Positions 1-45,053 of a stretch of DNA of 45,053 nucleotides are shown piece after piece (position 1 is the stretch's first letter; each line of letters starts with the position of its first letter). The notes below the pieces were generated by a model. That model worked only from the letters and a program-made list of their open reading frames with translations, was not told the DNA's origin and did no database searches. Origin of the DNA: Oscillospiraceae bacterium (lineage in GTDB: Bacteria; Bacillota; Clostridia; Oscillospirales; CAG-382); contig JAFLUP010000011.1 in the NCBI GenBank assembly GCA_022508745.1, forward strand, positions 1 through 45,053. The letters are read 5' to 3'. The translations under genes and the position numbers were made by a program.

Positions 1-1591
<1,591 letters not shown>

Positions 1592-1604
1592 TTACAATTT
1601 GATA

Positions 1605-1633
1605 TTGAAAAGCGGGGAACATTGTGTTAATAT
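1605..1633 (+). promoter_or_regulatory. Predicted promoter of comM/yifB
   Basis: TTGAAA (1605-1610), a 17-base spacer, then TAATAT (1628-1633). An in-frame ATG at 1634 would sit inside this promoter, which favours the ATG at 1685 as the true start. Confidence 0.5.
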
Positions 1634-1684
1634 ATGGGAAAGTATTCTCGGCATTTGCCGGAGAAAGGGAGGAAGGAACGGCGC

Positions 1685-3241
<1,557 letters not shown>

Positions 3242-3310
3242 AAGTCGCCATTTTTCCCTCTTTTCGACCGATTTTTCCCGCACGGGTTTACATAACTGAA
3301 ACGCCTCCCT

Positions 3311-3416
3311 TGTGGAAAACCCTGTGGAAAAGTGGATAACTTCCCCCGGAATCCCTGAAAAATCAAGGATTCGACAGGAAAGTTTTCCACAAGAGGTGGA
3401 AAAACCCTGTGGAAAA
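3311..3416. repeat. Cluster of DnaA-box-like nonamers
   Basis: TGTGGAAAA occurs at 3311-3319, 3323-3331 and 3408-3416, and its complement TTTTCCACA at 3383-3391. Variants are AGTGGATAA (3331-3339) and GGTGGAAAA (3395-3403). The unit GTGGAAAA(A)CCCTGTGGAAAA is repeated directly at about 3312-3331 and 3397-3416. Most copies differ from the DnaA box consensus TTATNCACA at one position. TTTTCCAC/GTGGAAAA at 3383-3403 can also form a short hairpin but lacks a T tract. Six related nonamers in 106 bases in an otherwise empty 255-base spacer are unlikely to be chance. Function is inferred only. Confidence 0.5.
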
Positions 3417-3496
3417 CTCCAAAAAATAATGTCATCACAAAAAAATTATGTCACCCACTTCCCGCGAGGAAAACCAACGAAAGGAGGGGATCACGG

Positions 3497-4189
3497 ATGC
3501 AGGAAGAAGAATATACAAGCGGTTACGGGGAGCCCTCCAAGGCCTACCGCATCGTCAAGGGCTGCTTCAAGGGCGTCCTGTACGGCGCTTCCGCGCTGGT
3601 CTGGATCCTGATGCTTTATGTGGTCTTTACCAACCGGGAATCCAAATTGATGGACCAGATGCACTTCACCGACGAAACACGCAGTTTGGCGGAGCAAACC
3701 GAAGATTTCCGGGTGTATCGGCTCTATCCCGCCGATTTCATGAATCAAGGCGGCAGGATCACCCTGAGCGGCTTCTATTATGCCCGGGAGACCGGCGAAC
3801 TGGAGCTCTGCGTCAAGTATAACAAAAAGCTGACCGACGGCAACACGGAGGACGGCATCCGCTACGTTTTGACGGATCAGGACGGCACGGAGTACCCCCT
3901 CAAACGCATAGAAACGGACGCCATCGGCCGCTACGGCTACGCGCGCATCTGTTTCGGCGGGCTTTCCATCCCGGTGGAGGAAGATGACAAGTGGGACTTG
4001 CAGCTCACCCTCTTCCTTTATCAAAAGGACAGCGAACAGCCGCTTGCCACCTATCTCAATTCCGACCGCACTGAGGAGATCAACAACGCCAAATTCCTCG
4101 TCTTTACCAAGATCACCGGCCCCAGGGATCCCAACGATCCCACCATTCCCGACAACACCGTCACCCAAAAAACCAAGTACGACGGCTGA
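3497..4189 (+). CDS. Unknown single-pass membrane protein
   Basis: A 230-residue protein that I cannot assign to a named family. A charged N terminus is followed by one hydrophobic segment at about residues 25-45 (VLYGASALVWILMLYVVFTN), with no clear signal-peptidase site. The rest, about 185 residues, would be extracytoplasmic. That part is acidic and contains beta-rich looking stretches (ITLSGFYYARETGELELCVKYN) ending in a Pro/Asn/Thr-rich tail. This layout suggests a membrane-anchored domain with a DUF4352-like or immunoglobulin-like fold, but that is a guess. AAAGGAGGGG precedes the start. It is followed after 48 bases by another membrane protein gene on the same strand, so the two may share a transcript. 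Confidence 0.8.
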   Translation: MQEEEYTSGYGEPSKAYRIVKGCFKGVLYGASALVWILMLYVVFTNRESKLMDQMHFTDETRSLAEQTEDFRVYRLYPADFMNQGGRITLSGFYYARETGELELCVKYNKKLTDGNTEDGIRYVLTDQDGTEYPLKRIETDAIGRYGYARICFGGLSIPVEEDDKWDLQLTLFLYQKDSEQPLATYLNSDRTEEINNAKFLVFTKITGPRDPNDPTIPDNTVTQKTKYDG

Positions 4190-4237
4190 TCATCAATAGA
4201 CTGCATCGACAGTATCTACAAAAGGAGTTATTTGCAC

Positions 4238-5212
4238 ATGAAAACCGATAACATTCGGATCAAACGGAAGAATTCCGATTTTCTGCTTTGCGGGGTCTTG
4301 TACCTGCTGCTGATTCTGGCGGGAATTTTCCTCATCGGGCTTCCGTTCCTTCCCTTCGCGCCCTCCGGCGGCGGTTCCACGATCTTTTTGATCAGTTTAG
4401 GCATCCTGTGCATCGGCGTAGGAGGCGCGCTGTACGGTCTTTTGCTGTACCGCGGTCTCTGCCCACAGGACGCGCTGATCATCACCAATAAGGGTCTGAC
4501 CAACCACCTCGTCGGCGGCAAAGAAGGGGTCTATATCGAATGGGTCAACGTCTCTTCCATGAAGGTCTTCGGGTTGAGCAAAGCACCCATGCTGGGGCTG
4601 TCTTTGGAGGATACCGACAGCTATCTCTCCATGCTGCCCACACGGTTTGCACGGGAGGCGGCGGCGAATATGGAGGTGGGTCTCCCCGTCATCGCCATCG
4701 CGCAAAAGGATATTTTCCTGCCCATCGGGGAACTGAAAAACCTCTTTTCCCGCATGATCAAGGGCGCGATCTCCTGGGAAACCTACAGCACGCAGAGCAA
4801 AAAAACGGCGTCAGCGGCGCCAGCCTCTCCTGCTGCGGCGCCCTCCGCCCCGACGGCGGAAACGCCCGTGCAGCGGCAGCCGGCAACGGAAATCCCGCAG
4901 GCCGCTCCCGCTAAACAGGCGGACGCGGGAGACGCGCACTTCACGCCGGTCAAACCCGCGCAGCCGGCTCCCGAAGCGGAGTCTGCCCGCGTAAAAACGG
5001 AAGAACAAGTGCAGAAAGTCTTACAAGAAGAACCTGCTCCCGCGCCCGCGCCCGCACCCGCACCTGCACCTGCACCCGAACCCACACCCGCACCGGAGCC
5101 CGCACCCGCACCGGAGCCCGCACCCGCACCGGAGCCGCCGAAGGCGCCCGGTGTCCCCACGCATACCGATACGCAGGAGGAGATCATCCTGCTGGATATT
5201 GATAACGATTGA
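4238..5212 (+). CDS. Unknown membrane protein with PH-like region and Pro/Ala-rich tail
   Basis: A 324-residue protein. Two hydrophobic segments lie at about residues 17-38 (LLCGVLYLLLILAGIFLIGL) and 47-72. A region of about 110 residues follows (ALIITNKGLTNHL...GVYIEWVNVSSMKVFG) that looks like a bacterial PH-type domain of membrane proteins. The last third is low-complexity Pro/Ala/Glu repeats. ATG at 4238 was preferred over an in-frame TTG at 4232 because AAAGGAG at 4221-4227 gives normal spacing to the ATG. The gene stop is separated from the downstream pyridoxal kinase start by a single base, so the two are translationally coupled. No function is assigned. Confidence 0.8.
   Translation: MKTDNIRIKRKNSDFLLCGVLYLLLILAGIFLIGLPFLPFAPSGGGSTIFLISLGILCIGVGGALYGLLLYRGLCPQDALIITNKGLTNHLVGGKEGVYIEWVNVSSMKVFGLSKAPMLGLSLEDTDSYLSMLPTRFAREAAANMEVGLPVIAIAQKDIFLPIGELKNLFSRMIKGAISWETYSTQSKKTASAAPASPAAAPSAPTAETPVQRQPATEIPQAAPAKQADAGDAHFTPVKPAQPAPEAESARVKTEEQVQKVLQEEPAPAPAPAPAPAPAPEPTPAPEPAPAPEPAPAPEPPKAPGVPTHTDTQEEIILLDIDND
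5033..5138 (+). repeat. In-gene low-complexity repeat encoding PA/PE dipeptides
   Basis: Short units of the type CCCGCACCC and CCGGAGCCC repeat in tandem inside the preceding membrane protein gene and encode alternating Pro-Ala and Pro-Glu. Such a tract would form an extended, stiff linker and is prone to slip-strand length change. Confidence 0.8.
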
Positions 5213-5213
5213 C

Positions 5214-6059
5214 ATGAAACGCATTTTAACCGTACAAGATATTTCCTGCGTGGGCAAATGCTCCGGCACGGTGGCGCTGCCCGTCATCTCCGCCTTCGGC
5301 GCGGAGTGCTGCATCCTGCCCACCGCCGTGCTTTCCACCCACACCGCCTTCACCGGCTTTACGTTTTGCGATCTGACCGATGAGATCCCTTCCATCGAGG
5401 CGCACTGGAAGAAGGAAAACCTTACCTTCGACGCCTTTTACAGTGGATACCTCGGCTCCATCCGGCAGGTGCAGATGGTGAAAGAACTGTTCACCTCCAT
5501 GCGCCGGGAGGGGCAGGATCCGATCTTCGTGGATCCCGCCATGGCGGATAACGGCAAGCTGTATACCGGGTTTACGCCGGAATTCGCCATGGAAATGCGC
5601 ACCCTGTGTGCAGAGGCGGATCTTCTGGTTCCCAACCTGACCGAAGCCTTCTACCTGCTGGGCAAGGGGGATTCCTACCGCACGGATCTTTCCCGCGGGG
5701 AAACGGAGGACCTGCTCAAAGAGCTTGCGGAGATCGGCGCGGGCAAGGTCATGCTGACCGGTGCGGAACTGCACCCCGGCAGGATCGGCGCGCTGCTGTA
5801 CGACGCGAAAACGGGTACGTTTGACCTCGCAGAGACGGAAAAGCTCCCCGCCCAGTTCCATGGAACCGGCGACCTGTTCGCTTCCGCCGTGCTGGGAGGA
5901 ATGATCGCCGGAAAGAGCGTGCCGGACGCCATGGCGCTTGCCGTGGACTATGTGGCAGAGGTGATGAAAGAGACCCTTGCCGACCCGGATCACGTCTGGT
6001 ACGGCGTCAACTTCGAAAGCGCCTTCCCGTGGCTGTTCCGTAGATTGTACGGAAATTAA
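5214..6059 (+). CDS. pdxY: Pyridoxamine/pyridoxal kinase
   Basis: Encodes 281 residues of the PfkB/ribokinase-like vitamin B6 kinase group, which phosphorylates pyridoxal, pyridoxine or pyridoxamine with ATP in the salvage of pyridoxal 5'-phosphate. It starts MKRILTVQDISCVGKCSGT, matching the family N terminus (I.SiQS/D...G..G). It has an ISAFGAECC stretch and the anion-hole/catalytic motif HGTGDLFASAVLGG near residue 220, with the catalytic Asp in GTGD. The start ATG (5214) follows the upstream stop by one base, so translation is probably coupled; the nearest strong purine run is too distant to act alone. A longer in-frame reading from 5151 inside the preceding gene lacks support. A strong hairpin terminator follows at once. 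Substrate choice within B6 vitamers (or HMP) cannot be read from sequence. Confidence 0.9.
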   Translation: MKRILTVQDISCVGKCSGTVALPVISAFGAECCILPTAVLSTHTAFTGFTFCDLTDEIPSIEAHWKKENLTFDAFYSGYLGSIRQVQMVKELFTSMRREGQDPIFVDPAMADNGKLYTGFTPEFAMEMRTLCAEADLLVPNLTEAFYLLGKGDSYRTDLSRGETEDLLKELAEIGAGKVMLTGAELHPGRIGALLYDAKTGTFDLAETEKLPAQFHGTGDLFASAVLGGMIAGKSVPDAMALAVDYVAEVMKETLADPDHVWYGVNFESAFPWLFRRLYGN

Positions 6060-6068
6060 ACAAACTAA

Positions 6069-6103
6069 AAACTGCACCGGAAGAACACATTCCGGTGCAG
6101 TTT
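6069..6103. terminator. Bidirectional hairpin terminator
   Basis: A perfect 14-bp stem (6069-6082 with 6090-6103) with a 7-base loop, A-rich on the left and T-rich on the right. It separates the converging pyridoxal kinase and HTH/ParB-like genes and could serve both. Confidence 0.85.
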
Positions 6104-6119
6104 CATTTGCTGACATGTT

Positions 6120-6863
6120 TCAATCCATATATTCTGCGTACTTTTTCACAAAGGAATCATACTCGCTTTTTTCTGTGATCCAAACGACCACTTCATATTC
6201 TTCAATTCCCAGCCGAGTATATGCCTCCAAGCGATGGTTGCCGTCATTCAATTCAAAGCATCCGTCTGTGTGTTCCGCATCTATGAAATAATGAACAATC
6301 AGCGGCGGCATATCCCGTTCTCTCTGAATGACCTCTTGTAATTCCGAAACATGCTTTTCAAACCACGCTTTATCCACCTGCCACCGCATGGTTTCTTCCG
6401 GACCACAGCAGCGTTTGAAAAGAGAAAGTGGCATCCGCATGGGTCCCAAATACCGTCGTTCATAGAGTTTTAGCCCCTCTGAAAATTCCCGGTTGTGCCC
6501 ATCGGAAAGCAGGTATAAATGTACCCATTCTTCCAGTCTTCCCTGCCGAGCGTACTCTTTCGCAGAACTCAATGCACATCGATACTGCATATACATTGCC
6601 TCCTTTTTTGTATAAACGATTTTCTTAATAGTTTCACAGGAGAGACAATATGCATCAGCCAGTTCTTCTATGCCGGCGCCTACATAAAATTTTTCTCTGA
6701 TGTCCCGATTTCGTTCCGAGAGATATTGCTTATATCCCGAGGTTTCTCCCCATGCTCTCTTTTTCTCCGAAGAAGGAATGTAGACGAGCCTGCCGGACAC
6801 ATACTTCTGTATTTGCCGCAGCAAATCTTCGGGAAACAAATCCCTACCGTTTTCGTATTTCAT
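6120..6863 (-). CDS. CD3324-like HTH protein fused to a ParB/Srx-like domain
   Basis: A 247-residue protein. The first about 85 residues (MKYENGRDLFPEDLLRQIQK, then VYIPSSEKKRAWGE and a helix-turn-helix around GIEELADAYCLSCETIKKIV) match the small CD3324 / Mor-like HTH proteins of Clostridia. These usually stand alone. The C-terminal part contains FELNDGNHRLEAYTRLGIEE followed by a hydrophobic strand, the DGNHR-type motif of ParB/sulfiredoxin-like nucleotide-binding domains. ATG at 6863 is preferred because AGGAGG lies 8 bases upstream; a GTG 9 bases earlier overlaps that site. It has its own promoter (6887-6915). Its base composition is visibly less GC-rich than its neighbours, suggesting acquisition. 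Role unknown; DNA binding plus NTP binding or hydrolysis is the inference. Confidence 0.75.
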   Translation of the reverse strand: MKYENGRDLFPEDLLRQIQKYVSGRLVYIPSSEKKRAWGETSGYKQYLSERNRDIREKFYVGAGIEELADAYCLSCETIKKIVYTKKEAMYMQYRCALSSAKEYARQGRLEEWVHLYLLSDGHNREFSEGLKLYERRYLGPMRMPLSLFKRCCGPEETMRWQVDKAWFEKHVSELQEVIQRERDMPPLIVHYFIDAEHTDGCFELNDGNHRLEAYTRLGIEEYEVVVWITEKSEYDSFVKKYAEYMD

Positions 6864-6886
6864 TCTGCCCACCTCCTGTCAACTCC

Positions 6887-6915
6887 ATCATACCAAATAG
6901 AGTAAGCATTGTAAA
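6887..6915 (-). promoter_or_regulatory. Predicted promoter of the HTH/ParB-like gene
   Basis: On the minus strand TTTACA (6910-6915), 17 bases, TATGAT (6887-6892); the same hexamers and spacing as the nifJ promoter. Confidence 0.55.
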
Positions 6916-6946
6916 TACCGCAAACATATATAATTATTTTTAGCAC

Positions 6947-6976
6947 AAAAGGCCGCAGCGATCGCTGCGGCCTTTT
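6947..6976. terminator. Perfect 30-bp palindrome, probable terminator
   Basis: AAAAGGCCGCAGCGA is followed at once by its exact reverse complement, giving a GC-rich stem flanked by four A and four T. It lies downstream of the isomerase/oxidoreductase gene (minus strand) and likely ends that transcript. Confidence 0.65.
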
Positions 6977-6993
6977 CACATACTTTTGGGGTA

Positions 6994-7022
6994 TTAGGGG
7001 CCTTTTCGAAAAAGGCCCCTAA
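6994..7022. repeat. Inverted repeat after the isomerase/oxidoreductase gene
   Basis: A perfect 13-bp stem, TTAGGGGCCTTTT (6994-7006) with 7010-7022, and a 3-base loop, 15 bases past the stop codon. It lacks a clear T tract, so it may be a transcript-end stabiliser or a REP-like hairpin rather than a terminator. No second copy was seen in the window. Confidence 0.6.
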
Positions 7023-7036
7023 CGTTCTCCTATTGA

Positions 7037-8764
7037 TTAAACTTCGACCCAAACGCCCGGCGTCTTCAACGCGCGGTTGCCCGCTTCGATGACCGCCATG
7101 ATGGCGACCGTCTCGTCGTGGGCGGCGTAGATCTTGCCGGTACGGAAGAAGTCCAGCAGAGCGGGGATGAAGTTCGGGAAGTTATTGGACATGGAGGGCA
7201 CCTTGACGTTGATCCCGTCCGCATAGCTGACGGTGAACTCAAAGTCGATCCCGCCGTTCCAGCCGTAGTGGGACATGACCGCACTGCGTCCGCCCGCAAA
7301 CTCCAGCACCATGGATTCGTACTTGCCGCTGCCCACGGACATGACGCGCTTGACGTCGCTGCCCATCAGCATGAGCATGGGCTCCAACTGGTGGATGGCG
7401 TAGGTGTCGAAGTTGCCGGGGCCGCGGGAGTTGATGAACACGATGCCGTCCTTGTTCAGCGGCTGCAATTCATCCGCAAACCGCAGGGCGGAGGTGGAGA
7501 AGAAGGGGGTGCCGCTGGATTCGCCGAGGGCGACCAGATCCTGCGCAATCTGCTTGGTCAGCGCGAAGGTCTTGTCCACGTAGACAGGCTTCTTGCTGCG
7601 CAGGGGGAGCTGGCAGAGATCCCAGTGACGCTCCGGGTTGTCCGGGCTCATGACGATCAGGCAATCGCTCTTTTCCACGATCTCCTCGATGGTGTCGCAG
7701 CGCTGTACGCCGAACTTTTCACACCACTGGTCGGTGGTCATACCGCCCTCTTTGTCCTTTTCCGCATAGACGTACGCCACTTCGAAGTCCCCGTCCGGAT
7801 CCGCGTTGCGGATGAACGCCGGATAGTTGTTGGCGTGCCATTCGTCGATGTAATAGTCAATGAAACCGATCTTCTTGATCTTCTTTTCCCCGATCTTCCC
7901 CTTCAGGAAAGTGACAGCCTTCTGGATGTCCGCGTAGGGATCCGCGCCACATTCCCGCTCCACCGTCAGGAAGCCGTGGAAGCCGATGTCCTCCAGCGCC
8001 TTGAGGTATGCGTCAAAAGGCACGTCGCCTTCGCCCAGCGGCACTTCCAGGAAGTAGTCGGAAAGGCGCAGATCCTCGATGCCGCCCTCTGCGAAGAAGG
8101 TGTAAACCTTGCGGGGATCGATGATGAAGCCCTTGCCGTCTTTGGCGTGGGTGTGAACGATGTAATTCCCCAGGGTGTAGACCGCCTGCACCGGGTCAAC
8201 GCCGGTACACATCACCAGATTTGCCGGATCCATGTTGACGCCGAAGCCCTTGCTTCCCACGTCGTCCAGGAAGGCTTTCAGACGCTCCGCCGGCTCCGGA
8301 CCGGTTTCGATGGCGAAGGTGACCCCTTTGGAAGCGGCGTATTCGCCGATCTCCCGGCAGGCGCTCACCATGTTCTTGTAGGCTTCCGTCGCCGTGTCCG
8401 CTTTCGCGGGATCCCCCGGCAGCTCCGGTACCACGCCGATGTGGGTGGTCACCACCTTGGTACCCAGCTTCACCGCCAGATCCGCGATGGCTTTGGACGC
8501 AGGAACCTTCCATGCGTTCTCGTCCGCCCGCTCAAAGCCGTGCCCGCCCAGGTCGCCGCAGACCGCGGAGATGACCAGCCCGTGCTGCTCCAGGAGCCCG
8601 CGAACGTGAGCGACCTTTGCGTCGTCGAACGTGTCGTACTTCATTTCGCCGTCCACGACGTAGAGCTGGATGCCCTGCGCCCCGACCTCGGCGGCTTTGG
8701 CAAGCCCCTGCTCAAAGGGGAGCTTGAAGGAATCGGTCATGACCCCGATTTTGAAGTTTGCCAT
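7037..8764 (-). CDS. Fused sugar-phosphate isomerase/epimerase and Gfo/Idh/MocA-like oxidoreductase
   Basis: A 575-residue protein made of two catalytic modules. Residues about 1-290 form an AP_endonuc_2/xylose-isomerase-like TIM barrel with the expected metal ligands: Glu in FAIETGP, Asp in VNMDPANL, His in IVHTHAKDG and Glu in LTVERECG. Residues about 297-575 start KIGFIDYYIDEWHANNYPAF and resemble a Gfo/Idh/MocA-type dehydrogenase, with later segments KPVYVDKTFAL and YAIHQLEPMLMLMG. The usual GxGxxG is not obvious, so cofactor binding may be altered. Both families act on sugars and inositols, and fusion suggests consecutive steps such as oxidation then epimerisation or beta-elimination. 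The start has a GAGGTG site. It may be the last gene of the sigK transcript (42-base gap to the upstream gene). Substrate unknown. Confidence 0.85.
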   Translation of the reverse strand: MANFKIGVMTDSFKLPFEQGLAKAAEVGAQGIQLYVVDGEMKYDTFDDAKVAHVRGLLEQHGLVISAVCGDLGGHGFERADENAWKVPASKAIADLAVKLGTKVVTTHIGVVPELPGDPAKADTATEAYKNMVSACREIGEYAASKGVTFAIETGPEPAERLKAFLDDVGSKGFGVNMDPANLVMCTGVDPVQAVYTLGNYIVHTHAKDGKGFIIDPRKVYTFFAEGGIEDLRLSDYFLEVPLGEGDVPFDAYLKALEDIGFHGFLTVERECGADPYADIQKAVTFLKGKIGEKKIKKIGFIDYYIDEWHANNYPAFIRNADPDGDFEVAYVYAEKDKEGGMTTDQWCEKFGVQRCDTIEEIVEKSDCLIVMSPDNPERHWDLCQLPLRSKKPVYVDKTFALTKQIAQDLVALGESSGTPFFSTSALRFADELQPLNKDGIVFINSRGPGNFDTYAIHQLEPMLMLMGSDVKRVMSVGSGKYESMVLEFAGGRSAVMSHYGWNGGIDFEFTVSYADGINVKVPSMSNNFPNFIPALLDFFRTGKIYAAHDETVAIMAVIEAGNRALKTPGVWVEV

Positions 8765-8806
8765 GTTTCACACCTCGAAATTTTTATTTTCTATTCTCTT
8801 TTTTGC

Positions 8807-9268
8807 TCAAAACAGGACCTCGAATACGCCGTAGGCGAAGTAGTAGATCGCCAGAATGATGGCGCCGGAGCAAAGGACGCCCAGTGCGATGGGCGGGAAC
8901 GCCTGCTTGAAGTTTCTTTGCAGCGTGATGGCGGCCAGCGAGCCGGTCCACGCGCCGGTGCCCGGCAGCGGGATCGCCACGAACAGGAACAACCCCAAAA
9001 AGAGGGTTTTGTTCATCTTTGCGACCTTCTTTTCCCCCAGCTGCAGGATCCAGCGGAAGGGTTTCCCCAGCCGCGGGAATTTCGCCAGCCACCGCAGGAT
9101 CATCCCGCCGAACAGAATCAGAAACGGTACGGGCAAAAGGTTCCCGATCACCGAAAGTAACACCACCCAGAAGGGGGACAGTTCGGACATGGAAAGCCCG
9201 ATGGGGATCGCCCCGCGTAGCTCCACGATGGGTAGCATACTAATGAGGAAAACCATCAAATACTTCAT
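8807..9268 (-). CDS. Small multidrug-export-type membrane protein (COG2426)
   Basis: Encodes 153 residues, starting MKYLMVFLISMLPIVELRGA. The motif ELRGAIPIG and the later IPLPGTGAWTGSLAA are characteristic of the COG2426 (Sm_multidrug_ex) family of integral membrane proteins with about four helices. The family name comes from limited evidence and the true substrate is unknown. ATG at 9268 was chosen because the frame upstream is not hydrophobic and runs into sigK; the Shine-Dalgarno (GAGAGA) is weak. It sits 31 bases after sigK and 42 bases before the isomerase/oxidoreductase gene on the same strand, so cotranscription is plausible. Confidence 0.85.
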   Translation of the reverse strand: MKYLMVFLISMLPIVELRGAIPIGLSMSELSPFWVVLLSVIGNLLPVPFLILFGGMILRWLAKFPRLGKPFRWILQLGEKKVAKMNKTLFLGLFLFVAIPLPGTGAWTGSLAAITLQRNFKQAFPPIALGVLCSGAIILAIYYFAYGVFEVLF

Positions 9269-9299
9269 AAATCTCTCATTTCCAGACTGCCGGCACCCA

Positions 9300-9986
9300 C
9301 TACGCGCCGACGTATTTTTTGATCTTGGCAAGGGCGGCTTTCTCGATGCGGGAAACGTAGGAACGGGAAATCCCCATCCGTGCGGCGACCTCCCGCTGGG
9401 CGTAGACCCGCCCATCCTCCGTCAGCCCGTAGCGCAGGACGATCACCGTCCGCTCCCGCTCGTCCAGTACCTCCCGTACCGCGCGGTAGATGCGGGAATG
9501 TTTGATCTTGGCGTCCAGCGTTTCCACGATGTCCTCATCGTCGGAGAGGATATCCAGATAGGTCAGCAGGTTGCCCTCCTTGTCCATGTCCACCGGCTCG
9601 TTGATGGAGGTCTCCATGGCGTGTTTTTTCTGGGAACGGAAGTACATTAAGATCTCATTTTGCAGGCATTTTCCTGCATAAGTGGCAAATCGCGCACCGT
9701 TTTCCACGTCAAAGCTGTCGATGGCTTTGATGAGCCCCACCGTGCCCACGGAGATCAGATCCTCCTGATCCCGATAAGAAAGATAATACTTCTTGACGAT
9801 GTGCGCCACCAGACGCAGATTGTGCTCGATGAGCCGGTTGCGCGCTTCCTGATCCCCCGCATGGGCCCGCAGGAACAGCTCCCGCTCCTCCTCCCGGGAA
9901 AGGGGCGGCGGGAAGGAATTCGCACCGGAAACCCGCAAAAACAGCCCCAATAACCGGGAAAACGTGGTCAAGATCATCTGCAGCAT
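9300..9986 (-). CDS. sigK: Sporulation RNA polymerase sigma factor SigK
   Basis: Encodes 228 residues, close to pro-sigma-K (about 235-241). A hydrophobic N-terminal pro-sequence (MLQMILTTFSRLLGLFLRV) precedes region 1.2/2 with RNRLIEHNLRLVAHIVKKYY, then DQEDLISVGTVGLIKAIDSF (region 2) and a C-terminal region 4 helix-turn-helix, YAQREVAARMGISRSYVSRI. The pro-peptide is the part removed in the mother cell to activate sigma-K late in sporulation. ATG at 9986 is preferred over a TTG one codon upstream. The gene is intact, without a skin-like insertion. A hairpin at 9996-10018 overlaps its Shine-Dalgarno sequence. It lies downstream of proA and upstream of two metabolic/membrane genes. Identity as SigK rather than SigE rests on the short pro-sequence and region 2/4 resemblance. 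Confidence 0.9.
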   Translation of the reverse strand: MLQMILTTFSRLLGLFLRVSGANSFPPPLSREEERELFLRAHAGDQEARNRLIEHNLRLVAHIVKKYYLSYRDQEDLISVGTVGLIKAIDSFDVENGARFATYAGKCLQNEILMYFRSQKKHAMETSINEPVDMDKEGNLLTYLDILSDDEDIVETLDAKIKHSRIYRAVREVLDERERTVIVLRYGLTEDGRVYAQREVAARMGISRSYVSRIEKAALAKIKKYVGA

Positions 9987-9995
9987 CAAGCATCA

Positions 9996-10018
9996 CCCCG
10001 CAGACATTCTATGCGGGG
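9996..10018 (-). promoter_or_regulatory. Hairpin covering the sigK Shine-Dalgarno
   Basis: CCCCGCA (9996-10002) and TGCGGGG (10012-10018) form a 7-bp GC stem with a 9-base loop between proA and sigK. On the mRNA the downstream arm includes the GGGG of the sigK ribosome binding site. There is no T tract, so it is more likely to affect translation than to end transcription. Inference only. Confidence 0.4.
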
Positions 10019-10034
10019 CGGCTTGTACGGTATG

Positions 10035-11270
10035 CTATGTGCGGATCTGCCCGTCGCCGTAGGCGATATACTTCACCGTGGTCAGGGCGGAAAGCCCCAT
10101 GGGACCCCTGGCGTGCAGCTTCTGGGTGGAGATGCCGATCTCCGCGCCGAAGCCGAACTCCCCGCCGTCGGTGAACCGCGTGGAGGCATTGACATAGACC
10201 GCTGACGCGTCGATCCCGGCGGTAAAACGTTCGGCGTTCCGCAGGTTTTGCGTCAGAATCGCCTCGGAATGTCCGGTGTTGTGGGCGTTGATGAAGGAGA
10301 TCGCCTCCTCCACGTCTCCCACCACCTTGATGTGCAGGATCAGATCGTTGTATTCAGTATCGAAATCCTCCTCCGTCGCCGGAACGCAGTCCGGCAGGAT
10401 GGAACAGGTCTCCCCACAGCCCCGGAACTCCACGTTCGCAAGGCGCTCCCGCAGCAGCGGCAGAAAGGTTTTCGCCACCGCACGGTGAACCACCAGCCCC
10501 TCCGCCGCATTGCAGACGGACGGACGTTGCCGCTTGGCGTTATCGACCACCGAAAGCGCCATGTCGAACTCCGCGCTCTCGTCCACATATACATGACAGT
10601 TGCCCGCGCCGGTCTCGATCACCGGCACCGTGGCGTTTTCCACCACGGAACGGATCAGCGTTTTCCCGCCCCGGGGGATCAGCAAATCCACCATGCCCCG
10701 CATCTTCATCAGCTGCGTCGCCGTCTCCCGGGAGGGACCCTCCGGCATCAGCACGCAGTCCTCCGGCAGCCCCGCCGTCGCCAACGCGCGGCGCAGGCAG
10801 TTGACCATGGCGCGGTTGGTGCGGAAGGCTTCCTTGCCGCCCCGCAGGATGGCGCAGTTGCCGGATTTGATGCAGAGCGCCGCCGCATCCGCCGTGACGT
10901 TCGGGCGGGCTTCGTAGATCATCGCCACCAGACCGATGGGCACCGCACAGCGGCGGATCCGCAGTCCGTTGGGGCGGACCCATTCCTCCCCCGTTCCCAG
11001 CGGATCCGGCAGGGAGGCGACCTCCCGCAGGGCATCCGCGATGCTCCGCAGGCGATCCTCGTTCAAGGTCAAACGGTCCCGCATTTGCCGGGGGACGCCG
11101 TTTTCCTCCGCCGCAGCGAGGTCCGCCGCGTTTTCCGCAAGGATGACCGATGCGCCTTCCGTCAGCGCGTCCGCCATGGCAAGCAACGCGCGGTTGCGCA
11201 CTTCCCCGCTGGCGCTTTGCAGCGCAGGGATCGCCGCCCGTCCACGGGCGCAGAGTTCCGCAAGCGTCAT
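10035..11270 (-). CDS. proA: Gamma-glutamyl phosphate reductase
   Basis: Encodes 411 residues, the usual ProA length. It reduces gamma-glutamyl phosphate to glutamate semialdehyde with NADPH, the second step of proline synthesis. The ALDH-fold shows VPIGLVAMIYEARPNVT near residue 110, the catalytic cysteine in PSVCNAAEGLVVH near 250, and the C-terminal TDGGEFGFGAEIGISTQKLH and ARGPMGLSALTT. Its ATG overlaps the proB stop in an ATGA tetranucleotide (11267-11270), so the pair is translationally coupled. The sequence is complete with all core residues. Confidence 0.97.
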   Translation of the reverse strand: MTLAELCARGRAAIPALQSASGEVRNRALLAMADALTEGASVILAENAADLAAAEENGVPRQMRDRLTLNEDRLRSIADALREVASLPDPLGTGEEWVRPNGLRIRRCAVPIGLVAMIYEARPNVTADAAALCIKSGNCAILRGGKEAFRTNRAMVNCLRRALATAGLPEDCVLMPEGPSRETATQLMKMRGMVDLLIPRGGKTLIRSVVENATVPVIETGAGNCHVYVDESAEFDMALSVVDNAKRQRPSVCNAAEGLVVHRAVAKTFLPLLRERLANVEFRGCGETCSILPDCVPATEEDFDTEYNDLILHIKVVGDVEEAISFINAHNTGHSEAILTQNLRNAERFTAGIDASAVYVNASTRFTDGGEFGFGAEIGISTQKLHARGPMGLSALTTVKYIAYGDGQIRT

Positions 11271-12073
11271 ACCGTTTTCCCCTCTTGTTTCGCTTCAAAA
11301 TAGGTGCCGATGAACAGCCCGTCCAGAATGGAATAGAGCATCGCCGGGTCGTCCCCGTTGCAGATGATCATGGGGATACCCGCCTCCGTCACCATACGGG
11401 CGCTTTGCAGTTTGGCGACCATGCCGCCGGTTCCCCGGGCAGAGCCCGCGCCTCCCGCACTGGCTTCGATCTCCGGCGTGATGGCGGAAACGCAGTCCAG
11501 CAGCTTCGCGTTCGGATCCTTGCGGGGGTCGGAGGTGTACAGTCCGTTCACGTCGGACAGGTTGACCAGCAGGTCCGCACCGGAAAGCAGCGCGACGATG
11601 GCAGCCAGCGTATCGTTACTGCCGAACCGGATCTGCTCGTCGGACACGGTGTCGTTCTCGTTGACGATGGGGAGTACCCCCGCTTCCAGCAGGGTTTCCA
11701 CCGTATTTTTCGCCTTTTCATAGCGGGCTTCGTCGTCTATGATCTCTTTGGTCAGCAGGATTTGCGCCACGGTGTGCCCGTACTGGGCAAACTCCCGGGA
11801 GTACATCCCGATCAGGTCGCATTGCCCCACGGCGGCGGCCGCCTGCTTCTGACGGGTGGTCAGAGTCTCGCGGTCAAATTGCAGCTTCGCAAGACCACAC
11901 CCCACCGCGCCGGAGGAAACCAGAATGACCTGCTTCCCCGTATTCTTGATATCCGCCAGACAGCGGACCAGTTTTTCGATCTTCCGCAGATTCATGGTGC
12001 CGTTGGCATGGGTCAGCGTGGAGGTGCCGACCTTGACCACGATCCGACGGATGCCTTCCGTTTGGATCTTCAT
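11267..12073 (-). CDS. proB: Glutamate 5-kinase without PUA domain
   Basis: Encodes 268 residues of the amino acid kinase fold, catalysing ATP-dependent phosphorylation of glutamate at the start of proline synthesis. It begins RRIVVKVGTSTLT and shows VILVSSGAVGCG, PIVNENDTVS and LSDVNGLYTSDP. The C-terminal PUA domain found in the approximately 365-residue enzymes is missing, as in many Clostridia, which can alter proline feedback behaviour. ATG at 12073 was chosen; in-frame TTG and GTG codons just upstream lack better ribosome binding sites. A promoter at 12130-12158 faces it, overlapping that of maf. It is the first gene of proBA. Confidence 0.95.
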   Translation of the reverse strand: MKIQTEGIRRIVVKVGTSTLTHANGTMNLRKIEKLVRCLADIKNTGKQVILVSSGAVGCGLAKLQFDRETLTTRQKQAAAAVGQCDLIGMYSREFAQYGHTVAQILLTKEIIDDEARYEKAKNTVETLLEAGVLPIVNENDTVSDEQIRFGSNDTLAAIVALLSGADLLVNLSDVNGLYTSDPRKDPNAKLLDCVSAITPEIEASAGGAGSARGTGGMVAKLQSARMVTEAGIPMIICNGDDPAMLYSILDGLFIGTYFEAKQEGKTV

Positions 12074-12109
12074 CGTCTTCCGTTTCACCCAAGGCAAAGA
12101 AGATTGCCC

Positions 12110-12137
12110 TTGATTTTTTCGTTTTTTCTATTATAAT
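12110..12137 (+). promoter_or_regulatory. Predicted maf promoter, overlapping the proBA promoter
   Basis: TTGATT (12110-12115), 16 bases, TATAAT (12132-12137). The two polymerases could not both bind, so proBA and maf transcription should compete. Confidence 0.6.
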
Positions 12138-12158
12138 GGAAACAGATGGATTTTTCAA
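12130..12158 (-). promoter_or_regulatory. Predicted proBA promoter, overlapping the maf promoter
   Basis: Minus strand TTGAAA (12153-12158), 17 bases, TATAAT (12130-12135). Its -10 box shares four base pairs with the -10 box of the plus-strand maf promoter. Confidence 0.6.
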
Positions 12159-12214
12159 TAGGGTTTGCAAAGAAATCCCCCGAAAAAATCCTCGGAAAGG
12201 AACGGTTTTCCCCT

Positions 12215-12793
12215 ATGAAACACGAACCTCTGCTGCTCGCTTCCGCCTCCCCCCGCCGCGCGGAGCTGTTGACGACGGCGGGCATCCCCTTTGCGTGCGT
12301 CCCGTCCCATGCGGACGAATTGCCCTCCGGCAGCTGTTCCCCCGATTCGTTGGTGGTGGAAAACGCCCGCCGCAAGGCGGCAGAAGTCTCCGCTCGCTTC
12401 TCCGGGCGCGTGGTGCTCGGCGCGGATACCGTGGTGGTATCAGAGGGGCAGGCGTTGGGAAAACCCCGAGACCGCGAGGACGCCAAGCGGATGCTTTACG
12501 CCCTCTCCGGAAAAACCCACCAAGTGATGACCGGCGTGTGCATGACGGATGGAAAAAGAACGGAAACGGCGCTTTCCGTCACCTACGTCACCTTCCGCGC
12601 ACTGGACGACGCCCTCATCGAGCGCTACGTCGCCAGCGGCGAATGTGACGACAAAGCGGGCGCCTACGGAATCCAGGGCAAGGGCTGCGTCCTCGTGGAA
12701 CGGCTGGAAGGGGACTACTTCGGCGTGGTCGGTCTGCCCGTATGCACGGTGGACCAAATGCTCTCCCGCTTTCTGTTCCGCGAAAAAGATTGA
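12215..12793 (+). CDS. maf: Maf-family nucleotide pyrophosphatase
   Basis: Encodes 192 residues, the usual length for Maf house-cleaning enzymes that hydrolyse non-canonical or bulk nucleoside triphosphates (dTTP/UTP in the YhdE subgroup) to monophosphates. The conserved N terminus LLLASASPRRAELL binds the triphosphate. VVLGADTVVV contains the catalytic Asp, and DKAGAYGIQGKG and the C-terminal YFGVVGLP are diagnostic. ATG at 12215 was chosen since the family begins directly with this motif; GGAAAGG upstream is somewhat distant. An in-frame upstream ATG (12146) lies at the predicted transcription start. The stop codon is embedded in the -35 box of the next gene. Confidence 0.95.
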   Translation: MKHEPLLLASASPRRAELLTTAGIPFACVPSHADELPSGSCSPDSLVVENARRKAAEVSARFSGRVVLGADTVVVSEGQALGKPRDREDAKRMLYALSGKTHQVMTGVCMTDGKRTETALSVTYVTFRALDDALIERYVASGECDDKAGAYGIQGKGCVLVERLEGDYFGVVGLPVCTVDQMLSRFLFREKD

Positions 12794-12818
12794 CAGCCGC
12801 AAGCCTTTTCGGTATAAT
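12790..12818 (+). promoter_or_regulatory. Consensus promoter of NAGPA paralog 1
   Basis: TTGACA (12790-12795), 17 bases, TATAAT (12813-12818): a perfect sigma-A consensus. The -35 box includes the maf stop codon. Confidence 0.85.
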
Positions 12819-12859
12819 GAAAATGACCGTTTAAAACGCACATCAAAGGAGGAACTCCC

Positions 12860-14272
12860 ATGAACACACTCACCGTTGGGCAGGAAGCAGGAATCGGCAG
12901 GATCGCAAGCGTGACGACAAAACGCATCGGTGGGGATCTGCCCTTCGAAACCGTCGTGATCCACGGCGACAACGGGATGGACCACTTCCTCTATTCCTTT
13001 CCTTTTAATCCGCAGACAAGCAACTGTATGCCTCTGGCGTACTCGAAGCGGAACGGCTTCGGAGCGACGGTCTACGATACCGTCCTCAAGGCCGAAGAAC
13101 GGGGGTATGCCGTCAAAGCCGGGGTCAACGCCGCATTTTTCGGCATGACCGGCATTTTGCCCGGCGGAATCCCCACGGGGAAACCGCACACCAGTTCCAA
13201 TATCTACGGCGGCGTCGTTATCTCCGACGGCAGGATCATGCAGGGGGACAACCGATACGGTGCCGAATGGGAACTGCTCTTCCACAGTGACGGCCGAACC
13301 GATCTGGTGCAGTCCCGCATCGCCTATTCCGTCGCCGCGCAGGACAAGAACTTGCCGTTGGGGCATATCAATATGGCCCCCAACTCCCGGGAGACCACCG
13401 ATTCGGAGATCTATTACTACGATTCCTTCTGCGGCGAAATGACCGAAACCAAAGCGCCGGGCGTCGAGGTCGTATGCGAAAAGCAAAACGGCAGCGAACT
13501 CACCGTGGGCGAAACGCTGGTGGGGAAAGTGGTGGAATGTCGGGAGACCGTTTCTGCCGGCGGCGCCATCGGGGAAACGCAATTTGTCCTGCACGCATCC
13601 TCCGACTTCCCGAGCGAGCAGTACGCCCTTCTTCGCTCCCTCGCGGTCGGGGACACGGTAGAGGTCAACGCCACAGAGACCGTCGCTTCCTCCAAAACCG
13701 CGATGGAGACCTGCAGCAGTGCGTTCGTGACCTACGGCTACCATATCGTCATGGACGGCAAAAACGTCACCGATTCCGACAGGCTGGGCTATGAATTCAA
13801 CATCACCCGGGCGCAGCGCACGGCGATCGGCATCCAAGCGGACGGCGGACTACTCCTGGTCGCAGCGGACGGCAGAAAGCCGGAGTTCCCCGGCATGACC
13901 GTTTACGAATTGGCGGATTATATGATCTCCCGGGGCTGCGTCACCGTCGTCGATCTGGACGGCGGCGGCTCCACGCAGGTGACGGTGGAAAACGACTCCG
14001 GCGAGCCGGAATGTATTTTCGATTCGGAGAGCCGGTTAGTGGCAAACAGCCTGCTGATCGTCGCCCGCCCGAAAATCGACGCAAAAACCAAGGATCTCCT
14101 GCGTGCGCTGGTCGCCCGTGGCAGCGCTTTCGCGGAAAGCGAACCCGGTCTGACGGAAGCGATGCAATTCGCAAAAGGGGTGGTCGACGCCGAAACGTCC
14201 ATGCCCGGCGATTACACAAAGGCCATGATGCGTCTGCGGAAAGCGCTGGAGTCCGTGCGCGCAAACGTGTAA
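12860..14272 (+). CDS. NAGPA/DUF2233 phosphodiester glycosidase-family protein, short paralog 1
   Basis: A 470-residue protein of the phosphodiester glycosidase family (related to the uncovering enzyme that removes GlcNAc from phosphodiesters). The domain spans about residues 20-400, with VKAGVNAAFFGMTG near 85-98, YELADYMISRGC near 350 and the family motif DLDGGGSTQV near 365. A short helical module follows (SMPGDYTKAMMRLRKAL, ending near 465). Unlike its three downstream relatives it has no signal peptide, no second helical module and no dockerin, so it is predicted cytoplasmic. Start: AAAGGAGG 7 bases upstream and a perfect promoter. It ends exactly where base composition drops at the AT-rich island, so the C terminus may have been lost by insertion. 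Closest in sequence to paralog 3. Substrate unknown. Confidence 0.85.
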   Translation: MNTLTVGQEAGIGRIASVTTKRIGGDLPFETVVIHGDNGMDHFLYSFPFNPQTSNCMPLAYSKRNGFGATVYDTVLKAEERGYAVKAGVNAAFFGMTGILPGGIPTGKPHTSSNIYGGVVISDGRIMQGDNRYGAEWELLFHSDGRTDLVQSRIAYSVAAQDKNLPLGHINMAPNSRETTDSEIYYYDSFCGEMTETKAPGVEVVCEKQNGSELTVGETLVGKVVECRETVSAGGAIGETQFVLHASSDFPSEQYALLRSLAVGDTVEVNATETVASSKTAMETCSSAFVTYGYHIVMDGKNVTDSDRLGYEFNITRAQRTAIGIQADGGLLLVAADGRKPEFPGMTVYELADYMISRGCVTVVDLDGGGSTQVTVENDSGEPECIFDSESRLVANSLLIVARPKIDAKTKDLLRALVARGSAFAESEPGLTEAMQFAKGVVDAETSMPGDYTKAMMRLRKALESVRANV

Positions 14273-14334
14273 AACAGCCGATATCAAAAATAGGCACATG
14301 CAAGAGAATCAAGCAGCCTGACGTATGTAAAACG

Positions 14335-14383
14335 AAAAGGGCGAATTGAATAATCTATTTATAGGATCATCAATTCGCCTTTT
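14335..14383. terminator. Hairpin at the left end of the island
   Basis: AAAAGG-GCGAATTGA (14335-14349, one bulged G) pairs with TCAATTCGCCTTTT (14370-14383) across a 20-base loop, ending in a T run. It would terminate transcription from NAGPA paralog 1. Confidence 0.7.
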
Positions 14384-14521
14384 CTTGTTATTGTGGCAGT
14401 TTTATTTGACAAACATCTGATATTTACATTGTTTTATAAGCTTGATTATGTTAAAATTAAAATTAAGGAGAACTTATAATTATAAAAATAGTGTCGAAAA
14501 GAGAATTTTTTTGCAAAATAC

Positions 14522-14550
14522 TTGATTGATATAGAGAAATATGATATAAT
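14522..14550 (+). promoter_or_regulatory. Predicted promoter of the island operon
   Basis: TTGATT (14522-14527), 17 bases, TATAAT (14545-14550), about 65 bases before the first island gene. Confidence 0.55.
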
Positions 14551-14619
14551 GCAAAAAATGTAATTTGCATTTTAGGCTTTTAATGTCTGCTATTTGTTCT
14601 ATTAGGGGAATAAAAATAT

Positions 14620-15147
14620 ATGGGAAACCCGCGTGAAAAGCTACGAGATTTTATAAATTCTACCTGTATCAAGATACTTGAATGGAGAGGGTTTGACATT
14701 TCCAAACCTTTTCTAAGTATTAATATATTTCGACATCTTATTTTAGCGTGTTGCTGTATAATAATGTTTGTATTATCGATTATTTCGATTAAGACAGTTG
14801 GACTTTTCTTATTTTTCTTTCACTTTATAAGTCTTTTCTATAAGTGGACGATAACGTTATTTAAAAAGCGGAATTGTAAAATAGAAGCTGATTTTAATAA
14901 AACTGTGGCTGAAATAAAAGTAAGTTCTCCTTATACCAAACAGTTTTCCCGGTTATCAATGGTGTTGCTGGTTTTGGCTTTGATATTCGTACTCGCTATT
15001 TGTAAAATTCCTAATATTACCTTCGATGTACTGTACACAATCGCCGTGTATTTGAGCATAATAACCACGCTGGTGTGGGATGTTCTTGATGGTTTGGTAT
15101 CACTCTATCATGCAAAGCCGCATATTAATGTCATTGAAATCCAATAA
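14620..15147 (+). CDS. Unknown four-helix membrane protein (island gene 1)
   Basis: A 175-residue protein with a polar N terminus of about 30 residues and four predicted membrane helices in two hairpins: about 34-55 (LILACCCIIMFVLSIISI), 57-78, 108-127 (LSMVLLVLALIFVLAICKI) and 131-156. A basic, polar cytoplasmic-looking loop of about 30 residues separates the hairpins. I recognise no family. Two-hairpin membrane proteins next to a soluble partner occur among defence and toxin effectors, but that is only analogy. The Shine-Dalgarno is AGGGGAA, 9 bases upstream. It is AT-rich and unlike the surrounding genome. First gene of a three-gene unit; the next starts 28 bases later. Confidence 0.75.
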   Translation: MGNPREKLRDFINSTCIKILEWRGFDISKPFLSINIFRHLILACCCIIMFVLSIISIKTVGLFLFFFHFISLFYKWTITLFKKRNCKIEADFNKTVAEIKVSSPYTKQFSRLSMVLLVLALIFVLAICKIPNITFDVLYTIAVYLSIITTLVWDVLDGLVSLYHAKPHINVIEIQ

Positions 15148-15175
15148 GGAATAAAGTTAGAAAAGAGACATACTT

Positions 15176-15379
15176 ATGGAATTGTTTATGCTGTCATCAG
15201 TGTTACTTGTTGTATCTATTATTATTTCAGCCATAGTGTATCAATATGCCGTAGAAAAAAAGAGAGCATACATTAAGTCGAATTTACTGATGGAAAATGA
15301 TGGCGATGATCCTTGCAATAAAGATCATTCATTTACTGTTGAAACTGATTATGCTGAGAGATGGATTATAGAGGATTAG
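15176..15379 (+). CDS. Unknown small single-pass membrane protein (island gene 2)
   Basis: A 67-residue protein with one N-terminal helix at about 4-24 (FMLSSVLLVVSIIISAIVYQ), a short basic patch (EKKRAYIK) and an acidic tail (ENDGDDPCNKD), predicting the N terminus outside and the tail in the cytoplasm. No family recognised. The Shine-Dalgarno is weak (AAAAGAGA). Its stop codon is one base from the start of the next gene (TAG-T-ATG), indicating translational coupling and supporting it as a real gene despite its size. Confidence 0.6.
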   Translation: MELFMLSSVLLVVSIIISAIVYQYAVEKKRAYIKSNLLMENDGDDPCNKDHSFTVETDYAERWIIED

Positions 15380-15380
15380 T

Positions 15381-15929
15381 ATGAGAGCACTAATAGACTC
15401 ATTTTGGGGACAGCTTGAAGCAACCAGTCAAAAATATCAGGTGAAAGATTCATCAATATGTTTCAATGTAGAAACATATGACGAATATTGTAAGCTTTTT
15501 AAAACCATTTATGATGATATTAAAGATCGTTATATGAAAAAGAACGTTCAAGCTTTAGATCGTCATAAAGTAGCTGCGGTATTTATAGTCTCAACTTTAG
15601 AAGCAAATGTTATAACTTATGAGAAAGAATTATCAGATAATCATCATTTCCTGGGCAAAGAGATGTTTGCAACAGAAGTTGCATGGGCTTGGATGCTGAA
15701 ATCTTTTAATGAAAAGTTGAAAGATGTAGGTTTGAAAACAGTTGAAAGTTACCATATGCCTGTTCCCTTTGCTTGTGAAACCCCTTATTTTGATATATTT
15801 TCACGTAATTTATATTTTTCAAAGTCTAATACTAAATTAATTGTTTTAGATATTGCTGAGAAGTTGTTCCTATTAGAATATATTACGCTTTTGTATAATG
15901 ATATTGATCCCAAGTTGTTGCAAGATTAG
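15381..15929 (+). CDS. Unknown soluble protein (island gene 3)
   Basis: A 182-residue, mostly helical, probably cytoplasmic protein with no signal peptide or membrane segment. Features: an acidic/aromatic N-terminal half (VETYDEYCKLFKTIYDDIKD), a central RHKVAAVFIVSTLEANVI stretch, a Trp pair in VAWAWMLKSFNE, and a C-terminal helix IAEKLFLLEYITLLYNDI. No catalytic motif stands out and no family was recognised. AGAGGA before the start and coupling to the previous stop argue that it is translated with it. A hairpin terminator follows at 15994-16030, so the operon is three genes. Confidence 0.7.
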   Translation: MRALIDSFWGQLEATSQKYQVKDSSICFNVETYDEYCKLFKTIYDDIKDRYMKKNVQALDRHKVAAVFIVSTLEANVITYEKELSDNHHFLGKEMFATEVAWAWMLKSFNEKLKDVGLKTVESYHMPVPFACETPYFDIFSRNLYFSKSNTKLIVLDIAEKLFLLEYITLLYNDIDPKLLQD

Positions 15930-15993
15930 TTTTAATCACTAAATGTGCTACTGTCTATTGTGTGGTAACAAGTTTACAACAAACTTAAATATC

Positions 15994-16030
15994 AAAACCG
16001 ACCTATGATTAATTGCACAGGTCGGTTTTT
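15994..16030 (+). terminator. Terminator of the island operon
   Basis: An 11-bp perfect stem (15994-16004 with 16019-16029), a 14-base loop and a T tract. Confidence 0.8.
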
Positions 16031-16113
16031 CACACCAAAATTGTTGAACTTTTATTGAAATAGCAACTACCAATTTGATAGCTAAAGCAGTTTGAATTAT
16101 ATATGGAAATTAT

Positions 16114-16162
16114 AAAACAGCGCTTATATAACACTTTCAAGGTGTAATATAGGCGCTGTTTT
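16114..16162. repeat. Long imperfect inverted repeat in the island
   Basis: Arms of about 22 bases (16114-16135 and 16141-16162), the outer 10 pairs perfect (AAAACAGCGC / GCGCTGTTTT), ending in Ts. It could be a second terminator or a mobile-element structure. It lies between the operon terminator and the recombinase remnant. Confidence 0.6.
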
Positions 16163-16273
16163 CTCGTACAGAGTAGTATAAAGCAAGTTTTCTTGAAACG
16201 AAATTCCCTCTTACTATATTTACCTCCATAGATATCTTGTAAAATTAAATGAGCGATACGGAGGTAATACAAT

Positions 16274-16592
16274 ATGGCGAATACTTACGGGTATGTACGG
16301 GTTTCCAGTACAGATCAAAATGAGGATAGGCAGATGCTTGCACTGCGTGAAAAGGCTATCCGATACTGCCAAAGAGCAGTCAGATGTAGATGAGTTTATA
16401 CGCAGGCTGAAAGCGTATATGGAAGTGCCGGAGCTGACGCGGGAGATGTGCATGGAGCTGATTGAATTCATCACCGTGGACGAATGCCCGGGCAAGTACA
16501 GCGAGCAGCCGAGAGAAATTCATATCTACTACAAGCTGATCGACAAAACCGCAAGCAAAGAACAATTCCAATCGTGGGAAAACAACAAGTGA
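16274..16592 (+). pseudogene. Chimeric, broken serine recombinase remnant
   Basis: The first frame (16274-16393) starts after GGAGGT and reads MANTYGYVRVSSTDQNEDRQ, the N terminus of small serine resolvases with the catalytic Ser in VRVSS. It then stops after 39 codons. In a second frame, from about 16345 to 16592, the sequence reads EQSDVDEFIRRLKAY, LTREMCMELIEFITVDE and IHIYYKLIDK, which matches the extreme C-terminal domain (DUF4368) of large serine recombinases of the Tn916/Tn4451-type conjugative elements. The whole catalytic core and DNA-binding middle are absent. The junction lies near 16340-16360 and joins two different recombinase families out of frame. It is a deletion scar of one or two mobile elements and cannot be active. 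Confidence 0.8.
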
Positions 16593-16623
16593 CGATTTTT
16601 GACATTAACAACTGTGCAAATAT

Positions 16624-16659
16624 AACGCCGCCGCTTCAAACCAGCAGCGGCGTTTTTTT
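16624..16659 (+). terminator. Terminator upstream of NAGPA paralog 2
   Basis: A 12-bp GC-rich stem with one mismatch (16624-16635 with 16643-16654), a 7-base loop and seven Ts. This and the following 75 bases resemble the spacers after paralogs 2 and 3; it was probably the original terminator of paralog 1 before the island arrived. Confidence 0.85.
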
Positions 16660-16707
16660 GTGCAAAATCAATAAATTGTTTCGAAAATATTTGGGCTGTG
16701 CTATGGA

Positions 16708-16736
16708 TTGACAACAGCGTCGCTTTGCCTTATAAT
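16708..16736 (+). promoter_or_regulatory. Consensus promoter of NAGPA paralog 2
   Basis: TTGACA (16708-16713), 17 bases ending GCTTTGCCT, TATAAT (16731-16736). The GCTTTGCC element before the -10 is shared with paralogs 3 and 4. Confidence 0.85.
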
Positions 16737-16774
16737 GAAGATAACAACTCTATAGAAAAAGGAGCAAGCAAAAC

Positions 16775-19654
16775 ATGAAGCTGAAAAGAAAACTTCTTTG
16801 TCTGACGCTTTCCGTGCTGATGGTGTTTACCGTCTGCGGAGCTTTGATGGTCTCCGCGGAGACCACCTTCCGGGTGGACAGCGGCGACGGATCCGGCGTT
16901 ATGTACTATGGCGGGACCTACAATTCCTGCAATATACATACGCTGACCTTCAATACGGATGACTATGCCGTCATCCCCTTTTCCGCCTATTCGGGCGGCA
17001 CGTACACCCTCAACGGGCAGTACAGCCAGGCCGTCAACTGGGGCTATGAACCGGTCGGCATTATCAACGGCGACTTCTTCAATATGTCCAACGGCTACCT
17101 GAACGATTACATCGTTTCCAACGGTGAGGTCGTCATCGGCGACTCCAACACCCACGGCAGCATGACCTGTATCATGCCGGACGGTTCCTTCAAGACCGTC
17201 GCGACCTCCCGGCTCAGCTTCGCCACCTACCTCAACGGCATGGAAGTGCCGGGCGGTATCTCCTACATCAACCGCCGTCCCAACCGGAATGCGGCGGATG
17301 GCTGGACCGACGCCCTGTACTACTACGATTTCACCGCGGCATCCGACAAATGCCCGCTGGCAGGCGTTGCCGTCATTTGTAAAAAGCTGGACGGCACCGT
17401 CCTTTCCATCGGCGGCACCATGGAAGCACAAGTTGTTTCCGTCGAGGAAAAGTCCAACGCCAACGGCATCACCCTCGCGAAGGATGAATTCCTCCTCTAC
17501 GTCCGCTCCTCCTCCCCGCTGGCAGCAACGCTCAAAGCGCTGAAAAAGGGCGACTCCGTCACCGTCAACGCCAGCGAAACCGTGGCGGCTTCGGCTGACG
17601 TTACCACCAATGCCACTTCTATCCTTGCCAACATCGGCTACCTGGTCAAGGACGGCAAAAACTTTGCGGCCACCGATGAATTCAACACCATCGACCCGCA
17701 CGGCAACAAATATAAAGCCGCTTGGACCGCGTTCGGCGTCAAGGAAGACGGCTCTTGGATGTTCTTCATCTCCGAGGCTTCCAATCAGCTGACGCAGCCG
17801 CAGGTGGCGGATTACATGATCAGCCAGGGCTGCAAGACCGTCATCCGTCTGGACGGCGGCGGATCCGTTGCCATGTACCTCAGCGATGCCGGAAACGGCA
17901 GTGAAGGCTACGCTTACAACCAGGGTCGTAACGTCCCGGACTGCCTGATGGTGGTCAAGCGCAGCAGCGCGGCTCTGCAGCCTTCCGACGAAACCAAGAC
18001 CGCTCTGGAGGATCTGATCGCCAAGGCGCAGGATTCCACGGACGAAGACGTGAAAGCTGCGCTGGAGTACGCGCAAAGCGTCGTGAAGAACGACAAGTCC
18101 GTCTCCGGCGATTATACCAAGGCTATGATGCGCCTGCGGGATGCACTCAACAATAAGGGCGTATTGAGCACGATGTTGGCGCTCGCTTCCGGTGCAACCT
18201 ACAGCGATTACAGCGAATATGTCCTGACCCGTCTGCGTGAGGCTTATGCCGCCGGTTCCGAAGTCTTCGGCAACCCCAACGCCACGGCGGACGAGATCGC
18301 CATCGCCACCGCACAGTTGGTCAAATGGGTGAACGCCAAGGGGGAATACTCCACCAGCGAAGCCACCTATCCCAAGATCACCACGGACGGCAACTTCTAC
18401 TTCTCCCACTTCAACACCAAGATCGCTGAAGGCGACAATACCCTCTTCACCCCCGGTCAAAGCATCGCGCAGAATGACGCCAACCTGAAATGGGCGGGCG
18501 CGATCCTGCTTCACAAGAACGCGCACGGCAGTTATGTCGTAGAAAATGTCGTCAACGGCGCTGCAATGGGTTCGGACGACTATGTTCCCAACGAACTGGG
18601 CTTCACCGTCGTTCCGGAGGGCTACCTTGTCCTGGGTGCACACGGCGAAGAAAACAATACCGCGGTCAGAACCGCCGCGAAAGTCGGCTCCATCTTCGTC
18701 CCCCACGGCATAGACATCGAGAAGAGGAACATCGGCGTCGGCGCGTACTTCTCCTTCGAACCCGCTACCGGCGACGGTCACACCTTCGAATGGAAGGTCA
18801 CGAAAGCTCCCACCTGCAATGAAAAGGGTTCGGAGATCCTCACCTGCACCATCTGCGGCGCGACCACCGGCAGCCCCCGCGTCCTCGACGAGCTGGATCA
18901 CGTCTACAAGGACGGCAAGTGCCTGCTCTGCGGCGACATCCAGCCGACCAACGTCGCACTCGGCAAAGATTACAAAATCGGCCACGGCACAAATAATGCC
19001 ACCTACAACGCCAGCCTGACCGACGGCAACGCCTCCACCGGGCTGTCTTACCAGCCTGATGAATGGTTCGGTTTTGTCGCTTCCAACACGCAGAACAATG
19101 TAGGTACCGCTACCATCGACCTCGGCGACAACTATGTCATCAGTTACGCCAGCGTCCACACCTACTTCGGCAGGACCGGCGACGGCGTCGTCACGCCTGC
19201 CTCTATGAAGGTGGAAGTCTCCTCCGACGGCACCAACTACACCATGTTGGGCGCAGAAGTAACGTATGCCAACCCCGAGCAGGCTCCCGGCTTCACCACC
19301 GAGTGGATCAACTTCGCCGGTGAAGAGACCGTGACCGGCCGCTATGTCAGATTGACGGTCGTCATTCAGGGCGCTTTCGCGTTCCTCAACGAAATCGAAG
19401 TGTATGGCGTCCCGGTCAAGGCGGATGATCCCGTCGATCCCACGCCTTCCGGCATGATCGGCGACGTGAACTGCAACGGCAAGCTGGACGCGCTGGACTA
19501 CGCCTACCTCAAGCGCCACATTATGGGCACCTACAAGCTGACGGACGAAGGGCTCGCCCTCGCGGACATTGACGGGAACGGAAAGATCAACTCCCTGGAC
19601 TATATGTACCTCAAACGCGCCTTCCTCGGGACCTATAAAATTCCGGAACGTTAA
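16775..19654 (+). CDS. Secreted NAGPA-family protein with discoidin-like module and dockerin, paralog 2
   Basis: A 959-residue multidomain protein. It starts with a signal peptide (residues 1-28, ending MVSAETT). A phosphodiester glycosidase (NAGPA/DUF2233) domain covers about 45-395, with IINGDFFNMSNGYL near 97-110 and RLDGGGSVAMYL near 358. Two helical modules follow (about 400-530), then a module of unknown type (about 531-668, containing LGFTVVPEGYLVLGAHG). A Cys-rich motif spans about 669-722 (PTC, TCTICG, CLLCG). An F5/8-type C (discoidin-like) carbohydrate-binding module spans about 726-880. The type I dockerin is 894-959, with two calcium loops, DVNCNGKLDALD and DIDGNGKINSLD. Predicted to be secreted and to dock to a cohesin. 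It is preceded by a perfect promoter and a purine-rich AAAAAGGAGC site. Catalytic substrate unknown; dockerin assignment is strong. Confidence 0.9.
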   Translation: MKLKRKLLCLTLSVLMVFTVCGALMVSAETTFRVDSGDGSGVMYYGGTYNSCNIHTLTFNTDDYAVIPFSAYSGGTYTLNGQYSQAVNWGYEPVGIINGDFFNMSNGYLNDYIVSNGEVVIGDSNTHGSMTCIMPDGSFKTVATSRLSFATYLNGMEVPGGISYINRRPNRNAADGWTDALYYYDFTAASDKCPLAGVAVICKKLDGTVLSIGGTMEAQVVSVEEKSNANGITLAKDEFLLYVRSSSPLAATLKALKKGDSVTVNASETVAASADVTTNATSILANIGYLVKDGKNFAATDEFNTIDPHGNKYKAAWTAFGVKEDGSWMFFISEASNQLTQPQVADYMISQGCKTVIRLDGGGSVAMYLSDAGNGSEGYAYNQGRNVPDCLMVVKRSSAALQPSDETKTALEDLIAKAQDSTDEDVKAALEYAQSVVKNDKSVSGDYTKAMMRLRDALNNKGVLSTMLALASGATYSDYSEYVLTRLREAYAAGSEVFGNPNATADEIAIATAQLVKWVNAKGEYSTSEATYPKITTDGNFYFSHFNTKIAEGDNTLFTPGQSIAQNDANLKWAGAILLHKNAHGSYVVENVVNGAAMGSDDYVPNELGFTVVPEGYLVLGAHGEENNTAVRTAAKVGSIFVPHGIDIEKRNIGVGAYFSFEPATGDGHTFEWKVTKAPTCNEKGSEILTCTICGATTGSPRVLDELDHVYKDGKCLLCGDIQPTNVALGKDYKIGHGTNNATYNASLTDGNASTGLSYQPDEWFGFVASNTQNNVGTATIDLGDNYVISYASVHTYFGRTGDGVVTPASMKVEVSSDGTNYTMLGAEVTYANPEQAPGFTTEWINFAGEETVTGRYVRLTVVIQGAFAFLNEIEVYGVPVKADDPVDPTPSGMIGDVNCNGKLDALDYAYLKRHIMGTYKLTDEGLALADIDGNGKINSLDYMYLKRAFLGTYKIPER

Positions 19655-19672
19655 CCCATACCCTCAAAAACC

Positions 19673-19706
19673 GCCGCCGCAGGGAAACCTGCGGCGGCAC
19701 TTTTCT
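19673..19706 (+). terminator. Terminator after NAGPA paralog 2
   Basis: An 11-bp GC stem (19673-19683 with 19688-19698), a GAAA loop, then ACTTTTCTTT. Confidence 0.85.
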
Positions 19707-19756
19707 TTGCGCAGAATCGACAAATTCCCCAAAAAAGAGTTGAAAAGCGACACGGA

Positions 19757-19785
19757 TTGACAATCGCTCCGCTTTGCCGTATAAT
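19757..19785 (+). promoter_or_regulatory. Consensus promoter of NAGPA paralog 3
   Basis: TTGACA (19757-19762), 17 bases ending GCTTTGCCG, TATAAT (19780-19785). Confidence 0.85.
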
Positions 19786-19805
19786 GAAGAAAAAGTACCG
19801 ATTCC

Positions 19806-22115
19806 ATGAAAAAGGAAGTGCAGCATCCCTTGAACGTCCTGCGCAAACGACTCCCTCTCCTTTTGGCGGCAATTCTCCTCCTGTCCGCGGCGAGCGGATT
19901 CCTTTCCGCCGCGGCCGTCTCGGCAGGAGACGACGCCGGCTTCGGCAGCGTCACGGGGAACACCTCCCGCACGGTGGCCGAAGGGCTCACCTACGAAAGC
20001 ACCTCCGTCGCCGGGACTGTCGGCGGTAATCAGCAGCTCCATACCCTCACCTTCAACCCGAAAACAAGCGATTTCATGCCCATCGTGTATTCCCAATACA
20101 CCGGCTACGGAGCCACCACCCTGAATTCCGCCAAACGGGCGGAATCCGTCGGGTACGACGTGAAGGGCGGCGTAAACGCGGCGTTCTTCGGGTTCACAGG
20201 CAAAAGCGCCAATACCTACGGCGGCGTCAACATTTGCGACGGCAAAATTCTGCAAGGCAACAACGCCCACGGGGAGGCATGGGAACTGATCTTCAACAGC
20301 GACGGCAGCTCCGCGCTGGTGCGCTCCAGAGTCACCTACTCCCTCGTCGCCCAGCACGGCGCGTGGAACGCCCCGCTGACCTACATCAACATCTGCCCCG
20401 AAATCAACAGCCAGGGGGAAAATACCACAGGTACCGGCATTTACTACTACGATACCTTCTGCGGCACCAAGACCGATACGAAAAAAGCAGGCGTTGAGAT
20501 CCTCTTTGAAAAACAGAATCACACCGAGCTGACCGTGGGCGGCACGCTGATCGGGAAAGTGGCGGAAGTCCGGGCGAACACCTCCACAGGCAACCCGGTA
20601 GGCGCCACCCAGTTCGTGCTTTACGCCTCCGACGACAGCCCGTACGCTTCCTCCCTGCGCAAGTTTGCCGTCGGCGACGTAGTGGAGATCACCGCGGAGG
20701 AAACCGTCGTTTCTTCCAAAACCGCCATGGAAACTTGCAGCAGCGCGGTGGTCACATACGGCTACCACATCGTGGAAAACGGAACGAACGTCACGGCAAA
20801 CGACGGGCTGGGAGACGCCTTCAACAAAGAACGCGCACAGCGCAGCGCCATCGGCATCAAGGCGGACGGCACCCTCGTCATCGTCGCCTCCCCCGGCAGA
20901 ACCACCGCCAACACGGGACTTACCGTTTATGAACTGGCGGACTACATGATCTCCCAGGGCTGCGTCACCGCCGTAAATCTGGACGGCGGCGGTTCCACGC
21001 AGATGGTAGTGGAAAACGAATCCGGCGATCTGGTGTCGGCGGTCTCTACCACCCGCGCGGTGGCAAACAGCATCCTCATTGTCTCCCGCCCCGCCATCGA
21101 CCCCGAAATCGCGGGAACGCTGCAAACGCTGATCGCCACTGCAACCGCGCTGGCGAACAACACCTCCGACGGGAACAAGGACGCGCTGAAGGCGGCGCTG
21201 ACCCACGCCAACGCCGTTTTCACCGAAAAAACCTCCATGCCCGGCGATTATTCCAAAGCCATCATGCGTTTGCAGGAAGCGCTGGATACCAAAGCGCCGC
21301 TGCGCGAGCTGCTGAAGAAAACCGCCGGAATCAGCTTCACAGCGTACAGTGAATACGTCCTCGAGCATCTTCGCGCCGCGCACGCGGAGGCGTTCAAGGT
21401 TTACACGAAGGACAACGCCGCCCAATCCGAAATAGATCAGGTCTACGCGGAACTGCTGAAATGGTACAACGCCACCGGAAGCTACAAAGAAGGTGGCAAG
21501 ACCTATCCGCAGCTCACGAACGAGGGCAATTTCTACCTCTCCTACTTCAACCGGAAGATCGAAACCGACGACTGCAACCTCTTCACCTCGGGGGAAAGCA
21601 TCGAAGCAGCCGCCGCCAACCTCACGTACTCCGCCGCGATCCTGCTGCGAAAAAACGAAAAAGGGCAATACATTGTAGAAAAGATCGTCAACGGCGCCGC
21701 GGCCGGCGGTTCGGGAACCTACGTCCCCGAAAAGCTCGGCTTCACCGTCGTTCCGGAGGGCTGTATCGTCATCGGCGCCCATGGAAAGAGCAATGTCCCC
21801 GTCAGATTCGCGGCGGAAATCGGTCTGGCACTGGTCCCCCACGGGTTTGACATCGAAACGAAGACCATCGGTGTCGGCGCGTATTTCTCGTTTGAAGCGC
21901 CCGCACCCGTCGGCATGATCGGCGACGTGAACTGCAACGGCAGACTGGACGCGCTGGACTATGCCTACCTCAAGCGGCACATCCTCGAAACTTACAAGCT
22001 GACGGAGGAAGGGCTCGCCCTTGCGGACGTGGACGGGAACGGAAAGATCAATGGTCTGGACTATGCCTTCCTCAAACGCGCCTTCCTCGGGACCTATAAA
22101 ATTCCGGAACGCTAA
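19806..22115 (+). CDS. Secreted NAGPA-family protein with dockerin, paralog 3
   Basis: 769 residues from the ATG at 19806. That ATG lies only about 14 bases past the predicted transcription start and has no Shine-Dalgarno. An in-frame TTG at 19830 is preceded by AAAGGAAG and would give a classical signal peptide (NVLRKRLPLLLAAILLLSAA), so it may be the real start. The NAGPA domain covers about 50-430, with GVNAAFFGFTG near 120 and NLDGGGSTQM near 392. Two helical modules (about 435-560), the LGFTVVPEGCIVIGAHG module (about 560-698) and a dockerin (704-769, loops DVNCNGRLDALD and DVDGNGKINGLD) follow. The discoidin-like and Cys-rich modules of paralog 2 are absent. The catalytic domain is of the same subtype as paralog 1. 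Secreted and probably cohesin-bound; substrate unknown. Confidence 0.9.
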   Translation: MKKEVQHPLNVLRKRLPLLLAAILLLSAASGFLSAAAVSAGDDAGFGSVTGNTSRTVAEGLTYESTSVAGTVGGNQQLHTLTFNPKTSDFMPIVYSQYTGYGATTLNSAKRAESVGYDVKGGVNAAFFGFTGKSANTYGGVNICDGKILQGNNAHGEAWELIFNSDGSSALVRSRVTYSLVAQHGAWNAPLTYINICPEINSQGENTTGTGIYYYDTFCGTKTDTKKAGVEILFEKQNHTELTVGGTLIGKVAEVRANTSTGNPVGATQFVLYASDDSPYASSLRKFAVGDVVEITAEETVVSSKTAMETCSSAVVTYGYHIVENGTNVTANDGLGDAFNKERAQRSAIGIKADGTLVIVASPGRTTANTGLTVYELADYMISQGCVTAVNLDGGGSTQMVVENESGDLVSAVSTTRAVANSILIVSRPAIDPEIAGTLQTLIATATALANNTSDGNKDALKAALTHANAVFTEKTSMPGDYSKAIMRLQEALDTKAPLRELLKKTAGISFTAYSEYVLEHLRAAHAEAFKVYTKDNAAQSEIDQVYAELLKWYNATGSYKEGGKTYPQLTNEGNFYLSYFNRKIETDDCNLFTSGESIEAAAANLTYSAAILLRKNEKGQYIVEKIVNGAAAGGSGTYVPEKLGFTVVPEGCIVIGAHGKSNVPVRFAAEIGLALVPHGFDIETKTIGVGAYFSFEAPAPVGMIGDVNCNGRLDALDYAYLKRHILETYKLTEEGLALADVDGNGKINGLDYAFLKRAFLGTYKIPER

Positions 22116-22135
22116 CCCATTCCATATCCCATCCG

Positions 22136-22174
22136 AAAGCGCCGCCGCGGAAAACCCGCCACGGCGCTTTTCTT
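22136..22174 (+). terminator. Terminator after NAGPA paralog 3
   Basis: AAAGCGCCG (22136-22144) pairs with CGGCGCTTT (22162-22170), with additional inner GC pairing, followed by TCTTT. Confidence 0.8.
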
Positions 22175-22223
22175 TGCACAAAATAGACAAATTTCCCTTA
22201 AAATATTTGGAACGCCATGCGGA

Positions 22224-22252
22224 TTGACAACCGACCCGCTTTGCCTTATAAT
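22224..22252 (+). promoter_or_regulatory. Consensus promoter of NAGPA paralog 4
   Basis: TTGACA (22224-22229), 17 bases ending GCTTTGCCT, TATAAT (22247-22252). Confidence 0.85.
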
Positions 22253-22292
22253 TGTAATAGATATCATAAGTTCTTATAAAGGAGCGGACACC

Positions 22293-24674
22293 ATGAAGAC
22301 AAGAAGCAAATTCCTTTGTCTGGCACTTTCCCTGCTGATGGTGCTGACCGTCTGTGCCCCCCTCACGGTTTCCGCCGCCGGATACCGGGTAGACGGTGGG
22401 AACGGCTCCGGCGTCGTGTACAACGGAACCGTTTACAGCTCCTATAACGTCCACACGCTGACCTTTGATCCGGCGGACTATGTGGTCCTGCCCTTTGCCG
22501 GATACGCGGGAGGCACCTACACGCTGGACGGGCAATACAGCCAGGCCGTCGCCCGGGGATACGATGTGGTGGGCGTGGTCAACGGGGATTTCGCCAACAT
22601 GAGCACCGGCTATCTGAATGATTACATCGTCACCAACGGCGAAGTGGTCATCGGGGACGATACGCGGCATGGCAGCATGACCTGCGTCCTATCGGACGGC
22701 ACGATCCAGACCGTCGACGCTTCGCAGCTGAACTTTTCCGCTTATTTCAACGGCGTGGAGGTGCCGGGCGGCATCTCCTACATCAACCGCCGTCCCAACC
22801 GCACCGCAGCGGACGGCTGGACGGACGCCATCTACTACTTTGACGTCTACGCCGCGCCGGACAAATGCCCCCTTGCGGGCGTCGCGGTGCTGTGCAAAAA
22901 ATTGAACGGCACCGTCCTGTCCATCGGCGGCACCATGGAAGCGCAAGTCGTCTCCGTGGAGGAAAAGCCCAACGCCAACGGAATTAATCCGGCGAAGGAT
23001 GAATTCCTCCTGTACGTGCGGGCGACTTCCCCGCTGGCAAACACGCTGAAAGCGCTGAAAAAAGGGGATTCCGTCACCATCTCGACCTCCGAAACCGTCG
23101 AAGCGTCCGTGGAGACCGTCACCAACGCCACCTCCATCCTCGCCAACATCGGCTATCTGGTCAAGGACGGCAAAAACCTTGCGGCGGACGCTTCCTTCAA
23201 CAACGGCGCTCCCCACAGCAACACCTACAAGGCGCAATGGACCGCTTTCGGCACCAAAGCCGACGGAACTTGGGTGATCTTCACCTCCGAAGGCAACAGC
23301 GGAAGCACAGGGCTGAACCTCAAGCAGGTGGCGGACTATATGATGAGCCTCGGCTGCACCACCGTCATCCGTCTGGACGGCGGCGGCTCTTCCGCCATGT
23401 ATCTCTGTGACGACGGCAGCGGCAAGGCGGGCTACAAGGAAAATTACGGCCGCCCCGTGGCGGATTGCCTGATCATCGCAAAACGGAGCAGCAGCGCCCT
23501 ACAGCCTTCCGGCGAAATGAAAACGGCGCTGACGAACCTGATGAAGCAGGCGCAGGGCTCGGCGGATCCTTACGTGCAGACCGCTTTGGCCCACGCCCAA
23601 AGCGTGGCAAACCGCAAGACCTCCGTCTCCGGGGACTACACCTACGCCATGATGCGCCTGAAAGACGCGCTTTCCGGCAAGGCTTCGCTGAACGTGCTGA
23701 TGTCCCTTGCGCTGGGCGCGGAGTTCAAGCAATACAGCGAATACGCCCTGACCCGCCTGCGGGAAGCGTATGCGGATGCGTCCAAAGTGTTCGGGAGCGG
23801 CAGCTCGTCGGCGGACGACATCGCCGTTGCCTACGCCCGGTTGGAGAAATGGCTGAATTCCAAGGGAAAATATTCCACAAGCGACGCCACCTATCCCCAA
23901 CTGACCTCCAACGGAACTTTCTATCTTTCCCGTTTCAACGCAGGTATGCAGGAAAACGGCTGCAACATTTTCACCCCCGGCGCCAGTATCGAGCAGAAAT
24001 ATGCCAACCTGTGGTGGTCCAGCGCCGTCCTGCTGCGGAAGAACGCCCACGGCAGTTATGTGGTGGAAAAAACGGCGATCGGCGGCGGAAACACCACCCA
24101 TATCCCGGAACAGTTCGGCTTCACCATCGTGCCGGAGGATTGCATCGTCATCGGCGCCCACGGCGCTTGCGAAAATACCGTCCGCTCCGCCGCCGTCACG
24201 GGGAAGATCTTTGTCCCCCACGGGTTTGATCTTGCAAACCAAACCGTCGGAGTCGGCGCGTATTTCACCTTTGAAACCGCGGACAGCGGCGGGCACACCT
24301 ACGATTGGAAGGTCACAAAAACGCCCACCTGCACCGCAAAGGGTTCGGAGATCCTCACCTGTGCACACTGTGGCAAAACCACCGGCTCCCCCCGCACCAT
24401 CGACGAATCCGGGCATTTCTTCCGTGACGGCAAGTGCCTGATCTGCGGAAGCGCTTCCCCCGCGGGACGTATCGGCGACGTGAACCGCAACGGCAAGCTG
24501 GACGCGATGGACTACGTCTTCCTCAAACGTCATATCCTCGAAACCTACAAGCTGCCGGACGAAGCGCTCGCTCTTGCGGACGTGGACGGGAACGGAAAAA
24601 TCAACGCGATGGACTACGCCTTCCTCAAGCGCGCCTTCCTCGGGACTTATTTTATCAAAGATCCCAACGTATAA
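22293..24674 (+). CDS. Secreted NAGPA-family protein with Cys-rich motif and dockerin, paralog 4
   Basis: 793 residues from ATG 22293 (AAAGGAG, 8 bases upstream; a longer in-frame reading would start inside the -35 box). Signal peptide 1-28 (FLCLALSLLMVLTVCAPLTV). The NAGPA domain covers about 40-390, with VVNGDFANMSTGYL near 96-109, where the second Phe of paralog 2's NGDFF is Ala, and RLDGGGSSAMYL near 362. Two helical modules and the LGFTVVPEG-like module (here FGFTIVPEDCIVIGAHG) follow. A Cys-rich motif (about 668-725; PTC, CAHCG, CLICG) and a type I dockerin (about 727-793; DVNRNGKLDAMD and DVDGNGKINAMD) close the protein. Closest to paralog 2 but without the discoidin-like module. No terminator follows, so the DtxR-like gene may be read through. 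Confidence 0.9.
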   Translation: MKTRSKFLCLALSLLMVLTVCAPLTVSAAGYRVDGGNGSGVVYNGTVYSSYNVHTLTFDPADYVVLPFAGYAGGTYTLDGQYSQAVARGYDVVGVVNGDFANMSTGYLNDYIVTNGEVVIGDDTRHGSMTCVLSDGTIQTVDASQLNFSAYFNGVEVPGGISYINRRPNRTAADGWTDAIYYFDVYAAPDKCPLAGVAVLCKKLNGTVLSIGGTMEAQVVSVEEKPNANGINPAKDEFLLYVRATSPLANTLKALKKGDSVTISTSETVEASVETVTNATSILANIGYLVKDGKNLAADASFNNGAPHSNTYKAQWTAFGTKADGTWVIFTSEGNSGSTGLNLKQVADYMMSLGCTTVIRLDGGGSSAMYLCDDGSGKAGYKENYGRPVADCLIIAKRSSSALQPSGEMKTALTNLMKQAQGSADPYVQTALAHAQSVANRKTSVSGDYTYAMMRLKDALSGKASLNVLMSLALGAEFKQYSEYALTRLREAYADASKVFGSGSSSADDIAVAYARLEKWLNSKGKYSTSDATYPQLTSNGTFYLSRFNAGMQENGCNIFTPGASIEQKYANLWWSSAVLLRKNAHGSYVVEKTAIGGGNTTHIPEQFGFTIVPEDCIVIGAHGACENTVRSAAVTGKIFVPHGFDLANQTVGVGAYFTFETADSGGHTYDWKVTKTPTCTAKGSEILTCAHCGKTTGSPRTIDESGHFFRDGKCLICGSASPAGRIGDVNRNGKLDAMDYVFLKRHILETYKLPDEALALADVDGNGKINAMDYAFLKRAFLGTYFIKDPNV

Positions 24675-24716
24675 ACGATTGTCACATCTCATCTGCCTAT
24701 AAAGGAGGTGTTCGCC

Positions 24717-25091
24717 ATGCAGCTGCAGGAATCCGGCGAAATGTATCTGGAAACCATCCTTGTTCTGACCCAGCGGGGGACGCCCTTCCGCTCTATTGAC
24801 GTCTGCGAGGAAATGGGGTACTCCAAGCCCAGCGTCAGCCGCGCCATGGGGCTTTTGAAGCAAGGGGAACTCATTACGGTAGACGCCGGCGGCTACATCG
24901 CACTGACCGCCGCAGGGCGGGAGATCGCGGAAAAGATCTACGACCGACATAAACTGCTCACCGCTTTTTTCACCCGCCTCGGCGTCGATCAGGAAACCGC
25001 CGCCGCAGACGCTTGCCGTATGGAACATGTCATCAGCGACCGCTCCTTCGACGCCCTGCGGGACTTTATGCGCGCCCATCCGGAAGTGTAG
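24717..25091 (+). CDS. DtxR/MntR-family metal-dependent repressor, short form
   Basis: A 124-residue protein: winged HTH (about 5-65, with YSKPSVSRAMGLLKQGELI as recognition and wing) plus a dimerisation helix region, and no SH3/FeoA-like third domain. This is the MntR length class, yet the metal ligands read Met9, His78, Cys100, Glu103 and His104 (CRMEH), the Met-Cys-Glu-His set of DtxR/IdeR rather than the Asp/Glu set of Bacillus MntR. It should therefore respond to Fe(II) or a similar metal. ATG 24717 follows AAGGAGGTG; a GTG three codons upstream overlaps that site. It lies 42 bases after the last NAGPA paralog. No transporter gene adjoins it in the window. Confidence 0.9.
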   Translation: MQLQESGEMYLETILVLTQRGTPFRSIDVCEEMGYSKPSVSRAMGLLKQGELITVDAGGYIALTAAGREIAEKIYDRHKLLTAFFTRLGVDQETAAADACRMEHVISDRSFDALRDFMRAHPEV

Positions 25092-25144
25092 CGCGCCCAA
25101 CAAACGGTAAAAAACACGTATATACATTTTGAAAGGATCCAAAC

Positions 25145-25936
25145 ATGAGAACCAAAGTACCGGTTACCCCAATCGCCAGAAAGAAATCCAACACGTTCCT
25201 GATCGTCATTGTATGCTTCCTTCTTTTCGGAAGCGTGACGTTCTTGATCGCCGGTATCACCGAAGCGGTCGGCTCCCACGAGACAGTGGATATTTCCACC
25301 GTTGCCTACGCAGACATCAAAACGGGGGACGAATACTATTTCAATAACAATATGCTCATCGCCGGCACCTATGCCAAAATGACCCAATCGACAACGCAAA
25401 ACGGCGTCGTGCAGTCCAAATCAGAGACGACTTATGCTCTGGTTGTCTTTTACGATGCAAAAAACAACCCATACTACGCGTCTCTTGAGATCAAACCGGC
25501 TGACGACATCTATCAAACCGTCATGAAAATCGTAAAAGCCGGAGAAAATGATGACATCAACCCTTACATTACGGGTTGCTTTGAATGTAAGCCTTTAGAC
25601 CAAGACAACTATGAGTACTACCAAGACGGCATAGACGAATTCAACAAACAACTCATCAAAGAATACGAGGAAGAATTCGGTTATTCGAACAATCCCATAA
25701 CGGTGACCAAAAGCATGTTCAATTTCAAGTATGACGCAAGCGACCCGCAGGCATATAAAGAGATGAAACAGGGTCTCGGCACCACCCTCTGCATCGCCGG
25801 CGGCATCATGCTGCTTGTCACCGGTCTTTGCCTGTTCCTGCTGCTGAAAAAGCGCAAGAAGATCCAGCAGGAGATCGCCCAAGCCGCAGCCGAGGCCGCG
25901 GAAGCCGCCCAGTTCCTGAATGATTTCCAGCTGTAA
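25145..25936 (+). CDS. Unknown two-pass membrane protein
   Basis: A 263-residue protein of no recognised family. An N-terminal helix (about 17-40, FLIVIVCFLLFGSVTFLIAG) and a C-terminal helix (about 218-238, IAGGIMLLVTGLCLFLLL) bracket an extracytoplasmic domain of about 175 residues rich in Tyr, Asp and Glu. The cytoplasmic tail is basic then Ala/Glu-rich, with a likely short coiled coil (QQEIAQAAAEAAEAAQF). AAAGGAT precedes the start by 7 bases. It follows the DtxR-like gene by 53 bases and is closed by a strong terminator, so the two could be cotranscribed. The topology resembles sensor or scaffold proteins, but no role can be given. Confidence 0.8.
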   Translation: MRTKVPVTPIARKKSNTFLIVIVCFLLFGSVTFLIAGITEAVGSHETVDISTVAYADIKTGDEYYFNNNMLIAGTYAKMTQSTTQNGVVQSKSETTYALVVFYDAKNNPYYASLEIKPADDIYQTVMKIVKAGENDDINPYITGCFECKPLDQDNYEYYQDGIDEFNKQLIKEYEEEFGYSNNPITVTKSMFNFKYDASDPQAYKEMKQGLGTTLCIAGGIMLLVTGLCLFLLLKKRKKIQQEIAQAAAEAAEAAQFLNDFQL

Positions 25937-25989
25937 GCACAGGCGGGAGGAGCGGTAACGCCCCCAACCCCTGATCCCAATCAAATCCA

Positions 25990-26030
25990 AACGCCGGAGG
26001 GAACCGTTCCGTTTCCTCCGGCGTTTTTTA
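25990..26030. terminator. Terminator between converging genes
   Basis: AACGCCGGAGG pairs with CCTCCGGCGTT across a 14-base loop, followed by a T run on the plus strand. Confidence 0.85.
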
Positions 26031-26038
26031 TTGCTTTT

Positions 26039-26785
26039 TTATTTTTTCTTGCGGCGGAAGATACGCTTGACCCGCTTCCCGTCCGCCTGGAGCGCCTTGA
26101 GGTAGACGTCGAAGGTCTCCTTGACGCGGCGGGGCGTATACGTCGCAAAGAGGAAGTTGACCTTCTCCTTGCTATGCCGCGCCCGATCATACAGCAGTTC
26201 CTTTAGCTTCTCGTACTTCACGACGATGCCGGAATGGGACGCCCAGCGGCGGATCTTGCTCACCAAATGCAGGGAATAGGAGAGATCCACCAAAAAGAAC
26301 CCGTAAAAGATCCCGATGAAAAAGTAACATGCGGGATGTTCCCCCAGCCACCCCGTCCACGCCACCGCGTGTCCGTGCAGGAAAAAGCGGTAAGCGGCCG
26401 CCAGCAGTCCCCAAAGAAACGTATAAAACGGGCAGATAACCCCTTGCAGATTGCCGAAATTATCCGTGTAATCCCACAACCGCATATTCAACAACTTGAG
26501 CAGGACGATCCCGGTGAGGTATTCCATCAGCGTCATCACCGCCACGATGATCAGCAGCGGAAGGACCGCGTCCAGCCACGGCGTTCCCGTTTGTACCTTT
26601 TCGCACAGCAGGCAGATGAGGTACATGAGCATCAGCCCGGTGCCGTACAGCGGCAGCGCGGGACCCGTCAGGAAACCGGGATTGATCCATTTTCCGTGGT
26701 CCAGACGGCGGCACACCACCTCCAGACACCACCCAAAGAAGCTGCCGAAGCAAAACAGAAATGCAAGGGACAGAAACATCTGCAT
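26039..26785 (-). CDS. COG4905-type putative ABC transporter permease
   Basis: A 248-residue integral membrane protein of the COG4905 (DUF1113-like) family, common in Clostridia and usually labelled putative ABC-transporter type IV permease without proof. It opens MQMFLSLAFLFCFGSFFGWC and has the characteristic GFLTGPALPLYGTG loop, LLNMRLWDYTDNFGNLQGVI and CPFYTFLWG. About six helices are followed by a long basic C-terminal tail. AGGAGG lies 9 bases before the start. It has no ATPase partner next to it. It follows the bactofilin-like gene by 35 bases on the same strand. Confidence 0.85.
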   Translation of the reverse strand: MQMFLSLAFLFCFGSFFGWCLEVVCRRLDHGKWINPGFLTGPALPLYGTGLMLMYLICLLCEKVQTGTPWLDAVLPLLIIVAVMTLMEYLTGIVLLKLLNMRLWDYTDNFGNLQGVICPFYTFLWGLLAAAYRFFLHGHAVAWTGWLGEHPACYFFIGIFYGFFLVDLSYSLHLVSKIRRWASHSGIVVKYEKLKELLYDRARHSKEKVNFLFATYTPRRVKETFDVYLKALQADGKRVKRIFRRKKK

Positions 26786-26820
26786 TTCCGCCTACCTCCT
26801 TTTTTTCTGTCTTTACCGCC

Positions 26821-27897
26821 TCAAACGCGGAAATCCATCTCCGGTCCCGCGCTGACCATGGGCTCCCGGCGCTTCCGGATCAGGGAAGCCACCGCTCCAA
26901 AGCCCACCGTCATGACGATCAGATCCACCAAAAGTCCCACGTAGGGAAGAATCGACAGGATCGCGATAACGGCAGCAACCAGCGCGGCGGAAAGGAAGGG
27001 GTTCCACTTTGCCAGCCACACGCGGCTCAAAACCACGGCGGCGATGGCGTTCGCCAATAAAAAGACCACAAGATACAGCAGCAGGATCGCAACGCTGATC
27101 GGCCAGGTGATCGCCGGCAGCAGGAACAGAATGGCGGCCAACGGGATCAGAAGCATCGCCGCAAACCCTCTCAAACAGAAGGAGATCGGATGCGCCTTGA
27201 ATTGCCGGGAGGCACGATCCGGCATGCGGCGAAGCACCAGCGTCACCAACAAAGCCACCGCCACGGCGGCAAGCATCGTGAAAGGCAAAGAGATAAGATC
27301 GGAGACGAAAGCGCTCCGGGTCTTTTTGAATGTCACCGCCTCCCGAAGGGCAAGGCTATCCAGCGACTTGTAGGAGTTGTCCTTCAAGCCGCTTACCACC
27401 AGCGGATCGGAGGAAGAAGTGACCTCCGCGGAGGCGAACTTCGCGTCCTCCAGAAAGATCACCTGTCCCGCTTCGCAGACCACCTTTTCCCGCACGGTGC
27501 CGCCGATATACACGGTCTCGCCATAGACGGAAAGCGTATCGCACGTCCCGAGGAACACCACCTGATTGCCGGCAATCTTCACATCCTTGGCGTCAAACTG
27601 TTCGTCGCATTTGACCGTCATTCCCGCCACCGTCACATTGCGTCCTACCGCACCGTTCAGCAGCATTTCGGTGGCGCAGGCGCGAATACTGCCCTTTACC
27701 TCACCCTGCACCGTAAGATTCATGGCGAGCGCCAGCAGATCCCCGCCGACGCTGTCCGTGACCTTCAGTTCATCGGCGGCTCTCAACAGATCCCCGCCGT
27801 CCGCCGTCTCCGTTTCAGCAAAGGCCGGAAGCATCAGCGCTGACAGCAACAGCAGCGCCACCAATCCGACAAACATCATTTTTCCGCATCGCTTCAT
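26821..27897 (-). CDS. Bactofilin-like (polymer-forming) membrane protein
   Basis: A 358-residue protein with a signal peptide (ending LMLPAFAETE). A beta-repeat region of about 130 residues (GGDLLALAMNLTVQGEVKGS, GAVGRNVTVAG, VYIGGTVREKVVCE) has the pattern of bactofilin-type right-handed beta helices. Four or five membrane helices fill the C-terminal half (about 215-345). The repeat domain would lie outside the membrane, unlike cytoplasmic bactofilins. Such proteins are frequent in Firmicutes as unnamed polymer-forming cytoskeletal-like membrane proteins. ATG 27897 was chosen because the signal peptide starts there; a TTGCAA-17-TATAAT promoter lies upstream. It is divergent from the flippase/spoIIIA operon. 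Confidence 0.8.
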   Translation of the reverse strand: MKRCGKMMFVGLVALLLLSALMLPAFAETETADGGDLLRAADELKVTDSVGGDLLALAMNLTVQGEVKGSIRACATEMLLNGAVGRNVTVAGMTVKCDEQFDAKDVKIAGNQVVFLGTCDTLSVYGETVYIGGTVREKVVCEAGQVIFLEDAKFASAEVTSSSDPLVVSGLKDNSYKSLDSLALREAVTFKKTRSAFVSDLISLPFTMLAAVAVALLVTLVLRRMPDRASRQFKAHPISFCLRGFAAMLLIPLAAILFLLPAITWPISVAILLLYLVVFLLANAIAAVVLSRVWLAKWNPFLSAALVAAVIAILSILPYVGLLVDLIVMTVGFGAVASLIRKRREPMVSAGPEMDFRV

Positions 27898-27945
27898 GTC
27901 TATACCCGTTCCTTTCCCGGTGTTTCGTAACTGTTTTCTGCATCC

Positions 27946-27974
27946 ATTATACAGGAATGTAACGCGTTTTGCAA
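27946..27974 (-). promoter_or_regulatory. Predicted promoter of the bactofilin-like gene
   Basis: Minus strand TTGCAA (27969-27974), 17 bases, TATAAT (27946-27951). It abuts the sigma-E-like promoter on the other strand. Confidence 0.6.
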
Positions 27975-28003
27975 GTATGTTTTGCGATTCCTTTTCATAC
28001 AAT
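27975..28003 (+). promoter_or_regulatory. Sigma-E-like sporulation promoter
   Basis: CATACAAT (27996-28003) is an exact match to the Bacillus sigma-E -10 consensus (CATACAHT). Exactly 14 bases upstream, GTATGTT (27975-27981) matches KMATATT at five of seven positions. It would drive the flippase gene and spoIIIA in the mother cell. Confidence 0.6.
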
Positions 28004-28034
28004 GGGAACAAAAAAGCGTTGGAGGGTCCCTCTT

Positions 28035-29597
28035 TTGCCGAAGGAACATCAAAAAGTATCTGCGTCCCTGCTGAAGGGCGCGGCGGTGATGACCGCTTTT
28101 GCCCTGTGCGGCAAGCTGTTGGGCGTCCTGCTGCGGCTATACCTGACCTCCCGCATCGGGAGCGAAGGGATCGGGCTGTATCAGCTGATCATGAGTGTTT
28201 ACGGGCTGTTTTCCACCGTGGCGACGGCGGGGCTGACCGTCGCCGTCTCCCGTCTGGTGGCGGAGAGAGCGGAGAACAGTCTTTCCAATGCGGCCCTGCT
28301 CCTGCGCGCCTCCGTGGTGGCGGGGCTTGCAGTCAGCCTGCTTTCCACCGCCGCACTGCTGGGGACAGCGGATTTCTTCGCGCTGCGGGTGGTAAGGGAG
28401 GAAAGCACGGCTCCCTCCCTGCGCATCCTCGCCCTTTCCATGCCCTTTATGGCGGTGGCAGCTTGTTTCAAGGGCTGGTTCATCGCCCGGCGACAGGTCC
28501 TGCGCAGTTCCTCCGCGTCCTTTTTCGAGCAGTGCGTGAAATTCGCGGTCATGGCGTTGTTCCTCAATGTCGTGATGGCCCGCACGAACGATCTGGGCAT
28601 GCTTTGTACCGGTATCGTGCTGGGTGTAACCATCGGGGAGTGCTGCTCCTTTTTCTACCTGTGGATCGCTTACCGTTTCCTGCGGGGATACGTCCGGCGG
28701 CAGGAATACTGCCCGACGGAACGCTTCGGGAACAGCCTGCGGGTGCTGGGGAAGGTGGCGACCCCCATCGGGCTTTCCATCATCATGACCTCCCTGCTGC
28801 ACACGGCGGAAAACCTGATCCTCCCCTCCGTCTTTGAGAAGTACGGCGGGGACCGTTCCACAGCGCTTTCCCAGTTCGGCATCATCCGCGGCATGGTGAT
28901 CCCGCTGCTGTTCTTCCCCTTCGCCTTTCTGCAAAGTCTGGTCTCCGTCATGATCCCGGAGATCTCCCGGCTGGGGGTCTCGGACGGGAAAGCCGCGCGG
29001 GACCGGCAGATCGGGCGGATCCTCTCCATCGCCTTCCTGTTCGGCATCGCGGCGGGGGGATTGTTCTTCTTCCTGCCGGAGGAGCTGGGACAAACCTTCT
29101 ACCCCGGGCAAGACGTGACCCACGCCCTGCGGCTGTTGGCGCTGGTGAACCCGTTTATGTATGTGCAGACCATCTCCGACGGGCTGCTCAAAGCGGTGGA
29201 CGGGCAGAAATACACCCTTCGTTACAGCGTTTACAACTCCTTGCTTCGGTTGGTCGTGATCTACACCCTCATTCCCCTGTCCGGCGCGGAGGGCTATCTG
29301 CTGCTGCTCATGCTCTCCAACACCTTTGAGTTTGCCCTCTGCTACCGTCGGTTAAAGACCTACGCCCACTTTTCCGTCGGCTTCCTGCGCGGCGTGCTGG
29401 CGCCCCTCGCAAGCGCCGTGCTGGGCGGGATCGCAGCGCGTCTGACGCTGCACCTCCCCTCTTTCGGGAACGCCTCCCCGCTGCCCTCCGCCATGGCGGG
29501 ATCTGCGGTCTATCTGGGCGTGTTCCTGCTGCTGACCCTCCCCCTCTACCGACAGTTCCTTCCCTCCGCCAGACGCAGAGAGCGGGCGGCGGCATGA
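28035..29597 (+). CDS. SpoVB/MOP-type polysaccharide or lipid II flippase
   Basis: 520 residues with about 14 membrane helices, of the MOP (MurJ/SpoVB/Wzx) exporter superfamily. It starts with SLLKGAAVMTAFALCGKLLG, the typical first helix, and has YQLIMSVYGLFSTVATAGLTVAVSRLVAE and FPFAFLQSLVSVMIPEISRL. SpoVB (518 residues in Bacillus subtilis) is needed for spore cortex synthesis. TTG 28035 was chosen: GGAGGG lies 8 bases before it, the length matches SpoVB, and the upstream in-frame ATG (28002) falls inside the sigma-E-like -10 box. Its stop overlaps the spoIIIAA start (ATGA, 29594-29597), tying it to the sporulation operon and supporting a sporulation role. Confidence 0.9.
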   Translation: MPKEHQKVSASLLKGAAVMTAFALCGKLLGVLLRLYLTSRIGSEGIGLYQLIMSVYGLFSTVATAGLTVAVSRLVAERAENSLSNAALLLRASVVAGLAVSLLSTAALLGTADFFALRVVREESTAPSLRILALSMPFMAVAACFKGWFIARRQVLRSSSASFFEQCVKFAVMALFLNVVMARTNDLGMLCTGIVLGVTIGECCSFFYLWIAYRFLRGYVRRQEYCPTERFGNSLRVLGKVATPIGLSIIMTSLLHTAENLILPSVFEKYGGDRSTALSQFGIIRGMVIPLLFFPFAFLQSLVSVMIPEISRLGVSDGKAARDRQIGRILSIAFLFGIAAGGLFFFLPEELGQTFYPGQDVTHALRLLALVNPFMYVQTISDGLLKAVDGQKYTLRYSVYNSLLRLVVIYTLIPLSGAEGYLLLLMLSNTFEFALCYRRLKTYAHFSVGFLRGVLAPLASAVLGGIAARLTLHLPSFGNASPLPSAMAGSAVYLGVFLLLTLPLYRQFLPSARRRERAAA

Positions 29598-30475
29598 GCT
29601 GGATGCACTATCTTCCGCCCCGCTTTCTGCCGGTGATCCAAGCGCTGCCGGAAGCGCTGGCGAAGCAGATCACGGAAGTCAGGCTGCGGCTGGAGAAGCC
29701 CTTTTCGATAACGGCGGGTGGAAGGAATCTGCTGCCGGACGAAACCGGATGCCTCCGTACCACTGCGGATGCGCTGCGGGTCACGCGCGGGGATCTGGAA
29801 GAAATGCTCTCCCGGCTGACGGAAGGCTCGCTCTACGCCTTTGAGGAGCCCCTCGGAAACGGATATCTGCCGCTGCCAGACGGCTGCCGCGCAGGCGTGG
29901 CGGGGGAAACCATCCTTTCGCCCGGCGGTAGGCTGCGCTTCCGCAGGATCACGTCGGTCAACCTGCGCATCTCCCGCTTTCTGCCGTCCTTCGCCCGTCC
30001 GCTGACGGACAGGCTGCGGGAAGGCTCCCCTGTGGGCGCTCTGATCATTTCCCCGCCGGCGGGAGGGAAAACTACCTTCCTCCGCTCCGCCGCGTGGCAG
30101 CTCTCCACCGGCGTCCGCCCGTATCGGGTGGGCATCGCGGACGAGCGGGGGGAATTGGAGATCCCGGACGGCCTGTGCGACCGGATCACCGGCTGTGAAA
30201 AGGCAAAGGCCATCGAACTGCTGACTCGCACCATGTCTCCGGAATACCTACTCTGCGACGAGCTTGGTGTGGGGGAGGAGGGTCCGCTGCTGGCGGCGCA
30301 GAACACCGGCGTGCGGCTGATCGCCTCCGTCCACGGAGGCTGTTTAGAAGAAGCCACGCAGCGCCCTTGCGCGCGGACGCTGCTGGAAGCCGGTCTATTC
30401 GGCTACCTGGTGCTGTTGGAGCCCGGTTATCGCGTCCGTATCTTCACGGAAAAGGGGGAAGCGGTATGCGGCTGA
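29594..30475 (+). CDS. spoIIIAA: Stage III sporulation protein AA (ATPase)
   Basis: A 293-residue secretion-type ATPase of the SpoIIIA-SpoIIQ channel linking mother cell and forespore. It begins with ITEVRLRLEKPFSITAGGRN and has FEEPLGNGYLPLPDGCRAGV, then the P-loop SPPAGGKTTFLRSAAW near residue 155 (the usual leading Gly is Ser). VGIADERGEL is the Walker B-like Asp/Glu box, and CDELGVGEE and LIASVHGG follow. Start coupled to the flippase by ATGA; its 3' end overlaps spoIIIAB by 10 bases. Confidence 0.96.
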   Translation: MSWMHYLPPRFLPVIQALPEALAKQITEVRLRLEKPFSITAGGRNLLPDETGCLRTTADALRVTRGDLEEMLSRLTEGSLYAFEEPLGNGYLPLPDGCRAGVAGETILSPGGRLRFRRITSVNLRISRFLPSFARPLTDRLREGSPVGALIISPPAGGKTTFLRSAAWQLSTGVRPYRVGIADERGELEIPDGLCDRITGCEKAKAIELLTRTMSPEYLLCDELGVGEEGPLLAAQNTGVRLIASVHGGCLEEATQRPCARTLLEAGLFGYLVLLEPGYRVRIFTEKGEAVCG

Positions 30476-30954
30476 TGGGCGGATTGCTGATCGTCAGCGC
30501 CTTCTCCTTCTGCGGCGTCTCCTTCGCAGGGGAAGCAAAAACGGAGATCCGCGCGTTGGAAGCGCTGCTCTCCCTGTTGCGTACCCTTTCCCAACGTCTT
30601 TCCTGGGGAAAGGAACCTCTGCACACCCTGTTTTCCTCCATGGATGACCCCTATCTGGAGCGGATCGGCTTCCTCCCCCTGCTGCGGAACGCGGAGGGGC
30701 GCAACTACCCGGACGCATGGGAACGGGCGCTGCGCCTTCTGCCGCTGCCGCCGGAAGCGATGCGGGAAGCGCAAGCCCTCGGCGCCTCCCTCGGGCGCGT
30801 CTCGCTGGAAGCGCAGCTGGAGCGGCTCTCCCTCTGTATCGCTTCCATAGAAACCTGCCGCGAGAACGCACAGGACAATGCACGGCGGAAATGCCGCAGC
30901 ACCGTCGCCCTGTGGGTGTTGGCGGGACTGCTGGCGGCGCTGTTGCTGATTTGA
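30466..30954 (+). CDS. spoIIIAB: Stage III sporulation protein AB
   Basis: A 162-residue protein with helices at both ends (MGGLLIVSAFSFCGVSFAG and the C-terminal VALWVLAGLLAALLLI) around a helical domain related to type II secretion GspF modules, with IRALEALLSLLRTLSQRLSW near the front. It overlaps spoIIIAA by 10 bases and has GGGGGAAG before its ATG. It is an inner-membrane part of the SpoIIIA channel, assigned by operon order and the conserved layout. Confidence 0.93.
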   Translation: MRLMGGLLIVSAFSFCGVSFAGEAKTEIRALEALLSLLRTLSQRLSWGKEPLHTLFSSMDDPYLERIGFLPLLRNAEGRNYPDAWERALRLLPLPPEAMREAQALGASLGRVSLEAQLERLSLCIASIETCRENAQDNARRKCRSTVALWVLAGLLAALLLI

Positions 30955-30969
30955 AAGGAATGGTAAGCA

Positions 30970-31164
30970 TTGAATATCACTTTGATCATCCGTATCGCCG
31001 GCGTCGGACTGCTGGTGGCCATCATTTGCCAGATTCTGCAAAAGAACGGTCGGGAGGAACAGGCGACCTTCGTCTCGGTGGCAGGAGTTGTGGTGGTGGC
31101 GCTGCTGCTGCTTTCCGAGATCACCTCCCTGCTTTCGGCGGTACGGAGCGCCTTCGGAATATGA
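30970..31164 (+). CDS. spoIIIAC: Stage III sporulation protein AC
   Basis: A 64-residue, two-helix membrane protein, nearly identical in layout to SpoIIIAC (68 residues in Bacillus): IIRIAGVGLLVAIICQILQK and QATFVSVAGVVVVALLLLSE. TTG start at 30970 with GGAATGGT upstream; no in-frame ATG is available. Part of the SpoIIIA membrane complex. Confidence 0.93.
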   Translation: MNITLIIRIAGVGLLVAIICQILQKNGREEQATFVSVAGVVVVALLLLSEITSLLSAVRSAFGI

Positions 31165-31179
31165 GGGTTGGGAGCGGAT

Positions 31180-31548
31180 ATGGATCTGTATGCCGTCTGC
31201 GGCTTTCTGCTTGCCGCCCTCTGCGTCAATCTTCTGCTGCGCCGCATCTCTCCGGAGTACGTACCCCTGACCGTTGCCGCCTCCGGCATCCTGTTAGCGG
31301 TCTACTTCCTGCGGGAAGCGGCGAACACGGTGGAAACCCTCTCCGGGATCGCCGCACAGTACGGGCTGGGAGGCTGGTTTTCGCTGCTGCTCAAAGCGCT
31401 GGCCATCGCCGTGGCCTGCCAGCTCACGTCCGCCCTCTGCCGGGACTGCGGGGAAAGCGCGCTGGCGGAGAAGGCGGAGCTTGCGGGAAAACTGGCCATT
31501 CTGGCGCTGACGCTCCCCGTGGTCAAGCAGTTGTTGGCACTCTTGTGA
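31180..31548 (+). CDS. spoIIIAD: Stage III sporulation protein AD
   Basis: A 122-residue membrane protein with four helices, including LTVAASGILLAVYFLREAAN, GGWFSLLLKALAIAVACQLT and the C-terminal KLAILALTLPVVKQLLALL, typical of SpoIIIAD. ATG 31180 is chosen with GGGAGCG just upstream; an in-frame TTG at 31168 would add four residues. Its stop overlaps the GTG start of spoIIIAE. Confidence 0.93.
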   Translation: MDLYAVCGFLLAALCVNLLLRRISPEYVPLTVAASGILLAVYFLREAANTVETLSGIAAQYGLGGWFSLLLKALAIAVACQLTSALCRDCGESALAEKAELAGKLAILALTLPVVKQLLALL

Positions 31549-32630
31549 AGCGCTGTTTCCTCCTCGCCCTGCTGTTCCTTGCCCTGCTTTCCCTCTGCGG
31601 CTTTTCCGACACGGAGGAATCCCTCGCGGAGGACGCGGGCGTGGACGCCCTCTCCCACCCGATCCTGACCGAGGAGGAACTGGAAGGCGAGACCCCCATC
31701 GTCCTCTGGGACAAGCTGGGAGATCTGCTCCGCGGCGGAGCGGGAGACGCCCTCCGCGGCGCCTCCGGCAGCTTCGCGGCGCTGTTGGGAATTCTGGTGC
31801 TTTGCTCTCTGCTGCACGCCCTGCGGCAGCTCTCCACCTCGTCGGCGCTCTCCGAGGCCTGCGCCTTCGTGACGGCACTGGCGCTTTCCGGCGTCACCTA
31901 CACCCTGCTCGCCGATCTCTTTACCGCCACCGGACAAGCCCTGATAGCGTTCACCGAATACATGGCGGCTCTGCTGCCGGTCTCCGGATCGCTGCTGCTG
32001 GCGGGAGGGAACGCCTCCGCCGCCGCTGCCTCCTCCGCCGGACTCTCGCTGTTCCTCTCGGTGGTTAGTCTGCTCTGCTCCTCGGTGCTGTTCCCCTTTT
32101 TGCAGATCTCCTTCGCCATCAGCTTCGCTTCCGCCCTGCCCGGCACAGTGAATCTCTCCCCCATCGGCTCGCTGATGCGCAACACCTCCGGTCTGCTGCT
32201 GGCGTTCCTCTTTTCCCTGCTGGGATTCCTGCTGACCATGCAGACCTCCATCGCCGCCGCAGCGGACAGCGCCCTGTTCCGCACCGTCCGTTTCGCCTCC
32301 GGGATTCTGATCCCGGTGGTGGGCAGCTCCCTGGGGGATGCGGCGCGTACCATCGCCGGCAGCGTTTCCGTCATCAAGGGGACCGTGGGCGGCGCGGGAG
32401 TGGTGGTCACGTTTGCCATCCTACTGCCCCCCTTCCTGCATCTGTTTGCTCACCGTCTGCTGCTTTCCCTCTGTGCCGCCCTTGCGAAGCTGCTGGGCTG
32501 TGAACGGGAAGGACAGCTGCTTTCCGAGCTGGGAAGCACCTTGAGCATCCTTCTGGGACTTCTTGCAGGAACGGAAGCGGTGGCGCTGCTCTACCTTTCC
32601 GCCTTCATCAAGACAGGAGCCGCCGTATGA
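31545..32630 (+). CDS. spoIIIAE: Stage III sporulation protein AE
   Basis: A 361-residue polytopic protein with a signal-like N terminus (VKRCFLLALLFLALLSLCGF) and at least seven further helices, with the family stretches PVSGSLLLAGGNASAAAASS and SPIGSLMRNTSGLLLAFLF. The GTG start at 31545 is read through a GTGA overlap with spoIIIAD. The open frame extends far upstream in another reading of AB-AD, but that part is not coding. Core membrane subunit of the SpoIIIA-SpoIIQ channel. Confidence 0.95.
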   Translation: MKRCFLLALLFLALLSLCGFSDTEESLAEDAGVDALSHPILTEEELEGETPIVLWDKLGDLLRGGAGDALRGASGSFAALLGILVLCSLLHALRQLSTSSALSEACAFVTALALSGVTYTLLADLFTATGQALIAFTEYMAALLPVSGSLLLAGGNASAAAASSAGLSLFLSVVSLLCSSVLFPFLQISFAISFASALPGTVNLSPIGSLMRNTSGLLLAFLFSLLGFLLTMQTSIAAAADSALFRTVRFASGILIPVVGSSLGDAARTIAGSVSVIKGTVGGAGVVVTFAILLPPFLHLFAHRLLLSLCAALAKLLGCEREGQLLSELGSTLSILLGLLAGTEAVALLYLSAFIKTGAAV

Positions 32631-33094
32631 CGTCGAATCTGCAAAGCTACTTTTCCATGCTGCTGACCGCCTCGGTGCTGGGAGCCCTCTGCGCGGCGTT
32701 CGTGGGCAGCGCCTTCGAAAAGTACCTGCGATATTTGGCAGCGCTCATCTGCGTTCTGCTGGTGCTGGCGCCCTTTCGCTCCTTTGACGCATCCCACCTG
32801 TTCCCCGCGGACATTTCCGGCGCGGACGTCTCCCTGCCGGATGGCAAAACGCTTTCGGAACTGGCAGGCGAACAGGCGGAAAGCGAGATCTGCGCTTACA
32901 TCGCCCAATGCCTTTCCGCGGAAACAGGCATAACTGCCACAGACGTGCGCATAGATATAGATTGGACAGAAACCCAACCGGTGATCCGTGCGGTGCGCCT
33001 GATCCTTCCGCCGGAGGATGCCCACCGCACAGAGGAGGCCGCCGCATGGGTGGAAAAAACCTACGGCGTTCCCGGTTACGCATCCGGATCCTGA
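32627..33094 (+). CDS. spoIIIAF: Stage III sporulation protein AF
   Basis: A 155-residue protein, shorter than the Bacillus protein (206). It has two N-terminal helices (SMLLTASVLGALCAAFVGSA and YLAALICVLLVLAPF) and a soluble domain of about 95 residues with the ring-building-like ESEICAYIAQCLSAE and IRAVRLILP. ATGA overlap with spoIIIAE. Assigned by order and topology. Confidence 0.92.
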   Translation: MTSNLQSYFSMLLTASVLGALCAAFVGSAFEKYLRYLAALICVLLVLAPFRSFDASHLFPADISGADVSLPDGKTLSELAGEQAESEICAYIAQCLSAETGITATDVRIDIDWTETQPVIRAVRLILPPEDAHRTEEAAAWVEKTYGVPGYASGS

Positions 33095-33122
33095 ACGCCG
33101 CGGAAAGGGGGCATACGGGGGA

Positions 33123-33629
33123 TTGCCAAACGAATCGACGGCGATGAACGCCTTTTTCCGCAAATGCAAACGGATCAAGGGGCTTCCTTACCTGCTGTTG
33201 GCACTGGCAGCCGGGCTGATCCTGCTCCTGCTCCCCTCCGGGAAAGCCGACGACGCCGTGACAAGCGGCACGCCGGACAGCACGGAGTACCGTCTGGCGC
33301 TGGAACAGGAGGTCCGCTCTCTGCTTTGCGAACTGGAGGGCGTGAAGGATTGCACCGTGGTGCTGACCCTTTCCTACGGGTACGAATACACCTACGCCAC
33401 CGACCAGCGGGTCAAGGAGCAATCCGACGGCAAAGAGACCGAAAAGACCATCGTCCTCGCCACCGAAAACGGAAATCAGACGCCCCTCCCCCTGCGGGAA
33501 AAACAGCCTGTGGTCTGCGGCGCCGCGGTGGTCTGTCCGGGCGCTGACGAAGCCATTCGCGCCCGCATTTCCTCCCTGCTGCGCGCGCTGTTCGCTCTGG
33601 AGGACCCCTTCATCAGTATTCAAAGCTAA
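33123..33629 (+). CDS. spoIIIAG: Stage III sporulation protein AG
   Basis: 168 residues from TTG 33123 (GGGGG 11 bases upstream) or 161 from ATG 33144, which has no ribosome site; the first is slightly favoured. One helix (GLPYLLLALAAGLILLLLPS) precedes a soluble domain with the family marks LEGVKDCTVVLTL, EKTIVLATENGN and PVVCGAAVVCPGAD. In Bacillus SpoIIIAG forms a large ring in the intermembrane space. Confidence 0.93.
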   Translation: MPNESTAMNAFFRKCKRIKGLPYLLLALAAGLILLLLPSGKADDAVTSGTPDSTEYRLALEQEVRSLLCELEGVKDCTVVLTLSYGYEYTYATDQRVKEQSDGKETEKTIVLATENGNQTPLPLREKQPVVCGAAVVCPGADEAIRARISSLLRALFALEDPFISIQS

Positions 33630-33657
33630 ATTTCATCATCATACAGGAGGCACCGTT

Positions 33658-34314
33658 ATGAAGCTCAAACAAAAACTCTCATCCGGCGTAAAGAAGCTGA
33701 AGGAAAAGCTCAAAACCGTCAACGCCAAACGGCTGCTGGCGTCCCGCGCTTTCCTCATCAGCGGATGCGCCGTCCTCATCGTCGCCGCCGTAGCCATCAG
33801 CGCGCTGGTGGGCAAAAACACCGCGTCTCCGGGGAACGAATCCGAAAGCGGCAAGTTGCTGGGTAACTCCGTTCTGGTTGGCGAAGAGGTCTCCGGCGTG
33901 CAGGATACGCCCGCTCCGGGCGGCGCCGGGGAAGCGCTGGGGGAACCCAACGATCTGCTTGCCGTGACCGTGCTCAACCGCACCGCCGTGCGGGAGGACG
34001 CCATGGCGGTTCTGCAAAGCATCGCGGATAACCCGGACGCACTTCCCGACGAGCGGGAGGACGCCCTCGCCCAGATCGCAAGCATCATGGATGACATGGC
34101 GGCGGAAGCGAACATCGAAGCTCTCGCGCTGGCGCGGGGCATCCCCCAGTGCGTCGCCGTCATTTCCGGCAAGAATTGCAGTGTCATCGTGGACAGCGCC
34201 GAGATCAGCGAGGCGGAATGTGCCCAGATCGTGGAGATCGTCTACGAGCAAAGCGGCATCCTCCCCATCGGCATCAAGGTGATCCTGACCCAACAGCAGG
34301 AGGACGCTGCCTGA
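33658..34314 (+). CDS. spoIIIAH: Stage III sporulation protein AH
   Basis: 218 residues, the same length as in Bacillus subtilis. A basic N terminus and one helix (AFLISGCAVLIVAAVAISAL) precede a linker and the YscJ/FliF-like ring-building domain (MDDMAAEANIEALALARGIP, CVAVISGKNCSVIVDS, CAQIVEIVYEQSGI). It binds forespore SpoIIQ in the known channel. AGGAGG lies 7 bases upstream. Last gene of the operon, followed by a strong terminator. Confidence 0.95.
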   Translation: MKLKQKLSSGVKKLKEKLKTVNAKRLLASRAFLISGCAVLIVAAVAISALVGKNTASPGNESESGKLLGNSVLVGEEVSGVQDTPAPGGAGEALGEPNDLLAVTVLNRTAVREDAMAVLQSIADNPDALPDEREDALAQIASIMDDMAAEANIEALALARGIPQCVAVISGKNCSVIVDSAEISEAECAQIVEIVYEQSGILPIGIKVILTQQQEDAA

Positions 34315-34338
34315 CGTCCCCCGCATCCCCCTTCTTTA

Positions 34339-34372
34339 AAAACTCCATGGGCTTGCTCCCATGGAGTTTTTT
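34339..34372 (+). terminator. Terminator of the spoIIIA operon
   Basis: A perfect 13-bp stem (34339-34351 with 34358-34370), a 6-base loop and a run of Ts. Confidence 0.9.
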
Positions 34373-34386
34373 GTATACCGAAAAAC

Positions 34387-34424
34387 AAGGACTGCGAAAG
34401 GGGAGCTCCCTCTTCGCAGTCCTT
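34387..34424. terminator. Terminator of the surface-protein operon
   Basis: A perfect 12-bp stem (34387-34398 with 34413-34424), flanked by AAAAAC on the left and TTT on the right, so it can work in both directions. On the minus strand it ends the transcript arriving from 34448. Confidence 0.8.
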
Positions 34425-34447
34425 TTTGGCGTATGGTATTGCGTGCG

Positions 34448-34921
34448 TCACATGGTTGACGTAACCGTCAGCGAGAGGCGCTTCGTCGCCGGGTCATAGA
34501 CGATGGCGAGGATGCGATCCTCCCCCTTTTTCGCTACGTAGGCGGACTCCCCTGCCGGCGAAGCCCCCAGCGTTTGCAGGTATGGGGCAAGGGCGCTTTC
34601 GGGGAACTCCTCAAAGTAAACGGTCACAGACTCCTCCGTCTGACTGACGGAACCGATCCTGCCCTGTGCCGGCGGTTGGATGCCTTCCATCAGCTCCCCT
34701 GCCGGCCAAAGCTCCGGCACAGGATCCTCCCCGGAGGGGCGCGTCAGTACCACCGCGAGCACCACCGTAAGCAGAACCAGCGCCGCGACACCGGCGTACA
34801 GGATCATGCGCCCTTTTCCGCTTTGCAGGAAGGGTTTCACCCGCTCCCACAGCATCTTACGCTTTGCCCCGTTTTGGTTTTCCGAAACGGTCTTTTCCGT
34901 GTTGTTTTCCGTTATCGCCAT
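34448..34921 (-). CDS. Unknown single-pass membrane protein
   Basis: A 157-residue protein with a polar Asn/Glu/Thr-rich N terminus, a basic stretch (RVKPFLQSGKGRM), a helix at about 42-62 (ILYAGVAALVLLTVVLAVVL) and an extracytoplasmic domain of about 95 residues, with VTVYFEEFPESALAPYLQTL and ILAIVYDPATKRLSLTVTS. No family recognised. ATG 34921 lies four bases after the stop of the upstream surface protein (TGATCCGATG), so translation is probably coupled and the two products likely work together. Confidence 0.75.
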   Translation of the reverse strand: MAITENNTEKTVSENQNGAKRKMLWERVKPFLQSGKGRMILYAGVAALVLLTVVLAVVLTRPSGEDPVPELWPAGELMEGIQPPAQGRIGSVSQTEESVTVYFEEFPESALAPYLQTLGASPAGESAYVAKKGEDRILAIVYDPATKRLSLTVTSTM

Positions 34922-34925
34922 CGGA

Positions 34926-36746
34926 TCAGAACTTTTCCTGCCGCCACTTGACGATGAACAGCGCCGCTGCGCCGCCGACCGCCACAAAGGCGATGATCAG
35001 TGCGACGATCAGCCCGGCATAGGACTTCCCGCCGTCTTCTTCCCCGTCGTCTCCGCTTTCTCCGTCATCCCCGCTTGCTCCCGGGACGCTGCCCGTGCTG
35101 TGCTCCGGATCGGAGGTGGATTCACTGGGTTCCTCCTCCGCGGCACGCAGGATCACCGTCAGGTAGGGGGAATTATGGACATCCATCGGGGTCGTCCAGC
35201 CGGTCAGCTCGATCCTGCCGTGACCTGTCATGACAGGGGAATAGTTGCCGTTGCTTCCCTCCATCACCATCAGATCCACTTCGCTTCCCACGTAATCGTC
35301 CGCCAGCTCCATCACATTGAAAGCTGCCATCGTTCCTTCCGGGAAGGAAAGGTTCTCGGAGAGCTGATAGAATTTGAATTTTCTGTTTCGGGTGCTCGGG
35401 TTGCCCTGCAGCACCTGCTGGATGCTGCTGTACGAGGTCGCTTTCTCTCCCTCACTCACGACGATGCGGATGTCGCCGGACACCCCGTCGATCTTCTTCC
35501 CGCAGGGGATGTACCAGCGGATATACTGGATTTGCAGCACCACATATCCGTCGGAATTGCTCAAGGTGTTGATCTTATCGAAAACGGATTTTCCGATATA
35601 GCTGTTGGGAGAAAATTCCAGCTTGATATTCCCGTCCGAATCCGGCGTCCAGTCGAAATCGGTCGCTTGCAGGACGGTTTTCGTAGTTTGCTGCTTAAAC
35701 TCCACCTCGATGGTCACGGCTTTCCCGATGTTTTGCAGGGTGAAGCTGCCGCTGCTGACGTTCTCCGGATTGCCGTCCACGGTCAGAGAAGCCAGCTCGT
35801 AATCGGGATCCGCGTTCAGCCAGAGGTTCAGCGATTTCCCGGCGTCGATATTGATCGTCTCGGTGGAACCGGCGGCGATCTCCTTTCCGTTGGCGGATAC
35901 GTAGCCGCCCGCCGACACTTTGATGGTCACCGGGAAGGAGGACGGCATCTCTTGCTCCGACACGAACGTGATCTCGATCGTAGTGGGTTCCGTGATCTTC
36001 GGACGAAAGTCCGTTTGCGGGGTGTAGTTATCGTTGCCGTCGATGGCGATCTTACCCAACCGATAGCCTGTCGCCGCCCGCAGCAAGAATTGCGTTCTCT
36101 CGCCGGACAAAACGGTATCCCGGATCATCACCACTTCGGTGACGACATCGCTTCCGTCGCTGGAAATAACCCTGCCGTCCACCGTCACGCTGCCGGCGCC
36201 CCGGATGATGACCGTCACATCCCATTCAGGGATCTCCGGGGGATTGGAGGGATCCGACGGATCGGACGGATCATCGGAAGGATCAGACGATTCGGGCGGG
36301 TCGGACGGATCCGACGTGCCCTGATCCGGCTCGGTTTGCACCACCAGAACGCAATCGAACATCACGCTGCCCAGCGTATAAATGCCCGCGTCGCCGGGGA
36401 GCGGCAGACCGTTCATGGTCACGCCCAGCACCCGATAGCCCACCTCCGGAACGACTCTCAACGTCAGCGAGCTGCCTGCTTCCACCGAAATATGCGTCGA
36501 GGCGGAGTCACTGCCGTTGAAATACACGAACGCGTGCGAAACTTGCACCGTTACCGTGCGCATATCGGACGGATCTCCCGTGGAAGTATCGGAAGATTCA
36601 TTGCTTTCCTCACTGCCTTCCACGGAACTTTCGTCACCCGAGGGCGTGTCCTCCGGATCCGGTTCCGCCAACACGCCGAGAGCGACCGTAAAGGTCAGAA
36701 ACAGCGCCAGCAGAAGAGAGATACATAGCTTTACATTACGGGTCAT
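34926..36746 (-). CDS. Large surface protein with InlB-like repeats and C-terminal anchor
   Basis: A 606-residue protein with a signal peptide (SLLLALFLTFTVALGVLAEP) and a Ser/Glu/Asp-rich spacer. Three divergent repeats of the bacterial InlB-B / beta-grasp-like type follow (GYRVLGVTMNGLPLPG, GYRLGKIAIDGNDN, DYELASLTVDGNPEN), the first two separated by a SDPSDPP-type linker. A further domain covers about 355-540. The protein ends in an acidic spacer and a membrane helix (YAGLIVALIIAFVAVGGAAA) with a basic tail, so it is anchored by a helix rather than by sortase (no LPxTG). GGAGGG precedes the start and a promoter lies at 36823-36850. Function unknown; adhesion or envelope scaffolding is a guess. 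Confidence 0.85.
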   Translation of the reverse strand: MTRNVKLCISLLLALFLTFTVALGVLAEPDPEDTPSGDESSVEGSEESNESSDTSTGDPSDMRTVTVQVSHAFVYFNGSDSASTHISVEAGSSLTLRVVPEVGYRVLGVTMNGLPLPGDAGIYTLGSVMFDCVLVVQTEPDQGTSDPSDPPESSDPSDDPSDPSDPSNPPEIPEWDVTVIIRGAGSVTVDGRVISSDGSDVVTEVVMIRDTVLSGERTQFLLRAATGYRLGKIAIDGNDNYTPQTDFRPKITEPTTIEITFVSEQEMPSSFPVTIKVSAGGYVSANGKEIAAGSTETINIDAGKSLNLWLNADPDYELASLTVDGNPENVSSGSFTLQNIGKAVTIEVEFKQQTTKTVLQATDFDWTPDSDGNIKLEFSPNSYIGKSVFDKINTLSNSDGYVVLQIQYIRWYIPCGKKIDGVSGDIRIVVSEGEKATSYSSIQQVLQGNPSTRNRKFKFYQLSENLSFPEGTMAAFNVMELADDYVGSEVDLMVMEGSNGNYSPVMTGHGRIELTGWTTPMDVHNSPYLTVILRAAEEEPSESTSDPEHSTGSVPGASGDDGESGDDGEEDGGKSYAGLIVALIIAFVAVGGAAALFIVKWRQEKF

Positions 36747-36822
36747 GGAATTTCCCTCCGTACCTTGTTATCGATTAGAAACACTTATGCGTATACCGCA
36801 AATGGATATACATAGACATATT

Positions 36823-36850
36823 ATTATACCATGTGTTTCCTGTTTTTCAA
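36823..36850 (-). promoter_or_regulatory. Predicted promoter of the surface-protein operon
   Basis: Minus strand TTGAAA (36845-36850), 16 bases, TATAAT (36823-36828), giving a leader of roughly 70 bases. Confidence 0.6.
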
Positions 36851-36899
36851 GAGAATAAATTGAAAATAAATTATGAACAAGCGGTTTTTTGCATTTCCC

Positions 36900-38729
36900 T
36901 CACCGAAGGACGAAATATTCCCGGTACCAGACCAAAAACATGAACACGCACCAGATCTGCTTCCAGTGATCCCGCTTCCCCTTCTGGTGTTCGTCCAGCA
37001 GCTTGAGCAGCCGGTCGGTGCGGAAAAACTGCGCCGCATAGTCGGAAGAAAAGGCTTTGCGTACCTCGGAAGCGTACGTTTCCTCCCGCAGCCATGCCCG
37101 CACCGGAACCGGGAAGCCCAGCTTCTTCTTTTTCGCCACCGCTTCCGGGATATGCTTTTCCGCCGCGCGCCGCATGGCGACCTTGGTCTCTCCGCCGCGC
37201 ACCCGGTACTTTGCGGGGATGCGGGATGCGAGGGCGAACACCTCCCGGTCCAGAAAAGGCACCCGCAGTTCCAGACTGCTTGCCATACTCATTTTATCCG
37301 CCTTCAGCAGGATGTCCCCCATGAGCCAGGTGTGCATATCAATGTACTGCATCTTGGTCACCGGATCCATTCCCTTCAGCTTTTCCCGATAGGGGAGCGT
37401 CAGCGCCGCAGGGTTCCCGCTTGTCCCGTCGTAGTGCAGCAGCAGGCGCTTTTTGTACGCCTCGCTCATGAGATTGGTGTTGCCGATGTACCGTTCCTCC
37501 AGCGGGCGGGAACGGCGAATGAGGAAGTTGGCGCCCCGCATCCGGGGGAAGCGCCCCGCAAACCATCCCAAGCCTCTGCGCAGGAAGGCGGGCAGCTTAT
37601 CGTACCAGGAGACCGTATACGGCTCCTGATAGACGTTGTATCCGCCGAAAAACTCGTCCGCGCCCTCGCCGGAAAGGCAGACCTTCACGTCCCGCACCGC
37701 GTCCCGGTTCAGGAAGTACAGCGCAGCGCCTGCCGCGTCCGCCAACGGTTCGTCCATGTGGTACTGGATGCTGGGCAGCGCCGCCCAGTATTCCTCCGGC
37801 GTGATTTCGCAGACGCGGTTCTTCACGCCGATCTCCGCCGAGAACGCCTTGGCGTACTCCGCTTCGTTGTAGCTGCGATCCGCAAAGCCCACGGTAAACG
37901 TCTTGTCCACATGGGCGATGCAGGCCACAAAGCTGGAATCCACGCCGGAAGAAAGGAAGGAGCCCACTTCCACGTCGCTGATCTTGTGTGCACGCACGGA
38001 ATCCGCCATGACGCGGTCGATCTCCTCGACCCATTCCTCCTCACTTTTGCTTTCGTCCGGCGCAAACACCGGCTCGAAATAGCGTTCTACGGTCAGCTCA
38101 CCGTCCGCATACCGCAGCCGATGCCCGCCCGGCAGTTTGTATACGCCCTTGAAGAATGTCTCTGTTCCCGGCGAATACTGGCAGGAAAGGTACAGCGGAA
38201 GCTGCTTTTCGTTACATTCCTTACGAAATCCCGGGTGGGGCAGGAACGCCTTGATCTCGCTGGCGAACAGGAACTGCCCGTCCCGATGATAGTAGTAAAA
38301 GGGCTTGATCCCGAACGGGTCCCGCGCCGCGAACAGCGTTTTTTCCTCCCGATCCCAGATCACGAAGGCGAACATCCCCCGCAGGTGTTCCGGCAGCGCG
38401 TCCCCCCACTCCTCATAGCCGTGCAGCAGTACTTCGCTGTCCGAACGGGTTTTGAACACATGCCCGGAGCTTACCAACTGCTCCCGCAGCTCCTGAAAAT
38501 TATAGATCTCGCCGTTGAAGATCAACACCAGCCGCCCGTCCTCATTGTAGAGCGGCTGTGCGCCTCCCGCAAGGTCGATGATGGAAAGCCTGCGATGCGC
38601 CAGGGCGATCCCGTCCTCGCAGAAATAGCCCTCTCCGTCCGGCCCGCGGTGCGCGATGGTATCCGCCATGGCGCGCAGCACCGTTTCCTTTTCTTCAAGC
38701 GCACCCGTAAATCCGACGATTCCGCACAT
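36900..38729 (-). CDS. asnB: Asparagine synthase (glutamine-hydrolysing)
   Basis: 609 residues. The N-terminal class II glutaminase domain starts MCGIVGFTG with catalytic Cys2, and has AHRGPDGEGYF, HRRLSIIDL and FNGEIYN. The synthetase domain has the pyrophosphate loop SFLSSGVDSSFVA near residue 240 and LSGEGADEFFGGYNVY near 350. It makes asparagine from aspartate, glutamine and ATP; close relatives also amidate other carboxylates such as peptidoglycan precursors. It lies 32 bases after polA on the same strand, so the two are probably cotranscribed. No clear terminator follows. The start is fixed by the invariant Met-Cys. Confidence 0.95.
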   Translation of the reverse strand: MCGIVGFTGALEEKETVLRAMADTIAHRGPDGEGYFCEDGIALAHRRLSIIDLAGGAQPLYNEDGRLVLIFNGEIYNFQELREQLVSSGHVFKTRSDSEVLLHGYEEWGDALPEHLRGMFAFVIWDREEKTLFAARDPFGIKPFYYYHRDGQFLFASEIKAFLPHPGFRKECNEKQLPLYLSCQYSPGTETFFKGVYKLPGGHRLRYADGELTVERYFEPVFAPDESKSEEEWVEEIDRVMADSVRAHKISDVEVGSFLSSGVDSSFVACIAHVDKTFTVGFADRSYNEAEYAKAFSAEIGVKNRVCEITPEEYWAALPSIQYHMDEPLADAAGAALYFLNRDAVRDVKVCLSGEGADEFFGGYNVYQEPYTVSWYDKLPAFLRRGLGWFAGRFPRMRGANFLIRRSRPLEERYIGNTNLMSEAYKKRLLLHYDGTSGNPAALTLPYREKLKGMDPVTKMQYIDMHTWLMGDILLKADKMSMASSLELRVPFLDREVFALASRIPAKYRVRGGETKVAMRRAAEKHIPEAVAKKKKLGFPVPVRAWLREETYASEVRKAFSSDYAAQFFRTDRLLKLLDEHQKGKRDHWKQIWCVFMFLVWYREYFVLR

Positions 38730-38761
38730 AGTTATGATCGTTCCTTTTCTTTCGTTATTCT

Positions 38762-41275
38762 TTATCCTTTCGCGTCATACCAACGCTTCCCCACGCCTGC
38801 GGAGACCTCCAGCGGCACGGAAAGGGACGCGGCGCCGGACATTTCCCGCTCGAGGATCTCCCGCACCTGCTCCGCTTCCTGCTCCGGGGCTTCCACGATG
38901 AGTTCGTCGTGGATCTGCAGGATCAGTTTCGCTTGCAATCCCGCTTCGGAAAGCGCATCGGACACGCGGATCATGGCAACCTTGATCAGATCCGCCGCCG
39001 TCCCCTGGATCGGGGTGTTGCGGGCGACCCGCTCGCCGAAGGCGCGGCGAACGCGGTTCTTTTCCGCCAGTTCCGGCACTTCTCGCCGCCGCCCATAGAG
39101 GGTTTCCACGTAACCATGCTCCTTCGCAAAGGTCTCCATCTGCTCCATACAGCCCTGAATGGAGGGATACTTTGCGAAATACTGCTGAATATATGCCTTC
39201 GCCTGCGCGACGGTGATCCCCAGATCCTTGGAAAGGGAGTACTCCCCGATCCCGTACAGGATCCCGAAATTGACCGCCTTGGCGGACTTGCGCATCTCCG
39301 GCGTGACCTCCTCCGGCGAAACGCCGAACACCTGCGCCGCCGTCGCCGTGTGGATGTCCTCCCCCGAGCGGAAGGCGCGGATGAGGGTTTCATCCCCGGA
39401 AATGTGCGCCAGAATCCGCAGCTCGATCTGGGAATAGTCCGCGTCCACCAGCACGCAGCCCTCCTTGGCACGGAAGAATTTGCGCAGCTCGCGCCCCTTC
39501 TCCGTCCGCACCGGGATGTTCTGCAAATTCGGTTCAGCGGAGGAAAGTCGCCCCGTCAACGTCATGGTCTGCTTAAAGGTGGTATGCACCCGCCCGTCCG
39601 GGGAAAGCACCTTCAAAAGTCCGTCCCCGTAGGTGCTTTTCAGCTTGGCCGCCTTGCGATATTCCAGAATCTTTTCTACCAACGGGTCGTACACGGCGAG
39701 GCTTTCCAGCGTCTCCGCATCCGTGGAATAGCCGGAACGGGTCTTCTTCCGATGGGGCAGACCCCGTTCTTCGAACAGCACCTCCCCCAACTGTTTTGGG
39801 GAACGGATGTTGAAGGGATGTCCCGCCAGCGCGTAGATCTCCTGCTCCAGTGCGGCGGCTTCCTCCGCCAGCGTTTCATTGAAGGATTCCAGCCCCGCTT
39901 TATCCAACTGAAACCCGACGCGCTCCATATTCGCAAGCACCCGCGCCAACGGGAGCTCCACGTCATCGTACAGCTTTTCCAGCGCCGGGGTCATCTCCCC
40001 GCGCAATTGTTCCCGTAGGGAAAAGTACAGCGCCGGTTCCGGCTCCTTTGCCACGGAGATCATGGCAGGCATATAGCGCGTCACCGCGCCGGGGAAGGAA
40101 ATGCCGTTGTCCGCGGGGGAAACCAGATACGCCAGCAGGGAAAGATCCTCCGCCTGCGCTTTCAGCTCCAGCCCGTGCTCCCACAGCTGATGCAGCACGT
40201 CCTTGACCGACCAGAAGATCAACGTCTGCCCTTCTTCGAACAGCGGAGCGCCGTCCGCCCACTCGCAGAAATACCCCTGCGCACCATCATGGACGTACAG
40301 CCCCTCTTCCTCCGGCTGTATAGCCAGCAAGCGGCCGCAAAGCGCCTGCATCTCCGCTGCGGAGGCCTCGTCATAGGTGAGCTCCGGCATCGGCTCGCTC
40401 CTGCTGCCCTCCGGGGGGAAGGTGGGGAGCTGTTCCAACAGCCTGCGGAACTCCAGCTCCGTGTAAAGTGCCCGCAGGGCGAGGATGTCCGGCCCGCTGT
40501 AACGATAGAGCTCCGGCGAGCAATCCACCGGCGCGTCCAGACGAATCTCCGCAAGGAAGCGCGAGGTGTAGGCGGACTCCTTTCCGTCGATCAATTTATT
40601 CTTCATGGTGCCCCGGATCTCGTCCAGATGCGCGTAGACCCCTTCCAGGTCGCCGTACAGCCGGATCAGCTGATGCGCCCCTTTCTCCCCGATGCCGGGG
40701 ATCCCCGGGATATTGTCCGACGTATCCCCCTGGATGGCCTTGACTTCGATCAACTGGCGGGGAGAAACGCCGTCCCGCTCGAAGATCTCCTTCACGCCGA
40801 ATACCTGCGTGCCGTCGTTGGTGGCGAGATGCACCTTGACCCGCTCCCCGATCAGCTGGAAGCTGTCCCGGTCGCCGGTGACGATGATACATTCCACGTC
40901 CCGTGCGGAAAAAGCAGCGGCGAAGGTCCCCAACAGGTCGTCCGCTTCAAACCCCGCACACTCCACCACGGGCAGCCCCAGCGCCTCCGCCACTTTTTTG
41001 GCGTAGGGCAGCTGCAGCGCCAGCTCCTCCGGCATCCCCTTGCGCTGTGCCTTGTAAAACGGACATGCCAAATGGCGGAAGGTGGGCTCCCGCCGGTCAA
41101 ACGTCACCGCCGCATAGGTAGGCGCCTGCGGCAGATCCCCCAGCGCCTTTCGCAGAATATTGACAAACCCGAACACCGCGTTGGTGGGCAGTCCCGCCCG
41201 ATTGCTCAAGGGACGCACGCCGTAATATGCCCGGTTGAGAATACTGTTCCCGTCAAAGATGATCAACGTTTCCAC
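38762..41275 (-). CDS. polA: DNA polymerase I
   Basis: 837 residues. The 5' nuclease domain (about 1-285) has FDGNSILNRAYYG, FEADDLLGTFAA, ITGDRDSFQLI and IPGIPGIGEKGA. The middle region (about 290-450) has lost the DxE and other exonuclease acids, so it should lack 3'-5' proofreading, as in many Gram-positive PolA proteins. The polymerase domain carries motif A LVDADYSQIELRILAHISGD, motif B RKSAKAVNFGILYG and motif C LILQIHDELIVEAP. Start GTG 41275 with GGGGGAGG 6 bases upstream; a nearby ATG is out of frame. Promoter at 41307-41336. It works in repair and Okazaki fragment processing. Confidence 0.97.
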   Translation of the reverse strand: METLIIFDGNSILNRAYYGVRPLSNRAGLPTNAVFGFVNILRKALGDLPQAPTYAAVTFDRREPTFRHLACPFYKAQRKGMPEELALQLPYAKKVAEALGLPVVECAGFEADDLLGTFAAAFSARDVECIIVTGDRDSFQLIGERVKVHLATNDGTQVFGVKEIFERDGVSPRQLIEVKAIQGDTSDNIPGIPGIGEKGAHQLIRLYGDLEGVYAHLDEIRGTMKNKLIDGKESAYTSRFLAEIRLDAPVDCSPELYRYSGPDILALRALYTELEFRRLLEQLPTFPPEGSRSEPMPELTYDEASAAEMQALCGRLLAIQPEEEGLYVHDGAQGYFCEWADGAPLFEEGQTLIFWSVKDVLHQLWEHGLELKAQAEDLSLLAYLVSPADNGISFPGAVTRYMPAMISVAKEPEPALYFSLREQLRGEMTPALEKLYDDVELPLARVLANMERVGFQLDKAGLESFNETLAEEAAALEQEIYALAGHPFNIRSPKQLGEVLFEERGLPHRKKTRSGYSTDAETLESLAVYDPLVEKILEYRKAAKLKSTYGDGLLKVLSPDGRVHTTFKQTMTLTGRLSSAEPNLQNIPVRTEKGRELRKFFRAKEGCVLVDADYSQIELRILAHISGDETLIRAFRSGEDIHTATAAQVFGVSPEEVTPEMRKSAKAVNFGILYGIGEYSLSKDLGITVAQAKAYIQQYFAKYPSIQGCMEQMETFAKEHGYVETLYGRRREVPELAEKNRVRRAFGERVARNTPIQGTAADLIKVAMIRVSDALSEAGLQAKLILQIHDELIVEAPEQEAEQVREILEREMSGAASLSVPLEVSAGVGKRWYDAKG

Positions 41276-41306
41276 GCATATCCTCCCCCTCTGTTCTGAT
41301 TAGAAT

Positions 41307-41336
41307 ATTGTACCATAAAACGCCCCGTTCTGTCAA
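41307..41336 (-). promoter_or_regulatory. Predicted promoter of polA-asnB
   Basis: Minus strand TTGACA (41331-41336), 18 bases, TACAAT (41307-41312). Confidence 0.65.
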
Positions 41337-41350
41337 GGGCAGAACCCATG

Positions 41351-41386
41351 AAAAAGCGCCGTATCCGAAAGCCGGACACGGCGCTT
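41351..41386 (-). terminator. Terminator of the ABC transporter operon
   Basis: AAGCGCCGTATCCG (41354-41367) pairs with 41373-41386 with one mismatch; on the minus strand a T run follows. It separates the transporter from polA. Confidence 0.85.
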
Positions 41387-41399
41387 AACGCTTGAGCTG

Positions 41400-42410
41400 T
41401 TACCGCTCCTCGCGGAAGTAGGAAAGTCCCAGAGACGCAGGTCCCTGATTCTTCTTGCTTTTCCGCAGGTTGACGATGATCAGCACCAGAATGGTGATGA
41501 CGTAGGGGAGCATCTTGAGCAGACTGCTCTGAAGATTGCCGTCCGCCATTTGAACTCCCATGGCGGGCAAATAGATATACGCCCAATAGCAAAAGCCGAA
41601 AATCAAGGAGCACCAGAGCAGATTGAGCGGTCTCCAGAGGGCGAAGATGACCAGCGCTACCGACAGCCAGCCGGACGCCTCGATGGTGGAAACGTTCGCC
41701 GTCGACCACGAACCGGCCTGGAATTCCATGACGTAGGAGATCCCGGCGATTCCCACCAGTCCCGCACCGATAGACGACGCGAGATAGCGGTACCGCGTGA
41801 CATTGATGCCCGCCGCATCCGCCGTCCCGGGATTCTCGCCCACTGCACGCAGGTGCAATCCGGTGCGCGTGCGATTGAGGAACAGCGATGCGAGGATCAC
41901 AAGTACAATCGTCGCATACAGCATAAACCCATACTGGAAGAAAAGATCGGAAAACCAGCCCAGCTTATCCGACAGGAACGGAATCTTTGCGTTGAATACG
42001 CGCATGGCCGGATCGCAGTTGACGTTTCCGCTTTCCGATTTCACGAAGTAAATCGAAAGAAACTCCGCAAGTCCGCAGCCGAAGATGGTCAGCACCAGAC
42101 CGACCACGTTCTGGTTGATCCGCAGGCTGACGGTGAAAAAGCTGTACAGCAGCCCCATCAGCATCGCCGCGCAGAACGAAACGCCCAGCGCAAGCAGAAG
42201 GATCACGATGACCGCCGGATTTCCCACCGCCTGACAATAGTTATACACCGCGATAAACCCTGCCGACGCCCCCACGCACATGGTGCCGGGAGTGCCGAGA
42301 TTCAGGGAACCGGACTTTTCGGTCAGCAGCTCGCCGAGAGCCGCCAGCGCAAGAAACGCCGCGAAGGGGAATGCCTGCTGCACCCACCCGAGTATGTTTG
42401 TCCAGATCAT
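41400..42410 (-). CDS. ABC transporter permease, NupQ/YufQ type
   Basis: A 336-residue permease of the BPD_transp_2 family with about nine to ten helices, starting MIWTNILGWVQQAFPFAAF, with EKSGSLNLGTPGTMCVGASA, RTGLHLRAVGENPGTADAAG and ASSIGAGLVGIAGISYVMEF. These marks place it with the second permease of BMP-lipoprotein-dependent nucleoside (guanosine in Bacillus NupNOPQ) or purine/sugar importers. ATGA overlap with the upstream permease; terminator directly after. The substrate-binding lipoprotein gene is not in the window and may lie upstream of the ATPase. Confidence 0.92.
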   Translation of the reverse strand: MIWTNILGWVQQAFPFAAFLALAALGELLTEKSGSLNLGTPGTMCVGASAGFIAVYNYCQAVGNPAVIVILLLALGVSFCAAMLMGLLYSFFTVSLRINQNVVGLVLTIFGCGLAEFLSIYFVKSESGNVNCDPAMRVFNAKIPFLSDKLGWFSDLFFQYGFMLYATIVLVILASLFLNRTRTGLHLRAVGENPGTADAAGINVTRYRYLASSIGAGLVGIAGISYVMEFQAGSWSTANVSTIEASGWLSVALVIFALWRPLNLLWCSLIFGFCYWAYIYLPAMGVQMADGNLQSSLLKMLPYVITILVLIIVNLRKSKKNQGPASLGLSYFREER

Positions 42411-43555
42411 GCGGCCGCCTCCTTTCCGGAATGATTGCGCAGAATACGGTACTGGATGAAGAACTCACTGCCAATGACCAGCAGCAGCGTCACGCCCACC
42501 AGAACGGACGCCGCAGGGGCAGAAAAGCCCTGATTCTCGTAAACCTCTGACATCCGCCCGGCTCCCCTCTCCAATGCGACGATCAACAGGGAGACCCCCG
42601 CCATGGTGAAGGTATTAAACTTGGATAGCCACGCGACGATGATCGCCGTAAAGCCGTACCCACCCGCCAGATCTTCCTTGATGGTTTGACCTTGGGCGGA
42701 AACGATCAGAAACCCGCAAAGGCCGCAGATGGCGCCGGAGATCAGCATGGTCCGCAGGATCACCTTATTGACACTGATGCCCGCGTAACGCGCCGTATTA
42801 TGGGATTCGCCCACCACGGAGATCTCGTAGCCCTGTTTGGTCAGCCGCAGGTAGAAATACATGAGGATCGCGATCACGGCAACGATGACAATGAACCAAA
42901 AGTCCTCATTTTGCAGCCAGCTTCCGTTGGATCCTCCGCCCCAAAGAGAGCTGAGCCAGCCACGCTGTGTGTCTTGATTGATTATCCCCAGAGCCTTGTC
43001 GCTCCATTTGTGGCAAAAATACCAGACGATCCTTGCGGCAATATAATTCATCATTAAGGTGAACAGCGTTTCATTGGCGTTCAGCTTTGCCTTAAAGAAA
43101 GCAGGAAGCAATCCCCATATACCGCCCGCGATCACACCGGCAACAAGCATCAGCAGAAGAAGCACGGGGCCCGGGATCGAAGGATAATCATGCATCAGGA
43201 ACGCGGCCGCCATCCCGCCGATCAGAACCTGCCCTTCCGCGCCGATGTTCCAGAAGCGCATCTTGAACGCCGGCGCCAGCGCCACGGCGATGCAAAGCAG
43301 TTTCGCCGACTCTTTCAGCGTCGCCCAAATCGAGATAGAGTTTCCAAAAATGCCTTTCAGCATCGTTCCGTAAAAGGTAATGGGGTTGACGCCGATCATG
43401 AACCACACAAACAGCGTATTGAGCAGCAGCGCCAGCACAAACGCGCCTACCCGCACGCCCCACGCCGCCGCCGGATGCATCCGGTCCCGCCGCGCGATAT
43501 GGAACAGCGGCGCACGGGGCGAAGCCGAAACCGCTTTCGCTTCACTCTGCTTCAT
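42407..43555 (-). CDS. ABC transporter permease, NupP/YufP type
   Basis: A 382-residue permease with about ten helices and a charged N-terminal extension of about 30 residues. Marks are ALAPAFKMRFWNIGAEGQVL, LLPAFFKAKLNANETLFTLM, YEISVVGESHNTARYAGISV and GGYGFTAIIVAWLSKFNTF, typical of the first permease of nucleoside/BMP-type importers. It overlaps the ATPase gene by 14 bases and the second permease by 4, so all three are translationally coupled. Confidence 0.92.
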   Translation of the reverse strand: MKQSEAKAVSASPRAPLFHIARRDRMHPAAAWGVRVGAFVLALLLNTLFVWFMIGVNPITFYGTMLKGIFGNSISIWATLKESAKLLCIAVALAPAFKMRFWNIGAEGQVLIGGMAAAFLMHDYPSIPGPVLLLLMLVAGVIAGGIWGLLPAFFKAKLNANETLFTLMMNYIAARIVWYFCHKWSDKALGIINQDTQRGWLSSLWGGGSNGSWLQNEDFWFIVIVAVIAILMYFYLRLTKQGYEISVVGESHNTARYAGISVNKVILRTMLISGAICGLCGFLIVSAQGQTIKEDLAGGYGFTAIIVAWLSKFNTFTMAGVSLLIVALERGAGRMSEVYENQGFSAPAASVLVGVTLLLVIGSEFFIQYRILRNHSGKEAAA

Positions 43556-45053
43556 TGTCCGTCGCCTCCGTTCCCTTCAAATTGGTCATCATGTATCCCA
43601 CCTGTTCCTTGGTGGTCTCCACAGCATTTACGATGCCGCTGACCTGCCCGCCGCACAGCACCAGAATCCGGTCTGCAAGCGCCAGCAGGACATCAAGGTC
43701 CTCGCCCACATAAATGACGGCGACGCCCTTCTTCTTTTGCTCATTGAGCAGATGATAAATGGTGTAGGAGGTGTTGATATCCAACCCCCGCACCGCGTAA
43801 GCCGTCATCAGCACCGCCGGTCCCGCGGAGATCTCACGCCCCACCAACACCTTCTGCACGTTGCCGCCGGACAGCCTGCGCACCGGCGTGTTCAGGGAAG
43901 GCGTCACCACTTCCAGCTCCTCCCGGATCTGTACCGCCAGCCGCTTGGAGGAACGGGTCTCCGCCAGAGGCGAATGTCCCTCGGAGTAGTGCCGCAACTG
44001 CATATTGCCCGTCATGCCCATGCCGCCCACCAGACCCATGCCCAGCCGGTCCTCCGGCACAAAGGAGAGGGAAACGCCCAGCCGTTTGATCTGTTTGGCG
44101 GTTTTCCCCACCAGGGATTCCTGCATGCCGTCCGGCGCGTCGTACAGGATCTCGCTGCCCGGTTCTACCTTCTGCAGCCCCGCGATGGCCTCCAGCAGTT
44201 CCTTCTGTCCGCAGCCGGAAATGCCCGCGATCCCCAGGATCTCGCCGCCGTAGGCTTCGAAGGAGACGTCCTTGAGCACTTCCACGCCTTCCTTGCCGCG
44301 GCAGCTCAAATGGGAGACAAGCAGCCGCCGCACGGGGTTCTCCACCGGCGGACGTTCGATGTTCAGTTCCACCTGTTTGCCCACCATCATATCCGTCAGG
44401 GATTGCTCGGTGGCGGTGGAAGTCTCCACGGTGTCGATATACTCCCCTTTCCGCAGGATGGCGACCCGGTCGGAAACGGAGAGCACCTCATGCAGCTTAT
44501 GGGTGATGATGATGACCGTCTTGCCCTCCTCGCGCATATTCCGCAGCACGGCGAACAGCTTGTCCGTCTCCTGCGGCGTCAGCACGGCGGTGGGCTCATC
44601 CAGAATCAGCACCTCCGCCCCGCGGTAGAGCGCTTTGACGATCTCCAGCGTCTGCTTTTGGGAGACGGTCATGTCGTACACCTTGCAGTTCGGATCCAGA
44701 TCGAAGCCGTAGGTCCGGCAGATCTCCCGGATCTTTTCGCTCGCTTCGGCAATGTTATACTTACCATGCAGCCCGAGGATCACGTTTTCCGCGGCGGTAA
44801 ACACGTCCACCAACTTGAAATGCTGGTGGATCATGCCGATCCCGAGACGGTGCGCGTCCTGCGGGGAACGGATGGAGACCTGCTCGCCCCGGACGAAGAT
44901 CTCCCCATGATCCGGGTAGTAGATCCCCGCCAGCATATTCATCAGCGTGGTCTTCCCGCTGCCGTTTTCCCCCAGCAGCGAGAGGATCTCCCCGCGCTTG
45001 ATCTCCATGGTGATATTGTGATTGGCGACCACGGCGCCAAAGGTTTTGGTGAT
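43542..45053 (-). CDS. ABC transporter double ATPase, NupO/YufO type, 5' end outside the window
   Basis: Partial gene: the frame is open to the right edge (reading ITKTFGAVVANHN before the first internal Met), so the true start lies beyond 45053; 503 residues are visible. Two fused ATP-binding domains are present. The first has Walker A LLGENGSGKTTLMN, the signature-like MTVSQKQTLEI and Walker B EVLILDEPTAVLTP. The second has a degenerate P-loop (GISGCGQKELLEAI), signature RRLSGGNVQKVLVGREI and a RGLDINTSY region. This is the layout of RbsA/NupO-type ATPases for sugars or nucleosides. It energises the two permeases downstream. Confidence 0.93.
   Translation of the reverse strand: MTKTFGAVVANHNITMEIKRGEILSLLGENGSGKTTLMNMLAGIYYPDHGEIFVRGEQVSIRSPQDAHRLGIGMIHQHFKLVDVFTAAENVILGLHGKYNIAEASEKIREICRTYGFDLDPNCKVYDMTVSQKQTLEIVKALYRGAEVLILDEPTAVLTPQETDKLFAVLRNMREEGKTVIIITHKLHEVLSVSDRVAILRKGEYIDTVETSTATEQSLTDMMVGKQVELNIERPPVENPVRRLLVSHLSCRGKEGVEVLKDVSFEAYGGEILGIAGISGCGQKELLEAIAGLQKVEPGSEILYDAPDGMQESLVGKTAKQIKRLGVSLSFVPEDRLGMGLVGGMGMTGNMQLRHYSEGHSPLAETRSSKRLAVQIREELEVVTPSLNTPVRRLSGGNVQKVLVGREISAGPAVLMTAYAVRGLDINTSYTIYHLLNEQKKKGVAVIYVGEDLDVLLALADRILVLCGGQVSGIVNAVETTKEQVGYMMTNLKGTEATDNEAE

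Follow-up and report, generated by a model that had tools for sequence, protein, structure and literature searches.

Cohesin-dockerin complexes are known chiefly as plant-fibre degraders. The animal NAGPA enzyme cuts GlcNAc-1-phosphate-6-mannose, a bond closely resembling the one through which teichoic acids and related polymers are attached to peptidoglycan (GlcNAc-alpha-1-phosphate-6-MurNAc). Members of the NAGPA/DUF2233 family (PF09992) include this animal uncovering enzyme (6pku, 6pki, 6u11), BACOVA_00430 (3ohg), and BPSS2145 (6ozd). Regarding dockerin systems, PMC3573020 already describes LRR and peptidase dockerins in the plant-fibre degrader Ruminococcus flavefaciens. PMC12419801 describes large Bacillota proteins that join TelC, NAGPA, and sometimes NlpC/P60, and which were proposed to act in conflict. 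Searches of the open-access literature returned nothing joining a dockerin with either a phosphodiester glycosidase or a glycerophosphodiester phosphodiesterase (GDPD), and none of the matches listed described a dockerin system directed against bacterial walls.

In the window analysed here (the whole stretch of 45,053 nucleotides), positions 12860-24674 contain four ORFs of the NAGPA/DUF2233 family, all of them on the plus strand (Table 1), with PF09992 scores of 85.4, 61.5, 94.8, and 77.6 bits for genes 1 to 4 in the Pfam profile search (curated cut-off of 25). The whole assembly, which consists of 120 contigs, gave five NAGPA matches, four of them in this array. The sequence-only reading of this DNA had described four paralogs of one catalytic family in two alternating subtypes, and both points were confirmed. 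Genes 1 and 3 carry GVNAAFFG followed by DLDGGGSTQ and NLDGGGSTQ, respectively, while gene 2 carries NGDFFNMS and RLDGGGSVAMYL, and gene 4, NGDFANMS and RLDGGGSSAMYL. Identity was 54% between genes 1 and 3, 65% between genes 2 and 4, and 30-43% for the cross pairs, and in a tree of 41 heads the 1+3 pair and the 2+4 pair fell into different clades (100/100), so at the subtype level the pairs are those expected. The family assignment itself holds through Pfam for all four genes and through the fold for genes 2 and 3. As for the tandem arrangement, the four genes are indeed neighbours, but their spacing is uneven, with 2.5 kb between genes 1 and 2, mostly occupied by an AT-rich insert. Genes 2, 3, and 4 end in a type I dockerin, gene 2 has an F5/8-type C domain too, and gene 1 lacks both; leaders were read by eye on genes 2-4. 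The GC3 of gene 1 is 0.77 vs. 0.79-0.80 in the other three.

Table 1. Features of the NAGPA array and their positions in the window.
Feature	Position	Strand	Remarks
Promoter, gene 1	12790..12818	+	Perfect sigma-A type (TTGACA-N17-TATAAT), exact pattern match
Gene 1 (P1, A1 subtype)	12860..14272	+	NAGPA head, 470 aa; no signal peptide seen, no dockerin
AT-rich insert	14273..16650		ORFs 14620-15147 and 15381-15929; DUF4368 fragment 16293-16589
Promoter, gene 2	16708..16736	+	Perfect, exact pattern match
Gene 2 (P2, B subtype)	16775..19654	+	Leader, NAGPA head, FIVAR-like segment (score under the FIVAR cut-off), shared middle region, F5/8-type C domain, type I dockerin
F5/8-type C (discoidin/CBM32-like) domain, gene 2	19007..19366	+	30.7 bits vs. 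cut-off 28.2
Dockerin, gene 2	19460..19627	+	Profile match
Terminator-like hairpin, between genes 2 and 3	19673..19698	+	Consensus match only
Promoter, gene 3	19757..19785	+	Perfect, exact pattern match
Gene 3 (P3), putative chimera	19806..22115	+	A3-type head on B-type middle region and dockerin
Approximate head/tail joint, gene 3	21231..21381	+	P3 residues ~476-525, sliding identity
Dockerin, gene 3	21921..22088	+	87% identical to gene 2 dockerin
Promoter, gene 4	22224..22252	+	Perfect; overlaps TTG used as start in the ORF listing
Gene 4 (P4, B subtype)	22293..24674	+	Leader, NAGPA head (NGDFA replacing NGDFF), middle region, type I dockerin
Dockerin, gene 4	24474..24641	+	Profile match

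The array proteins resemble the known NAGPA members in the family fold of the P2 and P3 heads (predicted models, pLDDT of 93.2 and 90.7), in the DGGGS and Asn motifs and, for subtype A, in the Arg-[TS] motif; they differ in their dockerin tails, long extra modules, an identity of only 17-22% in structural alignment of the P2 and P3 heads with family structures, and a Trp/Arg exchange in subtype B. The Arg that precedes T-x-x-G in both animal NAGPA and BACOVA_00430 is kept in genes 1 and 3; genes 2 and 4 have Trp at this position and show instead an Arg before LDGGGS, 45 residues further on. This two-site pattern has no exceptions along the 41 heads, with R accompanied by D/N in 9 of them and W or Q accompanied by R in 32, and the exchange counts as a single event because there is one change per site on the tree (40 of the 41 rows matched to it). 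When 28 order-level loci were scanned for the motif, eight counts were obtained, seven with Asn before DGG[GA]S and one spurious; the scan of named genomes used a single pattern (R or D before LDGGGS) and is thus biased against Asn-type members.

The missing Arg, the Arg before LDGGGS in those 32 heads, and the Ala that replaces the second Phe of the first motif in gene 4, the sole case among the 41, would suit a subtype B that is no longer a phosphodiester glycosidase and has become a glycan-binding or differently acting derivative, a possibility that we consider doubtful and that is compatible with the other readings discussed below. Against it, all 41 heads retain the first-motif Asn and DGGGS without variation, and the dN/dS between P2 and P4 is ~0.23, so the head is still constrained. 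P2 and P4 are sisters in the 41-row tree (94/99), while in the 19-row tree this sisterhood gave a p-AU of 0.486, with no decision either way.

With respect to the origin of the locus, the A-B-A-B gene order, with 1+3 of one subtype and 2+4 of the other, had suggested the amplification of a two-gene unit, that is, the duplication of an A-B pair. This did not hold, and we rejected it as very improbable. The sisterhood of P1 and P3 was rejected by the AU test (19-row tree, p-AU 1.8e-7), and P1 falls together with the A1 genes from genomes G021-G023 (100/100 and 99/100), which occupy this same site. In the same-genus G021 and G023, the site holds one A1-B pair, as it does by fit in a third genome. 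On this sequence evidence, the paralogy between genes 1 and 3 is old. Gene 3, moreover, has a B-type tail, and its 5' region is more similar to that of gene 4 (72% identity) or gene 2 (63%) than to that of gene 1 (58%).

Gene 3 looks, from its sequence, like a chimera made of a catalytic head similar to an A3 paralogue and a tail and 5' region similar to those of genes 2 and 4. Its head is nearest to the SLH-anchored A3 NAGPA proteins L087-L089 (support of 94/82 and 77/76, unstarred in both trees), with 69% identity to L087, although placing it with the A1 group was not rejected by the AU test (p-AU 0.287). The tree of the middle region takes in part of the FIVAR-like segment ahead of the gene 3 joint. 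The same-genus SLH-anchored proteins (L087, L088, L089, and L074), whose head is the nearest to that of gene 3, have three SLH repeats where gene 3 has its dockerin, and an SH3-like segment over threshold was found in none of them. A phage search with P3 gave partial matches only (23 records, best E 6e-10), none spanning 80% of the query.

According to these data, the ancestral locus would have been one A1-B pair, the B gene would have given rise to further copies, and the middle B copy would have received the head of an A3 paralogue, SLH-anchored in the relatives. An AT-rich element would have been inserted 3' of gene 1, and gene 1 would have lost its export signal and dockerin; these steps are given in no order. 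The insert (GC of 0.349 at 14001-16000, within it) is probably the remnant of a mobile element; neither of its two ORFs had a Pfam hit at E 0.01. The A1 and B frames are almost contiguous in G021 and G023. The orthologues of gene 1 in these two genomes show the hydrophobic leader and the dockerin that gene 1 lacks. A signal peptide concealed 5' of gene 1 or in another frame was discarded, as the frame opens just 11 codons before the ATG and the two other frames show no hydrophobic leader by eye. A decaying pseudogene was also discarded, given the open frame, the intact motifs, the GC3 value, and a dN/dS of ~0.27-0.29 vs. three A1 orthologues, a whole-branch average that recent decay would still fit.

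The pattern TTGACA-N17-TATAAT has four exact matches in the window, each of them 5' of one array gene, and none in 100 shuffles. The gene 3 promoter ends 20 nt 5' of the ATG, with no clear Shine-Dalgarno sequence, and its surroundings are closest to those of gene 4. The start of gene 4 is most likely the ATG at 22293, because the TTG at 22224 opens the gene's own -35 box and was thus rejected as a start. No match to the pattern was found 5' of the three A3 genes tested, two of which present TTGACA with TATACT. Terminator-like sites numbered 20, vs. 17.0 in shuffles.

A profile search of the genome itself revealed 31 dockerin and 3 cohesin matches, and a Pfam scan of the dockerin cargo took in 30 proteins from these 31 matches. 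One of the cohesin proteins carries two cohesins. Nine of the 30 dockerin proteins were NAGPA, peptidoglycan hydrolases, a GDPD, or a phosphoesterase, the wall-type enzymes including amidases, a glucosaminidase, and a GH25 lysozyme; two more were GDSL proteins. In common with cellulosomes such as that of R. flavefaciens, many secreted proteins bear type I dockerins, and both cohesin proteins and one cohesin-dockerin protein are present; here, in contrast, there are few cohesins, several peptidoglycan and phosphodiester hydrolases, and no plant-fibre enzyme recognised by Pfam among the 30 proteins. GH5, the sole plant-fibre family sought genome-wide, was absent from three of three genus genomes. 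In the TelC-NAGPA proteins, as described in PMC12419801, NAGPA also accompanies wall-directed enzymes in secreted Bacillota proteins, but fused in one polypeptide, whereas here dockerins would unite the enzymes.

These features point to a cohesin-dockerin surface assembly with cargo aimed at bacterial wall polymers, in which the NAGPA enzymes of the array would cut sugar-1-phosphodiester links, a proposal that we judge about evenly balanced between right and wrong. Genes 2, 3, and 4 would be exported and displayed through their dockerins on a small cohesin-based assembly, whose cohesin-dockerin binding would bring putative wall enzymes together. The heads would hydrolyse sugar-1-phosphodiester bonds in wall glycopolymers, either teichoic-type polymers or their link to peptidoglycan, beside the amidases, glucosaminidase, lysozyme, and GDPD. 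The sequence-only claim of a locus for extracellular phosphodiester-linked glycans fits the leaders of genes 2-4 and the co-resident dockerin enzymes, with wall polymers ahead of yeast mannan.

Several observations were counted against an assembly aimed at walls. The remaining 19 of the 30 dockerin proteins belong to none of the classes named above, and the Arg found in known members is missing from genes 2 and 4. The LRR and peptidase dockerins of R. flavefaciens also count here, since that species degrades plant fibre. Cohesin scores were modest, and the third match (a subtilase) did not recur at E 0.001; among the best 10 genus genomes, cohesin was found in seven and in none of the other three. 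In genome G007, the dockerin proteins include, among the matches listed, a pectate-lyase-like beta-helix, a GH20, and a Mannosidase_ig domain.

A rather unlikely alternative is that these enzymes remodel the wall polymers of the producer itself (turnover, release, spacing), the dockerin or SLH part merely holding them at the surface. All three SLH matches of G023 lie in its A3 NAGPA frame and three of the four of G007 in its NAGPA frame, which puts those heads on the wall of the producing cell itself; NAGPA genes are also widespread, occurring in 50 of 59 genomes of the order (this one included), and one LytR-CpsA-Psr match was found both here and in G023. However, G007 gave no LytR-CpsA-Psr match, there was no PF04464 match in the present genome (93% complete, other polymers being possible), and the dockerin amidases, glucosaminidase, and GH25 look digestive as a set, even if autolysins share these families. 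A role suggested previously, in which the enzymes scavenge phosphoglycans from the diet or from fungi (yeast phosphomannan, for instance), appears improbable: the closest named relatives are herbivore-gut records (uncultured Clostridia) and one member of the family is the animal enzyme that acts on GlcNAc-P-mannose, but none of the 30 proteins was recognised as a mannan-directed dockerin enzyme, with just the one Mannosidase_ig in G007.

Returning to the assembly aimed at bacterial walls, its boldest version, which we put forward as tentative, would have the genus carry a cohesin-dockerin machine dedicated to this purpose, with NAGPA cutting the GlcNAc-alpha-1-phosphate-6-MurNAc link of teichoic acids, the gene 3 swap having transferred such an enzyme from its place on the wall into the machine, and the Trp/Arg exchange reflecting an active site rebuilt in subtype B. 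Dockerin sets with several peptidoglycan and phosphodiester hydrolases suggest that the architecture known from plant-fibre degraders may also serve wall digestion, and the poorly characterised bacterial NAGPA family would gain a concrete candidate substrate. Finally, the apparent chimera of gene 3 suggests that a single head may shift between two surface-display systems.

Four consecutive plus-strand genes of one catalytic family had been proposed from the sequence alone, and this was borne out, as each exceeded the cut-off for Pfam NAGPA (PF09992), and all the motifs quoted in that reading were found in them. Genes 1 and 3 (subtype A) are 54% identical and genes 2 and 4 (subtype B) 65%, with cross pairs at 30–43%; that subtype B has lost phosphodiester glycosidase activity is conceivable but doubtful. 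Five NAGPA matches were found in the whole genome, four in the window and the fifth on another contig (L105, G000:C110), in a frame of 2139 codons that gave the top family score of the five and carries the usual Arg and Asn motifs. The Pfam scan added what that reading had not mentioned, namely a type I dockerin at the C-terminal end of genes 2, 3, and 4 and, in gene 2, an F5/8-type C domain. Cys-rich segments with repeated C-x-x-C pairs, common to genes 2 and 4, precede their last domains, and the scan gave no match there. In gene 1, no dockerin was detected by Pfam and no N-terminal export leader was seen by eye, its frame opening 11 codons ahead of the ATG; its product, if translated, would stay cytoplasmic. 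This family member, though without leader or dockerin, still has its motifs intact and a perfect promoter upstream.

Coordinates of the features described (NAGPA cut-off, 25 bits)
Feature	Position	Strand	NAGPA score (bits)	Remarks
Gene 1	12860–14272	+	85.4	
AT-rich insert	14273–16650			separates genes 1 and 2; carries a DUF4368 fragment plus two ORFs
Gene 2	16775–19654	+	61.5	
Cys-rich segment, gene 2	about 18800–18980			
Gene 3	19806–22115	+	94.8	
Gene 4	22293–24674	+	77.6	start most likely
Cys-rich segment, gene 4	about 24300–24460			
GDPD and cohesin-dockerin genes	L177:12315–16337			another locus, in this order; the GDPD gene carries a dockerin

An exact TTGACA-N17-TATAAT promoter lies upstream of each of genes 1 to 4; these were the only four matches in the 45 kb, and none appeared in 100 shuffles. 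A similar promoter precedes the orthologues of gene 1 (group A1) and of subtype B at loci fetched from the genus (L067, L068, L069, and L070), one of them with a spacer of 16, and no match to the pattern was found for the A3 genes, the SLH-anchored members of subtype A in relatives. The start of gene 4 is most likely the ATG at 22293, because the TTG at 22224 belongs to its own -35 box. The AT-rich insert, whose two ORFs had no Pfam match at E 0.01, is probably the remnant of a mobile element that landed after gene 1, since DUF4368 is a domain that occurs in serine recombinases.

NAGPA was found in 23 of the 24 genomes of the genus, this one included. The 40 stretches fetched around the matches (39 from genus-mates, one from the own genome), together with the window, yielded 47 catalytic heads; a tree was built from the 41 that were sufficiently complete, the window's four among them. 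The expected pairing held for the subtypes, clade A (100/100) containing genes 1 and 3 and a separate clade containing genes 2 and 4, but genes 1 and 3 as sisters were rejected (p-AU 1.8e-7). Gene 1 clusters with genes from L067, L068, and L070 (100/100; 99/100 in a smaller tree), and gene 3, with modest support, with L087, L088, and L089 (94/82 with 41 rows, 77/76 with 19); its placement with A1 was not rejected (p-AU 0.287). The large tree makes genes 2 and 4 sisters (94/99), a grouping that the small tree leaves undecided (p-AU 0.486). In the same-genus genomes G021 and G023, the same site carries two NAGPA genes, A1 then B, their frames nearly touching, flanked on one side by genes with Aldedh, AA_kinase, and Maf matches, which we read as proA, proB, and maf, and on the other by an iron-dependent-repressor-like gene; two contig ends in G022 are compatible with the same order.

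Gene 3 looks like a B-type gene with a replaced head, as judged from sequence comparison. In its head (windows, residues 76 to 425), identity to A3 genes from G022 and G023 is 58–86%, versus 13–55% to genes 2 and 4, whereas past about residue 500 the values are 12–26% and 38–86%, respectively. The middle-region tree unites genes 2, 3, and 4 (98/98), the dockerins of genes 3 and 2 are 87% identical, and the intergenic stretch separating genes 2 and 3 can be aligned along its length with the one separating genes 3 and 4. The 110 bases upstream of gene 3 match those upstream of gene 4 at 72%, of gene 2 at 63%, of gene 1 at 58%, and of A3 at 36–39%. In relatives, three SLH repeats come after this A3 head; SLH matches fall within the A3 NAGPA frame in 3/3 cases in G023 and within a NAGPA frame in 3/4 in G007. 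No SLH match was detected genome-wide in the window's own genome (93% complete).

This genome contains 31 dockerin and three cohesin matches, and 30 of the 31 dockerin proteins were scanned by Pfam, counting a CotH protein whose dockerin scores below the cut-off. NAGPA, peptidoglycan, or phosphoester hydrolases account for nine of the 30 (three NAGPA, two amidases, a glucosaminidase, a GH25, a GDPD, and a calcineurin-like phosphoesterase), the dockerin of the Amidase_2 protein passing only together with neighbouring in-frame matches. Two are GDSL proteins, and the other 19 comprise five BspA-type LRR, two DUF4127, and one each of DUF4434, DUF4855, CotH, subtilase, CAP, cohesin-dockerin, and F5/8C proteins, plus five without other domains. 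NAGPA, GDPD, GH25, Amidase_2, GDSL, and LRR recur among the 20 dockerin proteins of G023; among the matches listed for G007 (37 dockerin proteins), NAGPA, GDPD, Amidase_3, glucosaminidase, phosphoesterase, GDSL, and LRR are shared, and GH20, a Mannosidase_ig domain, and a pectate-lyase-like beta-helix are extra. GH5, the one plant-fibre family searched genome-wide, was absent from all three genomes.

Cohesins occur in 21 of the 24 genus genomes, this one included, and in seven of the ten best. One cohesin protein of this genome carries two cohesins, with a hydrophobic stretch at its C-terminal end; another joins a cohesin, just above the cut-off, to a dockerin, and its gene, which adjoins the GDPD gene, may encode an adaptor. 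The third cohesin match, in a subtilase, failed to reappear on rescan at E 0.001.

Bacillota proteins that join NAGPA to TelC domains, and in some cases to NlpC/P60 as well, have been described (PMC12419801), as have NAGPA fusions to extracellular calcineurin-like domains (PMC11488536) and dockerin-bearing LRR and peptidase proteins of R. flavefaciens (PMC3573020); cellulosomes have been reviewed (PMC12484212), and the human NAGPA enzyme is treated in PMC12024695. No mention of "dockerin" together with "phosphodiester glycosidase" was found among the open-access papers searched.

Turnover of the producer's own wall seems rather unlikely, and dietary phosphoglycans appear an improbable substrate. 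PF04464 had no match in this genome and one each in G023 and G007, which leans weakly to foreign walls for this genome only. The reading that fits best, with an even chance of being right, is that of a cohesin-dockerin assembly on the cell surface, part of whose cargo would be aimed at bacterial walls and in which the NAGPA heads would cut sugar-1-phosphodiesters. The link between teichoic acid and peptidoglycan is GlcNAc-1-phosphate-6-MurNAc, and this would be, by analogy, the favoured candidate substrate, because the bond cut by the animal enzyme is GlcNAc-1-phosphate-6-mannose.
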